NCBI RefSeq assembly: GCF_014189505.1
Contig: NZ_CP050301.1
Coordinates: forward strand, 3,293,501-3,357,500
Direction of reading: 5' to 3'
Length of the DNA stretch: 64,000 nt
Source: Phyllobacterium sp. 628
GTDB lineage: Bacteria; Pseudomonadota; Alphaproteobacteria; Rhizobiales; Rhizobiaceae
A program made the position numbers and the translations under genes. Below the pieces are notes generated by a model that worked only from the letters and a program-made list of their open reading frames with translations, was not told the DNA's origin and did not search any database. Within the stretch, counting starts at the first letter, position 1; each line of letters opens with the position of its first letter. This document shows, one piece after another, positions 1-64,000 of the stretch.

Positions 1-405
1 TCCACCCTGAACCAGATATTGACCAAGCCTAACCTCCCCTTCAGCCAGGATTTCGACATGACGGGAAACTGGCAATGCCGAACCATCAAACTTGGAGGCA
101 TGGCCCCTGCACTCGTTATCTATGGCTGGTTCAAATGCAAGGTAACGGATGACGGATCAGGCTGGGCACTTGAGAAGGTAACGGGCTCACAGCGCACCAA
201 AGGCCGGTTCTATACCGAGAGTGATACCCGCCTGACCTATCTTGGCACTGGCTATGTCTCCGGTAAAAAACCTGCCAAATACGGTGCAGGCCCGGAAACC
301 GACGAGGCTGGCTATGCCTATCGCACCGGGAAAAATGCCTTTCGTGTTGAGTTTCCCGCACCGTATCGCGAATCCCTCATGGATATTATGGAATTGAAAC
401 GCTGA
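1..405 (+). CDS. DUF4893-like protein, 5' truncated
   Basis: The reading frame is open from the first base of the window, so the gene begins upstream and only its C-terminal ~134 residues are present. The visible part (NWQCRTIKLGG, GWFKCKVTDDG, VTGSQRTKGRFY, then PAKYGAGPETDEAGYAYR and an acidic ESLMDIMEL end) resembles the conserved C-terminal half of DUF4893 proteins, which are small exported proteins of unknown function in alphaproteobacteria. Two cysteines are visible. An in-frame TTG at 19 is not a believable start because the similarity extends to the window edge. The call rests on remembered motifs; no biochemical role can be given. Confidence 0.65.
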   Translation, partial: STLNQILTKPNLPFSQDFDMTGNWQCRTIKLGGMAPALVIYGWFKCKVTDDGSGWALEKVTGSQRTKGRFYTESDTRLTYLGTGYVSGKKPAKYGAGPETDEAGYAYRTGKNAFRVEFPAPYRESLMDIMELKR

Positions 406-473
406 CGGCCGCTCGTCATTGCAATGTCACCTTTCGCCCTCCATATGGGCAAAGTTGAACAAAGACGAGATTC

Positions 474-1145
474 ATGGCTGCAATAGACGTAGAAGATCAG
501 AAGAAATCGGATGAGGCGGCAGCGCATTCAAAAATGGAAAATGACTCGCGGCCATTGTCACAGGTTTTCGAAGATTTGGCGCGCACAACCACCGCGCCGG
601 TATCTTTCAGCGAACTTGAAGATGCCTTCAACGACCGCAGCTTTGCAGCCCTTCTGACATTCTTCGCCATTCTCAATCTGCTGCCGCTTCCTCCGGGAAC
701 CGGTATTGTAACAGGTATTCCACTCGTTCTCGTTTCCGTTCAAATGGTCATGGGGCGTGAGTCCGTCTGGCTCCCGGCATTTATGCGGACAAAATCCATT
801 GCGCCAGAGCGCTTCCGTCAAGTTTCTAACAAGGTGGTGCCGTGGCTCCAGTGGTTGGAGCGATTTATTCGCCCGCGCAACTGGCCATTCTCGCAGCGTC
901 AGGGCGACCGCTGGCTTGGCGCATTCACGACGGTTTTGGGCATGTCCGTCGTTATACCCATGCCGCTTTCCAATTGGCTTCCGGCGCTTGCCACCGCCAT
1001 CATCGGCATCGCCCTGTGCGAACGGGATGGCCGACTGATGCTGGGCGGTCTTATACTGGGCGTTGTCTCGATCAGCATTGTCTTCGGCTTTGCCTTCATT
1101 GCCGCCAATGTGTTTGCCTACCTCCTCACCTTCTGGCCGTTCTGA
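474..1145 (+). CDS. ExoD-family membrane protein
   Basis: A 223-residue protein that resembles the exopolysaccharide synthesis ExoD family: a soluble N-terminal ~40 residues, a LSQVFEDLA segment, then FSELEDAFNDRSFAALLTFF and the proline-rich NLLPLPPGTGIVTGIPL stretch, followed by about four hydrophobic segments in the C-terminal half (VVIPMPLSNWLPALATAIIG; LGGLILGVVSISIVFGFAF). ExoD was named from Sinorhizobium mutants with altered exopolysaccharide and alkali sensitivity; the molecular function is unknown. It probably resides in the inner membrane. It stands alone, with 123 bp before the next gene, so no operon partner is evident. Confidence 0.8.
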   Translation: MAAIDVEDQKKSDEAAAHSKMENDSRPLSQVFEDLARTTTAPVSFSELEDAFNDRSFAALLTFFAILNLLPLPPGTGIVTGIPLVLVSVQMVMGRESVWLPAFMRTKSIAPERFRQVSNKVVPWLQWLERFIRPRNWPFSQRQGDRWLGAFTTVLGMSVVIPMPLSNWLPALATAIIGIALCERDGRLMLGGLILGVVSISIVFGFAFIAANVFAYLLTFWPF

Positions 1146-1268
1146 ACTAAAATTACTGTCGCAAAAGCAACAATGCCGGGCGTCGCATTTGAGTGGGCGC
1201 ACGTCGTGAGATAGCAAGCTTACCCCCTGATTTTCCGGCAAAACGGTCCTTGTTGGAGGATTAAGCGC

Positions 1269-1571
1269 ATGGCCGATCTTATTGTCGTTTATTGGCGGGA
1301 CATTCCTGCACAAGTGACCGTCAAAAAAGGCCGTCAAGCCGCCAAGCGCGAACTTCCTCTCCGATTTACTGAGGCCATCGACATGTGTGCGATGCGCATA
1401 GGCGCCCGGGATTCCGACGCCTATCTGGCAGAATGGCGCCGGGGAACTCCGGTGCCGGTGAGTGATGATCTGGACGCAGAGGCTGATGCAGCCCTCGCCC
1501 GTATTGACAGCGAATATCATCGGGAACGCCTCGTGGCGCTAGTAAAGGCAGGCGGACATGACAATCCATGA
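1269..1571 (+). CDS. Virulence-factor-domain small protein of the C1 operon
   Basis: A 100-residue protein (MADLIVVYWRDIPAQVTVKKG...RFTEAIDMCAMRIG...YLAEWRR) matching the small family labelled 'virulence factor' in Pfam. Nothing in the sequence suggests catalysis, and the family name is misleading. Its stop overlaps the start of the MetF-like gene by 14 bp, so the two are almost certainly translated together. In other Rhizobiales, as I remember it, this small gene travels with folate/corrinoid methyl-transfer genes, which suggests an accessory role in that pathway; this is an inference. A GGAGG-like site lies just upstream of the ATG (TTGGAGGATTAAGCGC). Confidence 0.75.
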   Translation: MADLIVVYWRDIPAQVTVKKGRQAAKRELPLRFTEAIDMCAMRIGARDSDAYLAEWRRGTPVPVSDDLDAEADAALARIDSEYHRERLVALVKAGGHDNP

Positions 1572-2454
1572 ACTGAAAGCAAAGCCAATGACAAAGATCG
1601 CAGCATCCATTGAAGTGGCGGCACGCCAGGCTATCGAATCGCAGGACTTGCCTGGTCTGTTCCCGGAAGGGACACGGGTCTACATCACGGATATGGGAAC
1701 CGATGGCGTCGATACATTGACCGCTGCTGCCAAGCGCATTCATGATCTCGGCTACAAGCCCGTCCCCCACATCGCATCCCGCCGCCTTGGAACACGGGCC
1801 GCTCTGGAAACCCGCATCCGCCGCGCCGCTGAAGAAGCAGGCGTGACCGACGTACTCGTCATCGGTGGCGGTCTCGAACGTCAGGCTGGAGATTTCTCCT
1901 CGACGATGGAAGTACTGGAAACAGGCTTCTTCGACAAATATGGCATCACCGAAATGGGCGTTGCCGGTCATCCTGAAGGCAGCCCTGAGTTTTCCGAAGC
2001 CGTAGCGCTCGAAGCTTTGCGCCTAAAGAAGAATTTTGGCGAGCGCACGGGTGCCCGGCTGCGCGTCGTCACCCAGTTCGGCTTCGACGCCGATCGTTTC
2101 ATCCGGTATTCAGAATCGCTGCGCGAACATGGCGTTGATCTGCCGGTGCATCTGGGGGTTGCCGGCCCTGCCAAGATCACCACATTGATCAAATACGCGG
2201 CAATGTGCGGTGTCGGCAATTCGATCAGCTTCCTGAAGAAGAATGCGCTGTCGCTGACGGCTCTTGCGACAAGCCATTCGCCGGAAGGCGTGGTTGGCCC
2301 GATCGAACAGCATGTGGTCAACAATCCAGCTTCGGCTATCAAGCAAATCCACATCTTCCCGTTTGGCGGCCTGAAAAAATCGTCTGAGTGGCTGGTTGAT
2401 CGCGGCTCCTGGAATGTCGCGTCTGCCCCCTTTGCATCCGCCGTCAACAATTGA
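1558..2454 (+). CDS. Methylenetetrahydrofolate reductase-like protein (MetF family)
   Basis: A 298-residue TIM-barrel protein of the MetF family. Recognisable parts include GTRVYITDMG, KPVPHIASRR, a DVLVIGGG(L) segment, VAGHPEGSPEFSE and RVVTQFGFDADRF, which are the flavin/folate-site regions of methylenetetrahydrofolate reductases (5,10-CH2-THF to 5-CH3-THF, or the reverse). It is divergent from biosynthetic MetF and sits between the virulence-factor-domain gene and a methyl-THF:corrinoid methyltransferase. A catabolic direction, oxidising methyl-THF produced by demethylation of a methylated amine, is therefore plausible but inferred. The ATG at 1558 overlaps the upstream gene; a second in-frame ATG lies at 1588. 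Confidence 0.8.
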   Translation: MTIHELKAKPMTKIAASIEVAARQAIESQDLPGLFPEGTRVYITDMGTDGVDTLTAAAKRIHDLGYKPVPHIASRRLGTRAALETRIRRAAEEAGVTDVLVIGGGLERQAGDFSSTMEVLETGFFDKYGITEMGVAGHPEGSPEFSEAVALEALRLKKNFGERTGARLRVVTQFGFDADRFIRYSESLREHGVDLPVHLGVAGPAKITTLIKYAAMCGVGNSISFLKKNALSLTALATSHSPEGVVGPIEQHVVNNPASAIKQIHIFPFGGLKKSSEWLVDRGSWNVASAPFASAVNN

Positions 2455-2465
2455 GGATTTCCTGA

Positions 2466-3422
2466 ATGACCCGTACGATTGTTGCCTCGGCAACCAGAGA
2501 AATCATCATCGGATTTGACCAGCCGTTCTGCGTGATTGGAGAACGTATCAATCCGACCGGCCGCAAAAAGCTTGCTGCCGAGATGGCTGCCGGCATTTTT
2601 GATACGGTCATCAAGGATGCGCTGGAACAGGTTGCCGCGGGTGCAACCATGCTCGACGTCAATGCAGGTGTTACCTCAGTCGATCCGAACGCCACGGAAC
2701 CGGGGCTTCTTGTCCAGACACTCGAGATCGTGCAAAATCTTGTCGATATTCCGCTGTCCATCGACAGCTCCGTTACTGCGGCAATTGAGGCGGCGCTGAA
2801 AGTTGCCAAGGGCCGTCCGCTGGTCAATTCCGTGACGGGCGAAGAGGAAAAGCTTGAAGCTATTCTACCTCTGATCAAAAAGTATAATGTGCCGGTCGTT
2901 GCTATCTCCAACGATGAAACCGGTATTTCCATGGACCCTGACGTCCGGTTCGCCGTTGCCAAAAAGATCGTGCAGCGCGCCGCCGATTTCGGCATTCCAG
3001 CCCATGATATTGTGGTCGATCCCCTGGTTATGCCGATTGGCGCCTTGGGCGATGCGGGCCGTCAGGTTTTCGCACTGCTGCGCCGTCTGCGCGAAGAACT
3101 GAAGGTCAACACCACCTGTGGCCTGTCCAATATTTCCTTCGGCCTGCCGCATCGTCACGGTATCAATGCCGGGTTCATTCCGATGGTTATTGGCGCGGGT
3201 ATGACCTCGGCCATCATGAATCCGTGCCGTCCGCAGGAAATGGAAGCGGTTCATGCCGCCAACGTCCTCAACGGCACCGATGCCAACTGCACTTACTGGA
3301 TCAAGAAGTATCGTGACCATCAGCCGGCTGCAGCCGGGGCTGCACCCGTTTCGGTACCTGCGGATGCCGGTGGCGGCAGGCGGCGTGGCGGTCGTGAAGC
3401 CCGGCGCGGCGTTGCCGGTTGA
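2466..3422 (+). CDS. Methyltetrahydrofolate:corrinoid methyltransferase (pterin-binding)
   Basis: A 318-residue pterin-binding TIM-barrel protein. The motifs VIGERINPTG near residues 23-32, MLDVNAGV near 62-69, SIDSS near 98, and NSVTGEE near 121 are the folate-binding signature shared by AcsE/MeTr and the MetH folate domain. It should move a methyl group between a corrinoid protein and tetrahydrofolate in the cytoplasm. It follows the MetF-like gene by 11 bp. An unusual feature is the C-terminal ~35-residue tail, rich in Ala, Pro, Gly and then Arg (GGGRRRGGREARRG), absent from the catalytic fold; the ASKHA protein downstream carries a similar Arg-rich tail. No corrinoid protein or substrate methyltransferase lies next to it. 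Confidence 0.85.
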   Translation: MTRTIVASATREIIIGFDQPFCVIGERINPTGRKKLAAEMAAGIFDTVIKDALEQVAAGATMLDVNAGVTSVDPNATEPGLLVQTLEIVQNLVDIPLSIDSSVTAAIEAALKVAKGRPLVNSVTGEEEKLEAILPLIKKYNVPVVAISNDETGISMDPDVRFAVAKKIVQRAADFGIPAHDIVVDPLVMPIGALGDAGRQVFALLRRLREELKVNTTCGLSNISFGLPHRHGINAGFIPMVIGAGMTSAIMNPCRPQEMEAVHAANVLNGTDANCTYWIKKYRDHQPAAAGAAPVSVPADAGGGRRRGGREARRGVAG

Positions 3423-3462
3423 TTGATTTGTAATGCCACGCTATTGGCGGCATCAGCTGTGG

Positions 3463-3585
3463 TGCGTGGTTCGACAAGCTCACCATGAGGGAGATGGAGG
3501 ATTGCATTGAGCCATATTCTGCAATCTCCACGGATTAGCTTTGCAGCTACAATCTTCCTCATGGTGAGCCTGTCGAACCACGCAT
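3463..3585. repeat. Intergenic palindrome, family A, copy 1
   Basis: Two ~29-bp arms in inverted orientation (3463-3491 and 3556-3585), each containing TGGTTCGACA-G/A-GCTCACCATGAGG or its complement, flank a ~65-bp centre. The same arm occurs at 10217, 10324, 25258, 37284 and, split by an IS element, 37374/38541. The element fills the gap between the methyltransferase and the ASKHA gene. It could fold into a long hairpin in RNA or DNA. No coding capacity is evident. Confidence 0.85.
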
Positions 3586-3630
3586 AATGGCGTTGCAAGC
3601 AAATGGCATGCGGGACTTGGAGCATAGATC

Positions 3631-5715
3631 TTGGACGCACCAGTGAAAGACACTGACATATCGGCAAAGGACGCGCTCGTTCTGTTCATGCCTTCGGGCA
3701 AGCGCGGACATTTTCCGGTTGGCACAACTGTCCTCGACGCGGCTCGAACCCTCGGTGTCTATGTGGAAAGTGTCTGCGGCGGGCGTGGCATTTGCGGCCG
3801 TTGTCAGATCGACGTGCAGGAGGGCCGGTTTGCCAAACACGGCATAACATCATCCAACGATCACATTTCAGAATTTGGCCCGAAAGAACAGCGTTACGCT
3901 GAAAAGCGCGACCTGAAGGATGGGCGCCGCCTCTCCTGTTCCGCAACCATTCTGGGAGATCTCGTCGTCGATGTACCACAGGATGTTCAGGTTAATGCAC
4001 AGGTCGTGCGCAAGGATGCCGATACGCGCATCATCGAACGCAACCCCGCCGTTCACATGTGCTATGTCGAAGTCGAAGAACCCGATATGCACAAGCCGCT
4101 TGGCGATCTTGATCGCCTGAAAGCCGCACTGGAGAAAGAATGGGGCATCCGCAATCTGGATGTGGACACCTATCTTCTCCCTGAAGTGCAGAAAATCCTG
4201 CGCAAGGGCGAATGGACCGTAACCGCCGCTATCCATCACGATGAAGAAACATCGCGGCCGACGATGATCGGCCTTTGGCCGGGCCTTAAGAACGAGGCCT
4301 ATGGCATTGCCTGCGATATTGGCTCGACAACCATCGCCATGCATCTTTCCTCGTTGCTGTCTGTGCGCACCATTGCCTCGGCAGGCACATCCAACCCGCA
4401 GATCCGCTTCGGCGAAGATCTGATGAGCCGCGTATCCTATGTCATGATGAATCCGGATGGCCGGGAAGGCATGACCAAGGCAGTGCGTGAAGCCATCAAT
4501 GATCTTATCGGCAAGGTCTGCGCCGAAGGCAATGTCGCCCGCGAAGATATTCTCGATGCCGTTTTTGTCGGCAACCCGATCATGCATCATCTCTTTCTCG
4601 GTATCGATCCGACCGAGCTCGGTGGCGCGCCCTTTGCATTGGCCGTTTCCGGCGCGGTTCATCTGAAAGCCAGCGAGATTGACCTGCATATGAACCCCGG
4701 TTCGCGGGTTTATATGCTGCCTTGCATTGCCGGACATGTTGGCGCTGATGCTGCAGCCGCAACGCTTGCGGAAGGTCCGCACCGGCAGGACGCGATGATG
4801 CTTCTGGTCGATGTCGGCACCAATGCCGAAATCGTGCTTGGTAACCGGCAGCGCACGGTCGCAGCGTCCTCCCCTACGGGCCCGGCATTTGAAGGCGCAG
4901 AGATTTCCGGTGGCCAGCGTGCTGCACCCGGCGCAATCGAACGTGTGCGCATTGATCCCTTAACGCTTGAGCCACGCTTCCGCGTCATCGGTACCGAGCA
5001 ATGGTCGGACGAACCGGGTTTTGACGAAGCGGTGCAGGCCAGCGGCATTACCGGTATTTGCGGCTCGGCAATCATCGAAGTCGTCGCGGAAATGTACCTC
5101 TCCGGCATCATTTCAGAAGATGGCGTGGTCGATGGCAGCCTTACTGCAAAATCCCCGCGTATCCGGCCAACTGGCCGTACCTTCTCCTATCTCCTGCATG
5201 AGGGTTCGCCGACCATCATCATCACGCAGAATGATGTTCGCGCGATCCAGCTGGCAAAGGCTGCCCTCTATGCCGGCGTCAAGCTGCTGATGGACAAGCA
5301 GGGGATCGATCATGTCGACCAGATCCGTTTTGCAGGTGCATTCGGCTCCTTTATTGATCCGAAATACGCCATGGTGCTTGGCCTTATTCCTGATTGCGAT
5401 CTCGACAAGGTCAAGGCTGTCGGCAACGCCGCTGGAACCGGCGCACGGATGGCGCTGCTCAACCGCGATTATCGCCGCGAAATCGAGGACACGGTGACAC
5501 GTATCGAGAAGATCGAGACGGCACTGGAACCCAAGTTTCAAGAGCATTTTGTCTACGCCATGGCCATGCCGAACAAGGTCGATCCTTTCCCGAAATTATC
5601 GCTGGCAGTGACCCTGCCGCCACGCAAAAATGTTGGTGAAGACGGACAGGCAGGCGATGCAACGCCGCGCAGACGTTCGCGCGAAGACCGGGCAGCCCGC
5701 AGATCACGCGAATAA
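3631..5715 (+). CDS. Ferredoxin-ASKHA corrinoid reactivation protein (RamA/RACo-like)
   Basis: A 694-residue protein with an N-terminal plant-type [2Fe-2S] domain (Cys49, Cys55 and Cys58 in CGGRGICGRC, with Cys103 as fourth ligand) followed by a large ASKHA-fold domain (IACDIGSTTIAMHL near residue 227; DVGTNAEIVLG near 391; FAGAFGSFID near 569). This is the layout of reductive activators that use ATP to return inactive Co(II) corrinoid proteins to Co(I). It matches the methyl-THF:corrinoid methyltransferase upstream, from which it is separated by palindrome A. The start is a TTG at 3631; no ATG gives the full ferredoxin domain. The C-terminus ends in an Arg-rich tail (RRRSREDRAARRSRE) not needed for either fold. 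Cytoplasmic. Confidence 0.85.
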   Translation: MDAPVKDTDISAKDALVLFMPSGKRGHFPVGTTVLDAARTLGVYVESVCGGRGICGRCQIDVQEGRFAKHGITSSNDHISEFGPKEQRYAEKRDLKDGRRLSCSATILGDLVVDVPQDVQVNAQVVRKDADTRIIERNPAVHMCYVEVEEPDMHKPLGDLDRLKAALEKEWGIRNLDVDTYLLPEVQKILRKGEWTVTAAIHHDEETSRPTMIGLWPGLKNEAYGIACDIGSTTIAMHLSSLLSVRTIASAGTSNPQIRFGEDLMSRVSYVMMNPDGREGMTKAVREAINDLIGKVCAEGNVAREDILDAVFVGNPIMHHLFLGIDPTELGGAPFALAVSGAVHLKASEIDLHMNPGSRVYMLPCIAGHVGADAAAATLAEGPHRQDAMMLLVDVGTNAEIVLGNRQRTVAASSPTGPAFEGAEISGGQRAAPGAIERVRIDPLTLEPRFRVIGTEQWSDEPGFDEAVQASGITGICGSAIIEVVAEMYLSGIISEDGVVDGSLTAKSPRIRPTGRTFSYLLHEGSPTIIITQNDVRAIQLAKAALYAGVKLLMDKQGIDHVDQIRFAGAFGSFIDPKYAMVLGLIPDCDLDKVKAVGNAAGTGARMALLNRDYRREIEDTVTRIEKIETALEPKFQEHFVYAMAMPNKVDPFPKLSLAVTLPPRKNVGEDGQAGDATPRRRSREDRAARRSRE

Positions 5716-5793
5716 ATCCATTCACTTGAGTTTGCCATGAGGGTAAATTCCGCTATCACCATTCTCCATGATTGATTCCGGAAACAGTTTCCC

Positions 5794-6708
5794 ATGATTG
5801 CCTGTTTTGACATTGGTGGTTCGGCCATCAAGGGTGCAATAGCCTATGCGCCCGAAGACATCCGGCCATTGCCCAAGGTCCCCACGCCGCTGCATGATTT
5901 TGATGCTTTCGCCGCTGTCATTGAAAAGATTGCAGCCGATGGCGGTGCTAACCCAGCATCCTTGATTTCGATCTCGATTGCCGGTGTCGTGGACGCCGAT
6001 AGCGGAAAGATCACCTGCGCCAATATCCCCTGCATCGATGGTCGGCCGCTCGTCAAAGACCTCAGCGAAAAATTGCGCCGCCCGGTGCTTGTCGCCAATG
6101 ATGCCGATTGTTTCGCCCTATCTGAGGCGGTTGTCGGCGCCGGACGCGGACACCGCGTCGTCTTTGGTGTCATTCTTGGCACCGGTGTCGGTGGCGGCCT
6201 CGTCATCAACGGCAAAATTCATGAGGGCGCCGGCGGCTTTGCCGGTGAATGGGGCCACGGCCCGATCTCGGCAACATGGGCGGGCAATCCGCCGATTGCC
6301 ATCCCACGTTACGCCTGCGGTTGCGGACAGGTAGGCTGTGTCGATGCTGTTGGCGCCGCGCGTGGCATGGAACGGCTGCACGCCCACATCCACGGTGTGG
6401 ATCTTCCCAGCACTGAGATTATCGCAGCATGGAACAATGGTGATGCGGCGGCCGAACGTACCATTGACTGCTACATCGATATCGTCAGCGGCCCTCTGGC
6501 CATGACGCTGAATGTCGTCGGTGCGTCCATTGTTCCGGTCGGTGGAGGTCTTGCCAATTCAGTACCGCTGATCGAACGGCTGGACCGGGCTGTACGCGAC
6601 CGCATTCTTTGGAAAACAAGCAAGCCGCTCGTCATACCGGCGGAGCTGAAAATCGAACCTGGCCTCATCGGTGCCGGGGTTCTCGGACTGATGGGCGAAA
6701 CGAAATGA
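5794..6708 (+). CDS. ROK-family sugar kinase
   Basis: A 304-residue protein of the ROK family. It shows the phosphate-binding loop FDIGGSAIKGA (residues 5-15), the catalytic aspartate in ANDADCF (Asp104), GTGVGGGLVING (130-140) and the ROK zinc site made by His155 and the cysteines 175, 177 and 182 of ACGCGQVGC. These enzymes phosphorylate hexoses or amino sugars such as glucose, N-acetylglucosamine or N-acetylmannosamine. No DNA-binding domain is fused, so it is a kinase rather than a repressor. It overlaps cutC by 4 bp (ATGA) and sits 78 bp after the ASKHA gene. The substrate cannot be told from sequence. Confidence 0.85.
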   Translation: MIACFDIGGSAIKGAIAYAPEDIRPLPKVPTPLHDFDAFAAVIEKIAADGGANPASLISISIAGVVDADSGKITCANIPCIDGRPLVKDLSEKLRRPVLVANDADCFALSEAVVGAGRGHRVVFGVILGTGVGGGLVINGKIHEGAGGFAGEWGHGPISATWAGNPPIAIPRYACGCGQVGCVDAVGAARGMERLHAHIHGVDLPSTEIIAAWNNGDAAAERTIDCYIDIVSGPLAMTLNVVGASIVPVGGGLANSVPLIERLDRAVRDRILWKTSKPLVIPAELKIEPGLIGAGVLGLMGETK

Positions 6709-7430
6709 GCGGTATTCTTCTGGAAGTCTGCGTTGATGATTCTAATGGCCTTGCTGCTGCCATTGCCGGAGGCGCGGACCGTGTCGAGCTTTGTTCCGCA
6801 CTGGAACTGGGCGGCCTCACGCCAACACCGGGCCTCATCGGTCAGGCAATTGTTTCCCCCATTCCCATCTACGCCATGATCCGCCCCCGCCCCGGCAATT
6901 TTGTCTTCGCTGAAGCAGATATCGATGCAATGCTGCGAGAGATCGATATGATACGCAGCGCTGGTCTCGCAGGCGTCGTCTTCGGTGCCAATCACGTTGA
7001 CGGTCGCCTCGATCATACAACGCTTGAGCGTCTGATGCGCAACTGCGAAGGGCTGGGCGTTACGCTGCACCGGGCATTTGATCTCGTGCCTGACCTGCAA
7101 GAAGCGATTGAAACAGCAATAGAGCTTGGTTTTGAGCGCATCCTCACCTCGGGGCGCACGCCAACGTCAGCACAGGGCTTGGACAATCTGGAAAAGACGT
7201 TCGCGCTTGCAGCGGGCAGGATCAAGATCATGCCGGGGTCTGGCGTCAACATCGGCAATGCCGATGCTCTGCTGCAGCGTATCCCGTTCAGGGAAATTCA
7301 TTCATCATGCGCCGTGGTTGCCGAGCCTGTCAGCGAAGCAGCGCAGCGGCTTGGTTTCGAAACCACCACGCAAAAACGCACCAGCGTTGAATTGGTAAGA
7401 GCATTGAAGGCTTTTTGCCTGACGCGTTGA
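6705..7430 (+). CDS. cutC: CutC family protein
   Basis: A 241-residue TIM-barrel protein: LLEVCVDDSNGLAAAIAGGADRVELCSALELGGLTP at the N-terminus, MIRPRPGNFVF, then GVVFGANHVDGRLD and LTSGRTPTSA. These are the hallmark segments of CutC. The family was linked to copper homeostasis in E. coli, but the role is poorly supported and an enzymatic function is possible. The ATG at 6705 lies inside the stop of the ROK gene, so the two are translationally coupled. An upstream in-frame start at 6609 would overlap the ROK gene deeply and is rejected. Confidence 0.85.
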   Translation: MSGILLEVCVDDSNGLAAAIAGGADRVELCSALELGGLTPTPGLIGQAIVSPIPIYAMIRPRPGNFVFAEADIDAMLREIDMIRSAGLAGVVFGANHVDGRLDHTTLERLMRNCEGLGVTLHRAFDLVPDLQEAIETAIELGFERILTSGRTPTSAQGLDNLEKTFALAAGRIKIMPGSGVNIGNADALLQRIPFREIHSSCAVVAEPVSEAAQRLGFETTTQKRTSVELVRALKAFCLTR

Positions 7431-7444
7431 GGGTGGGACTTGAA

Positions 7445-7605
7445 CACCCCCCTCTGTCCTGTCGGACATCTCCCGCACAAGGGGGGAGATCAGCTCTCAT
7501 GACCATCTTGCCAAATTCTGAAACATTGAAAACTGAGCGATATAACCGATGTCGATGCGATCTCCCCCCTTGTGGGGGAGATGTCCGACAGGACAGAGGG
7601 GGTGA
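7445..7605. repeat. Intergenic inverted repeat, family B
   Basis: Two ~45-bp arms in inverted orientation: CCCCCTCTGTCCTGTCGGAC continuing through CATCTCCCGCACAAGGGGGG (about 7447-7492) and its near-complement (about 7558-7603, ending GTCCGACAGGACAGAGGGGG). The centre is ~65 bp. It fills the space between convergent cutC and the LysR gene. Rhizobial genomes carry many such mirror-image elements. The shorter CTCCCCC...GGGGGAG part recurs at 25340-25515. It could act as a bidirectional terminator as a hairpin. Confidence 0.8.
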
Positions 7606-7663
7606 AAACCCACTCGCAGTTAAACATGACCGAACCACGTACCATAAGTCTTGCAATCAAAGC

Positions 7664-8566
7664 CTAAAGCTTACCGGTCCGCTCATAGCCCTCGAAATAA
7701 ACCCGAAGGTGCTGGGCGACAGCTTTAACGTGCGCACCGGCATTTTTGGCCACCAGCATGCCGAGTTTAGACTCCCCGAGTGGCGGCAAACCGTGCTCGG
7801 CACCCAGCTCGACCATGTTGTCTTCGAGCAGGAACTTTGAGAACGGCGCGACTGCCAAATCAGCCACGATGGCAGCGCGCTGCCCCATCGTGTGGGCACT
7901 CATATAGGCGACGCGATAATCCCTGCCTGCACTTTCCAACGCATTGATGGCATTGGCGCGCCAGATGCAACCCTCTTCCCACATGGAAAGCGGTAGCGGG
8001 TTGCGCTCATGCGCCGTCCCACATTTCGCCCCCGCCCAAATGATATCCTCGGTCATGAGAACTTCGACTTCATCGAGCTTTGCCAGGGTTTCGTTGACAT
8101 TCACCAGGGTCACATCGAGGCGCTGCTCATCCAGCCGCTTACGCAGGCTGTTGCTCTGGTCAATGACCACATCCACGGTCACATCAGGGTGCGACTCGGC
8201 AAAGCGCTTTAAGACGAAAGGCAGAACCTTCTCGCCGATATCGTCAGGCGCACCGAGCCGCACGACACCGGACACCGTCGGAGCAATAAATTTTGCTACT
8301 GTTTCGCGATTCAGCGCCAGCATGCGGCGGGCATAGCCAAGCAGCAGCTCTCCGCTCGGTGTCAGCTTTACTGAACGCGCATCGCGCTCCAGCAGAACAT
8401 GACCCAAAGTCTCTTCCAGCTTTTTGATCTGCATTGAAACCGCAGAGGGCGTCCGGAACACGGCATTGGCCGCGCTCGAAAAACTACCCGTCTCAGCAAT
8501 CATGGAAAATGTACGCAACACATCGAGATCAAGGATCGGAATGGGATGTTGCATCGGTGCTGACAT
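7664..8566 (-). CDS. LysR-family transcriptional regulator
   Basis: A 300-residue LysR-type regulator. The winged helix-turn-helix lies at about residues 12-70 (LDLDVLRTFSMIAETGSFSSAANAVFRTPSAVSMQIKKLEETLG, quoted only in part in this family's signature SFSSAANAV and SAVSMQIKKLE), followed by the LTPSGELLLGYARRML linker and a two-lobed effector domain (VRLGAPDDIGEKVLPFVL). The chosen ATG at 8566 has an AAGGAG site 7-12 bp upstream; a longer form starting at 8644 would use the promoter region as coding sequence. It is divergent from a DUF1127 gene, which it may control. The inducer is unknown. Confidence 0.9.
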   Translation of the reverse strand: MSAPMQHPIPILDLDVLRTFSMIAETGSFSSAANAVFRTPSAVSMQIKKLEETLGHVLLERDARSVKLTPSGELLLGYARRMLALNRETVAKFIAPTVSGVVRLGAPDDIGEKVLPFVLKRFAESHPDVTVDVVIDQSNSLRKRLDEQRLDVTLVNVNETLAKLDEVEVLMTEDIIWAGAKCGTAHERNPLPLSMWEEGCIWRANAINALESAGRDYRVAYMSAHTMGQRAAIVADLAVAPFSKFLLEDNMVELGAEHGLPPLGESKLGMLVAKNAGAHVKAVAQHLRVYFEGYERTGKL

Positions 8567-8619
8567 TGCTGCGTCTCCTTCATCAATTTTTTCTGAAACA
8601 TACTGTTCCGTAATTTCGT

Positions 8620-8634
8620 TTGATTGAACATCAA
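8620..8634. promoter_or_regulatory. Candidate LysR box (TTGAT-N5-ATCAA)
   Basis: A 15-bp palindrome TTGATTGAACATCAA containing the T-N11-A core of LysR operators. It lies in the 141-bp gap between the LysR gene (start 8566, minus) and the DUF1127 gene (start 8708, plus), where autoregulatory and target operators normally sit. Function is inferred. Confidence 0.5.
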
Positions 8635-8707
8635 CTTCGAACAATAGTCAAGATCACGGAACAAGCGGTGCCACGGAAAACCGCCATTTACTTAAAAGGA
8701 GCAGAAA

Positions 8708-8968
8708 ATGAGTATCTGCAATGAACACCACACGAACCACCCAGCAGGATTAGGTGATCGTCTGTTTGCAACAGTCGCACATACGGTCGAGCACATCACG
8801 GCTGCCGTGGGGCACTCCCGGGATATCTTCATTCGGCAACGCCGGCTACGCGCCACTGAAGCCGCTTTGGATGGCCTGCCTGAGGGAATTCGAAGCGACA
8901 TCGGCTGGCCAGATCTCTACGACCGCCAGATTATTGAATGCAATACTGCCGGACGGACTCACCAATAA
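8708..8968 (+). CDS. DUF1127 small protein
   Basis: An 86-residue protein whose last third (RLRATEAALDGLPEGIRSDIGWPDLYDR) is the DUF1127 module, a short Arg-containing helix-turn motif common in alphaproteobacteria. Its ATG is preceded by AAAGGAGCAGAAA, a strong ribosome site. In related bacteria DUF1127 proteins are small effectors that affect phosphate/carbon metabolism or stress responses, and in Brucella some are activated by a LysR regulator (VtlR). Divergence from a LysR gene here fits that theme, but the orthology of the regulator is not established. A terminator follows at 8986. Confidence 0.8.
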   Translation: MSICNEHHTNHPAGLGDRLFATVAHTVEHITAAVGHSRDIFIRQRRLRATEAALDGLPEGIRSDIGWPDLYDRQIIECNTAGRTHQ

Positions 8969-8985
8969 CCATGAGGCGACAGCAA

Positions 8986-9019
8986 AAAAGGAGCATCTCA
9001 ATCCATAGATGCTCCTTTT
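8986..9019 (+). terminator. Rho-independent terminator after DUF1127 gene
   Basis: A perfect 13-bp stem, AAAAGGAGCATCT paired with AGATGCTCCTTTT, with an 8-nt loop, 17 bp after the DUF1127 stop. The right arm ends in four T residues. Because both arms carry A/T tails it could work in either direction. Confidence 0.85.
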
Positions 9020-9186
9020 CCTATGCAGTTTACCTGCGCTTTTGCGACACAGGCACACTCCCTTCCCTTTAGAATAATTCTATGGTTCTATCTGAAAAAA
9101 AGCGCTAGAGACCGCGCCCGTGATTTGAAGTGACTACTTCAGGTGCGACATGGCCTCGTAGCGAGATACGGGAACCTAGAATCATC

Positions 9187-10185
9187 ATGAACCAGACAGG
9201 CCTCAACAAGCGGTCTTTTGTTTTCTTCCTTGTACCGAATTTTTCGATGATCGCTTTTGCGACGGCAATCGAGCCGCTTCGCATTGCCAATCGCATGCTT
9301 GGGTATGAGGCCTATCGCTGGCGCCTCGCTTCAGTGGATGGAAAACCTGTTACCGCGTCCAATGGCGTTGAATGCGCTGCGAACTCTTCCCTTGAAGATG
9401 AGCGCCGCTTTCTGACCGGCGAAGACCGGCCTTCAATGGTTTTCGTCTGCTCCGGCGTACACGTTGAAAAATTCCAGAATAAATCTGTTTATGCCTGGCT
9501 GCGCGAAGAATTCAATCGAGGCGTTGCTGTGGGCGGCCTTTGCACCGGCGCGCACATATTGGCAGCAGCCGGCCTGCTCTCGGGCAAGCGCTGCGCAATC
9601 CATTGGGAAAACCTTCCCGGTTTCGCTGAAGCCTTTCCGAAGGCCGATGTTTACGCCGATTTGTTCGAAGTCGATGGCAATATCTACACCTGCGCCGGTG
9701 GCACGGCAGCACTCGATATGATGCTGAAGCTGATCGGCGATGATTTTGGTGACAACATCGTCAACCGCGTTTGCGAGCAGGCGCTGACAGACCGCGTTCG
9801 CAGCCCGCACGACCGCCAGCGTCTGCCGCTGCGCGCCCGTCTTGGCGTTCAGAACTCGAAGGTTTTGACCATTATTGAGCTTATGGAAGCGCGCCTCTCC
9901 GAGCCGCTTTCACTGATCGAGATCGCCGATCATGTTGGTCTTTCCCGCCGCCAGATCGAGCGTCTGTTCCGGCAGGAAATGGGCCGTTCCCCTGCCCGAT
10001 ACTATCTCGAGATAAGACTGGACCGGGCACGCCATCTTCTGATTCAGTCATCCATGCCTATTGTTGAAGTGGCGGTCGCCTGCGGATTTGTCTCCGCATC
10101 GCATTTTTCCAAATGCTACCGCGAGCTCTATGGCCGCTCGCCACAGCAGGAACGCGCTGACCGCAAGCAGTTGATGGCAGCTTGA
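9187..10185 (+). CDS. GlxA/GbdR-like AraC regulator with DJ-1/PfpI domain
   Basis: A 332-residue regulator with an N-terminal DJ-1/PfpI amidase-like domain (residues ~10-190; VGGLCTGAHILAAAGLL carries the cysteine of the nucleophile-elbow region) and a C-terminal AraC HTH (~235-325; SLIEIADHVGLSRRQIERLFR and VAVACGFVSASHFSKCYRELYG). This is the architecture of GlxA-family proteins, including GbdR, the glycine betaine/dimethylglycine-responsive activator of Pseudomonas. The downstream dimethylglycine dehydrogenase-like and sarcosine oxidase genes make a GbdR-like role likely; this is inferred from context. ATG 9187 is chosen over an upstream start at 9130 because family similarity begins at MNQTGLNKRSFVFFLVP. 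Confidence 0.85.
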   Translation: MNQTGLNKRSFVFFLVPNFSMIAFATAIEPLRIANRMLGYEAYRWRLASVDGKPVTASNGVECAANSSLEDERRFLTGEDRPSMVFVCSGVHVEKFQNKSVYAWLREEFNRGVAVGGLCTGAHILAAAGLLSGKRCAIHWENLPGFAEAFPKADVYADLFEVDGNIYTCAGGTAALDMMLKLIGDDFGDNIVNRVCEQALTDRVRSPHDRQRLPLRARLGVQNSKVLTIIELMEARLSEPLSLIEIADHVGLSRRQIERLFRQEMGRSPARYYLEIRLDRARHLLIQSSMPIVEVAVACGFVSASHFSKCYRELYGRSPQQERADRKQLMAA

Positions 10186-10216
10186 TCTGATCAACGCGGG
10201 TATTGCAGACATATAG

Positions 10217-10354
10217 TGCGTGGTTCGACAAGCTCACCATGAGGGAGATGGAGGATTGCAGGGGGCTATATTCTGCAAGATTGTTCATGCCGCAATGTTT
10301 CATATTGGTTTTACAGCACCGCTCTCCCTCATGGTGAGCTTGTCGAACCACGCA
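10217..10354. repeat. Intergenic palindrome, family A, copy 2
   Basis: The most symmetrical copy: a 31-bp left arm (10217-10247, starting GTGCGTGGTTCGACAAGCTC) and its perfect complement at 10324-10354, with a 76-bp centre. It lies between convergent genes (the GbdR-like regulator and a DUF1194 gene) and may serve as a two-way terminator. Confidence 0.9.
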
Positions 10355-10388
10355 CAATGGGGATACAGCCTGCATTATGCCGTTAGTG

Positions 10389-11237
10389 CTATCGCGACTC
10401 CCAGTCCTGCATGCGCCTTTGCCAGACTTTTTCGCCTGACAGACAATCATAATCTTTCTTGGCTTGTGCAAGGATAACGGGAAGCTTGGCCTCCGGCAGC
10501 CATTCTGCGGTCTGCGTGGCGGACATATCACCGGCAAGTTCGAGAACAAGCTTGCGGCGCACCGCTTGCGGAAACTGCTCCCATGAGTTCACGGGAACCA
10601 TGAATGCACCAAGCCCGCCAATCACACAGTTGCTATAATAAACATCCAGGTCGGCCACAGCCCAATCCGAATAGAAGTCACTCTGGGTCATCAGTGGCAA
10701 ACCATTGATGGTTATGCCCTTGGCGATGGCATCTGCACGCGCTTCAATGACCGGTCTTCCATGATTGTTTGCCCCATCACCGGAGATATCGATCACATGC
10801 CGCTTCGAGTGGAACCCATTATTGTCAAAAAGTGTCGCGCCGAAATCAATGACCCCTGAAATGGAAGTCCGGCTTTGCGTCGAGGGAATGGGCTGGTCGA
10901 GCGCGACAGCGAAGCGTTCGGCGGATTCTGCACTATCAACCAGCGTCCATGGCACGATAATGCGCTGTATGGTCGATCCCGCCCACTCGACATAGGTGAT
11001 CGCCACGCGTCCATGCACGCCATCGCGAATTGCATCGATGACGTCCCGGTGCCGCAAAGCGGCGACATAGCCGTCACGTTGGATTTTCTGCTCAAACGGT
11101 TCCATGGAACGCGATGCATCGACGGCAAGAACAAGCTCGACATCGACATCTATGGGCGTTTGGGCGCATGCAGCTGAACTTGCCAAAGATGCAGCAAGGA
11201 GGAGAAAAACACGACTGGTTTTCCGATGCGATGCCAT
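10389..11237 (-). CDS. DUF1194 VWA-like exported protein
   Basis: A 282-residue protein of the DUF1194 family. It has a signal peptide (VFLLLAASLASSAACAQ, cleavage after about residue 25), then a von Willebrand A-like fold: VDVELVLAVDASRSMEPFE contains the DxSxS metal-adhesion (MIDAS) motif, and VIDISGDGANNHGRPV supplies a second conserved segment. Such proteins are secreted or periplasmic and may bind ligands in a metal-dependent way; function is unknown. The gene stands alone between palindrome A and the DMGDH-like terminator. Its start is at the first ATG of the signal peptide. Confidence 0.85.
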   Translation of the reverse strand: MASHRKTSRVFLLLAASLASSAACAQTPIDVDVELVLAVDASRSMEPFEQKIQRDGYVAALRHRDVIDAIRDGVHGRVAITYVEWAGSTIQRIIVPWTLVDSAESAERFAVALDQPIPSTQSRTSISGVIDFGATLFDNNGFHSKRHVIDISGDGANNHGRPVIEARADAIAKGITINGLPLMTQSDFYSDWAVADLDVYYSNCVIGGLGAFMVPVNSWEQFPQAVRRKLVLELAGDMSATQTAEWLPEAKLPVILAQAKKDYDCLSGEKVWQRRMQDWESR

Positions 11238-11299
11238 GGTGAAGTGTAGCGCAAACGCGCTGAATACAAAGCACGATCAAAGCCATTCACGCTCTATTG

Positions 11300-11332
11300 A
11301 ACGAAAAGAAAAGGCGCCCTTTCGGACGCCTT
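11300..11332 (-). terminator. Rho-independent terminator of the DMGDH-like gene
   Basis: Read on the minus strand: AAGGCGTCC, loop GAAA, GGGCGCCTT, then TTCTTTTCGT. Nine pairs (one G-U), a stable GAAA tetraloop and a T-rich tail, 28 bp after the stop of the gene at 11361. Confidence 0.85.
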
Positions 11333-11360
11333 CCCCAACGCATGAATGCGATCAGAAAAC

Positions 11361-13877
11361 TTAGGCCCTCAGGCGATCATTTTCACTGTCGAACGGTGCT
11401 TCCGGAATGACGGTAGCCTTGTGTGTCTTGCCCAGGATCTTGATCTCAAGTTGCGTACCCAAAGCCGAGTAGTCCGGCTTGACCATAGCAAGCGCCAGGC
11501 TCTTGCCCAGACGCCAGCCATAGCCGCCATGGGTTGCCCGGCCGATAAGCTGACCATTGGCGTAAATCGGTTCGCTGCCGCGGGCATCAATGTCTGAAAC
11601 ACCAGGAACGTGCACTTCAAGCGTGACGAAGTTCCACTTCAGACCATCTTCCCGCGCCTTCACAACCGCATCCCGGCCGATGAAATCACCCTTGTTCGGA
11701 TGAACAAAGCGGTCAAGCCCGCTTTCAAACGCATTGTATTCAATCGACAATTCACGCGGTATCAGGCGATAGGACTTTTCAACGGCCATTGCCGTCATGG
11801 CGCGGATACCAAAAGGCTTGATGCCAAATTCGGCACCGGCCTCAAGCAGCAGATCATAAATGGTATTCTGCTGTTCGATCGGATGATGCAGTTCCCAGCC
11901 GAGTTCACCAACGAAGTTGACGCGCAGAGCATGTGCCGTCGCCGTACCCACGCTGATTTCCTTGCCGGATAGCCAAGGGAAAGCTTCGTTGGATAAATCG
12001 GCACGCGTAACCTTTTCGAGCAACTGACGGCTCTTTGGACCTGCAATAACCAGCACGCCATACATTTGCGTAATCGGGCGAAGGGTCACCGAACCATCTG
12101 CAGGAAGCAGCTTGAAGAGATAATCGTGATCGTGATTCTCGTAGGCACCGGCGGAAACCAGATAGAACTTGCCCGGAGCCCATTCGTAGACCGTGAATTC
12201 GGAACGCACGCCGCCCTGCTTGGTCAGAAGGTGGCAAAGCGCGATACGACCCTGTTTCTTGGGAATACGGTTAGCCAGAATGGAATCCAGCCATTCGCGT
12301 GCGCCCGAACCTGACACTTCAATCTTGGCAAAGGCCGACATATCAAGAAGACCGACATTGTTGGTGACGTTCTTGATCTCGTTGCCGACATGCTCAAAAT
12401 AATTCGAGCGATGGAAAGACCAGATTTCTCTCACCTTTCCATCAGCATCCGGCTTTGGATGATTGTGGTTCATCAATACGTCGGGCTTATCCAGCTTGGC
12501 GACGTCGAGACCATAGCCCTGTGGCGCAAACCAGTTGGCACGCTCCCATCCATAGACAGTACCGAACACGGCACCAAGTTCCTTCTGGCGATCATAGGAG
12601 GGTGAACGCTTCAGCGGACGGGCAGCACCGCGCTCTTCATCCGGGTAATGCACCGAGAATACCTCAGCATAAGCTTCCTCGTTCTTCTCCTTAAGATAAC
12701 CCTCGGTCGCATAAGGACCAAAGCGGCGGGGATCAACGCCCATCATGTCGATGGAAGGCTCGCCTTCGACAATCCATTCAGCCAGCTGCCAGCCAGCGCC
12801 GCCTGCGGCAGTCACGCCGAAGGAATGGCCTTCATTGAGCCAGAAATTCTTCAGGCGCGGTGCTGGGCCAATGATCGGCGAACCATCGGGGGTGTAGGCG
12901 ATAGCGCCGTTGTAGACCTTTTTGATACCAACTTCACCAAAGGCTGGAACGCGGGCAATGGCTGTTTCGATATAGGGCTCAAGGCGGTCGAGATCTTCCT
13001 GGAAGAGCTCGTATTCGCTGGCATCGGACGGCCCATCCACGTAGCAGACAGGCGCGCCCTTTTCATATGGTCCAAGCAGCAAGCCGCCGTTTTCCTCACG
13101 CATATACCAGGATGAATCGCTTTCGCGCAGCACGCCCATCTCCGGCAGGCCCTTGGCCTTGCGCTCGAGAATGGCAGGATGCGGCTCCGTCACAATGTAC
13201 TGGTGTTCAACAGGGATAACCGGCACGTCGAGGCCAACCATCTTGCCGGTCTTGCGGGCAAAGTTGCCGGTTGCCGAAACAACGTGCTCAGCGGTGATGT
13301 CGCCCTTGTCAGTTTTGACAAGCCACTCGCCGGACGGCAGCTGCTCGATACCGAGAACCGTCGTGTAGCGATAAATGGTGGCACCGCGATCGCGTGCCCC
13401 CTTGGCCAGGGCCTGTGTCAAATCGGCCGGCTGAATGTAACCATCTTCCGGATGCTGAATGGCGCCGAGAATTCCGTCCATTTCCGCCAGAGGCCAGATT
13501 TCCTTGACCTGCTCCGGTGTCAATAACTTGACAGGAACGCCAATCGTCTCAGCAACACCGGCATAATACATATACTCGTCCCAACGATCCTTGGTACGGG
13601 CGAGACGGATATTGCTGCAATTGGTGAAACCGACATTCATGCCAGTTTCTTCCTGCAGTTCCTGATAGAATTTTACAGAGTACTTATGAATCTGCCCGAC
13701 GGAATAGCTCATGTTGAACAGCGGCAGCAGACCGGCGGCATGCCATGTCGAGCCGGACGTCAGTTCCTTGCGCTCGATGAGCACCACATCACTCCAGCCC
13801 TTCTTGGCCAGATGATAGAGTGTTGATACACCCACCACACCACCGCCGATAACAACTACACGCGCTTGGGTCTTCAT
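11361..13877 (-). CDS. Dimethylglycine dehydrogenase-like FAD/GcvT enzyme
   Basis: An 838-residue two-part enzyme. The N-terminal half is a D-amino-acid-oxidase-type FAD domain (GGGVVG at residues 11-16). GSTWHAAGLL has His46, which corresponds to the histidine that carries covalent FAD in mammalian dimethylglycine and sarcosine dehydrogenases. The C-terminal half is a GcvT/aminomethyltransferase domain (from about residue 440; FAKIEVSGSGAREWLD, FVGELGWELHHP, RAMTAMAVEKSYRL) that transfers the released C1 unit to tetrahydrofolate. Likely reaction: dimethylglycine to sarcosine, with sarcosine as alternative substrate. ATG 13877 is preceded by AGGACGG. It sits between a GbdR-like regulator and soxDAG. 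Confidence 0.85.
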   Translation of the reverse strand: MKTQARVVVIGGGVVGVSTLYHLAKKGWSDVVLIERKELTSGSTWHAAGLLPLFNMSYSVGQIHKYSVKFYQELQEETGMNVGFTNCSNIRLARTKDRWDEYMYYAGVAETIGVPVKLLTPEQVKEIWPLAEMDGILGAIQHPEDGYIQPADLTQALAKGARDRGATIYRYTTVLGIEQLPSGEWLVKTDKGDITAEHVVSATGNFARKTGKMVGLDVPVIPVEHQYIVTEPHPAILERKAKGLPEMGVLRESDSSWYMREENGGLLLGPYEKGAPVCYVDGPSDASEYELFQEDLDRLEPYIETAIARVPAFGEVGIKKVYNGAIAYTPDGSPIIGPAPRLKNFWLNEGHSFGVTAAGGAGWQLAEWIVEGEPSIDMMGVDPRRFGPYATEGYLKEKNEEAYAEVFSVHYPDEERGAARPLKRSPSYDRQKELGAVFGTVYGWERANWFAPQGYGLDVAKLDKPDVLMNHNHPKPDADGKVREIWSFHRSNYFEHVGNEIKNVTNNVGLLDMSAFAKIEVSGSGAREWLDSILANRIPKKQGRIALCHLLTKQGGVRSEFTVYEWAPGKFYLVSAGAYENHDHDYLFKLLPADGSVTLRPITQMYGVLVIAGPKSRQLLEKVTRADLSNEAFPWLSGKEISVGTATAHALRVNFVGELGWELHHPIEQQNTIYDLLLEAGAEFGIKPFGIRAMTAMAVEKSYRLIPRELSIEYNAFESGLDRFVHPNKGDFIGRDAVVKAREDGLKWNFVTLEVHVPGVSDIDARGSEPIYANGQLIGRATHGGYGWRLGKSLALAMVKPDYSALGTQLEIKILGKTHKATVIPEAPFDSENDRLRA

Positions 13878-14140
13878 TTCATTCCGTCCTCTGATATCAA
13901 TCGGTGGTCTGGCAGCACTCGCCAATTTTCTGCACTATGCCGTTCGTGCTGTCCATTGCTAAGGCCTGTTTGCGACATGGCTAAAACATGCCGCGACGCG
14001 TGGCAATCTGGCTGCGTTTTGCAAGGATTTCGGATGATATTGCAGAAATGATTTCAGCCAACGCGGAGAACTCTTGCCGTGAGATTAGTCCTCAAGCGCC
14101 GGTTCGAGATGCCTTCCAGAGAAAAACAGCAAATCAGAAA
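13878..14140. other. Noncoding region upstream of the DMGDH-like gene
   Basis: About 260 bp between the start of the DMGDH-like gene and the terminator of the next gene. It must hold the promoter of the DMGDH-like gene. I see no convincing ORF, and although binding sites for the GbdR-like activator would be expected here, I cannot point to one. Confidence 0.4.
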
Positions 14141-14172
14141 TTAAAAAACCCGAACTGTTGAAACAGTCCGGG
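14141..14172 (-). terminator. Rho-independent terminator after the small exported protein
   Basis: Minus strand: CCCGGACTGT, loop TTCA, ACAGTTCGGG, then TTTTTTAATT. Ten pairs with one G-U and a six-T tail, 31 bp after the stop of the gene at 14203. Confidence 0.9.
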
Positions 14173-14202
14173 TCTGCATCTCCGTTGGTGGCTGGGTTTT
14201 GT

Positions 14203-14466
14203 CTATTTGATTGAAACCTTGCCGCCTTTGATTTCAATGCTTTCCCCACCGGTCAAAGCTTCACGATCACCATTGGGGAATGTGACAAAACAACCGCTAT
14301 TGCAAAAATCAACCGTATCACCAGCAGCAACCTGCACCTGCGATTTGGCAGAGCCTTCGGTAACAACGATCGTCTGAACGCTGGCATCGCTGTTCTTGAT
14401 GCTCGCAGCAAACGCTGGTGCAGCAGTCACGACGCTCAACAGAATGGCAACAGCAAACTTGTTCAT
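14203..14466 (-). CDS. Small exported protein, function unknown
   Basis: An 87-residue protein with a clear signal peptide (MNKFAVAILLSVVTAAPAFA, cleavage likely after residue 20). The ~67-residue mature part is predicted to be beta-rich, with one Cys-x3-Cys pair (FCNSGCFVTFPNG) that could form a disulfide in the periplasm. It is monocistronic with its own terminator. I do not recognise a characterised family. The arrangement of TVDFCNSGC and a C-terminal SIEIKGGKVSIK resembles short cupredoxin-like or pilus-like folds only in a very general way. Confidence 0.7.
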   Translation of the reverse strand: MNKFAVAILLSVVTAAPAFAASIKNSDASVQTIVVTEGSAKSQVQVAAGDTVDFCNSGCFVTFPNGDREALTGGESIEIKGGKVSIK

Positions 14467-14613
14467 CTCAACCCGGTGTTCCCACCGCCCCTGTTATCGA
14501 GGGCCTTACTTGCCCTTTCGATAATAGTTATAGCGGTGTGAAACTGAACGGCAACTGAACGCTTTGTTATTTTTCAGTATCCAGTTGAAAATGCACAAGT
14601 CTATCCCCCGACA

Positions 14614-17145
14614 TCAACCGTTAGACCTTGGCTTTTTCGGTTGTGCTGCCAGATCAGCTTTCACGCGTTCCGTGATCATTTGAACGATCGCATCGGCGTC
14701 ATCAAGGTGGATATTCACATCCCGTTGCGGGAAAGGAATTTCGATACCTTCTTCAGCAAAACGATCAACCAGCGCAAAGCGAATTTCATTCTGCACGGTT
14801 CCAGAGTTTGAAAGATCGGCCAGATGCACCCGCATTTCAAAATCCATGGTTGAATCGGCCAAAGCTTTGAATGCAACAAACGGCTCCGGGTTTTTGAGAA
14901 CAAGCGGATGACTGCGCGCAATATCCATCAGGATGGCATGCACCCGCCGTGGATCAACCTTGTAGGACACACCAATTGGAATCTCGACCCGGCCCAGCTT
15001 GTTGCGATGGGTCCAATTGCCGACATTGCCGTTGATAAAGGACGAGTTCGGAATGATGATCGACTGGCGCTGGAAAGTCTCCACTTCCGTCGCGCGAACA
15101 CTGATCTTCTTGACGATACCGCCAACGCCGCTCGTTTCGATCCAGTCGCCTACTTTGAACGGCCGTTCCGCTAGCAGGATAAGGCCGGAGACAAAGTTCG
15201 AGACGATGGCCTGCATACCAAAACCGATACCGAGCGACAGACCACCGGCAACGAGGGCCAGACTGGAAAGGTTGATGCCTGCGGCTGAAATGCCGATAAG
15301 GCCGGCAATACCAAGGCCGAGATAGCCGACAGCAGTCTTGATCGAGTTGCGCACACCGGAATCAAGCTTGCCACGTGCCATGACCCGCATATCGAGCCAG
15401 CCCTGAAACCAGCGCGTAAAGAAGTAGAACATGGCGAACAGCAGGATGCCGATCGCAATGGCGACCAGAGAGATCGTGACCGAGCCGATTTGAAACCCGG
15501 TCGCAATCGTTAAAAACCAGACTGTCATTTCACTCCACTGGAATCCCCAGAGAAGCAGTATGATGGGAATTCCCAGCAGAACGACAAAGACGTTGATAAT
15601 GATGCTGGCGACCAGACCGAGCTGGTCCAGTGTGGACTCGTCAATCCCGAAACGCGTCTGAACCGTACGGCCAAGCACGGTTCCGCTCAGGGCATTCTCA
15701 TCGGCAACAGCACGAGCCGTCAGGAAACCCAGATACATTGTTATGAGAACGGCACCGTTGATCACGATCTGCTGTGAAACGAACCGCGCAAAACCGATAT
15801 AGCCAAGCAGGGCTGCGATGATGGGAACCAGCCCGACAACGTAGAGGAAAAGCCTGATGGGCCTTGGCCAGCGCTTTGCTGCTCCCGTTTCCGGATCTTG
15901 CAACGGCTTCAGCAACGCCATGGCAATAATAAGCAAGCCAACGAGAACCGTTGCGAAAAGGCTTTTTGCAACAGTGAGTGACAGCGGCGATGAGGCAATC
16001 TGGTTGATTGTATCGGCGAGATAATCGAGCCCGGTTATCGTGGCTGTCGCCGTGATCAGGACCATGAGAATGCGGCCAGGCCGGGGAGCCACTTGAACAA
16101 GGCGCCAGTTGGGTGCGCCAGGGCAAATGACGGCCTCGGCGAGCGCGTGCACAAAATAGACAATGCCGATAACACAAAACAACGTATAAAACAGGGACGC
16201 GATATCAGGCCGCAATATATTGAAATAATTCAGGAAAACGTATGTTGTGGCAAGGAATACGACTACTGTCAGAGACCGCATCAGGGTTGACCAGAAGGCA
16301 ACCGCCAGACGGCTGAGATAGGATGGCTCTTCCAGGGCAGGATCGCGCAGATAGAGGTGGCCAAGCGTACGTTGGCCGCCAATCAGAAGGACAAGAGCGG
16401 CCATGGCGGCAAAGAACGCAGCGGCCAGCGCTGATTGCCATTTAAATGTGATAACAAACCGCCACCATGACGAAATCAGCTGGTTCATCGTACCGATTTC
16501 ACGGCCATAGGCATCCATTACTTCGCTGCCCAGCGAATAATTGATGTCAACGCGCTGCGACAACGTATTGGCGAACAGCTCACGACGCGCATCGCCGATC
16601 GCGTCAATCATCTTGTTGACTTCGAGCAACTGGTCTTCGGTTTCACCCAAGACCGCATTGATCTCGGCTTTTTCCGTTGTCAGCCGCATCCGCTCGTCGG
16701 TAACGATCTGCGCTTCAGCCGGTTGGCCCTGCGCAGGCGGTGCGCCCAACTGTTCCAGCCTGGAATTGATCTCGGTGATGCGCGGTCTGAAAGAGACACC
16801 GATATCCAGCAACTTCTTTGCCGTGGCCTCAAGATCGAGACGAAGGTTCGCAAGAGCCGCATCCGCATCGGCCTTTTGTTTGAATTTCTGTTCGTAGGCC
16901 GATATCTGCTTCTTCAGTGCATCGATGGCAGGACGCTGTTCGGCAACGATACCCGATTGGACCACTGGCGCTGCTGCAGGTGCGGGAGCGGCAGGAACTG
17001 GCGCCGCTGGTGCAGGAGCTGGAGCCGCCGCTACGGGGGCCGGTGCTGGTGCCGGCGTCTGGGCGCTTACCATAGACAATGGGGCTGCCAGAAACGAAAC
17101 AGCGACAATCGTCAGAAGAATCTGCCGAAGAAAATATGAGATCAC
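14614..17145 (-). CDS. Large mechanosensitive channel (DUF3772/MscS family)
   Basis: About 843 residues. After a signal peptide ending near SMVSAQ there is an Ala/Pro low-complexity linker of ~45 residues, a periplasmic coiled region (DUF3772-like; AIDALKKQISAYEQKFKQKADA), roughly ten transmembrane segments, and the MscS pore/vestibule domain (GGLSLGIGFGMQAIVSNFVSG, AERPFKVGDWIE, IIPNSSFINGNVGNW). It should be an inner-membrane tension-gated channel protecting against hypo-osmotic shock, in keeping with the osmolyte genes nearby. The GTG at 17145 is chosen because it opens directly into the signal peptide; the longer frame begins at a TTG (17205). Start is uncertain. Confidence 0.8.
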   Translation of the reverse strand: MISYFLRQILLTIVAVSFLAAPLSMVSAQTPAPAPAPVAAAPAPAPAAPVPAAPAPAAAPVVQSGIVAEQRPAIDALKKQISAYEQKFKQKADADAALANLRLDLEATAKKLLDIGVSFRPRITEINSRLEQLGAPPAQGQPAEAQIVTDERMRLTTEKAEINAVLGETEDQLLEVNKMIDAIGDARRELFANTLSQRVDINYSLGSEVMDAYGREIGTMNQLISSWWRFVITFKWQSALAAAFFAAMAALVLLIGGQRTLGHLYLRDPALEEPSYLSRLAVAFWSTLMRSLTVVVFLATTYVFLNYFNILRPDIASLFYTLFCVIGIVYFVHALAEAVICPGAPNWRLVQVAPRPGRILMVLITATATITGLDYLADTINQIASSPLSLTVAKSLFATVLVGLLIIAMALLKPLQDPETGAAKRWPRPIRLFLYVVGLVPIIAALLGYIGFARFVSQQIVINGAVLITMYLGFLTARAVADENALSGTVLGRTVQTRFGIDESTLDQLGLVASIIINVFVVLLGIPIILLLWGFQWSEMTVWFLTIATGFQIGSVTISLVAIAIGILLFAMFYFFTRWFQGWLDMRVMARGKLDSGVRNSIKTAVGYLGLGIAGLIGISAAGINLSSLALVAGGLSLGIGFGMQAIVSNFVSGLILLAERPFKVGDWIETSGVGGIVKKISVRATEVETFQRQSIIIPNSSFINGNVGNWTHRNKLGRVEIPIGVSYKVDPRRVHAILMDIARSHPLVLKNPEPFVAFKALADSTMDFEMRVHLADLSNSGTVQNEIRFALVDRFAEEGIEIPFPQRDVNIHLDDADAIVQMITERVKADLAAQPKKPRSNG

Positions 17146-17217
17146 AGGTCTAGATCCATTTATGAATAGTTTGCTTCGTCGATTTGCCCGTTCATGTCGG
17201 CACAATCAAGGCACTTT

Positions 17218-17298
17218 ATGCTTTCACGTCCGGGACTGGTCGGCTTGCTGATACTGCTCGCCGCTATCGTGATGACCACCCTTGTCATCAGACAGTAG
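17218..17298 (+). CDS. Possible 26-residue membrane microprotein
   Basis: An ORF reading MLSRPGLVGLLILLAAIVMT followed by TLVIRQ and a stop. It is nearly one transmembrane helix with a positive N-terminus, and AAGG lies 6 bp before the ATG. It occupies the 336-bp gap between the divergent channel gene and soxD, which otherwise shows nothing but promoters. It could be chance; no family is recognised. Confidence 0.3.
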   Translation: MLSRPGLVGLLILLAAIVMTTLVIRQ

Positions 17299-17481
17299 CA
17301 TAATGCTGGGGTAATCATGAATCGTCACTCGCTTGCCAATAGGAAATTCTTGCGAAAATAACGGTTTTGCTCACCTTCTCTTCGTCCTCATCTTGACCAG
17401 TTCAGGTCCACACTGTTGACTGGCACAACCAAGCAATAAAACGTCAAAACGCAACAGATTCGCTTTCGAGACAAGAAGACC

Positions 17482-17769
17482 ATGATAATCAAATGCCCCT
17501 ATTGCGGACCGCGTGACGTCATCGAATTCACCTATCAAGGCGATGCAACACGCCAACGCCCCGATCCGGCATCCTCCGATCAGATTGCATGGAACGCTTA
17601 TGTCTACGATCGCGCCAACCCCATGGGTTCGCATCGCGAATTCTGGTTGCACAGCGGCGGCTGCCGTCAGCATCTGATCGTGACTCGCGATATGGCCACG
17701 CATGTCATTTCATCGGTCGGCTTTGCCCGTGATACCACCGGAACGGCCAAAAGCGGTGATCGCCCATGA
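17482..17769 (+). CDS. soxD: Sarcosine oxidase delta subunit
   Basis: A 95-residue subunit of heterotetrameric sarcosine oxidase. The zinc site seen in this family is visible: Cys5 and Cys8 (KCPYCG), then His57 and Cys61 (WLHSGGC). WNAYVYDRANPMG is another conserved stretch. The enzyme oxidatively demethylates sarcosine to glycine, passing the C1 unit to THF. The stop overlaps the soxA start by 4 bp. In the usual soxBDAG order soxB would precede this gene, but here the upstream 180 bp are noncoding. Confidence 0.9.
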   Translation: MIIKCPYCGPRDVIEFTYQGDATRQRPDPASSDQIAWNAYVYDRANPMGSHREFWLHSGGCRQHLIVTRDMATHVISSVGFARDTTGTAKSGDRP

Positions 17770-20756
17770 CCAGTTCGCGGCTCCCCAAAGGCGGTCGGAT
17801 CGATCGCAGCAAGACTGTTCGCTTCACGTTTGACGGCAAAGCCTATAGCGGCCACCCGGGCGATACGCTTGCCTCTGCTCTGCTTGCCAGCGGTATCACG
17901 CTTTTCGGCCGTTCATTCAAATACCATCGCCCGCGCGGTGTGTTTGCGGCAGGTAGCGATGAACCCAATGCGCTTGTTACCGTTCTTTCCGGTGATGTTC
18001 GCGAGCCCAACGTCCGTGCGACAGAGCTGGAAATTCACGATGGCCTCGTGACGGAAAGCCAGAACCGCTTTCCATCGCTCGAGCATGATTTCATGGCCAT
18101 CAATCAGCTTGCAGGGCCGCTTTTTTCAGCGGGTTTCTACTACAAGACCTTTATGGGACCGGCGATTGGTCCGCTTCGCAGCACAAAGTTCTGGATGTTC
18201 TGCGAGAAATTCATTCGCCGGGCCGCCGGGCTTGGCAAGGCAGGCATTGCTGCAGATCCTGATCACTATGAGCGCGTGAATGCTTTTTGCGACGTACTCG
18301 TGGTTGGCACCGGGCCAGCTGGATTGATCGCCGCAGAAGCCGCTGCAGAAACCGGGGCCCGCGTTATCATCGCTGAAGAACGGCCGGTTGCGGGCGGCTC
18401 TCTGCTCGCATCAGCCGAAATCATTGATGGGCGCAATGCCGCCGTCTGGGCACGGGAAAAAGCTGCAGCACTTGCCGGCAGGCCCAATGTCCGGTTTCTC
18501 ACACGCACCTCTGTCTGGGGTTATTACGACGGCAATGTTCTGACTGCCATCGAACATCTTTCAGATTATAAGCCGAACCGCACCAAGGGACAGGCCCGTC
18601 AGCGGCATTGGGTCATCCGCACAGGCAAGACCATCCTTGCAACCGGTGCCTTCGAGCGGCCGATCGTATTTCCGGGGAATGATTGCCCCGGTGTCATGCT
18701 GGCAGATGCGGTACGGCGATATGCTGTCGAATATGGTGTGGCGCCGGGAAACAACGTCACGCTTTTCACCAACAATGACAGTGCATATGAAGCCGCACGC
18801 GCCATGGCCCAAGCCGGGGTTAATATTGCTGCCATTGTCGATGTGCGATTGGACGTTTCCGGTGCTTGCAGCGAGATTGCAACGGCAATCGGGGCCGAGC
18901 TCGTTCTTGGCCATGCAGTGACGGGCACCCATGCGGGCAAGACTCTGAGTTCGATCACCGTGCAGCATTTCAATGCCGTAACGGGTCATGTTTCCGGAAC
19001 ACCACGCGAGATCAAGACCGACTGTCTCGGTGTTTCCGGCGGCTGGTCTCCGGCTATTCACCTCGCCAGTCAGGCGGGTGGCAAGCCGGAATGGGACGAA
19101 GATCTGCAGGCGTTCCTTCCGCCGGAACCCAACCAGAACTGGGTTACTGCAGGCTCTTCAGCCGGTTACATGGATACAGTCAGTGTTTTCTCCGACGGAG
19201 CGACCAAAGGCTCGTCGTCAAAAGCCAAAGCAAAGCTGCCCAGCGTCGATGCGCCCATGTTCGACCCATCGCCTGCGCCGGTTTTCGAGATCGAACCAGC
19301 GGTTAAATCGCAAAAGGCCTTTGTTGATTTTCAGCACGATGTCACTGCGGATGATATCCGCCTCGCCTATCGTGAAGGGTTTCACTCGGTCGAGCATCTG
19401 AAGCGTTACACCACACTTGGCATGGCTACAGATCAGGGCAAGACCTCGAACATCCCCGGCCTGGCCATCATGGCCGATGTTCGTGGCATCACCATTCCGG
19501 AAGCGGGAACCACACGCTTCCGTCCGCCGTTCACCCCTGTTTCGTTCGGCGCCATTGCTGGCGAGCGCTACGGCGATTTGCGGCCGCACCGGCTGACGCC
19601 CATGCATGACTGGCATCTCGCCAACAGCGCCAAAACATATGAAGCAGGACTGTGGCACCGCCCGATGATCTATGGCAGCCACGGCGAAACAGTCGAGCAG
19701 GCCTATGTTCGCGAGGCGCGAGCCGTGCGCCAGAGTGTTGGCATCGTAGATGTCTCGACGCTCGGCAAAATCGACATTCAAGGGCCGGACGCTGCCGAGT
19801 TTCTTGATCGCGTCTACACAAACATGTTCTCCACGTTGCCTGTCGGCAAGGCGCGCTATGGCCTGATGTTGCGTGAGGACGGCATTGTCTTTGATGATGG
19901 CACCACATGGCGGCTCAGTGAAACACAGTTTCTGATGACAACCACCACGGCCAATGCCGGAAATGTCATGCAGCATATGGAGTTTTACCTCGATTGCGTC
20001 TGGCCTGACCTGCGTGTGCATCTGACATCCGTCACCGATGTCTGGGCAGGTACAGCCATTTCCGGTCCGAATGCTCGCGCCGTTCTGGAAGCTTGCGTTA
20101 CAGGGACCAAGGTGGACAATGCAACACTGCCTTTCATGGGTATTGTCTACGGATCAATCGGCGATATTCCTGTCATGATCTGCCGCCTCTCCTTCTCCGG
20201 TGAACTCGCCTATGAAGTCTATTGCGGTGCAGGGTTTGGCACGCAGGTATGGGAAGCATTGCTGGAGGCAGGTAAAACTTACGACATCATGCCGTATGGG
20301 CTGGAAGCGCTCGGAACGCTGCGCATCGAAAAGGGTCACGTTACCGGTGCCGAAATCGATGGCCGGACAACGGCGCACGATCTGCATCTCGACTGGATGT
20401 TGTCGAAGAAGAAACCCTATATCGGGTCTGGCATGAAAGACCGCGCCGGGCTGACTGACGAAAATCGATTGTCGCTCGTTGGCCTGATTTCGCTGGACAA
20501 CCAGTCGATCAACGGCGGCAGTCATATCGTCAGCGATGCGGCCCCCCGCGAACCTGCCGACAGTTTCGGTCACGTTACAGCAGCCTGTTATTCGCCTGCC
20601 CTTGGCAAGTACATCGCACTCGCCTTGGTTAAGCATGGCACGTCAATGATAGGCAATCGTGCCTTTGCGACTGATCTTTTGCGCGGCAAACACTGCCCTG
20701 TGGAAATTGTCAGTCACCATATGTTTGATCCTGAGGGGAGCCGGATGCATGGCTGA
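17766..20756 (+). CDS. soxA: Sarcosine oxidase alpha subunit
   Basis: A 996-residue subunit. It has an N-terminal ferredoxin-like domain without Fe-S cysteines (GDTLASALLASGITLFGRSF), an NAD-binding fold (DVLVVGTGPAGLIAAEAA near residue 178), a helical middle part, and a C-terminal GcvT/aminomethyltransferase domain (VGIVDVSTLGKIDIQG near 660; LEALGTLRIEKGH) that would bind tetrahydrofolate. In the complete enzyme the alpha subunit holds NAD and the folate site and the FMN lies at the interface with the beta subunit. Overlaps soxD by 4 bp and soxG by 8 bp, so the three genes are one translation-coupled unit. Confidence 0.92.
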   Translation: MTSSRLPKGGRIDRSKTVRFTFDGKAYSGHPGDTLASALLASGITLFGRSFKYHRPRGVFAAGSDEPNALVTVLSGDVREPNVRATELEIHDGLVTESQNRFPSLEHDFMAINQLAGPLFSAGFYYKTFMGPAIGPLRSTKFWMFCEKFIRRAAGLGKAGIAADPDHYERVNAFCDVLVVGTGPAGLIAAEAAAETGARVIIAEERPVAGGSLLASAEIIDGRNAAVWAREKAAALAGRPNVRFLTRTSVWGYYDGNVLTAIEHLSDYKPNRTKGQARQRHWVIRTGKTILATGAFERPIVFPGNDCPGVMLADAVRRYAVEYGVAPGNNVTLFTNNDSAYEAARAMAQAGVNIAAIVDVRLDVSGACSEIATAIGAELVLGHAVTGTHAGKTLSSITVQHFNAVTGHVSGTPREIKTDCLGVSGGWSPAIHLASQAGGKPEWDEDLQAFLPPEPNQNWVTAGSSAGYMDTVSVFSDGATKGSSSKAKAKLPSVDAPMFDPSPAPVFEIEPAVKSQKAFVDFQHDVTADDIRLAYREGFHSVEHLKRYTTLGMATDQGKTSNIPGLAIMADVRGITIPEAGTTRFRPPFTPVSFGAIAGERYGDLRPHRLTPMHDWHLANSAKTYEAGLWHRPMIYGSHGETVEQAYVREARAVRQSVGIVDVSTLGKIDIQGPDAAEFLDRVYTNMFSTLPVGKARYGLMLREDGIVFDDGTTWRLSETQFLMTTTTANAGNVMQHMEFYLDCVWPDLRVHLTSVTDVWAGTAISGPNARAVLEACVTGTKVDNATLPFMGIVYGSIGDIPVMICRLSFSGELAYEVYCGAGFGTQVWEALLEAGKTYDIMPYGLEALGTLRIEKGHVTGAEIDGRTTAHDLHLDWMLSKKKPYIGSGMKDRAGLTDENRLSLVGLISLDNQSINGGSHIVSDAAPREPADSFGHVTAACYSPALGKYIALALVKHGTSMIGNRAFATDLLRGKHCPVEIVSHHMFDPEGSRMHG

Positions 20757-21336
20757 ACCACAATCTGCTCTCGGGCACGCGTTCGTGCCCGGTGATCATG
20801 GCAATGCTGCAGGTGGCATCGGTATCACGCTCCACGAGCGAGCAGCCCTGTCGATTGTACAGGTTACCGCCTGGCGCGAGACCATTCCTGCCGTCGTGAC
20901 AGCAATAAGCAATGTGACGGGGCTAAACGTCCCCGATAAACCGGGTGCTGGCCGCAGCGCCGGTGAAAAATCGGTCTTTGGCTTCGCGCCGGGCCGATAT
21001 TTTGTCGTGGCACAGGCGAGCGATCTGGAAGAGCGTTTACGCAGTGCGGTTCATCTTGAGGCCGGAACAGTCATCAATTTGACCCACGGCCGCACGGCCA
21101 TCCGGGTCAAAGGCCCATGGTCCGAATGGGTGTTGTCCAAGCTTTTCGCAATCGATTTTTCCGAACATGCGTTTCCTGTCGGATTCGGCCGCGCGACACT
21201 GCACCATGACATTCACACGAATATCCAACGCATCGATGAGGAAACATTCGATCTCTATGTCTTCCGCACCTTTGCCCGGTCGTTCTGGTTGACATTGGGT
21301 CACGCCGCCGCCGAAGTGGGTTATCGCGTCGAGTAA
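20749..21336 (+). CDS. soxG: Sarcosine oxidase gamma subunit
   Basis: A 195-residue subunit of heterotetrameric sarcosine oxidase with the GcvT-like fold of the family: LHERAALSIVQVTAWRE, GFAPGRYFVVAQ, VINLTHGRTAIRVKGP and a C-terminal DLYVFRTFARSFW. ATG 20749 lies within the last codons of soxA. The gene ends immediately against the stop of the convergent FAD oxidoreductase: the two stop codons abut (21334-21336 and 21337-21339), leaving no room for a terminator between them. Confidence 0.88.
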   Translation: MAEPQSALGHAFVPGDHGNAAGGIGITLHERAALSIVQVTAWRETIPAVVTAISNVTGLNVPDKPGAGRSAGEKSVFGFAPGRYFVVAQASDLEERLRSAVHLEAGTVINLTHGRTAIRVKGPWSEWVLSKLFAIDFSEHAFPVGFGRATLHHDIHTNIQRIDEETFDLYVFRTFARSFWLTLGHAAAEVGYRVE

Positions 21337-22554
21337 TCAGCTTTTTTCAAATGCGAAGAGATCGGCGTCCGTATCGCCTGTCTTGGTAATCAGCCCGCGA
21401 ACAAGCTGCGCTGCAACCATCGAAAACGTGATGCCATTGCCGCCATATCCCAATATGGCGTAGCAGCGGTCCATGCCCGGAATTTGCCCGATGGATGGCA
21501 AGCCGGTGTCACTGGCACCAAAACTGCCCGTCCACGCGAAATCCGCTTCAGCCTTCACGTTTGGGAAGAGCTTTTTCAGTTTGCGAAGTATGGCTTTGGT
21601 TTTGGCCGGCAGTTTGGCATCACGCTTGGCCTCGTCTTCAAATTCCTCGTCCTCACCACCGACGATAATCCGGCCATCTCGCGTGGTACGCATGTAAAGG
21701 TAGGGATCAGACGCTTCCCAGATCAGACAACGTTCCGGCCATAGATTTTCCTTTTGCGGCGGTGTTGCCAGCGCCCAGGTCGAGATAATCTGATGGCCTG
21801 CCTTCGGCACCTGATCCGGCATTTCGTACCCCGTTGCGTAAACAAGGTGCTTGCAACGAACCTTGAGACCCTCTTTTGTCATCGCCAACACATGTCTTGG
21901 GTTTGATTCCACAGACACGATTTCGACAGGCGCATAGACTGACGCACCGCGGGCAACAGCCTGCCGCAAATATCCATGGGCCAGTTTACGCGGGTTGGCC
22001 TCGATATTGTCGAAGCACATCAAGGCAGCCGCCCGATCAATGTCAAACCGTGCTTTCAGTTCATCCCGTGTCAGCAAACGTGTTTCAAATCCGGCGTGAC
22101 GGCGAGCGTCCATCTCTTTGCGCAGTCCGTTTTCATCCAGAACGTCGCCGGCAAGATAGAGCGAATTCCGGTTTTGCATTTCGCAGGATATGCCGAGTTC
22201 ACGGGTTCGCTCACGCAAGACATCGACGGCGAGCTTTGAACGCCGCCACGCACGCTCGGCATTTACAAGGCCGATCTTTCTCGCCAGATGATGCAGCGGG
22301 GTATCAATTTCGAACTGCAGCAGTGCAGTGCTCGCCGGTGTCGAGCCCGTTACGGGTTTGCGCCTGTCAAAAACCGCAACAGAAAACCCGGCTTCGGTTA
22401 AACTCTCCGCGATGAGTGCACCGCTGATCCCCGCTCCGACGATAGCCACGTCCACCGAAATATCGTTTGAAAGCGCACTGTATTGCACATTATTTGCCGG
22501 ACGCTTCAACCAGATTGGCTGTCCGGTTCTCAAATCGCGATGCTGCGTTGCCAT
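21337..22554 (-). CDS. FAD-dependent amine/D-amino acid oxidoreductase
   Basis: A 405-residue DadA/glycine-oxidase-type flavoprotein. Dinucleotide-binding motif VDVAIVGAGISGALIAESL near residues 34-52, followed by the AVFDRRKPVTGSTPASTALLQ region and a C-terminal FAD motif (CYAILGYGGNGITFSMVA). The N-terminal DLRTGQPIWLKR segment resembles gamma-glutamylputrescine-oxidase-like members. Substrate unknown; a methylated or primary amine is plausible next to soxDAG. It is not a SoxB: it lacks the SoxB N-terminal extension and is on the opposite strand. Encoded 81 bp downstream of guaD in the same direction. Confidence 0.8.
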   Translation of the reverse strand: MATQHRDLRTGQPIWLKRPANNVQYSALSNDISVDVAIVGAGISGALIAESLTEAGFSVAVFDRRKPVTGSTPASTALLQFEIDTPLHHLARKIGLVNAERAWRRSKLAVDVLRERTRELGISCEMQNRNSLYLAGDVLDENGLRKEMDARRHAGFETRLLTRDELKARFDIDRAAALMCFDNIEANPRKLAHGYLRQAVARGASVYAPVEIVSVESNPRHVLAMTKEGLKVRCKHLVYATGYEMPDQVPKAGHQIISTWALATPPQKENLWPERCLIWEASDPYLYMRTTRDGRIIVGGEDEEFEDEAKRDAKLPAKTKAILRKLKKLFPNVKAEADFAWTGSFGASDTGLPSIGQIPGMDRCYAILGYGGNGITFSMVAAQLVRGLITKTGDTDADLFAFEKS

Positions 22555-22635
22555 GCTGACCCTTGGAACCCGAGGAAGTGACAGAGCCGAACGGGCCGGA
22601 GCATCACTTGGTTCCGCAGAAGCTGCAAATCAGAG

Positions 22636-23952
22636 CTACGAAGCCAGTCTGCTCTTGGCGGGGCTGCCTGCCACGTAGACTTCGGCAATGGTCCGGTCGT
22701 CCCCCATCGTTTGCATAAGGAAAAGCTCTTCCACCAGCGTTTCAATTGTTTCCATCCGCAAGCGCATTGCGGGCGTTGAGCGGGCATTGAGAACAATACA
22801 ATCGGCTTCCGTGCCCGGCATGAACGAGCCGATGATCCCTTGCAATGAAAGCGCACGAGCATTGCCAAGCGTCGCCTGATAAAATGACCGGAGCGGATGA
22901 TACCGCTGTCCCTGAATGTTCAGTATTTTGTAGCCTTCATCCAGTGTGCGCAGCATGGAATAGGATGTACCGCCACCGATATCCGTGGCAATCGCATGAC
23001 GCACAGGCGGGTGAGACGCTTCCAAACGGGCGAGATTGAACAGGCCGCTCCCGATGAAAAGGTTGGAGGTCGGGCAAAAAACGGCAACGGAACCGCTATT
23101 GGCAATGGAGGCAATTTCCGCATCGCTCAGATGAATGCAATGGCCGAGCAAGGCCTTGGGACCAAGCAGGCCATAATGCTCATAGACCTGTGTGTAATCA
23201 CGGCTCCATGGAAAAAGTTCGGCGACAAAGGCTATTTCCGCAGTGTTTTCACAAAGATGGGTCTGGACATGCAGCTCTGGATATTCGCGCACCAGCGCTC
23301 CGCTCATCTCCAGTTGTTCCGGCGTTGATGTCGGCGCAAAGCGCGGCGTGATTGCATAGAGCTGGCGCCCTTTAGCATGCCACTTGCGGATCAGTTCCTT
23401 GCTATCGTCATAGCCCGATTGAGCCGTGTCCAGAAGGCCGGGCGGAGCATTGCGGTCCATCATCACTTTACCAGCAATCATACGCATGTTGCGCTTGTCC
23501 GCTTCAGTAAAAAACGCCTCGACCGACGCTTTGTGAACCGTGCAATAAGCGGCGGCCGTGGTTGTGCCATGCCGTATCAGCTCATCAAAAAAAGCCGAGG
23601 CAATACGTTCCGGATGCCCCTGATTGGAGAACTTCTGCTCTTCAACGAAGGTGTATTTGTTCAGCCATTCCATCAGCTCGCCCGCATAGGAGCCCACGAC
23701 CTGCATTTGCGGGTAGTGGATGTGCGTATCGATGAAACCCGGCATGATCAAATAAGGACGGTGATCAATCACTTCGACGTTCCGGCCTTCACCTGCCTGC
23801 AAGCGCGAAAAATCGTCAACGGCCCAAATCTTGCCATCGCGGATCAGAAGCCCGCCATCTTCGAGATAAGTAAACGTCTCGGGGCTCGCTTCGCCAGCCA
23901 AAGGTTCGTCGTGGAACGTCAATATCCGCCCACGCAGCAGCAATTCAGTCAT
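22636..23952 (-). CDS. guaD: Guanine deaminase
   Basis: A 438-residue amidohydrolase. The metal-binding HxH lies in MPGFIDTHIHYPQ (His77, His79); QTHLCEN and LLGHCIHLSD provide further metal ligands, and ATDIGGGTSYSM contains the catalytic Asp region. YAITPRFAPTSTPEQL is characteristic of guanine deaminases, which convert guanine to xanthine. The ATG at 23952 overlaps the stop of puuD by 4 bp, so the purine genes are coupled. A 12-residue upstream extension is possible but would overlap puuD further. Confidence 0.9.
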   Translation of the reverse strand: MTELLLRGRILTFHDEPLAGEASPETFTYLEDGGLLIRDGKIWAVDDFSRLQAGEGRNVEVIDHRPYLIMPGFIDTHIHYPQMQVVGSYAGELMEWLNKYTFVEEQKFSNQGHPERIASAFFDELIRHGTTTAAAYCTVHKASVEAFFTEADKRNMRMIAGKVMMDRNAPPGLLDTAQSGYDDSKELIRKWHAKGRQLYAITPRFAPTSTPEQLEMSGALVREYPELHVQTHLCENTAEIAFVAELFPWSRDYTQVYEHYGLLGPKALLGHCIHLSDAEIASIANSGSVAVFCPTSNLFIGSGLFNLARLEASHPPVRHAIATDIGGGTSYSMLRTLDEGYKILNIQGQRYHPLRSFYQATLGNARALSLQGIIGSFMPGTEADCIVLNARSTPAMRLRMETIETLVEELFLMQTMGDDRTIAEVYVAGSPAKSRLAS

Positions 23953-25178
23953 TGGGTAGTTTTTCCTGCAACTGCCGAGCGGTACCACGCAACAATCTGG
24001 GCGCGTTCGGCATCCGTAATATGAGTAAGATTACCCGGCGGCATGGCGTGGCTTGCACCCGCCTGCACATAAATCTGACGGGCATGCATTGCTATCAATT
24101 CATCCGTATCGAGACGCAGCCCCGCTGGCGGCGTCATAAGCCCTTCCCAGGATGGTTGAGCCGAATGGCACATGGAACAGCGCCCCATTACGGTATCCCG
24201 CACCTGCGGGAAAGTCTGCGCCGCCAGAAAAGCCGCAGCGGTATCCGGCGTCTTCATCTCACCGGTCAAAATCTTTGGCACGGTGGACAACCAGATAATC
24301 ACAATGAAGAGAACAACAGAGGCAAGCCAGGTCCAATGAGGATTACCCTTTCCCGCATGTTTCGAATTGAAATAGTGACGGATCAGCACGCCGATAACAA
24401 AGATAAGGGCTGCTATGATCCAGTTGAATTCGGTCGAATGCGCCAGGGGATAGTGGTTCGACAGCATCAGAAAAATAACGGGAAGCGTCAGATAATTGTT
24501 ATGGGTCGAGCGCTGTTTCGCCTGCTTTCCCAGCTTCGGATCAGGTGTTTTTCCAGCTATGAGATCGGCAACCACTTTCTTCTGATTTGGTATGATGAGC
24601 AAAAAAACATTGCCCGACATGATGGTGGCAGTAAACGCCCCCAGATGCAGAAAAGCCGCCCTGCCAGTAAACAGATGCGTGTATCCCCACGCCATGAAGA
24701 CGATGACCGCATACAGAATGATCATCAACGCGGTATCATTGCTGGCCAGCGGTGATTTGCACAGCAAGTCGTAGATCAGCCAGCCAAGTCCTATCGAGGC
24801 CAGAGAGATCAGGATCGCAACAGGGGTCGAGACATCAAGCACATTGCGATCAATGAGAAACAGATCCGCACCAGCGTAGTAGACGATGCACAGCAGGAAA
24901 AAACCGGACAGCCAGGTCGCATAGGACTCCCATTTGAACCAGATCAGATGCTCCGGCATATTGGGCGGTGCGACCATGTATTTCTGGATATGGTAGAAAC
25001 CGCCGCCATGGACCTGCCATTCCTCGCCGTTTACGCCCTGCGGCAAATTCGGGTGGCGGCGCAATCCAAGATCAAGCGCGATGAAGTAAAATGATGAACC
25101 AATCCAGGCAATCGCTGTGATGACATGCAGCCAGCGTGCTGCAAAGCTGAGCCATTCCCAGAAAATAAGATAATCCAT
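23949..25178 (-). CDS. puuD: Urate hydroxylase PuuD (membrane protein with cytochrome c tail)
   Basis: A 409-residue protein with eight hydrophobic segments in the N-terminal ~320 residues (WEWLSFAARWLHVITAIAWIG; HWTWLASVVLFIVIIWLS) and a C-terminal cytochrome c domain: CSMCH at about 334-338 for haem attachment and an axial Met in SHAMPPGN near 379. This architecture (DUF989 + cytochrome c) defines PuuD, which oxidises urate to 5-hydroxyisourate at the membrane and passes electrons to the respiratory chain. Start at MDYLIFWEWL. It heads a puuD-guaD unit. Confidence 0.9.
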   Translation of the reverse strand: MDYLIFWEWLSFAARWLHVITAIAWIGSSFYFIALDLGLRRHPNLPQGVNGEEWQVHGGGFYHIQKYMVAPPNMPEHLIWFKWESYATWLSGFFLLCIVYYAGADLFLIDRNVLDVSTPVAILISLASIGLGWLIYDLLCKSPLASNDTALMIILYAVIVFMAWGYTHLFTGRAAFLHLGAFTATIMSGNVFLLIIPNQKKVVADLIAGKTPDPKLGKQAKQRSTHNNYLTLPVIFLMLSNHYPLAHSTEFNWIIAALIFVIGVLIRHYFNSKHAGKGNPHWTWLASVVLFIVIIWLSTVPKILTGEMKTPDTAAAFLAAQTFPQVRDTVMGRCSMCHSAQPSWEGLMTPPAGLRLDTDELIAMHARQIYVQAGASHAMPPGNLTHITDAERAQIVAWYRSAVAGKTTQ

Positions 25179-25257
25179 CGAGGCCTCACACAAAGCAGAT
25201 CGCGTTTACAATGCGTGTGTTCGCAACCCGATGCAAGGTGATGGCCGCAATACGTTG

Positions 25258-25288
25258 GTGCGTGGTTCGACAGGCTCACCATGAGGGA
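25258..25288 (+). repeat. Palindrome family A, solitary arm
   Basis: GTGCGTGGTTCGACAGGCTC and the following CACCATGAGGGA match one arm of palindrome A with one substitution. No opposing arm is found in the next 250 bp; the neighbouring sequence instead holds the family B/C composite, so this copy looks truncated. Confidence 0.8.
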
Positions 25289-25338
25289 ATTGGGTGGCTG
25301 CAAGGCAGGGCTACAATTGCAGAATATAGTTCCGTTAT

Positions 25339-25516
25339 CTCTCCCCTTGCGGGAGAGAAAGGATTTTCTTGGATTTAGCCTCTTTGCTAAATCCTTAGAA
25401 AATCCAAGTGAGGGGGATAGTGATCAATCTCCAATCCCCTCTCTTGCGATTTCTAGCACTTAGCCAAGAGGCTAAGATGCTGAAATCGCTTTCTCCCCCA
25501 CAAGGGGGGAGATAAA
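25339..25516. repeat. Composite intergenic repeat with two internal hairpins
   Basis: Bounded by CTCTCCCCTTGCGGGAGAG-like ends (25340-25359) and their inverted counterpart (25492-25514), which resemble the B family. Inside are two long hairpins: 25362-25406 (GGATTTTCTTGGATTTAGC against GCTAAATCCTTAGAAAATCC) and 25446-25490 (GCGATTTCTAGCACTTAGCC against GGCTAAGATGCTGAAATCGC). Both stems carry TTAGCC/GGCTAA-like tips. It lies between puuD and the 2OG oxygenase gene and does not encode protein. Confidence 0.7.
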
Positions 25517-25538
25517 CCCACCTGATACTGCAATCCCC

Positions 25539-26249
25539 CTACTTCGAATCGTGAAAGATAATCCCAAGCGTATGCCGCTTGCCGCTTCTGATACGGCTGA
25601 CGCCATGGCGCATATTCACCCGGTAAAATCCGCGCGATCCGTTGACCGGGCGCTGGCTCACCGGAAAAATCACACCATCGCCTTGCTTGAGTGGCACCAC
25701 TTCGACACGCGATTGCATGCGCGGACGCTGTTCCGTCAGGACAAACTCTCCGCCGCTGAAATCTTTTTCGGGCTCTTTCAGCAGGAACGCGACCTGCAGC
25801 GGAAAGACATGAACGCCGTAAATGTCCTGATGCAGGCAGTTATAATCACCCTCGCTATACTCCAGCAGCAATGGTGTGGGCCGGTCTTGCCCGGCAGCAT
25901 GACAACGTTCGATGAAAGCCCAATGCTTTTTTGGATACCGAATTTCGATGCCCATCTGCTCATTCCAGCGATTGGCTATCAATGCCAACGGCTCATACAG
26001 CGACTGCCGCAATGAGGCCACGAGTGCCGGAAGCGGGTAGGAAAAATATTTGTACTCGCCCCGCCCAAACCCGTGCCGCGCCATAACGATACGTTTGCGA
26101 AAGGCCGCATCGTCGGGATAGGCATCCGCCAGATTCTGACAATCCGATCTTGAAAGAACGTTGCGCAGAACAGCACAACCAAAACTATTCAGCGCTGTTT
26201 CTGCGGCATCCCAATCGATATTTTCCGGCTTATCCACAACGTCAGGCAT
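25539..26249 (-). CDS. 2-oxoglutarate/Fe(II) oxygenase
   Basis: A 236-residue protein with the double-stranded beta-helix Fe(II) triad visible as His140-x-Asp142 (CLHQD) and His215 (NMRHGVS), and a 2OG-binding Arg225 in KRHTLGI. FLLKEPEKDFSGGEFVLTEQ is typical of prolyl-4-hydroxylase-like members that modify proteins or small molecules. Substrate unknown. The ATG at 26249 has GGGAA 8 bp upstream; an alternative ATG at 26291 lacks a clear ribosome site. It is monocistronic. Confidence 0.85.
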   Translation of the reverse strand: MPDVVDKPENIDWDAAETALNSFGCAVLRNVLSRSDCQNLADAYPDDAAFRKRIVMARHGFGRGEYKYFSYPLPALVASLRQSLYEPLALIANRWNEQMGIEIRYPKKHWAFIERCHAAGQDRPTPLLLEYSEGDYNCLHQDIYGVHVFPLQVAFLLKEPEKDFSGGEFVLTEQRPRMQSRVEVVPLKQGDGVIFPVSQRPVNGSRGFYRVNMRHGVSRIRSGKRHTLGIIFHDSK

Positions 26250-26490
26250 CTGAATTTCCCAAATCAAAAACGATGCGTGATGGAAACTCATTCAACCGCC
26301 AACAACCACCCGATTCCTGTTTCCTGCACGCAAAACGGAATAAACACCTGTCAAACCACCGGAAAAGATCGGGTTTTTTGACCTGTTGCACATCACGCAC
26401 GACGATTTTAGATGACTCAGGTCCCCGGACTTCATAAATAGAGTCGCAACGAGGGTCGAAAGCTCGCGCCGTGAAACATTGGAAACGCAT

Positions 26491-26907
26491 ATGAGCTTTT
26501 ACAGGAATGGCAAATCAGGAAGGCGTGGGTCCGCTCCGCTGCTGATTTCTATTTTCTGGCTTATTGCAACGTTGGGCGCGCTTTATATCGCAGCGCCTGA
26601 AACCGATCTGCGCAATAATCGCGCCAATGCGCCGGTTCGTGACGATGCGCGGGTGGCGCATGAAAATGACAATCGTTCAGCGCCCGCACAGAATTCGATG
26701 CGTATCGCCGCCCTCGAGGCCCTGCACCTTAAAATCAAGAGCAGCCTACGCGCGAACGCAGAAACGCATGACGGCCTCTTGCCGAATACCCGCCAGCTCT
26801 TTTTCGCAGATCGTCATCACACGGCCTCAAACGAAATTCGTTCAAGCATCATTCTTGAACAGATCAGCCTTTTCAGGGCCCGGGCACCTCCCTCCGCTAC
26901 TGCCTGA
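26491..26907 (+). CDS. Hypothetical membrane-anchored protein
   Basis: A 138-residue protein with a basic N-terminus (NGKSGRRGSAP), one transmembrane segment (LLISIFWLIATLGALYIAAP) and an Asn/Arg/Ala-rich, probably disordered periplasmic part. I do not recognise a family. It lies ~110 bp upstream of secDF in the same direction. Codon use is similar to that of its neighbours, but support for coding is modest. Confidence 0.5.
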   Translation: MSFYRNGKSGRRGSAPLLISIFWLIATLGALYIAAPETDLRNNRANAPVRDDARVAHENDNRSAPAQNSMRIAALEALHLKIKSSLRANAETHDGLLPNTRQLFFADRHHTASNEIRSSIILEQISLFRARAPPSATA

Positions 26908-27015
26908 GGCTGTCTGTTGCTCGGCAACGGACACAACCAACAACATCGGCAGCCGCCCGGAACAGGTGACATCATCTCTCGGCAGCACAGCCGCAATTCA
27001 TAACGGAACACTGAT

Positions 27016-29549
27016 ATGCGTACTTCGAAATGGGTTCTTGGAACCTATATTTTCATTATTGTCGCGGGTATTATTCTTGCGCTCCCGAATTTGTTCACCA
27101 AGGCTCAGCTTGATGCATTGCCAAACTGGCTGCCAAAGAAGCAGATCGCGCTTGGTCTCGATCTTCGCGGTGGTTCTTACCTCGTCCTTGAAGTCGATGC
27201 TGCGGCGCTGAAAAAGACCGTGTTCGCGCCATGCTCGATGACGCTCGCAATAAGCTTCGCACCGAGCGGATTCAGGCTCAGTCCATCCGGCTGGCTGGTG
27301 ATTCTGTCGTCGTTACGATTACTGATCCGGCACAGCGTGACCGTGCAGTAACTGTGCTGAAAGAACTGACAGCTCAAGTCGCACAGGTCGGCTTTGCGGC
27401 TCCTGTGAGTGATATCGACATTACCGCGACTGACAATCAGGTACGCCTCACATTGACTGACGCTGGTATGAAAGACAGGCTCGACAACGCTTTGCAGCAG
27501 AGTCTTGAAATTGTCCGCCGCCGCGTCGATCAGGTCGGTGTTGCCGAACCTTCGATCCAGCGTGTCGGTTCAGATCGTATCGTTGTCCAGCTTCCGGGTC
27601 TTCAGGATCCATCGCAGTTGCGCCAGCTGCTCGGCAGCACGGCCAAGATGACATTCCACATGGTTGCTGACCGGAATTTCGGCGATACGCCGCCGCCCGG
27701 CATCTCCATCCTTCCGGATGCTAAAAACCCTGCCGAGACTTATCCGGTCGAGGATCGCGTCGCTCTCAGTGGCGAACGTCTCACGGACGCCCGTGCAGCC
27801 TTTGATCCGCAGACCAATCAGCCGATCATTTCCTTCCGCTTCGACAATGTTGGTGCGCGTCAGTTTGCTGACATTACCAGCCAGAATGTCGGCCGTCCGT
27901 TCGCCATCGTGCTCGACGGCAAAGTGCTGACTGCACCGGTGATTCAGGTGCCAATCACCGGTGGCTCCGGTCAGATTACCGGCAACTTCACCGTTCAGGA
28001 CACGGTTACCACAGCGGCTCTGCTCCGCGCCGGTGCATTGCCAGCACCCCTGACCGTTATTGAAGAGCGTACTGTCGGCCCAGATCTTGGCGGCGACGTC
28101 ATCAAGATGGGTATCCTAACCGGTCTTGTCGGTTTTGCCCTCGTTGTCGGCTTTATCTTTGTTCTTTACGGAACATGGGGCTTCATTGCCAATCTGGCGC
28201 TGGCGCTTAACGTTATCCTGACATTCGGCGTCCTCAGCCTCATCGGCGCAACCCTTACCCTGCCCGGCATTGCCGCTATTATCCTTGGTATCGGCTTCGC
28301 GGTCGATGCGAACATTCTGATCAACGAACGTATCCGGGAAGAAGCCCGCAAAGGCATTGGCGCCATGGCCGCTGTCGACCGTGGTTTCAAACATGCCTAC
28401 GCAACCATCGTGGACGCCAACGTCACCCACCTTATTTCGACGCTGCTGCTGTTCCTCTTCGGCACCGGTCCAATCCGTGGTTTCGCGGTGACGATGGTCA
28501 TTGGCACGCTCATTTCAATGTTCACTGCCGTTACTGTTGTCCGCATTGTCATGACGGCTATTGTGCGCCGCCGGAAGATGAAGACGATCCACATCGAACA
28601 TGTGGTCAAGCTCGTGCCGGAGACCACGAAAATCTCCTTCATGAACGCGCGATTCTTCGGTATCGGCGTTTCGATCTTCCTGTCGATTGCCTCGATCATC
28701 CTGTTCATCCACCCGGGCCTCAACTATGGCATCGACTTCAAGGGCGGTATTCAGGTTGCAATCACCACATCCAAGCCTGCCGATCTCGCTTCCATGCGCA
28801 GTTCGCTTGAAGATCTCGGCCTCGGAGAGGTTGTGCTTCAGCAGGCGGGTGGCGACAATCAGGTCCTGATCCGTGTTCAGCGTCAGGAAGGCGGCGAAGA
28901 AGCCCAGACAGTCGCTGTGACCAAGGTCAAGGCAGCAGTCGAAAAGCTCGATGCCGGTGTGAAGATCGAAAGCTCGGAAGTTGTCGGGCCGAAGGTCAGT
29001 CAGGAACTGGCACGCTCTGGTGTTCTTGCGGTTATCCTCGCCAGTATCGCCATGCTGCTTTACATCTGGTGGCGGTTTGAGTGGCACTTCGCACTTGGTG
29101 CCATTGCCACACTCATCCTCGATACGACCAAAACGGTTGGTTTCTTTGCTCTGATGGGTCTGGATTTCAACCTCACCGCCATTGCCGCGCTTCTGACAAT
29201 GATCGGTTATTCCGTCAACGATAAGGTCGTGGTCTATGACCGCATGCGCGAGAACTTGCGCATTCACAAGAAGATGCCACTGCGCGAGATCATTGATATG
29301 AGTATCAATCAGACCCTGGCACGTTGTATCTACACATCCGTGACGATCTTCCTTGCCATGCTGCCCATGGCAATCTGGGGCGGCAAGGCCGTGGAAAACT
29401 TTGCTCTCCCGATGTTGTTCGGTGTTGTGATCGCCACAAGTTCGTCGATCTTCATTGCAGCACCGATCCTTCTGCTGCTTGGAACATGGTGGGAAAAAAA
29501 TCATACCCATCGCATCGGATCGAGCGAAACCCCGGCTGTGAAGAGCTGA
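27016..29549 (+). pseudogene. secDF: secDF, fused SecD-SecF translocase subunit, frameshifted
   Basis: Fused SecDF, ~844 residues once a frameshift is repaired. The first 66 codons encode the N-terminal membrane helix and QIALGLDLRGGSYLVLEVD, the SecD signature. The frame then breaks at the A5 run 27211-27215: the reading continues as DRVRAMLDDARNKLR only if one A is added (A6). From there the SecD P1 region, SecD membrane domain (GFAVDANILINERIREE) and SecF domain (GIDFKGGIQVAI; GYSVNDKVVVYDRMRE) are intact to the stop. It assists Sec export with proton motive force. yajC is not adjacent. The break may be a read error. Confidence 0.85.
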
Positions 29550-29582
29550 TCAGACTTTGATCTAAGCAGTTCAGGCTAAATA

Positions 29583-29623
29583 TCTGCGGCGTATGGAAAA
29601 AATTGCATTTCCTGCGCCGCAGA
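29583..29623. other. Inverted repeat downstream of secDF
   Basis: TCTGCGGCG (29583-29591) and CGCCGCAGA (29615-29623) form a perfect 9-bp stem with a 23-nt loop, 34 bp after the secDF stop and ~110 bp before ybaL. It lacks a T tail, so it may be a weak terminator or mRNA-end hairpin rather than a classical terminator. Confidence 0.45.
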
Positions 29624-29734
29624 CTGACAAAAGTTGTTTGCAAGACATCATGTGTACGCAATACTGAGGCAGTCATTAGCTGCTCGCAGTTTGATTTGAT
29701 TTTTTCATCACGACCAAGGGGGAGACACCGACAT

Positions 29735-31492
29735 ATGCCTCATGAAACGCCGCTGATTGCGACAATCGTTGTGGGCCTTGTGGTGGCCTTCATATTCGGT
29801 GCGATTGCCAACCGTCTGCGCGTTCCTCCCCTTGTCGGTTACCTGCTCGCCGGTGTGCTTGCCGGATCCCATACACCCGGTTTTGTCGCCGATCAGGAAT
29901 TGGCTTCAGAACTCGCCGAAATCGGCGTCATTCTGCTGATGTTCGGTGTCGGTCTGCATTTCTCCCTGAAGGATTTGCTGTCCGTCCGCGCGATCGCCAT
30001 TCCCGGCGCGATTGTGCAAATCATGGTCGCGACTCTGCTGGGTGCAGGCCTCGCCTGGATTCTCGGCTGGAGCATGCAGGCCGGTTTTGTCTTTGGTCTT
30101 GCCCTATCGGTTGCCAGTACCGTTGTGCTCCTGCGGGCCATGCAGGAACGCCGCCTGATCGAGACTGAGCGCGGACGCATTGCCGTTGGCTGGCTGATCG
30201 TCGAAGACCTTGCCATGGTTCTGGCTCTGGTACTCTTGCCGGCCATCGCCGATGTCGTCAATGGCAAGAACCCCGCCGCTGATGCTGCTGCCCATGTGGC
30301 AAGTGATCCAATAGCTGCCTATTTCAATCTTGGTATTGGCGGCATCATTGCGCTGACACTGGGCAAGGTTGCGGCATTTGTTGCGCTCATGCTCGTGGTT
30401 GGCCGCCGTGTCATTCCGTGGACGCTCCACACCATTGCCCACACCGGCTCGCGTGAACTTTTCCGCCTAGCCGTTCTGGCAATTGCCTTGGGCGTAGCCT
30501 TCGGCGCTTCAAAACTGTTCGGCGTCTCGCTGGCGCTCGGCGCGTTCTTTGCTGGCATGATCATGAGCGAGTCCGAACTCAGCCATCGTGCCGCCGAGGA
30601 ATCCCTGCCATTGCGCGACGCTTTTGCCGTGCTGTTCTTCGTGTCGGTCGGTATGTTGTTTGATCCGATGACGATCATCAACGATCCCCTGCCCCTGCTG
30701 GCTACTCTGGCCATCATCGTCGTCGGCAAATCCATCGCCGCATTTTTCATTGTACTGGCTTTTGGTTATCCCACCGGCACGGCCCTGATTATTTCGGCGA
30801 GTCTGGCGCAGATAGGCGAATTCTCGTTCATTCTCGCTGAGCTTGGTGTTGGTTTCGGCATGCTACCGGAAGAAGGCCGGGATCTCATTTTGGGTGGCGC
30901 GATCCTTTCGATTCTTTTGAATCCGCTGGTGTTTGCCGGCGTCGGTTATCTCAAACCCTGGCTGGAAAAACGATCAGCGCCTGCGGTCGACGCGAGCCCG
31001 GAAACCGTCATTGTTGAAGAGCCTGATGTGGAGGAACTGCATCAGACATCGCTTACCGGTCACGCTGTCCTTATCGGTTATGGACGCGTCGGCAGTCTGG
31101 TCGGCGATGCGCTGAAGGAAGCAGGCAAACCGTTTCTCGTTATCGAGGACGCTGACAAAACCGTCGCAAAACTCCGCGATGATGAGGTCGAAACAATTGT
31201 TGGAAATGCTGCAAATGGGGATGTTCTGGCAGCAGCCAATCTTGCGGAGGCGCGTCAGCTGATCATTGCTATTCCCAACGCTTTTGAAGCAGGACAGATT
31301 GTGGTCAAGGCGCGTGCGGCCAACCCGGTGATCAGTATTCTGGCCCGTGCACATTCGGACGCAGAAGTTCAGCATTTGCAGGATTTGGGGGCAGATGCAG
31401 TGATCATGGGTGAAAGGGAAATCGCCCGTGGTATTGTTGCGCATATTCTCGATCTCGATCAGCCCAAACCAGAGGAACCGGTCACAGCATAA
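29735..31492 (+). CDS. ybaL: YbaL-type monovalent cation:proton antiporter (CPA2)
   Basis: A 585-residue protein. The first ~390 residues form about twelve membrane segments of a CPA2 antiporter (PLVGYLLAGVLAGSHTPGF; LILGGAILSILLNPLVFAGV). The C-terminal ~150 residues form a TrkA-N/RCK nucleotide-binding domain (HAVLIGYGRVGSLVGDALKEAG), as in KefB/KefC/YbaL. It probably exchanges K+ or Na+ for protons at the inner membrane under nucleotide control. ATG 29735 follows the ribosome site AAGGGGGAGA; the frame's 44-residue upstream extension is not hydrophobic and is rejected. Confidence 0.87.
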   Translation: MPHETPLIATIVVGLVVAFIFGAIANRLRVPPLVGYLLAGVLAGSHTPGFVADQELASELAEIGVILLMFGVGLHFSLKDLLSVRAIAIPGAIVQIMVATLLGAGLAWILGWSMQAGFVFGLALSVASTVVLLRAMQERRLIETERGRIAVGWLIVEDLAMVLALVLLPAIADVVNGKNPAADAAAHVASDPIAAYFNLGIGGIIALTLGKVAAFVALMLVVGRRVIPWTLHTIAHTGSRELFRLAVLAIALGVAFGASKLFGVSLALGAFFAGMIMSESELSHRAAEESLPLRDAFAVLFFVSVGMLFDPMTIINDPLPLLATLAIIVVGKSIAAFFIVLAFGYPTGTALIISASLAQIGEFSFILAELGVGFGMLPEEGRDLILGGAILSILLNPLVFAGVGYLKPWLEKRSAPAVDASPETVIVEEPDVEELHQTSLTGHAVLIGYGRVGSLVGDALKEAGKPFLVIEDADKTVAKLRDDEVETIVGNAANGDVLAAANLAEARQLIIAIPNAFEAGQIVVKARAANPVISILARAHSDAEVQHLQDLGADAVIMGEREIARGIVAHILDLDQPKPEEPVTA

Positions 31493-31543
31493 CGACAAAA
31501 ACGGGGTTCGCGGCGCAAGCCAGGTGAGAATGACTAGGCAGGA

Positions 31544-32500
31544 ATGAGCATGAAATTAAAGGATTACGTTTGGCCAGTGATCGGACTGGCTGCAGTTGGT
31601 GTCTCCGCATGGCTTCTCTACCGGGAGCTGCGGAGCATTTCGCTGGATGACGTGATCCATAGCCTTTATGCAATCCCTACACATCGCTGGATTCTGGCTG
31701 CTCTCGCCTCGCTTCTCGCCTATGCTGCACTTGCCGGATACGATCGCATTGCTCTCTTGCATCTCAGGCGCAAAATTTCCTGGGTGTTTATTACGCTTTG
31801 TTCGTTCACCACCTATGCGCTTTCGCACAATATTGGCGCGTCGATGATATCGGGTGCCGTTGTCCGCTACCGGGCCTATTCCTCGCAGGGAATGAGCGGC
31901 CCGGAAATCGCCCTGCTGATCGCCTTCTGTTCGTTCACATTCATGCTCGGAACGATCACGCTCAGCGCCATTGTGCTGCTGCTCGAGCCCGATATCCTGC
32001 AACGATTCAACGACGAACTGCCGCTGTCCGTCAGCTATCTCCTGGGGTTTGGCGCTCTGGCATTTGTCTGTCTTTATGTTTTCGGCAGCTGGTTACAGTT
32101 GCGCCCATTGCGCATCCGCAAATTCACCCTTGAATATCCGCGCCTCGCTGTGGTGGCTCAACAATTGATTGTTGGACCACTGGAACTCATCGGTGCAGCG
32201 GCCATCATTTACTTTACGCTGCCTGAAGCCGGTAATCCGGGCTTCCTGATTATCCTCGGCATCTTCCTCATCTCTTTCTCCGCCGCGCTCATTTCCCATG
32301 CCCCGGGTGGCCTTGGCGTATTGGAACTGGTGTTTCTGACTGGCCTGCCGGATATGAATCAGGCTGATGTACTCGCGGCCCTTATCATCTTCCGCCTGTT
32401 CTATCTGTTGATCCCGTTTGCTCTGTCGCTGCTTGTCGTCCTGTTCTTTGAGCGTTCTCAATTGCTCCTGCGCTGGTACAAGAAGGACACCGAGAGCTAG
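31544..32500 (+). CDS. Lysylphosphatidylglycerol synthase TM-region family protein (YbhN-like)
   Basis: A 318-residue integral membrane protein of the UPF0104/LPG synthase transmembrane family. About eight hydrophobic segments are visible, together with the family's ISHAPGGLGVLELVFL motif near residue 249 and SHNIGASMISGAVVRYR near 92. Members include flippase domains of MprF and YbhN, with roles in lipid handling; this one lacks the catalytic lysyl-transferase domain. The ATG at 31544 has AGGA upstream; a second ATG is two codons in. It lies ~50 bp after ybaL and may be cotranscribed. Confidence 0.8.
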   Translation: MSMKLKDYVWPVIGLAAVGVSAWLLYRELRSISLDDVIHSLYAIPTHRWILAALASLLAYAALAGYDRIALLHLRRKISWVFITLCSFTTYALSHNIGASMISGAVVRYRAYSSQGMSGPEIALLIAFCSFTFMLGTITLSAIVLLLEPDILQRFNDELPLSVSYLLGFGALAFVCLYVFGSWLQLRPLRIRKFTLEYPRLAVVAQQLIVGPLELIGAAAIIYFTLPEAGNPGFLIILGIFLISFSAALISHAPGGLGVLELVFLTGLPDMNQADVLAALIIFRLFYLLIPFALSLLVVLFFERSQLLLRWYKKDTES

Positions 32501-32660
32501 AAAAGCTCTTGTGGATTTCACGATTCCAGAATTTGGCGTTGGAATTATTTTCCATTCCTCTCTGACTTTAGAGCCCTATTCCTTCAATGAACGGGGCGGC
32601 ACACCTATTTTCAGGCTCTGACTTCAATATTTCCTCCCGAGATTGGAAGGATGAGCACTG

Positions 32661-33221
32661 ATGACGACATTGATAATTCCGGGATATCGCGGCTCTGAAA
32701 AAGGCCATTGGCAGCAGCAGTGGCTGGCCGATGACGATTCCGCCCGGCTCATTGAACAGGAAGATTGGGAGAACCCGGTACTTTCTCAATGGTTGCACGT
32801 GCTGGAAGCTGCGATTTCGGAAACGCCGAACGCCATCCTTGTTGCCCATAGCCTGGGATGCGTTCTTGTCGCCCATCTTGCCAGTCGCCCTTCCGCGGCC
32901 CACGTCGCAGGTGCTGTTCTGGTCGCACCTGCAGATGCGGAGCGCATGGCCGTGCAGGATTCGAAATTCCGCAGCTTCGCGCCTTTACCCCGCCATGATT
33001 TTGGTTTTCCCTCTATCGTCGCGGCAAGCCGCGATGACCCCTATATGTCCTTCAACAAAGCGCAGGCTCTGGCGGAAATCTGGGGCTCCGGCTTTGTCGA
33101 TATGCGTAACGCCGGTCATATCAACGTCGCCAGTGGCTTTGGTTCGTGGCGAGAGGGCTATATTCTGGCCGACTCCATGCGCCGCCGGGTCCACTCTTTT
33201 CGCACCCAGCGCGCCGCTTGA
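32661..33221 (+). CDS. RBBP9/YdeN-type serine hydrolase
   Basis: A 186-residue small alpha/beta hydrolase. The nucleophile elbow is VAHSLGCVLVAH, the catalytic Asp is in ASRDDPYM and the His in MRNAGHINVASG. LIIPGYRGSEKGHWQQQW at the N-terminus is characteristic of the RBBP9/YdeN family. Physiological substrate unknown; cytoplasmic. It has no operon partner: the cys genes converge on it. Confidence 0.87.
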   Translation: MTTLIIPGYRGSEKGHWQQQWLADDDSARLIEQEDWENPVLSQWLHVLEAAISETPNAILVAHSLGCVLVAHLASRPSAAHVAGAVLVAPADAERMAVQDSKFRSFAPLPRHDFGFPSIVAASRDDPYMSFNKAQALAEIWGSGFVDMRNAGHINVASGFGSWREGYILADSMRRRVHSFRTQRAA

Positions 33222-33232
33222 AGCATTTGTAT

Positions 33233-34099
33233 CTAGGCTGATTGCTTCCGTTCCAGAAGATATTTCAGGACGAGCGTAACCACCGCAATCAATGCCAGGG
33301 TCGATGAGGCGGCAAACGCGCCGGTTACATTGTAGTCGTTGAACAGCAGTTCAATCTGCAATGGCAGCGTGTTTGTCTGGCCACGAATAGCGCCGGACAC
33401 CACCGACACCGCACCGAACTCGCCCATCACGCGCGCATTGCAAAGCACAGCGCCGTAAAGCAGGGCCCAGCGAATATTGGGCAGTGTTACATAGAAGAAG
33501 GTTTGCAACCCGGTCGCACCAAGGGTGATGGCAGCTTCCTCATCCTCGCTGCCCTGCGCTTGCATCAGAGGGATGAGCTCGCGTGCGACAAAGGGGCTCG
33601 TGACAAACAGGCTGACGAGAAAGATTGCCGGGACCGTAAACATGATCTTGATGTCGTAGGTTTCCAGCAATGGTCCGAGCAGACCCTGACTGCCGTAGAG
33701 AAAGAGATAGGTCACACCTGCAACAATCGGCGATACGGAAAACGGTATCTCGACAAATGTAATCAGCAATCCCCGCCCCGGAAAGCGGAAACGCGTCACC
33801 AGCCATGCCACGCAGATGCCGAAGATCATATTGATCGGCACGACGACAAGGGCTGTCAACACGGTCAGCCAGACGGCATGGACCGTAGCGGGCTGGGTGA
33901 TCTGCGTGAAATAGACGGCAACGCCTTCACGCAATGCGTAGGTGAAGATCACCGCTATCGGCACACCGATGAAAAGCGCAGACAGAACGATGGCCGACAC
34001 GATCAACAGCCAATGCGACAGCCGTCCGGGTTGCTGGCCATGACGCCGCGAGGATTGCGCTTGGACAGCTGGTGCGCCGAGATCAGTTGCGGTCTGCAT
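33233..34099 (-). CDS. cysW: Sulfate/thiosulfate ABC permease CysW
   Basis: A 288-residue permease with six membrane segments and the EAA-type loop ...ARVMGEFGAVSVVSG, which contacts the ATPase. The periplasmic-side FVEIPFSVSPIVAGVTYLFLYG is characteristic of CysW. It works with CysT and the binding protein encoded upstream. The start overlaps the cysT stop by 17 bp. Unusually, no cysA ATPase gene follows: the next gene, on the other strand, is a hydrolase only 11 bp away. Confidence 0.92.
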   Translation of the reverse strand: MQTATDLGAPAVQAQSSRRHGQQPGRLSHWLLIVSAIVLSALFIGVPIAVIFTYALREGVAVYFTQITQPATVHAVWLTVLTALVVVPINMIFGICVAWLVTRFRFPGRGLLITFVEIPFSVSPIVAGVTYLFLYGSQGLLGPLLETYDIKIMFTVPAIFLVSLFVTSPFVARELIPLMQAQGSEDEEAAITLGATGLQTFFYVTLPNIRWALLYGAVLCNARVMGEFGAVSVVSGAIRGQTNTLPLQIELLFNDYNVTGAFAASSTLALIAVVTLVLKYLLERKQSA

Positions 34100-34925
34100 A
34101 ACGGAGCTGCCAGGCTTGGATGGAATTTGTGATAAAGAGCATGAGGAACGCCATAACCAGCATCACCGTCGCGAGCGCCGCCGCTGCCGGATAGTCATAT
34201 TCGTCAAGCCTGATGAAAACCAGCAACGACATGACCTCGGTTTCAAATGGTAAGTTTCCCGAGATGAAAACAATTGCCCCGAACTCGCCAAGACTACGGG
34301 CGAATGACAGGCTGCAACCGGCAATGAATGCCGGGAAAATAGCTGGCCAAATGACTTTGGCAAATATCTGCCAGTTCGTGGCGCCGAGCGATCGGGCCGC
34401 CTCTTCAACATCAAGCGCAACGTCCTCCAGCACCGGCTGGACCGTACGGACGACGAAGGAGATACTGGTGAACATCATGGCAAGCGCGATCCCGAGCGGC
34501 GCGTAGGCAACCTTGATGCCAAGAGGTTCAAGAAACTGGCCAAACCAGCCATTGGCGGAAAATACCGTCACAAGAGCAAGGCCGGCAACCGCCGTGGGCA
34601 GGGCAAATGGCAGATCAATTACCGCATCAAGCAAGCGCCTGCCCGGAAAATCATAGCGGACAAGCACCCAAGCCAACAGGAGGCCGAACAATGCGTTGAA
34701 CAGGGTTGCGAGCGCCGCCGCCCCGACGGTGATCCGATAGGTTGCAAGCGCCCGCTCGGAAGAAATAATCGTCCAGAATTCCGGCCAGCCAAGATTGAAT
34801 GATTTGTACAGCATCGCCAGCAATGGCAGCGCAACAATGATCGTAAAATACAGCAAAGTTACCCCAAGGGTCAGGCTGAACCCCGGCAATATTCCTCGCT
34901 GACTGGATTTTGAAAACAATGACAT
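34083..34925 (-). CDS. cysT: Sulfate/thiosulfate ABC permease CysT
   Basis: A 280-residue permease with six membrane segments. LPGFSLTLGVTLLYFTIIVALPL at the N-terminus, the DLPFALPTAVAGLAL stretch and the EAA loop (ARSLGEFGAIVFISGN) are diagnostic for CysT/CysU. Lies 98 bp downstream of the binding-protein gene and overlaps cysW. Confidence 0.92.
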   Translation of the reverse strand: MSLFSKSSQRGILPGFSLTLGVTLLYFTIIVALPLLAMLYKSFNLGWPEFWTIISSERALATYRITVGAAALATLFNALFGLLLAWVLVRYDFPGRRLLDAVIDLPFALPTAVAGLALVTVFSANGWFGQFLEPLGIKVAYAPLGIALAMMFTSISFVVRTVQPVLEDVALDVEEAARSLGATNWQIFAKVIWPAIFPAFIAGCSLSFARSLGEFGAIVFISGNLPFETEVMSLLVFIRLDEYDYPAAAALATVMLVMAFLMLFITNSIQAWQLRYADRN

Positions 34926-35023
34926 GGTCAGTTTCTAAGGCCTGCTCCCGCGAAAGCAAGCAAGGGTTGAAAAGAATGCGGCGCAGCTTCAACACTGCGC
35001 CGTTCTCCTGTTCAAATTTCAAA

Positions 35024-36028
35024 TCAACGCTTGGTGAAAACCTTGTCGAGAATGCCGCCTTCGGCAAAATGTTCTTTCGACAATTTATCCCAACCACCGA
35101 ACACATCCTCGACCGTCACCAGACGCGTTGCGGGAAACTGCGCTGCATATTTCGCTTTGACGGTCTCGTCGTTCACCCGGTTGAAATTCTGGGCCAGAAT
35201 ATCCTGCCCCTCCGGCGTGTAGAGAAACTTCAGATAACTCTCTGCAATGGCCCTTGATCCGCGCTTATCGACCACTTTGTCGACAACAGTCACCGGGAAT
35301 TCGGCCAGCAAACTGACGGGCGGAACAATTGCATCATATTTGGTTTCGCCCAATTGTTTGCGTGTACCAAGCACTTCCGCTTCGAAGGTGATCAACACAT
35401 CGCCGATGCCGCGTTCGGCGAAAGTTGTGGTTGCCGCACGGCCGCCGGTATCGAAGACCGGAACATTGGCGAACAGCTTCTTGACGAATTCCTGCGCCTT
35501 TGCATCATCCTTGTTGAAGGCTTCAAGCGCATAGGCATAGGCAGCAAGATAGGTATAGCGCGCATTGCCCGATGTCTTGGGATTGGGGAAAATCACTTTC
35601 ACGTCGTCGCGAACCAGATCATCCCAGTTCTTGATATGCTTCGGATTACCTGCGCGAACCAGAAACGCCGGAAAGGAATAATAGGGCGAGGATTTGTTCG
35701 GCAGACGTGACTGCCAGTCGGCAGGGATAAAGTTGCCCTTGTCGTGCAGGACCTGAACATCCGTCACCTGATTAAACGTCACGACGTCAGCTTCCAGACC
35801 TTCAAGAATGGACCGCGCCTGTTTTGAAGAGCCAGCATGCGATTGGTTGACCGTGATGTCTTTACCCGTCTCCTTTTTGTACGCTGCGTTGAACGCTTTG
35901 TTGATCTGCTCATAAAGCTCGCGCGAAACATCGTAGGATACATTGAGAATATCCGTCGGCTCGGCCGCCTTCACAGGTCCAAGACCAAGCGCCAGCGCAA
36001 CCGTGGCGTAGAGGAACAGTTTCTTCAT
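35024..36028 (-). CDS. Sulfate/thiosulfate-binding protein
   Basis: A 334-residue periplasmic binding protein (Sbp/CysP family) with a signal peptide (LFLYATVALALGLGPVKA). The hallmark segments ILNVSYDVSRELYEQINKAF, VNQSHAGSSKQARSI, FPNPKTSGNARYTYLAAY and DIGVLITFEAE-like GDVLITFEAEV contact the oxyanion. It feeds CysT/CysW. The ATG 36028 is chosen because it begins the signal peptide. sbp and cysP cannot be told apart reliably by eye. Confidence 0.9.
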   Translation of the reverse strand: MKKLFLYATVALALGLGPVKAAEPTDILNVSYDVSRELYEQINKAFNAAYKKETGKDITVNQSHAGSSKQARSILEGLEADVVTFNQVTDVQVLHDKGNFIPADWQSRLPNKSSPYYSFPAFLVRAGNPKHIKNWDDLVRDDVKVIFPNPKTSGNARYTYLAAYAYALEAFNKDDAKAQEFVKKLFANVPVFDTGGRAATTTFAERGIGDVLITFEAEVLGTRKQLGETKYDAIVPPVSLLAEFPVTVVDKVVDKRGSRAIAESYLKFLYTPEGQDILAQNFNRVNDETVKAKYAAQFPATRLVTVEDVFGGWDKLSKEHFAEGGILDKVFTKR

Positions 36029-36302
36029 TGCATTCTCCCAAGCAGACAGCACGGCTCGCACTGTCATTATTGACCCAGCCCCATCCCACCCGACGATTTC
36101 ATAGGAGAACGGATATTTTTTCTGAGAATGCCGTCAATTTTCCGGGAGCGGAAGAATTGACGTTCCAACAATTGCCTTCGTGCTAAAACTTTATTCCAAT
36201 AAATGTCTAAAATGAAATATCCGCCCCTGAAAAGGCGTCAGGAACGCAACCCGTTTCTACCTCGCCAAAGCGCGAGGCAGTATGTCGAGAAAGAATGCGG
36301 TC

Positions 36303-36494
36303 TTACCAGAAGCCGCGATGCTGCCAGCACCAGAGGAAATCTTCCTCGGTCCAGTTGCGATGACGCTTGGCGGAAGCCTCGTCACTATCGCGTTTCTTCG
36401 GATCGCGTGCATCGACATCAAGAGTTTCGGCGGTGAATACCTCACGCCATAGGCGTTCGGCCCGATTAAAAATGCCTGATACTTCACTGTACAT
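36303..36494 (-). CDS. Small hypothetical protein with a strong ribosome site
   Basis: A 63-residue highly charged protein (MYSEVSGIFNRAERLWREVF..., then RDPKKRDSDEASAKRHRNW and TEEDFLWCWQHRGFW). The ATG at 36494 is preceded by GGAGG with 5-nt spacing, a strong sign of translation. It resembles no family I know. It sits upstream of and in the same direction as the sulfate-transport genes (275 bp gap) and divergent from the Rrf2 regulator. Confidence 0.6.
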   Translation of the reverse strand: MYSEVSGIFNRAERLWREVFTAETLDVDARDPKKRDSDEASAKRHRNWTEEDFLWCWQHRGFW

Positions 36495-36798
36495 TGCGAC
36501 CTCCATAAACGATTGGGTTGCAGAGTGCAGTTGCCTCGAGAGGTCAACCGATACTCAATGATGACCGGTTGAAAAAATTTGTCAACAATCACTACCTGTT
36601 TAATCGTGTATTGGTTTTAACGCTTTCGAAACTTCTTCGGAGCTTAATTCTTAATGAATTATTATTTTTCAGAGCCTTAACGGCCATTTTTAAGACATTC
36701 GCCCGCCTTCAAAAAACTCAATTTTTTAACATTTTTGTACTAGAAAATGTCACGCGAGGGACTATGACTGCATCACATACGGTAGTCAGGCAAAGAAA
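36495..36798. promoter_or_regulatory. Divergent AT-rich promoter region with inverted repeat
   Basis: A 304-bp, markedly AT-rich gap between the small gene (minus) and the Rrf2 gene (plus). It contains the perfect inverted repeat TAATTC-TTAAT-GAATTA (36645-36661), which is a candidate binding site for the Rrf2 protein. No credible ORF is seen. Confidence 0.4.
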
Positions 36799-37248
36799 AT
36801 GATATCGCAAAAAGCCAAATATGCTCTCAGGGCGCTGGTCGTTCTGGCACGGGCTGACGCCGAAAAAGCTCTGTTCATTTCGGACATCGCGGAAGAGCAG
36901 AACATTCCAAAGAAGTTTCTTGAGCAAATTCTGCTCGACCTGAAACATCAGGGCATCGTGATGAGCCGCCGCGGTAAGATGGGCGGCTATTTGCTGCTCA
37001 AACCGGCGGAGGATATTACCTTTGGCGAAGTCCTGCGCCTGATCGACGGGCCGATTGCGCCACTGCCTTGCCTGAGCAAGATTGCTTATCGCCGTTGCGA
37101 GGATTGCGAAAGCGAAGACAATTGCGAAATCCGCCATGTTTTCAGCGAAGTCGCCAATGTGACGCGCGGCGTGCTGGACAAGACAACTATTGCCGATTGC
37201 CTCGCCTATGGCGGCAATGGCAAATTGCCTGCGGTGCTGGACAGCTGA
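36799..37248 (+). CDS. Rrf2-family transcriptional regulator
   Basis: A 149-residue Rrf2 protein: N-terminal winged HTH (SQKAKYALRALVVLARA; FISDIAEEQNIPKKFLEQIL; MSRRGKMGGYLLLKPAEDI) and a cysteine cluster in the C-terminal part (Cys at PLPCLSK, RRCEDCESEDNC). Some Rrf2 proteins (IscR, NsrR, RirA) bind Fe-S clusters through three such cysteines, others (CymR) sense cysteine metabolism. Being divergent from the sulfate-transport region suggests control of sulfur uptake; this is an inference. Confidence 0.85.
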   Translation: MISQKAKYALRALVVLARADAEKALFISDIAEEQNIPKKFLEQILLDLKHQGIVMSRRGKMGGYLLLKPAEDITFGEVLRLIDGPIAPLPCLSKIAYRRCEDCESEDNCEIRHVFSEVANVTRGVLDKTTIADCLAYGGNGKLPAVLDS

Positions 37249-37396
37249 TTTTTCAAACGGGATTGGTGCCGGATTTGAGTGGCGCGTGGTTCGACAAGCT
37301 CACCATGAGGGAGAGTGCGGCTGAAAGGTTAACCGGAAAGATTGCAGGATATGGCTCCTTGCAATCTTCACTTTCCCTCATGGTGAGCAACTGTGT

Positions 37397-38350
37397 TTAT
37401 GTTTGAATGTTTGGTTGCCAATCTGTTTGGTTTTTGATCATTGCGTTGAGGGTGACGATGAGCTTTCGCATGAGTGCGACAATGGCCAGTTTGAAGGGCT
37501 TTCCGTTGGCTCTGAGCCTTTGATAGAAGGCGGCGAGCGGGTGTTTTGCGCAACGTATGACGCTTAAGGATGCCATATAGAGGACGCGGCGGATGCCTGC
37601 CCGTCCGCCCTGGCACTTTCCGCTGCGGCTGCTGTTTCCCGATTGGCGCGGATGCGGAGCAACGCCGGTCAGGCTGGCCGCCTGACGGCTGGATAGCGTG
37701 CCAAGCTCGGGCATGGAGCCGATGAGTTCGGCGGTCAGGACGGGACCGGCTCCCGGCATCGAGGCGATGCGCCTTGCCGTTTGTGCCTGTGCGGGATTGC
37801 GGGCTATGGCGCTGCGTATATGTGCTTCCAGTGTCTTGATGGCTTTGATGTGCTGGTCCATCAACACGCCAATGATGCTGGCAGCATCCGCATCGCCCAT
37901 GCGCGCCTCGTGGCTTTTCAGCTCACTCAGTCCGGCAATCAACCGGCGGCGCAATGTCGTCAACTCTTTGATGGCGCTCATGGTTGTGGACCGGATCGCC
38001 GGTTTGCGGGTGGCAACGGCAACCTGCAGTGCCCGGGCAATGGCGATCGCATCCAGCCGGTCCGTCTTGGCCCGCCGGCCCGTCAGGCGGCTATGGGAGC
38101 GCACATCGGAAGGATGCAGGCAATAGGCTGCCATGCCAGCTTCACCCAGCACAATCAGCAGGCAATCCTCATAACCGCCTGTGGCTTCACAGCCAAAGGC
38201 AACCCCTTCCAGCACACCGATGCGCTGCAGCAAAAGACCAACGCCTGCGCGGCTGTTGGGCACCCGCAGTTCCAGCCCATCAGGCAAACAATGCAGATCG
38301 AGGTAAGCCTTGCTCACATCGATGCCGACAAAACGCGTAAACTGTGTCAT
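37397..38350 (-). CDS. IS110-family RNA-guided transposase (recombinase)
   Basis: A 317-residue recombinase. The RuvC-like DEDD residues are Asp11 (VGIDVSK), Glu55 (GCEATGGYE), Asp97 and Asp100 (RAKTDRLDA). The C-terminal Tnp domain has MPGAGPVLTAELIG and a serine at 237 in HPRQSGNSS, the likely nucleophile. All motifs are intact and length is normal, so the enzyme may be active. ATG 38350 is preferred over the 20-residue longer form because family similarity starts at TQFTRFVGID; the longer form would start inside the donor-guide segment of the RNA. Confidence 0.92.
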   Translation of the reverse strand: MTQFTRFVGIDVSKAYLDLHCLPDGLELRVPNSRAGVGLLLQRIGVLEGVAFGCEATGGYEDCLLIVLGEAGMAAYCLHPSDVRSHSRLTGRRAKTDRLDAIAIARALQVAVATRKPAIRSTTMSAIKELTTLRRRLIAGLSELKSHEARMGDADAASIIGVLMDQHIKAIKTLEAHIRSAIARNPAQAQTARRIASMPGAGPVLTAELIGSMPELGTLSSRQAASLTGVAPHPRQSGNSSRSGKCQGGRAGIRRVLYMASLSVIRCAKHPLAAFYQRLRANGKPFKLAIVALMRKLIVTLNAMIKNQTDWQPNIQT

Positions 38351-38354
38351 GATG

Positions 38355-38510
38355 AAAACCCCTGGCTTGTCATGCGGGGTCGATGCCCCTGGCAACTGTT
38401 CGGGTGTCATCGAAGGACCGGGCCTTGCTCACCATCGGACTGGCAAACGTCCGGCTGTCGAAACGGCCTCAGGTCCATCGGTCCACGTGCCGTCAATGGG
38501 CACGTGGACC
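38355..38510 (-). ncRNA. Bridge RNA of the IS110 element
   Basis: Read on the minus strand in order: a perfect 12-bp stem-loop (38510-38499 with 38491-38480); guide TTCGACA (38462-38456); a CGGAC/GTCCG hairpin; guide ATGGTGAGC (38435-38427); guide ACAGTTG (38399-38393); a GGGG/CCCC hairpin; guide GACAAGC (38371-38365). The first guide equals the top strand left of the target core, the second is complementary to the right side (GCTCACCAT). The third equals the element's right end (ACAGTTG), the fourth is complementary to the left end (GCTTGTC). This matches the 5' stem, target-binding loop and donor-binding loop of known bridge RNAs. Transcription ends are inferred from the TATACT box at 38521-38516. 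Confidence 0.85.
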
Positions 38511-38515
38511 AAGCC

Positions 38516-38521
38516 AGTATA
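38516..38521 (-). promoter_or_regulatory. -10 box of the bridge RNA/transposase
   Basis: TATACT on the minus strand, placing the transcription start near 38510, the first base of the RNA's 5' stem. In the integrated form no good -35 is present. In the excised circle the right end supplies TTG next to CTT, giving TTGCTT 16 bp upstream, so the promoter may be assembled only on circularisation. Confidence 0.5.
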
Positions 38522-38597
38522 CACACTTCAAACAGACAAGCTTGTCGAACCACGCAACAAATACGAGTACAGTCCATCAATCTACGTCGAGGAACTC

Positions 38598-39196
38598 ATG
38601 ACCGCCAATGACCCTGAAACGCTGGCATTCTACGCCGATGAGGCAGTCCGTTATGCCAATCAGTCGCAAGCACGCTCCTTTGACCATCTCGACACCTATC
38701 TGCAACTCTTGCCCCAAACGCAGCCATCCTTGAGCTTGGCTGCGGTGGCGGGGATGACACCGCACATATGCTGAAAAATGGCTTCCTTGTCACACCGACC
38801 GACGGATCGCCGGAAATTGCAGCTGAAGCACAAAAACGCCTCGGCATTCCTGTCAGCGTTCTGCAGTTTCAGGATATTGCCGCTGAAAGCGCATATGACG
38901 GAGTTTGGGCAAGCGCCTGTCTCTTGCATGTGCCGCGCAGCGCCCTGCCCGATATTATCAACCATATTCACCGCGCCCTGAAACCCGGCGGCAAATTCTT
39001 TGCCAGCTTCAAGGCAGGCGCCGCCGAAGGCCGGGACAAATTCGGCCGCTACTTCAATTATCCTTCGCCGGATTGGCTGCGTGAGGCCTATCAGGACCAC
39101 CGCTGGCAGGACATTGCCATCACGTCCTTGATGGGCAGCGGCTATGACAATGAGCCGACCGAGTGGCTCCATGCTGTTGCAACCAAACCCAAGTAA
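38598..39196 (+). pseudogene. Class I SAM-dependent methyltransferase, frameshifted
   Basis: About 199 residues if repaired. The first part (MTANDPETLAFYADEAVRYA, ...FDHLDTYLQLLP) and the second (HMLKNGFLVTPTDGSPEIAA, DGVWASACLLHVPRSALPDI, ALKPGGKFFASFKAG) are in different frames. Adding one C to the CCCC run at 38712-38715 rejoins them and restores the SAM-binding loop AILELGCGGGDDTA. GAGG lies just before the ATG. It starts 57 bp after the IS element and converges on thiG. Either a sequencing error or a fresh inactivation. Confidence 0.8.
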
Positions 39197-39221
39197 CGAG
39201 GCGGCAGGGTTCAGTCTCCCC

Positions 39222-39995
39222 TCACGTAAAAACAGCTTTCCCGATGACCGGCGTCGATGGCACCGCAACATCGCGTGGCTCCAGCATACCCGCGTGATAG
39301 GCAATGTTTCCAGCTTTGGCGGCCATCGCGAAAGCAGCAGCCATTGCAACCGGATCTCCGGCTTTGGCCACCGCCGTATTGAGCAAGATTGCATCAAAGC
39401 CCAATTCCATCACCGTTGCAGCGTGTGACGGTCTACCCAATCCCGCATCAATGACCATTGGAACATCCGGGAAATGCCCCCGCAATGCGCGCAAGGCATG
39501 AAGATTGAGCGGCCCCAGGGCCGAACCAATAGGTGCGCACCATGGCATCAGGACTTCGCATCCAGCCTCAAGCAATCGCTCCGCCACAATCAAATCGTCT
39601 GTCGTGTAGGGGAAAACCTTGAACCCATCTTCCGACAAAATTCGCGCTGCTTCCACCAGCGCGAAGACGTCGGGTTGCAAGGTGTCATGATTGCCGATGA
39701 CTTCGAGTTTGATCCAGTCCGTTTTGAAAATGTCCCGGGCCATTTGTGCCGTCAGCACCGCTTCCTTGACGGTATGACAACCTGCAGTGTTCGGCAGAAC
39801 GTGCACTCCGAGCGACTGGATGAGTGACCAGAACTTGTCCCCCGATTTACCGCCCGCCATCTCACGGCGCAGCGAAACCGTAACAACCTTGGTTTCCGAA
39901 GCCGTCACAGCCTCCATCAGGATCGCTGGCGAAGGATATTGCGCGGTTCCGAGCAACAATCGCGATGATAATTCCTTGCCGTATACACTCAGCAT
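39222..39995 (-). CDS. thiG: Thiazole synthase
   Basis: A 257-residue TIM-barrel enzyme that builds the thiazole phosphate of thiamine from deoxyxylulose-5-phosphate, dehydroglycine and ThiS thiocarboxylate. [18 protein letters not shown], the active-site lysine region [46 protein letters not shown] and [19 protein letters not shown] are all family signatures. It follows thiS by 3 bp. thiE, which often comes next, is absent. Confidence 0.95.
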
Positions 39996-39998
39996 TGC

Positions 39999-40196
39999 TC
40001 AGCCTCCCTGCCGGGGGGTCAAAATTTCCACCCTGTCGCCATCTTTGAGATTGCAGGCCGGACGGACGGATGCGCTCACCAGTTCCCCATTGAGTGCTGT
40101 CGCAAGCCAGTCGCCTTCATATTCAAGTTCGCCCAGCAATTCGCTCAGCGTTTGCGAGGTGACCTCTTGTTCCTCACCGTTCACCGTGAGTTTCAT
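39999..40196 (-). CDS. thiS: Sulfur carrier protein ThiS
   Basis: A 65-residue ubiquitin-like carrier ending in the obligatory Gly-Gly (ILTPRQGG), whose C-terminus is thiocarboxylated and donates sulfur to ThiG. LTVNGEEQEV and NGELVSASVR fit the family. ATG 40196 begins 2 bp after the thiO stop. A TTG two codons earlier is ignored because it would overlap thiO. Confidence 0.93.
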   Translation of the reverse strand: MKLTVNGEEQEVTSQTLSELLGELEYEGDWLATALNGELVSASVRPACNLKDGDRVEILTPRQGG

Positions 40197-40198
40197 AG

Positions 40199-41160
40199 TC
40201 AATTCACCTTCTCCTGTTCAAAAACCATCGCCGCTGCCCGCATCGCCATGGCTGGCGCAAGCAAGAATCCATGGCGATATAAACCGTTGATACGGATCAC
40301 ATTGCCCTCTTGCTCTACACGCGGAAAATTATCCGTATAAGCGGGTCTCACGCCGACGCCCGTTTCTACGATTACCGCTTCGCCGAAAGCCGGGTGCAGA
40401 CTGTAGGCCGCGTTGAGCAATTCCATCATGGAGCGCGCGGTGATCGGCCCGGTTGCGTCGCTCTCGATCATTGTCGCGCCGACCATAAACATCTGGCCGG
40501 AACGCGGAACGATATAGACGGGGAAACGCGGATGCAGCAGGCGTACTGGCCGCGACAGCGTCACGTCACTGGTTTGCAGCAACAGCATCTCGCCGCGTAC
40601 CCCGCGCAACGCCTGATTTGTTCGTGAATAGCCGGTACAATCGATAACGAAATCGAACTCACCGTCTCGGTTAGGCGTCGGATTGGTCTGGAAACGCACG
40701 CCTGATAAAACAAGCTTGGCTTCAAGCGCAATCAGAGCTTGGCGCGGATCAAGATGAGCCTCTCCCCTAAAGAACAGACCCTTGCGGAAACGTCCGGCAA
40801 GATCAGGCTCGATATCTGCCAGTTCCTCCGCATCGACATTGACAAACCCCGACGTTCTCGAGCCAAAACGTCCCAGCTCTCCACTGTCACGTGCCGGTGC
40901 CAGAACCAGTGTGCCATTCCTGACGACAGCGCCGGGCAGAACGCTTTCCCACCAAGCCGCGGCTTTCAGACCCAGACCGAGCACGGGCTGGTCAGCGCTC
41001 TCGCGTTCGCAATAAGGCGCAAGCATACCGCCCGCATACCACGAGGCAGTCACGGACTTGTCCCGGCGGGGGTCGTGCACCGTTACTGCCGCACCTCCCG
41101 CCATCAGTTCGTGGGCGGCTGTCAAACCCGCCACGCCAGCGCCTTTTACGAGCACATGCA

Positions 41161-41161
<1 letters not shown>
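40199..41161 (-). CDS. thiO: Glycine oxidase ThiO
   Basis: A 320-residue FAD enzyme that oxidises glycine to iminoglycine (dehydroglycine) for thiazole formation. FAD motif VKGAGVAGLTAAHELMAGG at residues 4-22, the GGMLAPYCE region, DCTGYSRTNQALRGVRGEML and a C-terminal INGLYRHGFLLAPAMA. The start is within the last base of the thiC stop region (1-bp overlap), indicating tight coupling in the thiCOSG operon. Confidence 0.92.
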
Positions 41162-43011
<1,850 letters not shown>

Positions 43012-43107
43012 TTAAGCGTGGAAACCCAGTTCTGTGCCGGAAGGATGAAAAGAGATTGCGAATCCGAATACGGATGATGTGCCGAGGCAGACTCGCATGA
43101 CTTTCGC

Positions 43108-43202
43108 ACCGTCCCTACGCCAGTATGAACTGGATCAGGTTCAACGGGTCACTGCGCTGCGAAAGCCAGCAGAATATCAGCCCCTTGTCGGGACCCCCCT
43201 GG
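43108..43202 (-). promoter_or_regulatory. TPP riboswitch (THI element)
   Basis: Minus strand: GGGGGTCCCGACAAGGGGCT, then GATATTCTGCTGGC, the conserved ACCCGTTGAACCTGATCCAG, TTCATACTGGCGTAGGGACG. These are the P1/P2/P4 elements of the thiamine pyrophosphate aptamer (CUGAGA-like GCTGATA and ACCCGUUGAACCUGAUC). It lies ~110 nt before thiC and should lower expression when TPP is plentiful. Confidence 0.95.
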
Positions 43203-43294
43203 TGAATGTCTTAAATTGAGCTTCCGACCCGCCATTTGTCAAGCGGATCGAAAGACCCATATGTCGCGGCACCCTGGCAAAGCCGGGATGCCAC

Positions 43295-43870
43295 TCAAGA
43301 ATCAGGAAGCCGCAAAGGCTTCAAGGCATTGCTCCACTTGAGCAATTCACCGGTCATCGTATTGGCACCGGTTGTCACCAGTTCGTTGGCCTGAAACACG
43401 CCTTCATCATTGATGAACTGCTGAAACGCCGGAACCGGAACACCCTCCGGAATCGGAACCGCCCGCAATCCCACCAACAGACCCTTGACCGATTCGACCG
43501 AACGCAAGCCGCCGGACACACCGCCATAGCTGACAAAACCAACCGGTTTGTAGTTCCATTCCTGCCAGAGATAGATGATCGCATTGGTCAGGGATGGCGG
43601 GGCAAAGTAATCATATTCTGGCGTGACGAAAACGGTTGCATCGCCGGATTCGATGAGTGCGCTCCATTTCTTCGTATGCGCATGCTCGTATTTCTTGGCC
43701 CGAGGATGGTTCGGTTCATCGAAAATCGGCAGGTTGAGATCAGCAAGATCAATCAGAACCGGCTCGAACCGGCCATCCTGTTTGACGAAATCATAGAACC
43801 ACTTTGAAACAGGCTGTCCTGCCCGGCCCGGGCGGGTGCTGACGTGGACGATATTCAGTTTCGGTGCCAT
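43295..43870 (-). CDS. NADPH-dependent FMN reductase-type flavoprotein
   Basis: A 191-residue flavodoxin-like oxidoreductase. STRPGRAGQPVSKWF near the N-terminus is the FMN phosphate loop; FVTPEYDYFAPPSLTNAIIYL and FVSYGGVSGGLRSVE match NADPH-dependent FMN reductases/ArsH-like quinone or azo reductases. Probably reduces flavins or quinones with NAD(P)H. Monocistronic between the riboswitch and rpsU; the start is the ATG before APKLNIVHVS. Confidence 0.85.
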   Translation of the reverse strand: MAPKLNIVHVSTRPGRAGQPVSKWFYDFVKQDGRFEPVLIDLADLNLPIFDEPNHPRAKKYEHAHTKKWSALIESGDATVFVTPEYDYFAPPSLTNAIIYLWQEWNYKPVGFVSYGGVSGGLRSVESVKGLLVGLRAVPIPEGVPVPAFQQFINDEGVFQANELVTTGANTMTGELLKWSNALKPLRLPDS

Positions 43871-44002
43871 TCACGGGTCTCCATAAGGCTTGAACACGAT
43901 GGTTCATGAATAGGCGTGCCGTGGTGGCGCGCACAAGAAGGCACTTTTTTGAAACCGGGTAATACGGAAGTGAACCGGGCACTTGCGGCCGAATTTTCAT
44001 AA

Positions 44003-44035
44003 AACGAAACCCGCTCCAGCGTGGCTGTGCGGGTT
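44003..44035 (-). terminator. Terminator of rpsU
   Basis: Minus strand: AACCCGCACAGCC, loop, GGAGCGGGTT-type right arm (outer stem AACCCGC/GCGGGTT at 44029-44035 and 44008-44014), then TCGTTTTATG. It is 40 bp after the rpsU stop. The inner part of the stem is imperfect. Confidence 0.7.
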
Positions 44036-44074
44036 CTGTCGCGTTTTACAAAAACCGGCGTCGCCGGTCATTGA

Positions 44075-44347
44075 TTATCGGTTGTTGAAATCGCCACCGG
44101 CGGAAGCTGGACGGGCAACCCGTTCCTTCTTCTTTGGACCAGGAAGCAGACCTTCGCGCTGAGCCTGCTTGCGTGCAGCCTTGCGGGCGCGGCTAACGGC
44201 TTCAGCTTTTTCACGGACACGGCGCTCGGATGGCTTTTCAAAAGCCTGGCGCGCCTTCATTTCGCGAAAGAGACCTTCGCGCTGCATCTTCTTTTTCAGA
44301 ACCCGAAGGGCCTGTTCAACATTGTTATCACGGACGAGAACTTGCAA
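44075..44347 (-). CDS. rpsU: 30S ribosomal protein S21
   Basis: A 90-residue basic protein: [40 protein letters not shown], then a Lys/Arg/Ala-rich helix and an extended tail ([19 protein letters not shown]) typical of alphaproteobacterial S21, longer than E. coli S21 (71). It binds near the 3' end of 16S rRNA during translation initiation. Monocistronic with its own terminator; the ~250 bp upstream hold the promoter and nothing else I can recognise. Confidence 0.95.
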
Positions 44348-44595
44348 TCGTTTTCCTTACCCATGCTTGCCTCGTCTTGCGGTCTATCAACCACAATCAG
44401 ACAAGCGTTTGATGAATTACCACAACGGCAATCCGGAGAAGCGCGGACTTTATTCATTCCCGCGCTAAAAATCCAGTGCATCCAAGCCGATTTGCTTGGA
44501 AGTCCTGCAAATCATCTCGGTAAATCTGATGATTTCTACCAGAATGACTGCATTCTTTTCACAACATCACGTCCTCAGGGCAAATGCCCGAAGAA

Positions 44596-44940
44596 TCAGA
44601 TTGCTGCCGTGATGATGATTTCGACCTTGTAATCAGGCGTAGCCAGCTTGGCTTCACCGGTCGCGCGTGCTGGTGTGTTTGCCGGGTCAACCCATGCATC
44701 CCAGACAGCATTCATCTCGGCGAAGTCCTTCATGTCCGCCATCCAGATAATGGCCTGCAGCAGCTTGGACTTGTCGGAACCGGCTTCCTTGAGCAAACGC
44801 TCGACCGAAGCCAGAACATCCTTGGTCTGTTCGGTGACGCTCTTGCCCGGTGTTCCTACCTGACCTGCGAGATAAACGGTGTTGCCATGGATTACGGCCT
44901 GGCTCATGCGTGGACCGGCTTCAATACGACGAATGCTCAT
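44596..44940 (-). CDS. RidA/YjgF family protein
   Basis: A 114-residue enamine/imine deaminase-like protein. GNTVYLAGQVGTPGKSVTEQT, LLQAIIWMADMKDFAEMNAVWDAWV and the Arg-containing TPARATGEAKLATPDYKVEI are family hallmarks; the PARAT arginine corresponds to the substrate carboxylate-binding residue of RidA. It removes reactive enamine intermediates of PLP enzymes. Positioned downstream of tRNA-Lys, on the same strand but behind that gene's terminator. Confidence 0.9.
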   Translation of the reverse strand: MSIRRIEAGPRMSQAVIHGNTVYLAGQVGTPGKSVTEQTKDVLASVERLLKEAGSDKSKLLQAIIWMADMKDFAEMNAVWDAWVDPANTPARATGEAKLATPDYKVEIIITAAI

Positions 44941-44989
44941 GGAAAGTCTCCTCTAGCAGTTGGGCAGATGATGTTTGCCGTGCGAACAA

Positions 44990-45016
44990 GAAAAAGGGCC
45001 ATGCGGCCCTTTTTTC
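44990..45016 (-). terminator. Rho-independent terminator after tRNA-Lys
   Basis: Minus strand: AAAAAAGGGCC, loop GCAT, GGCCCTTTTT, followed by CTTGTTC. It begins 8 bp past the tRNA 3' end and ends about 50 bp before ridA. Confidence 0.88.
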
Positions 45017-45023
45017 AAAGAAA

Positions 45024-45099
<76 letters not shown>

Positions 45100-45213
45100 G
45101 TCAGCCGTTGTGACGACCGAAGGTGGGGGCTCTATAACGGGGCAAATCCAGCCTGTCCAGCCCTTCTTCAAAACTTTATGTCGGCTATGAACAGAACAGG
45201 CCATTAAAGTTCG

Positions 45214-46131
45214 TCAAACGAAAAGCTGGCCCTCGGCCGTCTTCACCGCCGAGCCGCCAATACGTCCGCCGGTGAACTTCTGGTCGACAATATCCAGCTC
45301 AAGCCGAAGGCGCGATGCACGTCCCATTTCCTGCCCCTGCTCGAGCCAAAGCCGCAATGATCCATCAAGTGGCTGGTCAAAATGATGAATGGCACCGGCA
45401 AAGGCGGCCGTGGCTGAACCCGTGGCCGGGTCTTCATAGGTCCCCTCATCGCTGACAAACATGCGCGCATGAAAATTGCTGTCACGCAGTGTCGTTTCGC
45501 GGCAATAGACATAGATGGGCAGCTGTCTGTGGCCAATCCTTGGCGCAATCTCTCGCATGGCCTCCTGATTGATTCGAATACGCCCCGCTGCATCCAGTCC
45601 GTGAATTGGAATCAGCAGATAAGGCACACCGGCGTCCCAAATGGTCGGAACATGGTTTTCGAACCCGATATCCCCCGGTTCCAGCCGCAAGGCATTTGCG
45701 ATACCTATCTGGTCGTAATTGTACGCGACCTGTTGCGGCAATTTGGGCAGATCGAATTCGGCAAAAGCTGCGTCCTTGGTCAGTTTCACGCCGCAGCGGA
45801 CGGGCCCAACATTTTCTTCCAGAATGATCAGCGCTTCCTGATCTTCCGAAACATCCGGAAAGCGCCTTTGCACAAGAGCCACGGCCGATCCCACGGTTGG
45901 ATGACCGGCCAAGGGCATCTCATAATCGGGGGTAAAAATCCGAATCTTTGCCGTATGCGCAGGATTTTGAGCAGGCAGGACGAAGACGGTCTCCGAAAGA
46001 TTGAATTCACCTGCGATTTTCTGCATGGCCGCGTCGTCAAGACCTGCGGAGTCGTGAACGACCGCCAAAGGATTTCCTGTCAGAACCTCGTCGGTAAAGA
46101 CATCATAGACTTGATAAAATCGGCCGGTCAT
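45214..46131 (-). CDS. PhzF-family isomerase-like protein
   Basis: A 305-residue PhzF/YddE-type protein with two tandem diaminopimelate-epimerase-like domains. FYQVYDVFTDEVLTGNPLAVV, the catalytic-Glu segment NLSETVFVLPA, PDYEMPLAGHPTVGSAVAL and YEDPATGSATAAFAG are family signatures. Phenazine genes are absent, so the name refers to fold only; substrate unknown. Its 16-bp spacing... the NUDIX gene lies 85 bp upstream on the same strand, so the genes may be cotranscribed. Confidence 0.9.
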   Translation of the reverse strand: MTGRFYQVYDVFTDEVLTGNPLAVVHDSAGLDDAAMQKIAGEFNLSETVFVLPAQNPAHTAKIRIFTPDYEMPLAGHPTVGSAVALVQRRFPDVSEDQEALIILEENVGPVRCGVKLTKDAAFAEFDLPKLPQQVAYNYDQIGIANALRLEPGDIGFENHVPTIWDAGVPYLLIPIHGLDAAGRIRINQEAMREIAPRIGHRQLPIYVYCRETTLRDSNFHARMFVSDEGTYEDPATGSATAAFAGAIHHFDQPLDGSLRLWLEQGQEMGRASRLRLELDIVDQKFTGGRIGGSAVKTAEGQLFV

Positions 46132-46216
46132 TTTTATCGCTCCTCATCAAAACTGAGGCGAAGGTAAAGCCTGACGGGACTGGTTCAAGCCAAACCTTGT
46201 GACGGTGACATTGCCG

Positions 46217-46924
46217 TCAGCGAAAATGCCAGTTGGCAAAGGTGCTGAACGTCCGGGGCGTCGCTTCGCCCATTTCACCTGCCGCCGCCACGGCGCGCAC
46301 ATCATCAAGCTCGGGATCCGCTTGTGAGGCGATTGTAGCACGGATCGAGGCAAGCAGTTCATCTGCGGTTTGCGAAAAATAATAACGCCGGAAGACGGCA
46401 ATGCTTCGGTTGGCCGTCACAAGATACGCCATTTCGTCCCGCCTTGACGCTTGAATCAGATCAAGCCCGGTTTCTTCAGCGACTTCGCGAACCGCATTCC
46501 CATCAAAATCCAGTCGATCACCGACCAGATCATTCTGATCGAAAGACCCGGCGGGGAAATAAACACGGCCTGCCACCGAGGTCGTCTGTCCCATTTGCCC
46601 CGCGATCAGCTTGTTGTCGCTTGAAACGATGACGCCGACACTGAATATGTGCCATGGCTTGTCAGTGGAGGTATTCCGCTTCCAGTGCATCATCGTCGCA
46701 AATGTCGTGCGTTTATAGATCGCCTGAAACACGTCGTCAGCAATATCCGCCTGTACAGCCATGAAGAAAGAGCCATCAAAAAGCGAAGGATTGGCCGCAC
46801 TCTCGCGTGCCCAATTGGCGGCGATCTCAGCGCGGTGCTGCACGTCATAACCGAGCAGACCCGCTTCTACGCGGACGACAGCATTTTTGATTGGAATGAC
46901 GGTTCCTTCTGCAATACCGAACAT
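46217..46924 (-). CDS. NUDIX hydrolase
   Basis: A 235-residue protein whose central part carries a NUDIX box (GNAVREVAEETGLDL near residues 142-156, with PAGSF upstream). The ~80-residue N-terminal extension is not part of the NUDIX fold. Such enzymes cleave nucleoside diphosphates linked to another group. It starts 3 bp after the stop of the upstream EEP nuclease gene, implying one transcript. Confidence 0.88.
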   Translation of the reverse strand: MFGIAEGTVIPIKNAVVRVEAGLLGYDVQHRAEIAANWARESAANPSLFDGSFFMAVQADIADDVFQAIYKRTTFATMMHWKRNTSTDKPWHIFSVGVIVSSDNKLIAGQMGQTTSVAGRVYFPAGSFDQNDLVGDRLDFDGNAVREVAEETGLDLIQASRRDEMAYLVTANRSIAVFRRYYFSQTADELLASIRATIASQADPELDDVRAVAAAGEMGEATPRTFSTFANWHFR

Positions 46925-46927
46925 CGG

Positions 46928-48043
46928 TCAGACCACGTTAAAGGTAACAGCTACGGGACAATGATCACTTGCCTTGGGGCGATCCCAGCCAATGCGCGGA
47001 AACAGTTCCACCTTCTGCTCCGGAGGAAAAATCGTGCGGTGCGGCTGCCCGCGCCGGATGATATCCGGAATAGCATCGGCATTGGTGCGTGCCAGCGCCG
47101 GTGACGCCAGAATATAATCCAGCTGGCACAGGTGCCGCTCTTCCGGTCCGCGCGTGTGATAAAGCGTCCAACGATCCATGACAGGGCGGCGCTCCACCAG
47201 ATTTTCGCAAAAACCACCTTCGAGCAGCACATTCACACTGCTTGTTGGCTCGCCGACTGGATTGAAAGTATAGCCAGCCAGCGAGTCGCCATTGATAATG
47301 ACGCGCTCACGATAGTCATTGAAATCGCCGCAGATAACCCAATGCTTATCGGCAGAGCCGCCGTGAGCTGCAAATTTATCTTCGATAATGCGCCGCACAG
47401 CCTTTGCCTCCGCCATGCGAACCGGCATAGAGGCGGCCCGTCCATCCATGCCATTGCGCGGCGATCCCATGGATTTGAAATGACTGACAAAAAGCGTAAA
47501 CGGACGCCCGCCGATCCGCACATCAATCTCCAGACAGTCACGCTTGAAGACCCGCTCGTGCGGTTCAATACCAAGTGCCGCGAGTTCCGCATTATGCAAA
47601 CCGAAATCATTATAGGTGACATGGGCATGGCTGGTCATCTCGACAAATTCGATCGGCTGGCCGTAGCGGGTCTGGTCGCGCATCAGCACAGCAACATCGA
47701 TCCCCCGACTGTCATTGCCCTCCACCATATATTTGTGCCGGTAGCCCTCGCCGACCATCTTGAACAGATAGCCAAACTCAAAGGCATTGAGCGCGCCTAT
47801 ATTGTCCACTTCCTGCAGACACAGGATATCGGCGTGGGTTTCGGCAATGGCCAGTGCGGTCAACTGGCGCGTATCATCCGCATGGGCTATCGCCCGCGCC
47901 TGTTCAAGTTGCCGGTATTGCGCTTCGTCCTGGATCTGGAAGAGCTGAAGTGTGCGATCTTTGTTGAGATTGTTCTTGAAGCCTGAAAAATCGAACCTGT
48001 TCATCAGATTCTCGACGTTGAACGTGGCGATGCGTACGGACAT
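46928..48043 (-). CDS. Endonuclease/exonuclease/phosphatase (EEP) family protein
   Basis: A 371-residue EEP/DNase I-like hydrolase. IATFNVENLMNRF at the N-terminus, DILCLQEVDN (metal-binding Glu), HWVICGDFNDYRE and the C-terminal ASDHCPVAVTF are the four catalytic motifs. No signal peptide, so cytoplasmic. Substrate may be nucleic acid or a phosphodiester. Upstream gene of an EEP-NUDIX pair, an arrangement suggesting nucleotide or RNA-cap-like salvage, which is only an inference. Confidence 0.88.
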   Translation of the reverse strand: MSVRIATFNVENLMNRFDFSGFKNNLNKDRTLQLFQIQDEAQYRQLEQARAIAHADDTRQLTALAIAETHADILCLQEVDNIGALNAFEFGYLFKMVGEGYRHKYMVEGNDSRGIDVAVLMRDQTRYGQPIEFVEMTSHAHVTYNDFGLHNAELAALGIEPHERVFKRDCLEIDVRIGGRPFTLFVSHFKSMGSPRNGMDGRAASMPVRMAEAKAVRRIIEDKFAAHGGSADKHWVICGDFNDYRERVIINGDSLAGYTFNPVGEPTSSVNVLLEGGFCENLVERRPVMDRWTLYHTRGPEERHLCQLDYILASPALARTNADAIPDIIRRGQPHRTIFPPEQKVELFPRIGWDRPKASDHCPVAVTFNVV

Positions 48044-48220
48044 TCAAATACCCTGGTTTATGAAACCAACGCCCGCGGCAGAACGTTGTTTGAGCATGAA
48101 GGTAGCCTGATTGCCGGATCACAACCAGTAGCGAAACCGTTATTACTGCAACCAATTCGGTACCGGGCGATGGCAAGGCGGGACACGAAGTCCTATATGA
48201 GTGAACAGAACGAAGTGGAC

Positions 48221-48568
48221 ATGATCATGACAAAGAACCTGATAACCATTCTTGCTGCGCTTGGCCTGTTGTTGACTGCCAATGCCGGTATCGCAGTGGC
48301 GCAGGTTCAGCCATACCGGCCCGCGCCCCGTGGCAATGATCCGGTTCCACGCGCGCCCATTATCCTTGGCCTCGACAGCTCGCCAAACATTGCCAGTCCC
48401 AATTGCACGGGGTCGACACGCTGCAACGATTTTCGCGGCAGAAAGCCGATCATCAATTCACCGGGCAAAACCTCGACCCAGCGCTGTCAGGACCGCTATC
48501 AATCCTACAGGTCCTTCGACAATACCTATCAGCCACGAAGTGGCCCGCGCCGCGCCTGCGATCTCTAA
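48221..48568 (+). CDS. BA14K-type exported protein
   Basis: About 115 residues. A signal peptide (NLITILAALGLLLTANAGIAVAQ) is followed by a Pro/Arg-rich linker and a C-terminal CQDRYQSYRSFDNTYQPRSG then RRAC, the BA14K module named from a Brucella immunoreactive protein. Four cysteines suggest disulfides. Start uncertain: ATG at 48221 and 48227 both open the signal peptide. It shares a bidirectional terminator with ilvC. Confidence 0.8.
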   Translation: MIMTKNLITILAALGLLLTANAGIAVAQVQPYRPAPRGNDPVPRAPIILGLDSSPNIASPNCTGSTRCNDFRGRKPIINSPGKTSTQRCQDRYQSYRSFDNTYQPRSGPRRACDL

Positions 48569-48572
48569 TGAA

Positions 48573-48600
48573 AACGCCGGTGGATTGCTCCACCGGCGTT
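48573..48600. terminator. Bidirectional terminator between the BA14K gene and ilvC
   Basis: AACGCCGGTGGA, loop TTGC, TCCACCGGCGTT: a perfect 12-bp stem. On the plus strand it is followed by CGTTTTAAG and on the minus strand by TTTTCATTAG. It lies directly between two converging genes. Confidence 0.92.
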
Positions 48601-48623
48601 CGTTTTAAGTAAAACTCAGAAGC

Positions 48624-50337
<1,714 letters not shown>

Positions 50338-50363
50338 ATCATTTCGGCGGCTTCAGTTACCGT

Positions 50364-50378
50364 ACCGTACGTTACGGT
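50364..50378. promoter_or_regulatory. Candidate TetR operator palindrome
   Basis: ACCGTA-CGT-TACGGT, perfect 6-bp arms, with further ACCGTA/TACGG-like extensions on both sides (TTACCGTACCGTACGTTACG). It sits in the 92-bp gap between the monooxygenase stop and the TetR start, where the TetR promoter must be. Confidence 0.65.
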
Positions 50379-50429
50379 TCGGTTCTAGAGCCCGGAAAAT
50401 CATTTGGCAAGTGGGGATAAAAAATATTC

Positions 50430-51653
50430 CTAGATCCAGACCTTTTCCCGCAAACCAATTGGCTTGAATGGGTCAATCAAGGTACCCGATACCATGGATG
50501 CCAACAGTTGCGGTGCAGGTGGAATGCGGGCCATGGCTGGCACAACCCGATCCCGCGCAAATGGCAGCAGAGTGGAATCCGATTGATAAAACGGCGTGAA
50601 GGCGCGCGATAAGACTTGAAACCCGCGCACATGCACCCGGCGTGAGGCCGCATAGGCCGACAGCGCTGCGTCCAGTTCGGTTGAATGCGCCAACGCGTGA
50701 GCAAGTGCCCGTGCATCCAGCAGCGCCATGTTGGCACCCTGCCCCAGCTGTGGACTGGTTGAGTGGGCAGCATCACCAATGACCGCAAGATTGCGTCCGA
50801 CAGGCATAGAAAGCGTATGATGACCATACCGCGCCAGCGTCATATCATCGAAACCATCAATCTGATCCAGATAAACGGAACATTCCGGCCAAAGCGACAG
50901 AACGCGATCTTTCCAGCTGCTGATTCCAGCCGCGCGCAAACCTTCTGCGTCGTCGGGCTTGGTACTCCAGAAAAACGCCGCCATATTGCGGCCGTTCGTA
51001 CCGGTTTTGCCGATTGGCAGTACGCCGATCATCACGCCCGCTTTGCGGTAACGCTGCAACAACGAGCGCTCCTCGAAACCACCGGGATGCCATTCAAGCG
51101 AAGCCCAGTAAGCACCATAGGCCAGCGGCTTTGGTTCACAGGGATTGAAAGCAAAGGTCTTGAGCTTTGAACGCGACCCGCTGGCATCAACAACAAGATC
51201 AAAAGCACCAATCTTGCGGCCGGTGCCGGTTAGCAGCCACGTCTGCGATCCGCTTGTTTCCAGGGAAAAGGCGGCCACATTTGTCTCGATATCGATGCCT
51301 TCACGCAAGATCGCCTGATGCAGAACATCAAACAGCGCCGCCCGATGCACAGCGATGCCATGGCGTCCGCCTTTCAGCGAAGCGTATTTGACGTCGAGAA
51401 CGGCACGCCCGGATAGAGCGTCCGCACCATAGAGACGATCAATCCGATTACCCAGTAACGCGATGGCGTCAAAGAGCCCAAGATCATCAAGCACTGTTAA
51501 TCCCGTTGGCTGCAGGATAAGGCCAGATCCGACGGGTGAAGGTGTGGAGAACCGCTCGAACAGCGTAACATTGTGGCCGGCCCGATGGAGATAGAGCGCA
51601 GCTGCCAGACCTGCTGGCCCGGCGCCGACAATAGCGATCTGGAGTTTGTTCAT
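50430..51653 (-). CDS. FAD-dependent monooxygenase (salicylate hydroxylase-like)
   Basis: A 407-residue group A aromatic-hydroxylase-type flavoprotein. FAD-binding AIVGAGPAGLAAALYLHRAG at the N-terminus, the DG motif VVDASGSRSKLK, and the second FAD motif VIGDAAHSTSPQLGQGANMAL are intact. Substrates of this family are aromatic acids or similar rings; no ring-cleavage genes are nearby, so the substrate cannot be named. It precedes the TetR gene on the same strand and might be part of its regulon. Confidence 0.85.
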   Translation of the reverse strand: MNKLQIAIVGAGPAGLAAALYLHRAGHNVTLFERFSTPSPVGSGLILQPTGLTVLDDLGLFDAIALLGNRIDRLYGADALSGRAVLDVKYASLKGGRHGIAVHRAALFDVLHQAILREGIDIETNVAAFSLETSGSQTWLLTGTGRKIGAFDLVVDASGSRSKLKTFAFNPCEPKPLAYGAYWASLEWHPGGFEERSLLQRYRKAGVMIGVLPIGKTGTNGRNMAAFFWSTKPDDAEGLRAAGISSWKDRVLSLWPECSVYLDQIDGFDDMTLARYGHHTLSMPVGRNLAVIGDAAHSTSPQLGQGANMALLDARALAHALAHSTELDAALSAYAASRRVHVRGFQVLSRAFTPFYQSDSTLLPFARDRVVPAMARIPPAPQLLASMVSGTLIDPFKPIGLREKVWI

Positions 51654-51730
51654 CCCGGCCCCGTCATTCTGATATTACGGGGCATATAGAGGCGATGCAG
51701 GTCTTTCAACCTGTCATCGCGTCTCATGGA

Positions 51731-53657
51731 TCAGATGTTCACCTGTGTGCCAATTTCGACAACACGGCCGGTCGGTATCTGGAAATATTCGGTGGCATCG
51801 CTTGCCGTGCGCGCCAGCGCAATAAACAGCCGGTCCTGCCAATGCGGCATTTCCGAACGGGCAGATGCCTTAAGTGAGCGCCGCGACAGGAAGAACGAGG
51901 TCGTCATGATATCGAACTTCCAGCCCTGCTTGCGGCAGATCGCCAGCGTGCGGGGAATGTTGGGACGTTCCATATAACCGAATGTCAGCGTGACGCGCAT
52001 GAACAGATCATTGATCGGTTCAATTTTTACCCGCTCGCTCTTCTTCACCAGCGGCGATGGCGCGGTGATAACCGTGAGAATGACATTGTTCTGATGCAGA
52101 ACCTTGTAGTGCTTCAAGCTGTGCATCAGCGCCGTTGGGGTACTGCGCGGATCACCTGTCAGGAACACAGCCGTACCGGGCACCAGCGGCGGCGGGTTCT
52201 GCGCCATCTTCTTGGAGATCAGATCGAGTGGAACCTCGCCCTTGCGGGTTTTTTTCGAAAAGCTGGCGGCTGCCCCGGACCCAGGTGAACATGATCAATA
52301 CGATCAGGAAGGCGACAACCAGCGAAGCCCAACCACCATCGACAACCTTGATCAGGTTGGCGCTGACAAAGGTCAGATCGACAATCAGGAAACACGCTGT
52401 AAGACTGACAGCAATCCAAAGACGCCATTTCCAGATGCGGCTCATGACAATGAAGAGCAAGATAGACGTCACCAGCATATTGCCCGTTACGGCAATGCCA
52501 TAGGCCGATGCAAGATTGGTTGAGCGTTCAAAACCAAGCACAAGCAGGATCACGACAAGCCCGAGCAGCATGTTGACGCGAGGCAGATAGACCTGCCCCG
52601 ACTGTTTCTCGGACGTATGTTCAATATTGAGGCGTGGCAGCAGATTGAGCTGAACCGCCTGCCGCGACAAAGAATAAGCCCCTGAGATAACCGCCTGACT
52701 GGCAATAACGGTGGCAGCGGTAGCAAGAAGCACCATTGGCAAAAGTGCCCAATGGGGGAACATCTCGAAGAACGGGTTCTTGGCGGATTCGCCATGCGCC
52801 AGAATGAAAGCGCCCTGGCCAAAATAGTTCAGCAACAGGCACGGAAACACGACCCATACCCACGCTGTCGCAATTGGCTTGCGGCCAAAATGGCCAAGAT
52901 CGGCATAGAGTGCTTCGGCACCGGTGACGGCAAGAAACACGGTTCCGATTGTCGCAAACGCCGTCTGTGGATTATCGACGATGTACTCAACCGCATAATA
53001 GGGGTTCATCGCAGCAAAAATACTCAGATCGTCCGTCAGGTGCCAGGCACCGAAGAAGCCAATGGCCAGAAACCACAGCAAAGTGATTGGCCCGAAGATG
53101 GTGGCGACGCGCGCAGTGCCGAATCGCTGGACGGAAAACAGTGTGAGCAGAATCACGATGGTAATCGGGACGATGAACGGCGTCAGCGCCGGGGTAACGA
53201 TCTCAAGCCCTTCGACCGCGGAAAGCACCGAGATGGCTGGAGTAATCACCGCGTCACCATAAAACAGTGAAGCACCGACAATACCAAGGCCCAAAATCAG
53301 CTGAGGCCGTGACTTAAAGCTTGATCGCGCCAGCGCCATCAGTGAAAGAATGCCGCCTTCACCATCATTATCGGCACGCAGCACGAAAAAAACATACTTG
53401 ATCGTAACAATCAGCGTCAGTGCCCAAAAAATCATGGAGACCACGCCCAGCACATCCGTCCGGCTTAAAACACCATCCGTAGATGCAGCATGCAGCGCTT
53501 CACGAAACGCATAGATCGGGCTCGTACCGATGTCGCCATAAACGACACCGAGTGCACCAAGCACAAGAACCGAAAAAGCTTCTTTGTGATGCGGCTCCGG
53601 TTCATAGGCGGCGGTACCGTTTAAACAGTTTTCGTCGCCAACTTGCTGGTCACTCAT
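51731..53657 (-). pseudogene. kup: kup potassium transporter, frameshifted
   Basis: Low-affinity K+ uptake protein of the KUP/HAK family, 641 residues when repaired. The first ~470 residues carry GVVYGDIGTSPIYAF, DNDGEGGILSLMAL and about twelve membrane helices. The frame breaks at the T7 run 52249-52255 (plus strand): with T6 the protein continues [20 protein letters not shown] into the soluble C-terminal domain ([16 protein letters not shown] to VEIGTQVNI). As read, the protein would lose its C-terminal ~155 residues. All else is intact, so an error in a homopolymer is likely. Confidence 0.87.
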
Positions 53658-53799
53658 ACAGGTTTTCCCTCGCTCTGACAGCGTGGGCGGACGAGTTAGT
53701 CGTGTTGCAGCGCAATATCAACCGCCATTTTAACATAGCTACCATCCGATCTTATGCAAAAATGCATGGCATCGCAAATCATGCACGCGAATCAAAGCC

Positions 53800-54540
53800 C
53801 TAGACCTGCAACGCGTTCATGAATCTTTCCACAGCGCGGGACATACCGTAGGTCAAAGCATCCGCAGTCAGTCCATGTCCGATCGATACCTCCACCAGAT
53901 TTGGCACTCCTTTGACAAGAGCAGGCAAGTTCGCGACAGTCAAATCGTGTCCGGCATTGACCGCAATTCCTGCCTTGGCCGCAGCTTCTGCCGTCTTTGC
54001 AAGCTTGTCCAGTTCCAGAGCTTCAAGGCGTGGATCATTATGAGCGGCGCCGTAGGGTCCGGTGTACAATTCGACGCGATCCGCCCCGAGCGCCTTGGCA
54101 AGCGCCGGAGCATCGGGGTCGGGGTCAATAAACAGCGAGACCCGGGCCGATTGGCGTTTCAGCTGCTGGATAACCGCCGCTAGAAACTCACTGTGCTTGT
54201 TAAGGTCCCAGCCATGATCCGAGGTTGCCTGTGCCGGATCGTCCGGAACCAGGGTAACTTGCTCGGGCTCATTCTTGGAAACAAGATCAAGAAAATCCGC
54301 TGTCGGATATCCTTCAATATTGAACTCGGCTTGCGGGAACTCATCATCAATCAAAGCCCGGATTTCCGGCAGATCAGTAAAGCGGATATGTCTCTCATCC
54401 GGACGCGGATGCACCGTCAATCCGGATGCACCACCCGCAAGCGCGATACGCCCCAAACCGATGACGCTAGGCCACGGCAGATCGCGACGATTGCGCAACA
54501 TGGCAATGGCATTGAGGTTTACGGAAAGGGAGGCTGTCAT
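53800..54540 (-). CDS. pdxJ: Pyridoxine 5'-phosphate synthase
   Basis: A 246-residue TIM-barrel enzyme of vitamin B6 synthesis joining aminoacetone phosphate with deoxyxylulose-5-phosphate. [15 protein letters not shown] start, [16 protein letters not shown] (phosphate/catalytic residues), [16 protein letters not shown] and [15 protein letters not shown] are family signatures. Shares the deoxyxylulose-phosphate substrate with ThiG. Monocistronic. Confidence 0.95.
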
Positions 54541-54683
54541 TGCTGGAATCCATATCAGGAAATGCTGCCCTGATCTTTACAGCAGAAAAAGAACATTAAA
54601 CATTGGAATTTCGTCTAGACCGAAAGATGAATGTTCATCCCGCCATCAGCTCGCTATTTCTTGCCCGCAAAGAGTGCAGATTT

Positions 54684-55376
54684 ATGAACCTTACCGATTT
54701 TTCCTCGCCTGTTTTTGCGCAATGGCGTGAAAACGCAACGTCCGACTGGTCCGCCTACACCCATCATGCGTTCGTTCGCGGGCTTGCCGACGACTCTCTG
54801 CCACAGAAAGCTTTCCTGCATTATCTTGTTCAGGATTATATTTTCCTGTTCCATTTCTCCCGTGCATGGGGAATGGCGGTCCTGAAAGCCGAAAGCCATG
54901 AAGAACTTGAACTGGCATCTGCAACCGTCAACGCATTGGTCAATCATGAAATGCCCTTGCACGTGGAAATCTGCGCACAAGCCGGAATTTCCCGGCAGGC
55001 ATTGCTTGATACAGAAGAAGAGCCCGAAAACCTCTCCTATACCCGCTATGTGATCGATGCGGGATTGTCAGGCGATTTTCTGGATCTGCTCGCAGCACTC
55101 ACTCCTTGCGTTCTGGGCTATGGCGAAATCGGTACACGCCTTGCGGCCGTTGCAACCAAGAACAATCGATATCAACCGTGGATAGATACATATGCAGGCA
55201 AGGATTATCAGGATACCTGCCATGCGGTTGGACGATTGATTGAAAGCAGCACACGCGCCCGCCTTGGTTCGTCACCACAAGCATCAGCACGATGGAAGAC
55301 GCTCAACCGGCACTTTCGGGTGGCAACGCGGCTGGAAGTCGGCTTTTGGTCTATGGGAATGCGTGGCGGCAACTGA
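54684..55376 (+). CDS. tenA: TenA family thiaminase II
   Basis: A 230-residue TenA protein hydrolysing aminopyrimidines for thiamine salvage. The active-site cysteine is Cys142 in ALTPCVLGYGEIG; the DYIFLFHFSRAWG and NHEMPLHVEICA segments and a C-terminal EVGFWSMGM with the conserved Glu are visible. It starts at MNLTDF. It complements the de novo thi operon 12 kb away; divergent from pdxJ. Confidence 0.9.
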   Translation: MNLTDFSSPVFAQWRENATSDWSAYTHHAFVRGLADDSLPQKAFLHYLVQDYIFLFHFSRAWGMAVLKAESHEELELASATVNALVNHEMPLHVEICAQAGISRQALLDTEEEPENLSYTRYVIDAGLSGDFLDLLAALTPCVLGYGEIGTRLAAVATKNNRYQPWIDTYAGKDYQDTCHAVGRLIESSTRARLGSSPQASARWKTLNRHFRVATRLEVGFWSMGMRGGN

Positions 55377-55395
55377 TCGCGAAAAAGCTCCTTTC

Positions 55396-56127
55396 TCAGT
55401 GAACCGGCGTCAGATTATGCTCGGACCACTGATCACGCGGGATCAGGCTGCCGACCGAAAATTCAAAGCTTTCAACTTTCTGCGTCTGGGGTGAAATCCC
55501 GCATCGAAACACAAGGTTGTACCAGTTTCCCTCGCTCCGCATCGCCGCACCATCTGCCGAAATGATCCCGGATTTGACCTTCGTGTCAGCCATGGCATAG
55601 GCAACAACACGGTCTGGTTTGTAATTTGAATCCCATTTTGCAACCTGCGCCATCGCCTCCAAGTTGCAAATCTGTTCAAGTCTCGTGGCAATTTCCAGTG
55701 TCGGAAGCGCCTCCCGCGTTTGTTTGCTGCGCGGATCAGCCAGCACGCCCGCTGACAACATCGTTGTGGCTTTCTGCATCGCAGGTTGCTCAGGGACCGC
55801 AGGTTTTTCCACTGGTGCCCGTGTATCAGGGATAGCTGGTTTGGCTGGTGCTTGCAGTGGTGGCACAGCCGCATCGGGCGCTGACGGCTGAATGGCTGGC
55901 GCAGGCACAAGTTCAAGATCAATAACGTCTTCAACAGGCTCATCAATACGGAACGGTCTTGCCAAGGCAATCAAGGCGAACACAAGCAACACATGCAGCA
56001 GGACCGAGATGACAATGCCGCCCGCGCTGGTATCGCGCGTTTTACTGTCAGCAAAAGTCTCGATCGCCACCAAGCTCAAATACATCTCCAAACCGCGCAG
56101 CGTTTGCTGGCGGCTAAAACAAGACAT
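55396..56127 (-). CDS. DUF930 membrane-anchored protein
   Basis: About 243 residues: one membrane segment (GGIVISVLLHVLLVFALIALA), a Pro/Ala-rich periplasmic linker of ~70 residues and a C-terminal DUF930 domain (CNLEAMAQVAKWDSNYKPDR; VAYAMADTKVKSG; WYNLVFRCGISPQTQKVESF). The N-terminus and Pro-rich linker resemble TonB, but there is no TonB C-terminal domain. Function unknown. ATG 56085 is an alternative start. Converges on tenA with 19 bp between the stops. Confidence 0.78.
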   Translation of the reverse strand: MSCFSRQQTLRGLEMYLSLVAIETFADSKTRDTSAGGIVISVLLHVLLVFALIALARPFRIDEPVEDVIDLELVPAPAIQPSAPDAAVPPLQAPAKPAIPDTRAPVEKPAVPEQPAMQKATTMLSAGVLADPRSKQTREALPTLEIATRLEQICNLEAMAQVAKWDSNYKPDRVVAYAMADTKVKSGIISADGAAMRSEGNWYNLVFRCGISPQTQKVESFEFSVGSLIPRDQWSEHNLTPVH

Positions 56128-56148
56128 GCTCCGGTTTCGAATGCAACT

Positions 56149-56550
56149 CTAACGCTGATAGCGCAACAATGACGACGTGCTCTTGGCAAAGCCAAGTTTT
56201 TCATAAAATGGGATAAGACGATCTGGGCAATACAGTTCAAAGCTTGCCACAGATTGCAGCCGCTCGTGGCCGGTGATGCGATCCATGATGTCCCGCCCCA
56301 ATCCCGATCCGCGCAGTTTTTGATCGATAATGACGTCAAAAATCATCGCTTTGTAGACATAGTCCGTTAGCACACGTGCAAAACCGACCAGCTTTCCATC
56401 CAGACAACAGCCGATGACAATGTCCGTATGTTCCAGCATGCGCGCGACATCGTCAAACCTGCGATCCTTGGTCCACCATTCCTCAAGATACAAGGCGTAG
56501 AGATCCTGCTGATGGGAGCCATCAATCCTGTCGATCCACTGGAAGTTCAT
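56149..56550 (-). CDS. GNAT acetyltransferase
   Basis: A 133-residue GNAT. The acetyl-CoA loop is DQKLRGSGLGRDIMDRI; earlier VIGCCLDGKLVGFARVLTD and later FYEKLGFAKS complete the fold. Substrate unknown. The ATG at 56550 follows GGATGG; a longer form begins at a TTG overlapping the helicase gene end. Confidence 0.85.
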   Translation of the reverse strand: MNFQWIDRIDGSHQQDLYALYLEEWWTKDRRFDDVARMLEHTDIVIGCCLDGKLVGFARVLTDYVYKAMIFDVIIDQKLRGSGLGRDIMDRITGHERLQSVASFELYCPDRLIPFYEKLGFAKSTSSLLRYQR

Positions 56551-56572
56551 CGTACAGCCATCCGTCAGCAAT

Positions 56573-57700
56573 TTACCGGACAATCGTCAGGCGTTCAGCA
56601 GCGCGGGTAATTGCCGTATAAAGCCAGCGCTCGCGCGTGTCCCGGAACGCATAGCTTTCATCGAACAGAACAACCTCGTTCCATTGCGAGCCCTGTGCTT
56701 TATGCGTCGTCAGCGCGTAGCCATAGTCGAAATCGTCGTAGCGCTTCTTGGTCTGCCACGGGATTTCTGTGTCAGGATCTTCAAACTGCGCTTTCAGAAG
56801 CTTGATCTTGGCAACGCCCCTGCCCGGCTCTTCATCCTCCGGTGCAACCAGCAAATTGATACCCGGCTTCACCGTCTCGCGCGACGAGGTCATGACTTTC
56901 CAGAGCGAGCCATTGAGGAGCCCCTTGGCCGGATCGTTGCGCAGACAGACGAGCTTGTCACCCGCCTGAGGGAACGAGGCTGAGAAACCCTTCAGCTCGC
57001 GCAAACGCTGATTGTAGCGGCGGCGGGTCCGGTTGGTACCAACCAGCACCTGATCGGCGCCAAGTACCAAATCCTGCGTCACATCGGTCTTGGAAATGAC
57101 TTTGGCTGCGCCGAAATCGCCAAAACCGAATTCCCGGCCTTCACGCACATCGAGTGCGAGCCGGAGAATAGGATTGTCGCGTGCCTGCCGATGAATTTCG
57201 CTCAGCAGGAAGTCCGGCTCGTGCTCGGTAAAGAAACCGCCACCGGAAATCGGCGGCAACTGTCCCGGGTCGCCCAGAACCAGAATGGGCGTGCCGAAAC
57301 TCATCAGATCACGGCCGAGTTGCTCGTCAACCATGGAGCACTCGTCAACCACGATGAGCTTCGCCTTGGAGACAGGGCTCTGGCGGTTCAGCGAGAATGT
57401 CGGCGCGATGCTGGTTTTGCCGGTCGTTTCGTCTTCGACCGCCTCTTCACCACGCGGGCGATAGATCAGCGAGTGCAATGTCCGGGCATTGGCAGCGCCC
57501 TTTGATCGCAGAACCTGCGCAGCCTTGCCGGTAAACGCAGCAAATTGAACGTCGCCGTCAATATGCTCGGCAAAATAGCGAGCCAATGTGGTTTTGCCGG
57601 TACCGGCATAGCCGAACAGCCGAAATATCGGACTGCGCCCGTCTTTCAGCCATTTGGAAACGGCGCCAAGCGCCTCATCCTGTTGTGGTGATAATTGCAT
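56573..57700 (-). CDS. RecD-like AAA helicase
   Basis: A 375-residue superfamily 1 helicase. Walker A is FGYAGTGKTTLARYF (about residues 26-40), Walker B VVDECSMVDEQ, then LGDPGQLPPISGGGFF, and the UvrD-C/RecD motif ALTTHKAQGSQWNEVVLF with TAITRAAERLTIVR at the end. It is shorter than RecD and lacks the RecBC partners nearby. Likely a stand-alone DNA repair or mobilisation helicase. Confidence 0.88.
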   Translation of the reverse strand: MQLSPQQDEALGAVSKWLKDGRSPIFRLFGYAGTGKTTLARYFAEHIDGDVQFAAFTGKAAQVLRSKGAANARTLHSLIYRPRGEEAVEDETTGKTSIAPTFSLNRQSPVSKAKLIVVDECSMVDEQLGRDLMSFGTPILVLGDPGQLPPISGGGFFTEHEPDFLLSEIHRQARDNPILRLALDVREGREFGFGDFGAAKVISKTDVTQDLVLGADQVLVGTNRTRRRYNQRLRELKGFSASFPQAGDKLVCLRNDPAKGLLNGSLWKVMTSSRETVKPGINLLVAPEDEEPGRGVAKIKLLKAQFEDPDTEIPWQTKKRYDDFDYGYALTTHKAQGSQWNEVVLFDESYAFRDTRERWLYTAITRAAERLTIVR

Positions 57701-57761
57701 CGCTCTGACTGACAGGATTCGGTGTCAAAGGGCAAGGAAAATGGAGAAAATGGGTCTTAGA

Positions 57762-58208
57762 CTATAGGTTATCCGGGTTTCCGCTGCGAATTTTGCCCTC
57801 GCCAGAATAGCCGGATTTATCGTCCGTCATGCGAAACTGATCACCCTTCACCTGCAAGCGCCAGCAGACCTTCTGCTCCTCGCCTTCATAGAGTAGGCAG
57901 AGATTGTCCTTTTCCAACGTCCATTCACCCGCATACGACGTACCGTTGGTCAACACCTTGTCCGGATTGCAACATTCAATCAGCTTGCCGCGCGATTTGC
58001 CATCTGGTCCAAGAAATTCAGTAAAATTGAAAGGCGGCTGCGCCTTTACCTCGCCCGTGATTGTTGCGCCCGTAATGGCTTTACGCAAATCATCTTCGCT
58101 GGAAACCGGCCATTGCGCGTCCTGCGCCCGTACCGGCATGGAGAAACTGCCAATCGCTAAAACCAGCAAAATGCTCGCCGCTCGGCAAATTGTCGAAGCT
58201 CCATGCAT
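57762..58208 (-). CDS. Exported protein of the nitrile hydratase unit
   Basis: A 148-residue protein with a signal peptide (ASILLVLAIGSFSMPVRAQ) and a mature part with a Cys-Cys pair (LIECCNPDKVL), LCLLYEGEEQKVCWRLQVKG and EGKIRSG. It resembles lipocalin-like small periplasmic proteins only in general terms. It starts 1 bp after the accessory gene stop with GGAAAGG upstream, so it is in the same operon. Function unknown. Confidence 0.7.
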   Translation of the reverse strand: MHGASTICRAASILLVLAIGSFSMPVRAQDAQWPVSSEDDLRKAITGATITGEVKAQPPFNFTEFLGPDGKSRGKLIECCNPDKVLTNGTSYAGEWTLEKDNLCLLYEGEEQKVCWRLQVKGDQFRMTDDKSGYSGEGKIRSGNPDNL

Positions 58209-58209
58209 C

Positions 58210-58590
58210 TCAGGACCTTTCCGGATCGTTCTCAAGCAGGATCGGTTGACCATGCGGGGTTGCATGCGCGGCACGTTGCCAGGCAGCAGTCACATGATCG
58301 ATATCAGCTGAATTTGTCACGTTCTTTATGGCGATCAATGATTCCAGTGCCGCGACCCAGCAATGATAATAGTCACTGGCATCATCCAGCGCGCCCGGCT
58401 GTTTCAGTGCCGACGAAAGCGCTAGCGCCCATTCGTCCCAAGTGAACAAGCCTTGCTCATGCAGGGCCAGAACCAGCGCAAAAGCTTCCGCCTGCCATGG
58501 CTCAGCGAAAACAGGAGCGTCAATTCCATCGCCCAATCCTTGCGAATGCGTGATCAACTCACGCAAGCTCAAGGTAACTCTCCCAGGCAT
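58210..58590 (-). CDS. Nitrile hydratase accessory (activator) protein
   Basis: A 126-residue protein related to the C-terminal half of the nitrile hydratase beta-like activators that help insert cobalt: VFAEPWQAEAFALVLALHEQ, LFTWDEWALALSSAL, YYHCWVAALESLI. It overlaps nthB by 32 bp and lies on the same strand. Family members are needed for metal loading of the alpha subunit. Confidence 0.87.
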   Translation of the reverse strand: MPGRVTLSLRELITHSQGLGDGIDAPVFAEPWQAEAFALVLALHEQGLFTWDEWALALSSALKQPGALDDASDYYHCWVAALESLIAIKNVTNSADIDHVTAAWQRAAHATPHGQPILLENDPERS

Positions 58591-59218
58591 CTATGCTGAG
58601 GGTCAGCGTTGGATCAGCACCCTCACCCCAAATCTCCGGGCCATGGAAAACCACGGTATAAACATATTGCGGATTTTCGCCCAGACCATGCGCATTGCTA
58701 TCGGGGAAAACAAAACCGTCTCGCACCGCCTCCACAAATCCCACCTTTCCGCGCGCATAGCGCGGCAGACGGGTATGGGTTTCAGGATTGAAATTGCGTG
58801 TCCGCACACGATCTCCGGCTTTGAACAATGGTGCCTGCTCGACAGGCCGGTCACAGGGACCGCCTTTTGCCAGAGCAGCCGCAACATTTTCCGCTTTCAG
58901 CACGCGTTTTGGCTCAGCACCTTTGCCCAGCGAACGACCCTGCTTCAGTTCTTCAGGGGTAATGAATCCGTGCCGCTGAAGCAGGACTTCCAATGCCTTG
59001 GTCCAGATTTCATAATAGCTGGACGAATAATAGTCGGCCGGATGCAGGCTTTCGCGGGCATGACGGCTCTCATCAATATTCCAGTGCCCCATGCCGCCGG
59101 CCGCCAATGTCAGACCAAGCGCCCGCTTTTCCCATGACGCATGGAAATACGGCTCGTCCTTTTCCGGATTGACCGGACCAAAGCCCATCTGTCCGCCGAT
59201 ATCCTGTGCTCCGTTCAT
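58559..59218 (-). CDS. nthB: Nitrile hydratase beta subunit
   Basis: A 219-residue subunit. [20 protein letters not shown] is the conserved N-terminus, [13 protein letters not shown] and [29 protein letters not shown] are typical, and the C-terminal [17 protein letters not shown] closes the SH3-like domain. With the alpha subunit it hydrates nitriles to amides. The ATG overlaps the nthA stop by 4 bp. Confidence 0.93.
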
Positions 59219-59832
59219 GCGGCCTCCGGTACACGTGCCAAACCGGTGCCGATCATCGAGTCGCGCGTTACCAGTTCGGCAAGCTGCTCTTCGCTCCAGC
59301 CTTCAGTCCCTTCCGGGCGCAGTGGAATGATCAGATATCGCAGTTCTGCTGTTGAATCCCACACGCGGATATTCATGGTATCAGGCAAAATCAGATCAAA
59401 CTCCGCCAGAACACCGCGCGGATCGATCACTGCTCGGGAGCGATAGGGAGGCGACTTGTACCAGACCGGCGGTAAACCCAGCACCGACCACGGATAACAC
59501 GAGCACAGAGTGCAAACGACGAGGTTGTGGGTCTCAGGCGTGTTGAACACTGCCTGCATATGTTCGCCCTGACGCCCGGTATAACTCAGCGAAGCGATAG
59601 CCGCGGTTGCATCGCGCCTCAGCCAGGCATTGAATTCCGGATCAACCCAAGCTTTGGCGACAACTTTTGCCCCATTGCGCGGTCCGATTTTGGTCTCGTA
59701 TGTCTCAACAATGGCATCGATCGCTTTTGGATCAACCAGACCTTTTTCGGTGAGGATCGTCTCCAATGCCCGCACCCGCGCAGCCATAGGGTCAAGTTCA
59801 TTGTCGTGGGGGTGGTCATGATCATGGGACAT
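59215..59832 (-). CDS. nthA: Nitrile hydratase alpha subunit, cobalt type
   Basis: A 205-residue catalytic subunit. The metal site is CTLCSC (Cys107, Cys110, Cys112); the Thr in place of Ser after the first cysteine marks the non-corrin cobalt type rather than the iron type. The oxidised cysteines form the claw around the metal. [20 protein letters not shown] and [11 protein letters not shown] are conserved. The N-terminal His/Asp-rich stretch ([12 protein letters not shown]) could bind metal. No amidase or regulator is adjacent. Confidence 0.93.
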
Positions 59833-59869
59833 GGTGGAAACTTATGCGCCTCCCGCATTTCACGCAAGA

Positions 59870-60463
59870 TCAGCGAAGCATTGGCCAAAGGCTGGCGACC
59901 AGCAAAGCTGCCATCGTGATGTTGAACCATTTCAGCCGCGCGGGGTCGGACAGCCAGCCGCGCATGAACTGGCCGAAGGCTGCCCAAGTGGACACCGAAG
60001 GAACGTTCACGATTGCAAAAGCGATGCCCACAATGAGAACCGTAATGTAATAGGCCTGGGGCGATGTATAGGTCGCCATGGCAGTTACCGCCATTACCCA
60101 TGCCTTCGGGTTGATCCATTGGAAAGCCGCCGCTTCCAAAAATGTCATTGGCCGGGCGTTCTCATTCACATTCCCAAGGGATCGCGACGTGGCGATCTTG
60201 TAGGCGAGGTAAACCAGATATGCGCCGCCGGCAAATTTCAAAACGGTATATACAACCGGAACGGTCTGGATCAGCGCGCCCAAACCCAATCCAACACCAA
60301 TCAGCAGCGTAAAGAACCCGCTGCCAATGCCGAACATGTGCGGGATAGTGCGCTTGAAACCAAAGTTCACGCCTGACGCAAGCAGCATCAAATTATTCGG
60401 TCCCGGCGTGATCGACGTGACGAATGCAAAAACCAGCAATGTGAAGAAAATTTCGAGCGACAT
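59870..60463 (-). CDS. LysE-family exporter
   Basis: A 197-residue membrane protein with six hydrophobic segments. TSITPGPNNLMLLASGVNFGF is the RhtB/LysE signature, and AFQWINPKAWVMAVTAMA supports it. Exports amino acids or derivatives at the inner membrane. ATG 60463 is used; the longer frame to 60631 is low-complexity and not membrane-like. A perfect inverted repeat lies 68 bp upstream. Confidence 0.87.
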   Translation of the reverse strand: MSLEIFFTLLVFAFVTSITPGPNNLMLLASGVNFGFKRTIPHMFGIGSGFFTLLIGVGLGLGALIQTVPVVYTVLKFAGGAYLVYLAYKIATSRSLGNVNENARPMTFLEAAAFQWINPKAWVMAVTAMATYTSPQAYYITVLIVGIAFAIVNVPSVSTWAAFGQFMRGWLSDPARLKWFNITMAALLVASLWPMLR

Positions 60464-60530
60464 GACAAACCAGACCTGATGTTCTTGAAAACGGTAGGCG
60501 TCGGGCAGACATGGCTCAATCACAATCTTG

Positions 60531-60556
60531 TCAGGGATACAATTACATATCCCTGA
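60531..60556. promoter_or_regulatory. Perfect inverted repeat upstream of the LysE-family gene
   Basis: TCAGGGATA-N8-TATCCCTGA: nine matched base pairs around an 8-nt spacer. It lies between the ilvN stop (60583, same strand) and lysE. There is no T-run, so it reads more like an operator than a terminator. The binding protein is unknown. Confidence 0.45.
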
Positions 60557-60582
60557 TGTCGATTGCGGGCTTGTTCTGCCGG

Positions 60583-61155
60583 TTACATACCCAGTGGACC
60601 GCGATTCATCGCGGCGACGCCGGTCCGGCAAATTTCCACGAGACCGAGCGGCTTCATGATGGCGATGAACTGGTCAATCTTGGAGCCCTTGCCGGTAATC
60701 TCGAAGATGAAATGTTCCGTGGTGGCATCCGCAACCTTGGCGTGAAACGCATCGGCCAGACGCAAGGCTTCATTGCGATTGTCGCCGGAACCCGCAACCT
60801 TCACCAATGCAAGCTCACGCTGGATGGGCTTGTCATTGCCAAGCTCGTCAGCACGTACGGAAAGATCAACAACGCGGTGCACCGGAACAATACGCTCCAG
60901 CTGATGCCGGATCTGATCAAGCACATGCGGCGTGCCCCGCGTCACGATTGTGATGCGCGACAGGTGCTGCTCGTGTTCGGTTTCCGAAACGGTCAGGCTT
61001 TCGATGTTGTAGCCACGGCCGGAAAACAGGCCAATGACCCGGGCAAGCACGCCCGGTTCGTTGTCAACGAGTACCGATAGAACTGTGGTGATCGGTAGCT
61101 CTGTCTCCTTGGCGATGAAATACGCCGAGCCGGAGGCTAGATTTTGAGCATTCAT
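60583..61155 (-). CDS. ilvN: Acetolactate synthase small (regulatory) subunit
   Basis: A 190-residue ACT-domain subunit that stimulates the large subunit and confers valine feedback inhibition. VLVDNEPGVLARVIGLFSGRGYNIESL is the ACT motif; a C-terminal ACT-like domain follows. Start at MNAQNLASGSAYFIA. It is 22 bp downstream of ilvI, forming one operon. Also called ilvH. Confidence 0.94.
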   Translation of the reverse strand: MNAQNLASGSAYFIAKETELPITTVLSVLVDNEPGVLARVIGLFSGRGYNIESLTVSETEHEQHLSRITIVTRGTPHVLDQIRHQLERIVPVHRVVDLSVRADELGNDKPIQRELALVKVAGSGDNRNEALRLADAFHAKVADATTEHFIFEITGKGSKIDQFIAIMKPLGLVEICRTGVAAMNRGPLGM

Positions 61156-61177
61156 AATGGTGTTCCTCTCCGGTATC

Positions 61178-62983
61178 TTAAACGAGCTGCCGTCCCTTGG
61201 CATCGATAGCATTGGCAACGGCTTCGTCGGTCGCTTCGTCAGGCAAAAGCATTTCATTATGCGCCTTGCCGGAAGGGATCATCGGGAAGCAGTTCGCCAG
61301 ATTGGCAACGCGGCAATCGAACAGAACCGGTTTCTTGACATCGATCATTTCCTGAATCGCATCATCCAGTTCGCCCGGCTTTTCGCAGCGGATGCCATGG
61401 CCGCCATAGGCTTCCGCCAGTTTGACGAAATCAGGCAGAGCTTCCGTATAGGAGTGCGACAGGCGGTTACCATGCAGCAATTGCTGCCACTGGCGCACCA
61501 TACCCATATACTGGTTGTTCAGAATGAAGATCTTGATCGGCGCTTCATATTGTACCGCCGCGCTCATTTCCTGCATCGTCATCTGCACTGAAGCGTCACC
61601 GGCAATGTCGATAACCAGTGAATTCGGATGGGCGATCTGCACACCCAATGCTGCGGGCAGGCCATAACCCATCGTACCCAGACCACCAGACGTCATCCAA
61701 CGGTTCGGCTTTTCAAAGCCATAGAACTGCGCCGCCCACATCTGGTGCTGGCCCACTTCCGTGGTGATGAACGTGTCACGATCCTTGGTCAGCTCGTAAA
61801 GACGTTCCAGCGCATATTGCGGCATGATCACGTCCTTGTTGTGCGTATAGGACAGTGACTTGCGCGCGCGCCATTTATCGATCTGTGACCACCACTCGCC
61901 CATCGCCTTTTTATCAGGACGCTCGGAGGATGCACGCCACAGGCGGATCATGTCTTCAAGCACCCGGCCCACATCGCCGATGACAGGAACGTCAACGCGC
62001 ACTGCCTTGTTGATCGAAGATGGATCGATATCGATGTGAATCTTCTTGGAGTTGGGCGAAAAGCCGTTGAGACGCCCGGTGATACGATCGTCGAAACGCG
62101 CGCCGATACAAACCATGACATCGCAATCATGCATCGTCATGTTTGCTTCATACGTGCCGTGCATGCCCAACATGCCCAGCCAGTTCTTGCCCGATGCCGG
62201 ATAGGCGCCCAATCCCATCAGGGTCGATGTAATCGGGAAATTGGTGAGTTCAACCAGTTCACGCAGCAACTGGCTGGCCTGTGTGCCGGAATTGATAACA
62301 CCACCGCCCGAATAGATGACCGGACGCTTTGCTGTCGCCATCAGGGCAACAGCCTGCTTGATCGCCTCGATATCTCCCTCAACCTTCGGGCGATAGCTGG
62401 TGCGCCGCGACGTTTCCGGCGGTGTGTACATACCGGTGGCAAATTGAACGTCCTTGGGAACGTCAACGAGAACCGGGCCCGGACGGCCAGTGCGCGCAAC
62501 ATGGAAGGCTTCGTGCAGAACACGGGCCAGATCGTTGACGTCCTTTACCAGCCAATTGTGCTTGGTGCAGGGACGGGTGATACCGATTGTATCGCACTCC
62601 TGAAACGCGTCCGAACCGATGAGCGTTGTCGGCACCTGGCCGCTGATGCAAACCAGAGGGATGGAATCCATCAGCGCATCCTGCAGCGGCGTCACCGCAT
62701 TGGTTGCGCCGGGGCCTGATGTCACCAGCATAACGCCAACCTTGCCGGTGGAACGGGCATAGCCTTCAGCCGCATGACCAGCGCCCTGCTCATGGCGAAC
62801 CAGAACGTGATTGATCTTGTCCTGCTGGTGGAGCTCATCATAAATCGGGAGAACAGCGCCGCCGGGATAACCGAAAATATCCGTAACACCCTGATCAATC
62901 AGCGCCTGAATGACCATTTCGGCACCGGTCATTTCCCGGCGTTGCGATGGGCGGCTGTCACTATCCTGTTTGTCTGCAGTCAT
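61178..62983 (-). CDS. ilvI: Acetolactate synthase large subunit
   Basis: A 601-residue TPP enzyme making acetolactate from pyruvate. VTDIFGYPGGAVLPIYDE holds the catalytic Glu region; HEQGAGHAAEGYARS, GPGATNAVTPLQDALMDSIP and the TPP/Mg motif IAGDASVQMTMQEMSAAVQY follow. ATG 62983 is chosen: it follows GGGAAGAGA and lies just upstream of the conserved core, whereas extending the frame to 63244 would run over the leader and attenuator. Controlled by a leader-peptide attenuator. Confidence 0.95.
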   Translation of the reverse strand: MTADKQDSDSRPSQRREMTGAEMVIQALIDQGVTDIFGYPGGAVLPIYDELHQQDKINHVLVRHEQGAGHAAEGYARSTGKVGVMLVTSGPGATNAVTPLQDALMDSIPLVCISGQVPTTLIGSDAFQECDTIGITRPCTKHNWLVKDVNDLARVLHEAFHVARTGRPGPVLVDVPKDVQFATGMYTPPETSRRTSYRPKVEGDIEAIKQAVALMATAKRPVIYSGGGVINSGTQASQLLRELVELTNFPITSTLMGLGAYPASGKNWLGMLGMHGTYEANMTMHDCDVMVCIGARFDDRITGRLNGFSPNSKKIHIDIDPSSINKAVRVDVPVIGDVGRVLEDMIRLWRASSERPDKKAMGEWWSQIDKWRARKSLSYTHNKDVIMPQYALERLYELTKDRDTFITTEVGQHQMWAAQFYGFEKPNRWMTSGGLGTMGYGLPAALGVQIAHPNSLVIDIAGDASVQMTMQEMSAAVQYEAPIKIFILNNQYMGMVRQWQQLLHGNRLSHSYTEALPDFVKLAEAYGGHGIRCEKPGELDDAIQEMIDVKKPVLFDCRVANLANCFPMIPSGKAHNEMLLPDEATDEAVANAIDAKGRQLV

Positions 62984-63061
62984 CGATCTCTTCCCGTCTA
63001 TTCTGCGGCTCTCGGCCTTCCAGAAGGTGTTTTCGTTTAGCGTAAGGTTTGGAAATAAAAA

Positions 63062-63079
63062 AGGCCCCCGAAGGAGCCT
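63062..63079 (-). terminator. Attenuator terminator of ilvI
   Basis: Minus strand: AGGCTCC, loop TTCG, GGGGCCT, then TTTTTTATTTCC. Seven pairs (one G-U) capped by a stable UUCG loop with a T run, 79 nt before the ilvI start. It is the stop/go switch of the leader described next. Confidence 0.9.
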
Positions 63080-63085
63080 GTGTTT

Positions 63086-63134
63086 CGCGCATGGGAGCTT
63101 TCGCCGGATGTTTATAACACCCTGCCCATGCGCG
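63086..63134 (-). promoter_or_regulatory. Leader hairpin of ilvI
   Basis: A perfect 10-bp inverted repeat CGCGCATGGG (minus strand 63134-63125) with CCCATGCGCG (63095-63086). The first arm overlaps codons 10-13 of the leader peptide, so a translating ribosome would disturb this hairpin. An alternative antiterminator pairing with the terminator arm is not obvious to me. Confidence 0.6.
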
Positions 63135-63162
63135 GTCCCACGACGATAAGAACTGTTTTCAT
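63112..63162 (-). CDS. ilvI leader peptide, MKTVLIVVGPRMGRVL
   Basis: A 16-residue ORF with five Val/Leu/Ile codons in a row at positions 4-8 and Val-Leu before the stop, 7 of 16 residues being branched-chain. It is followed by a hairpin and terminator upstream of acetolactate synthase, the layout of attenuation by ribosome stalling when Val, Leu or Ile tRNAs are uncharged. The upstream ribosome site is weak. Length, composition and placement make it convincing. Confidence 0.8.
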   Translation of the reverse strand: MKTVLIVVGPRMGRVL

Positions 63163-63339
63163 GGTCGCGGACGATAATTAAGCAATTTCTATCCGTCAAC
63201 GGCAAAATTGAAATGTTTGCAAACATTCGGGATGCACGGCGCAATATCCGTCAAATGCCGAACTCCTTGCTAAGATATTCTCAATGCCTCGCGATTATGG
63301 TGCAAAATCTGCCGTCAGTTCCGGGGTTGATCGCCACAC

Positions 63340-64000
63340 ATGAGCTTCGAAGCCTTACCCACCACGACAACAAGGCCCGCCGTCCGCAACCGGACCGACG
63401 GGCATGTCATCGAGTGCAATGGCGATAAAGCCATCATCCATGCCAAGACCGGTCCATCCATAACCGCGTCTGAAGATTATTGGTCTGTCGGTCAGCTCAT
63501 TTCCATTCAGGTCGCGGCCAGCCGTGTTGTCGGTCTGGTTTACAAGGTTGATCTTCCCAATCCAGAATGGCAAGCGGATGTCGACCAGAGCATCCACATC
63601 CACATCGAACTCGTCGGTCAGGTGGATACGCAAGATGACGGCAAGCTGCGCTTTTCCTCCGGTATCACGACGTACCCGCATATGGGTGCTATCGCCCACC
63701 GTATTCGCGCTGCCGATCTGGCAACCATCTACACATCAACACTGAAGAATACGGTTTCCATCGGCCATCTCTCGCAGAACGCTGAAATCCCCGCCCTGAT
63801 CTCGGTCGATAACCTGATCTCGCGCCACTTCGCTGTTCTCGGAAGTACCGGTGTCGGCAAATCCAGTGCGGTAACCTTGCTCCTGCGCAAGATCATCTCG
63901 CAGCGTCCTGATCTGCGTGTGCTTATTCTCGATCCGCACAATGAATTCGCCAGTGCATTTCCGGATCTCGCCATTTCCATTGATTACAACACATTTGACT
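63340..64000 (+). CDS. HerA-like DUF87 ATPase, 3' truncated
   Basis: The first 220 codons of a HerA/FtsK-superfamily ATPase; the gene runs off the window. The N-terminal ~160 residues form a HAS-barrel-like domain, followed by Walker A GSTGVGKSSAV at about residue 168 and LILDPHNEFASAF, the conserved acidic strand. HerA proteins are hexameric DNA translocases, in bacteria often paired with a nuclease (NurA or SIR2) in repair or defence. The partner, if any, is outside the window. The start ATG 63340 begins MSFEALPTTT. Confidence 0.8.
   Translation, partial: MSFEALPTTTTRPAVRNRTDGHVIECNGDKAIIHAKTGPSITASEDYWSVGQLISIQVAASRVVGLVYKVDLPNPEWQADVDQSIHIHIELVGQVDTQDDGKLRFSSGITTYPHMGAIAHRIRAADLATIYTSTLKNTVSIGHLSQNAEIPALISVDNLISRHFAVLGSTGVGKSSAVTLLLRKIISQRPDLRVLILDPHNEFASAFPDLAISIDYNTFD

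Follow-up and report, generated by a model that had tools for sequence, protein, structure and literature searches.

An IS110-group element and its transposase

The window, by which we mean the whole 64,000-nucleotide stretch analysed here, carries on its minus strand an insertion sequence whose only long noncoding segment, the leader, precedes a transposase gene (Table 1). The transposase scores 178.2 bits against NCBIfam NF033542, 'IS110 family RNA-guided transposase' (cut-off 140), and both Pfam families, DEDD_Tnp_IS110 and Transposase_20, match the gene. Residues D11, E55, D97, D100 and S237 are invariant in the 8 sequences of the transposase alignment and align with D11, E60, D102, D105 and S241, the catalytic residues of IS621 (PMC11208158); a profile of the 8 relatives matches the structurally solved transposases of IS621 and ISCro4 over positions 3-305 of 307 (E 5e-62 and 1.8e-62, respectively). 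Judged from these alignments, the protein belongs to the IS110 group, with a predicted RuvC-like DEDD domain and a Tnp_20 domain bearing the catalytic serine, and its predicted catalytic residues are conserved relative to IS621 and ISCro4.

Elements of the IS110 group have a long noncoding left end and a short right end, an arrangement that differs in IS1111 (PMC11208160). Here, 190 nt precede the transposase start codon and 9 nt follow the stop, and the element therefore has the IS110-group layout; membership in the IS1111 group, in which the RNA lies in a long right end, was rejected because the right noncoding end is only 9 nt. Rejoining the flanks restores one intact repeat arm, with only GCT common to the site and the element ends, and the element is thus without target duplication beyond the shared core. 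Four copies are present in the host genome, 100% identical over the query and bounded by four different outer flanks. Elsewhere the element is rare: its protein was found at E <= 1e-50 in 3/394 genomes of the family and its DNA in 2/20 genomes of the genus, own genome included in both counts. A plasmid collection held no full-length match to the element DNA, only three records each covering 5-8% of the query.

Table 1. Coordinates of the insertion sequence, its predicted RNA and its target within the window
Feature	Position	Strand	Remarks and basis
IS110-group insertion sequence, whole	37388-38540	minus	1,153 bp, one CT core copy counted at the left end; four identical copies
Element right end, left donor half ACAGTTG	37388-37394	minus	letters and copy comparison
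Element left end CTTGTC, core plus right donor half	38535-38540	minus	letters and copy comparison
Left target half TTCGACAAG, in the broken repeat arm	38541-38549	minus	letters and copy comparison
Right target half with second CT core, CTCACCAT	37380-37387	minus	letters and copy comparison
Intact partner arm of the inverted repeat holding the element	37290-37311	plus	copy comparison and letters
Transposase (recombinase), DEDD and Tnp_20	37397-38350	minus	317 aa; Pfam PF01548 and PF02371; NCBIfam NF033542
Predicted bridge RNA	38351-38512	minus	about 162 nt, ends inferred: hairpin start and donor stem end from letters; model R1 match 38357-38478, 55.8 bits
5' stem-loop	38478-38512	minus	14 bp; fold
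Target-binding loop module	38415-38476	minus	outer stem 5+4 bp, apical 5-bp hairpin 38436-38453; consensus fold, window helices hand-drawn
Left target guide UUCGACA	38456-38462	minus	followed by GC (38455-38454), pairing after one skipped target base; letters
Right target guide AUGGUGAGC (DNA ATGGTGAGC)	38427-38435	minus	letters
Donor-binding loop module	38351-38411	minus	outer stem 5+3 bp, apical 4-bp hairpin 38376-38389, ends right before the start codon; consensus fold, window helices hand-drawn
Left donor guide ACAGUUGC	38392-38399	minus	8 nt; letters
Right donor guide GACAAGC	38365-38371	minus	last C at the handshake position, complementary to the G that precedes the core in the target; letters
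-10-like TATACT	38516-38521	minus	weak; -35-like hexamer TTGCTT 16 bp upstream only in the joined circle (guess)

Insertion into a host palindromic repeat

The preliminary description had suggested examining other copies of the element, and this comparison places 4/4 copies at one and the same base, the guided one, of an inverted repeat arm, GTGGTTCGACAAG^CTCACCATGAGGG (TTCGACAAG^CTCACCATGAGGG), in four places with different outer flanks. The repeat is abundant. The genome has 98 forward and 102 reverse occurrences of the pattern TTCG-N(3-9)-CTCACCATGAGGG (200 in total), and a control pattern read backwards has 0. Arms of the TTCGACNNGCTCACCATGAGGG form are present in 18/19 genomes of the genus searched, own included, and the same repeat, with both arms, is found in plasmids of two Phyllobacterium strains. 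Further arms lie within the window at 3470, 10224/10326, 25266 and 37290 and, among the matches listed, arms commonly form inverted pairs some 60-110 bp apart. Beyond 1.83 Mb the matches listed include '+' arms only; a strand switch was rejected, partner arms being present in 3/4 fetched examples, and the pattern is most likely a listing artefact. A text search of the literature with three stretches of the repeat returned, among the matches listed, no title on this repeat and none with the 15-base TTCGACAAGCTCACC.

Four identical copies within a repeat that offers 200 occurrences of the arm pattern could also have been spread by homologous recombination between repeats, and would then represent one insertion and carry little weight for targeting. 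We regard this as very improbable: the four outer flanks differ, the repeat interior of one copy (L003) is unlike that of the other three, and a related element in another genome occupies the same position of its own arm.

A predicted bridge RNA in the leader

The left flank of the element reads TTCGACAAG|CTTGTC and the right flank ACAGTTG|CTCACCAT, bearing out the target, donor and CT core first proposed for it, and the rejoined element ends read ACAGTTG-CT-TGTC. The four guide segments that had been picked out by eye are likewise present on the minus strand at the positions given for them (TTCGACA at 38462-38456, ATGGTGAGC at 38435-38427, ACAGTTG at 38399-38393 and GACAAGC at 38371-38365), with the left and right target guides on the two sides of one internal loop in the target module. 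Some details require revision. The 5' stem-loop exists but has 14 bp (38512-38478) rather than 12; the letters of the left donor guide are correct, although it extends to 38392 as ACAGTTGC and so comprises 8 nt, including the first core base, instead of 7; and the four guides are free of mismatches for the segments chosen, although the left target guide reaches the core only by a one-base skip. By analogy, the last C of the right target guide probably occupies the position of the IS621 handshake base. In each of the two left guides, a C stands opposite T, the second core base.

The longest matches in the real leader are 7 (left target), 9 (right target), 8 (left donor) and 7 (right donor). Single matches of the same length arose in 95, 5, 13 and 44, respectively, of 2000 dinucleotide shuffles of the 190-nt leader; all four lengths were jointly reached in 0, and the summed length also in 0.

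Comparative folding recovers the same architecture. RNAalifold, applied to a hand-chosen set of 36 leaders (35 of the 48 described below plus L042, with 13 left out), returned both internal-loop modules. In the consensus structure, which was derived from the alignment on which it was scored and is biased in its favour to that extent, 94.4% of cells are paired versus 81.2% with shuffled partners, and two-sided changes occur in 15/21 pairs versus 9.2 in shuffles; 0/500 shuffles reach any of the five pairing measures, and sliding the partners by 1 to 3 columns lowers pairing to 33-50%. A consensus structure with two internal loops, which had been named as a point to check, thus emerges from 36 leaders with compensatory changes above shuffled levels. 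Of the six helices in the consensus, one (2 bp) falls inside the donor guides, and the 5' stem-loop seen in the window is absent from the consensus.

A covariance model, R1, built from 29 of the 48 leaders and excluding the window and its nearest relative, matches the window leader (Table 1) and L042, the latter at 64 bits. In the host genome, among the 150 of 1477 first-look candidates that were scored, it matches only the leaders of the four copies, at 55.8 bits each. The two-loop fold is conserved among the leaders. A weak R1 match elsewhere in the window (18944-18998, E 0.92) is taken as chance. An Rfam scan of 36500-39500 gave no bridge RNA match; its 4 matches are all far under the gathering scores, and the highest-scoring, MIR535, which covers the repeat palindrome, is likewise taken as chance. 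The single-sequence minimum free energy fold of the window leader (-74.9 kcal/mol) does not open both loops, and the hand-drawn two-loop fold reaches -67.1 kcal/mol, so presentation of the guides by the free RNA may depend on protein or DNA. We note that the donor-loop stem (38348-38362) ends directly before the ATG and contains AGGGG, a possible ribosome site; bridge RNA folding and transposase translation may therefore be mutually exclusive.

Agreement of guides and sites among relatives

A single-protein search of genome contigs found no relative, and a three-protein alignment was therefore used, from which the best 80 of 307 relatives were taken; with 13 further loci, 93 were examined. Donor patterns are present at both ends in 71/93 (22 are without them at one or both ends), and 9 more have no left-end candidate, leaving 62. 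Filters were passed by 61 of these, 48 remained after redundancy removal and 47 entered the permutation test, L064 being dropped because its right flank consists of N. The ends of each element were placed from its donor patterns and independently of the target, and where several left-end candidates existed the best-scoring was used, for own and foreign leaders alike. The searched leader was restricted in this test; an unrestricted leader overlaps the flank in L064, L072, L094, L101, L105 and L116, and a first version (0/100000 permutations) was discarded for this overlap.

Scored as the longest exact left plus right target match, the 47 elements agree with their own sites over a mean of 12.64 letters, versus 8.80 for the loops of other elements, and 0/20000 permutations reach the observed sum. 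Whether sites follow guides among relatives, a question already posed in the preliminary description, is thereby answered for these 47 elements: own pairs beat swapped ones. The own leader is best or tied in 29/47 and strictly best in 22/47, the window element being strictly best at its own site. The own match is poor in some cases, with foreign leaders equalling it in 13/46 comparisons (L067, L072), 12 (L047), 11 (L013) and 7 (L035). The first redundancy filter matched leaders one position at a time and allowed no gaps, and the test was therefore repeated with a gapped filter. Identity limits of 85, 75 and 70% leave 46, 36 and 33 elements, own means of 12.65, 12.64 and 12.64 against 8.78, 8.67 and 8.65, and 0/20000 permutations each. 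Guides and sites thus change together among relatives.

The handshake base offers a further comparison. In IS621 this base lies next to the right donor guide and pairs with target position 7 after strand exchange (PMC11208158). Among 40/48 elements (8 without exactly one left-end candidate in range were omitted), 38/40 have, directly after CAAG in the right donor guide, a base that complements target position 7; the permutation mean is 27.8 and 0/20000 permutations reach 38. Few of the cases behind this count vary: 32/40 have one and the same C-G pair, and of the remaining 8 elements 6 are complementary. The position next to the handshake base shows no agreement (8/40 elements). The window element itself has C facing G. 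Two relatives, L035 (whose flanks are common to L048) and L047, from Martelella and Methylocystis records, lie in the palindrome sites CTCGGG^CTTGACCCGAG and GGCCGGG^CTTGACCCGGCC, which implies that palindrome addressing recurs in this branch.

The palindrome might instead be recognised by the transposase protein itself, the leader being only a structured mRNA leader and the guide matches either chance or remains of captured target DNA. Association with REPs (repetitive extragenic palindromes) is indeed reported for the IS3, IS4, IS256 and IS5 families (PMC1525189), which are not known to use bridge RNA, and a leader that abuts the start codon would cover the possible ribosome site. Set against the joint occurrence of four guide matches in 0/2000 shuffles, the parallel change of guide and site in relatives and the conserved two-loop fold, recognition by protein seems extremely improbable to us. 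Guidance by RNA, the IS621-type scheme first proposed for this rhizobial element, has gained support from the copies, the consensus structure and the guide-site agreement.

A left target guide one base short

The left target guide, as first picked out, ends two bases before the core and does not run unbroken into it: where the target has TTCGACA-AG-CT, the RNA has UUCGACA-GC-C, so that pairing continues only if one target base is skipped. A contiguous, gap-free site, TTCGACAGCTCACC, has 0 occurrences in the host genome. The nearest relative comes from one genome of the same genus (G017; 63% in the protein alignment, 61% over residues 1-254 by tblastn). Its coding locus (L006/L046:1501-2435) is interrupted by a frame break near residue 240, and its leader contains an NN assembly gap; the guides were therefore read from L042 and L044, where the left guide is TTCGACGGG-C. 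The broken arm beside L044 is TTCGACGGGG-CT, one base longer than the L044 guide; that beside L042 is TTCGACAGG-CT, which fits the guide gap-free with one mismatch; and that beside L006, whose leader falls in the assembly gap, is again TTCGACGGGG-CT.

Both guide-bearing loci are incomplete. L044:1485-1634 (G017 contig 45) is a truncated relative that retains the left end up to the right target guide ATGGTGAGC, where it is joined to a repeat arm with the same letters; the junction resembles the product of a deletion running from the guide-coding DNA to a target arm in the genome, with an NN gap inside. L042:1460-1708 (G017 contig 19) is a relic of ~250 bp in which the bridge RNA region lies between two inverted left-end copies, each beside an arm TTCGACAGG; it is MITE-like, leaving no room for a transposase gene between the left-end copies.

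With a simple gapped score, the window guide rates its own arm at 6.5, TTCGACAGG at 6.5 and TTCGACGGGG at 3.5, and fails to distinguish the AGG arm from its own; a hypothetical arm lacking one A would score 8.0. The relative's guide rates the window arm at 5.0, TTCGACAGG at 7.0 and TTCGACGGGG at 7.5. These scores indicate that guide and arm differ in step between the window element and its relative. A guide one base short is found in the window element and the relic L044, which have differing guides and were each read with their own leader; the gap-free fit with one mismatch is that of L042. We tentatively suggest, at somewhat less than even confidence, that in this branch the left target guide falls one base short of the DNA to be read, with an unpaired target base next to the core. 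The duplex may bulge there or simply end early. The left donor guide of IS621 likewise ends at the first core base (PMC11208158), and the word 'bulge' is absent from the main text of both IS621 papers (PMC11208160, PMC11208158).

The short guide also invites a different reading, that the element is a relic without activity and that its guide, compared with the site, has decayed by one base. The lack of a contiguous site in the genome fits this, as does the broken or truncated state of the three places seen in G017. The four identical copies nevertheless have open frames free of stops, which speaks for recent movement, and we consider an inactive relic unlikely.

A model for guided insertion

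Taken together, we consider it highly probable that the element is a bridge RNA-guided insertion sequence of the IS110 group, whose target guides would address a palindromic intergenic repeat of the host. On the pattern of IS621, and from its own anatomy, the element would excise as a circle whose joined ends would place a promoter ahead of the leader, allowing the leader to be transcribed. The combination TTGCTT-16-TATACT is found at the junction only; its 8/12 consensus letters merely equal the best other sites nearby in both forms, and a junction promoter is therefore a guess. The leader RNA would fold into two loops and assemble with the recombinase, the target loop would pair with both strands of an arm TTCGACAAG-CT-CACCAT and the donor loop with the circle junction ACAGTTG-CT-TGTC, and the DEDD/serine recombinase would exchange strands at CT.

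If guided insertion is the correct reading, new insertions in the species are expected in TTCGACNNG-CTCACCAT arms. Here a naturally readable, predicted bridge RNA is accompanied by 200 natural target arms in a single genome, and a relative carries a different guide and sits in other arm variants; the two together make a good test bed for guide tolerance, notably of the skipped base beside the core.

Comparison with known systems

The bridge RNA principle itself is already established, and the element adds a new example. For IS621, bridge RNAs were described in 2024, and 85.7% of IS110-group elements were predicted to have one (PMC11208160), with seekRNAs described in parallel (PMC11187229); our literature search found no paper joining Phyllobacterium and IS110. 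As in IS621, the predicted RNA lies in the left end before the gene and comprises a 5' stem-loop, a target loop and a donor loop, the core is CT, and both strands of target and donor would be read (PMC11208160, PMC11208158). Shared as well are an 8-nt left donor guide ending at the first core base and a handshake base (PMC11208158), and the DEDD and serine catalytic residues together with a REP target (PMC11208160, PMC11208158, PMC1525189). The window element differs from IS621 in a clearly diverged transposase (phmmer E 1.2e-17), in its target repeat, in a right target guide that reaches 9 nt with the handshake base, and in a left target guide one base shorter than the target.

In ISEc21, an IS110 element, and in the IS1111-type seekRNA elements, an RNA from a noncoding region likewise directs the site (PMC11187229). 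ISEc21 resembles the window element in carrying the RNA upstream, and it forms a junction promoter; it differs in targeting a conserved region within IS3-family elements, whereas the IS1111 types differ in that their RNA is usually downstream (PMC11187229). The only IS name among the 25 plasmid records listed was ISMno7 of Methylobacterium nodulans, an IS110-like element with a 39% identical transposase.

Targeting of REPs by IS110 elements was reported in 2006, the rhizobial ISRm19 included (PMC1525189). ISPpu9, ISPpu10 and ISPa11, of the IS110 family, have all counted copies in host REPs (7/7, 7/7 and 6/6), with insertion at a fixed base of the REP for ISPpu9 and ISPpu10, and differ from the window element in their hosts and in the REPs concerned (PMC1525189); tnp of ISPpu9 is reported to be controlled by two small RNAs (PMC8450116). 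By its description, ISRm19 of Sinorhizobium meliloti is comparable in being a rhizobial IS110-family element with 4/4 copies inside REPs (PMC1525189).
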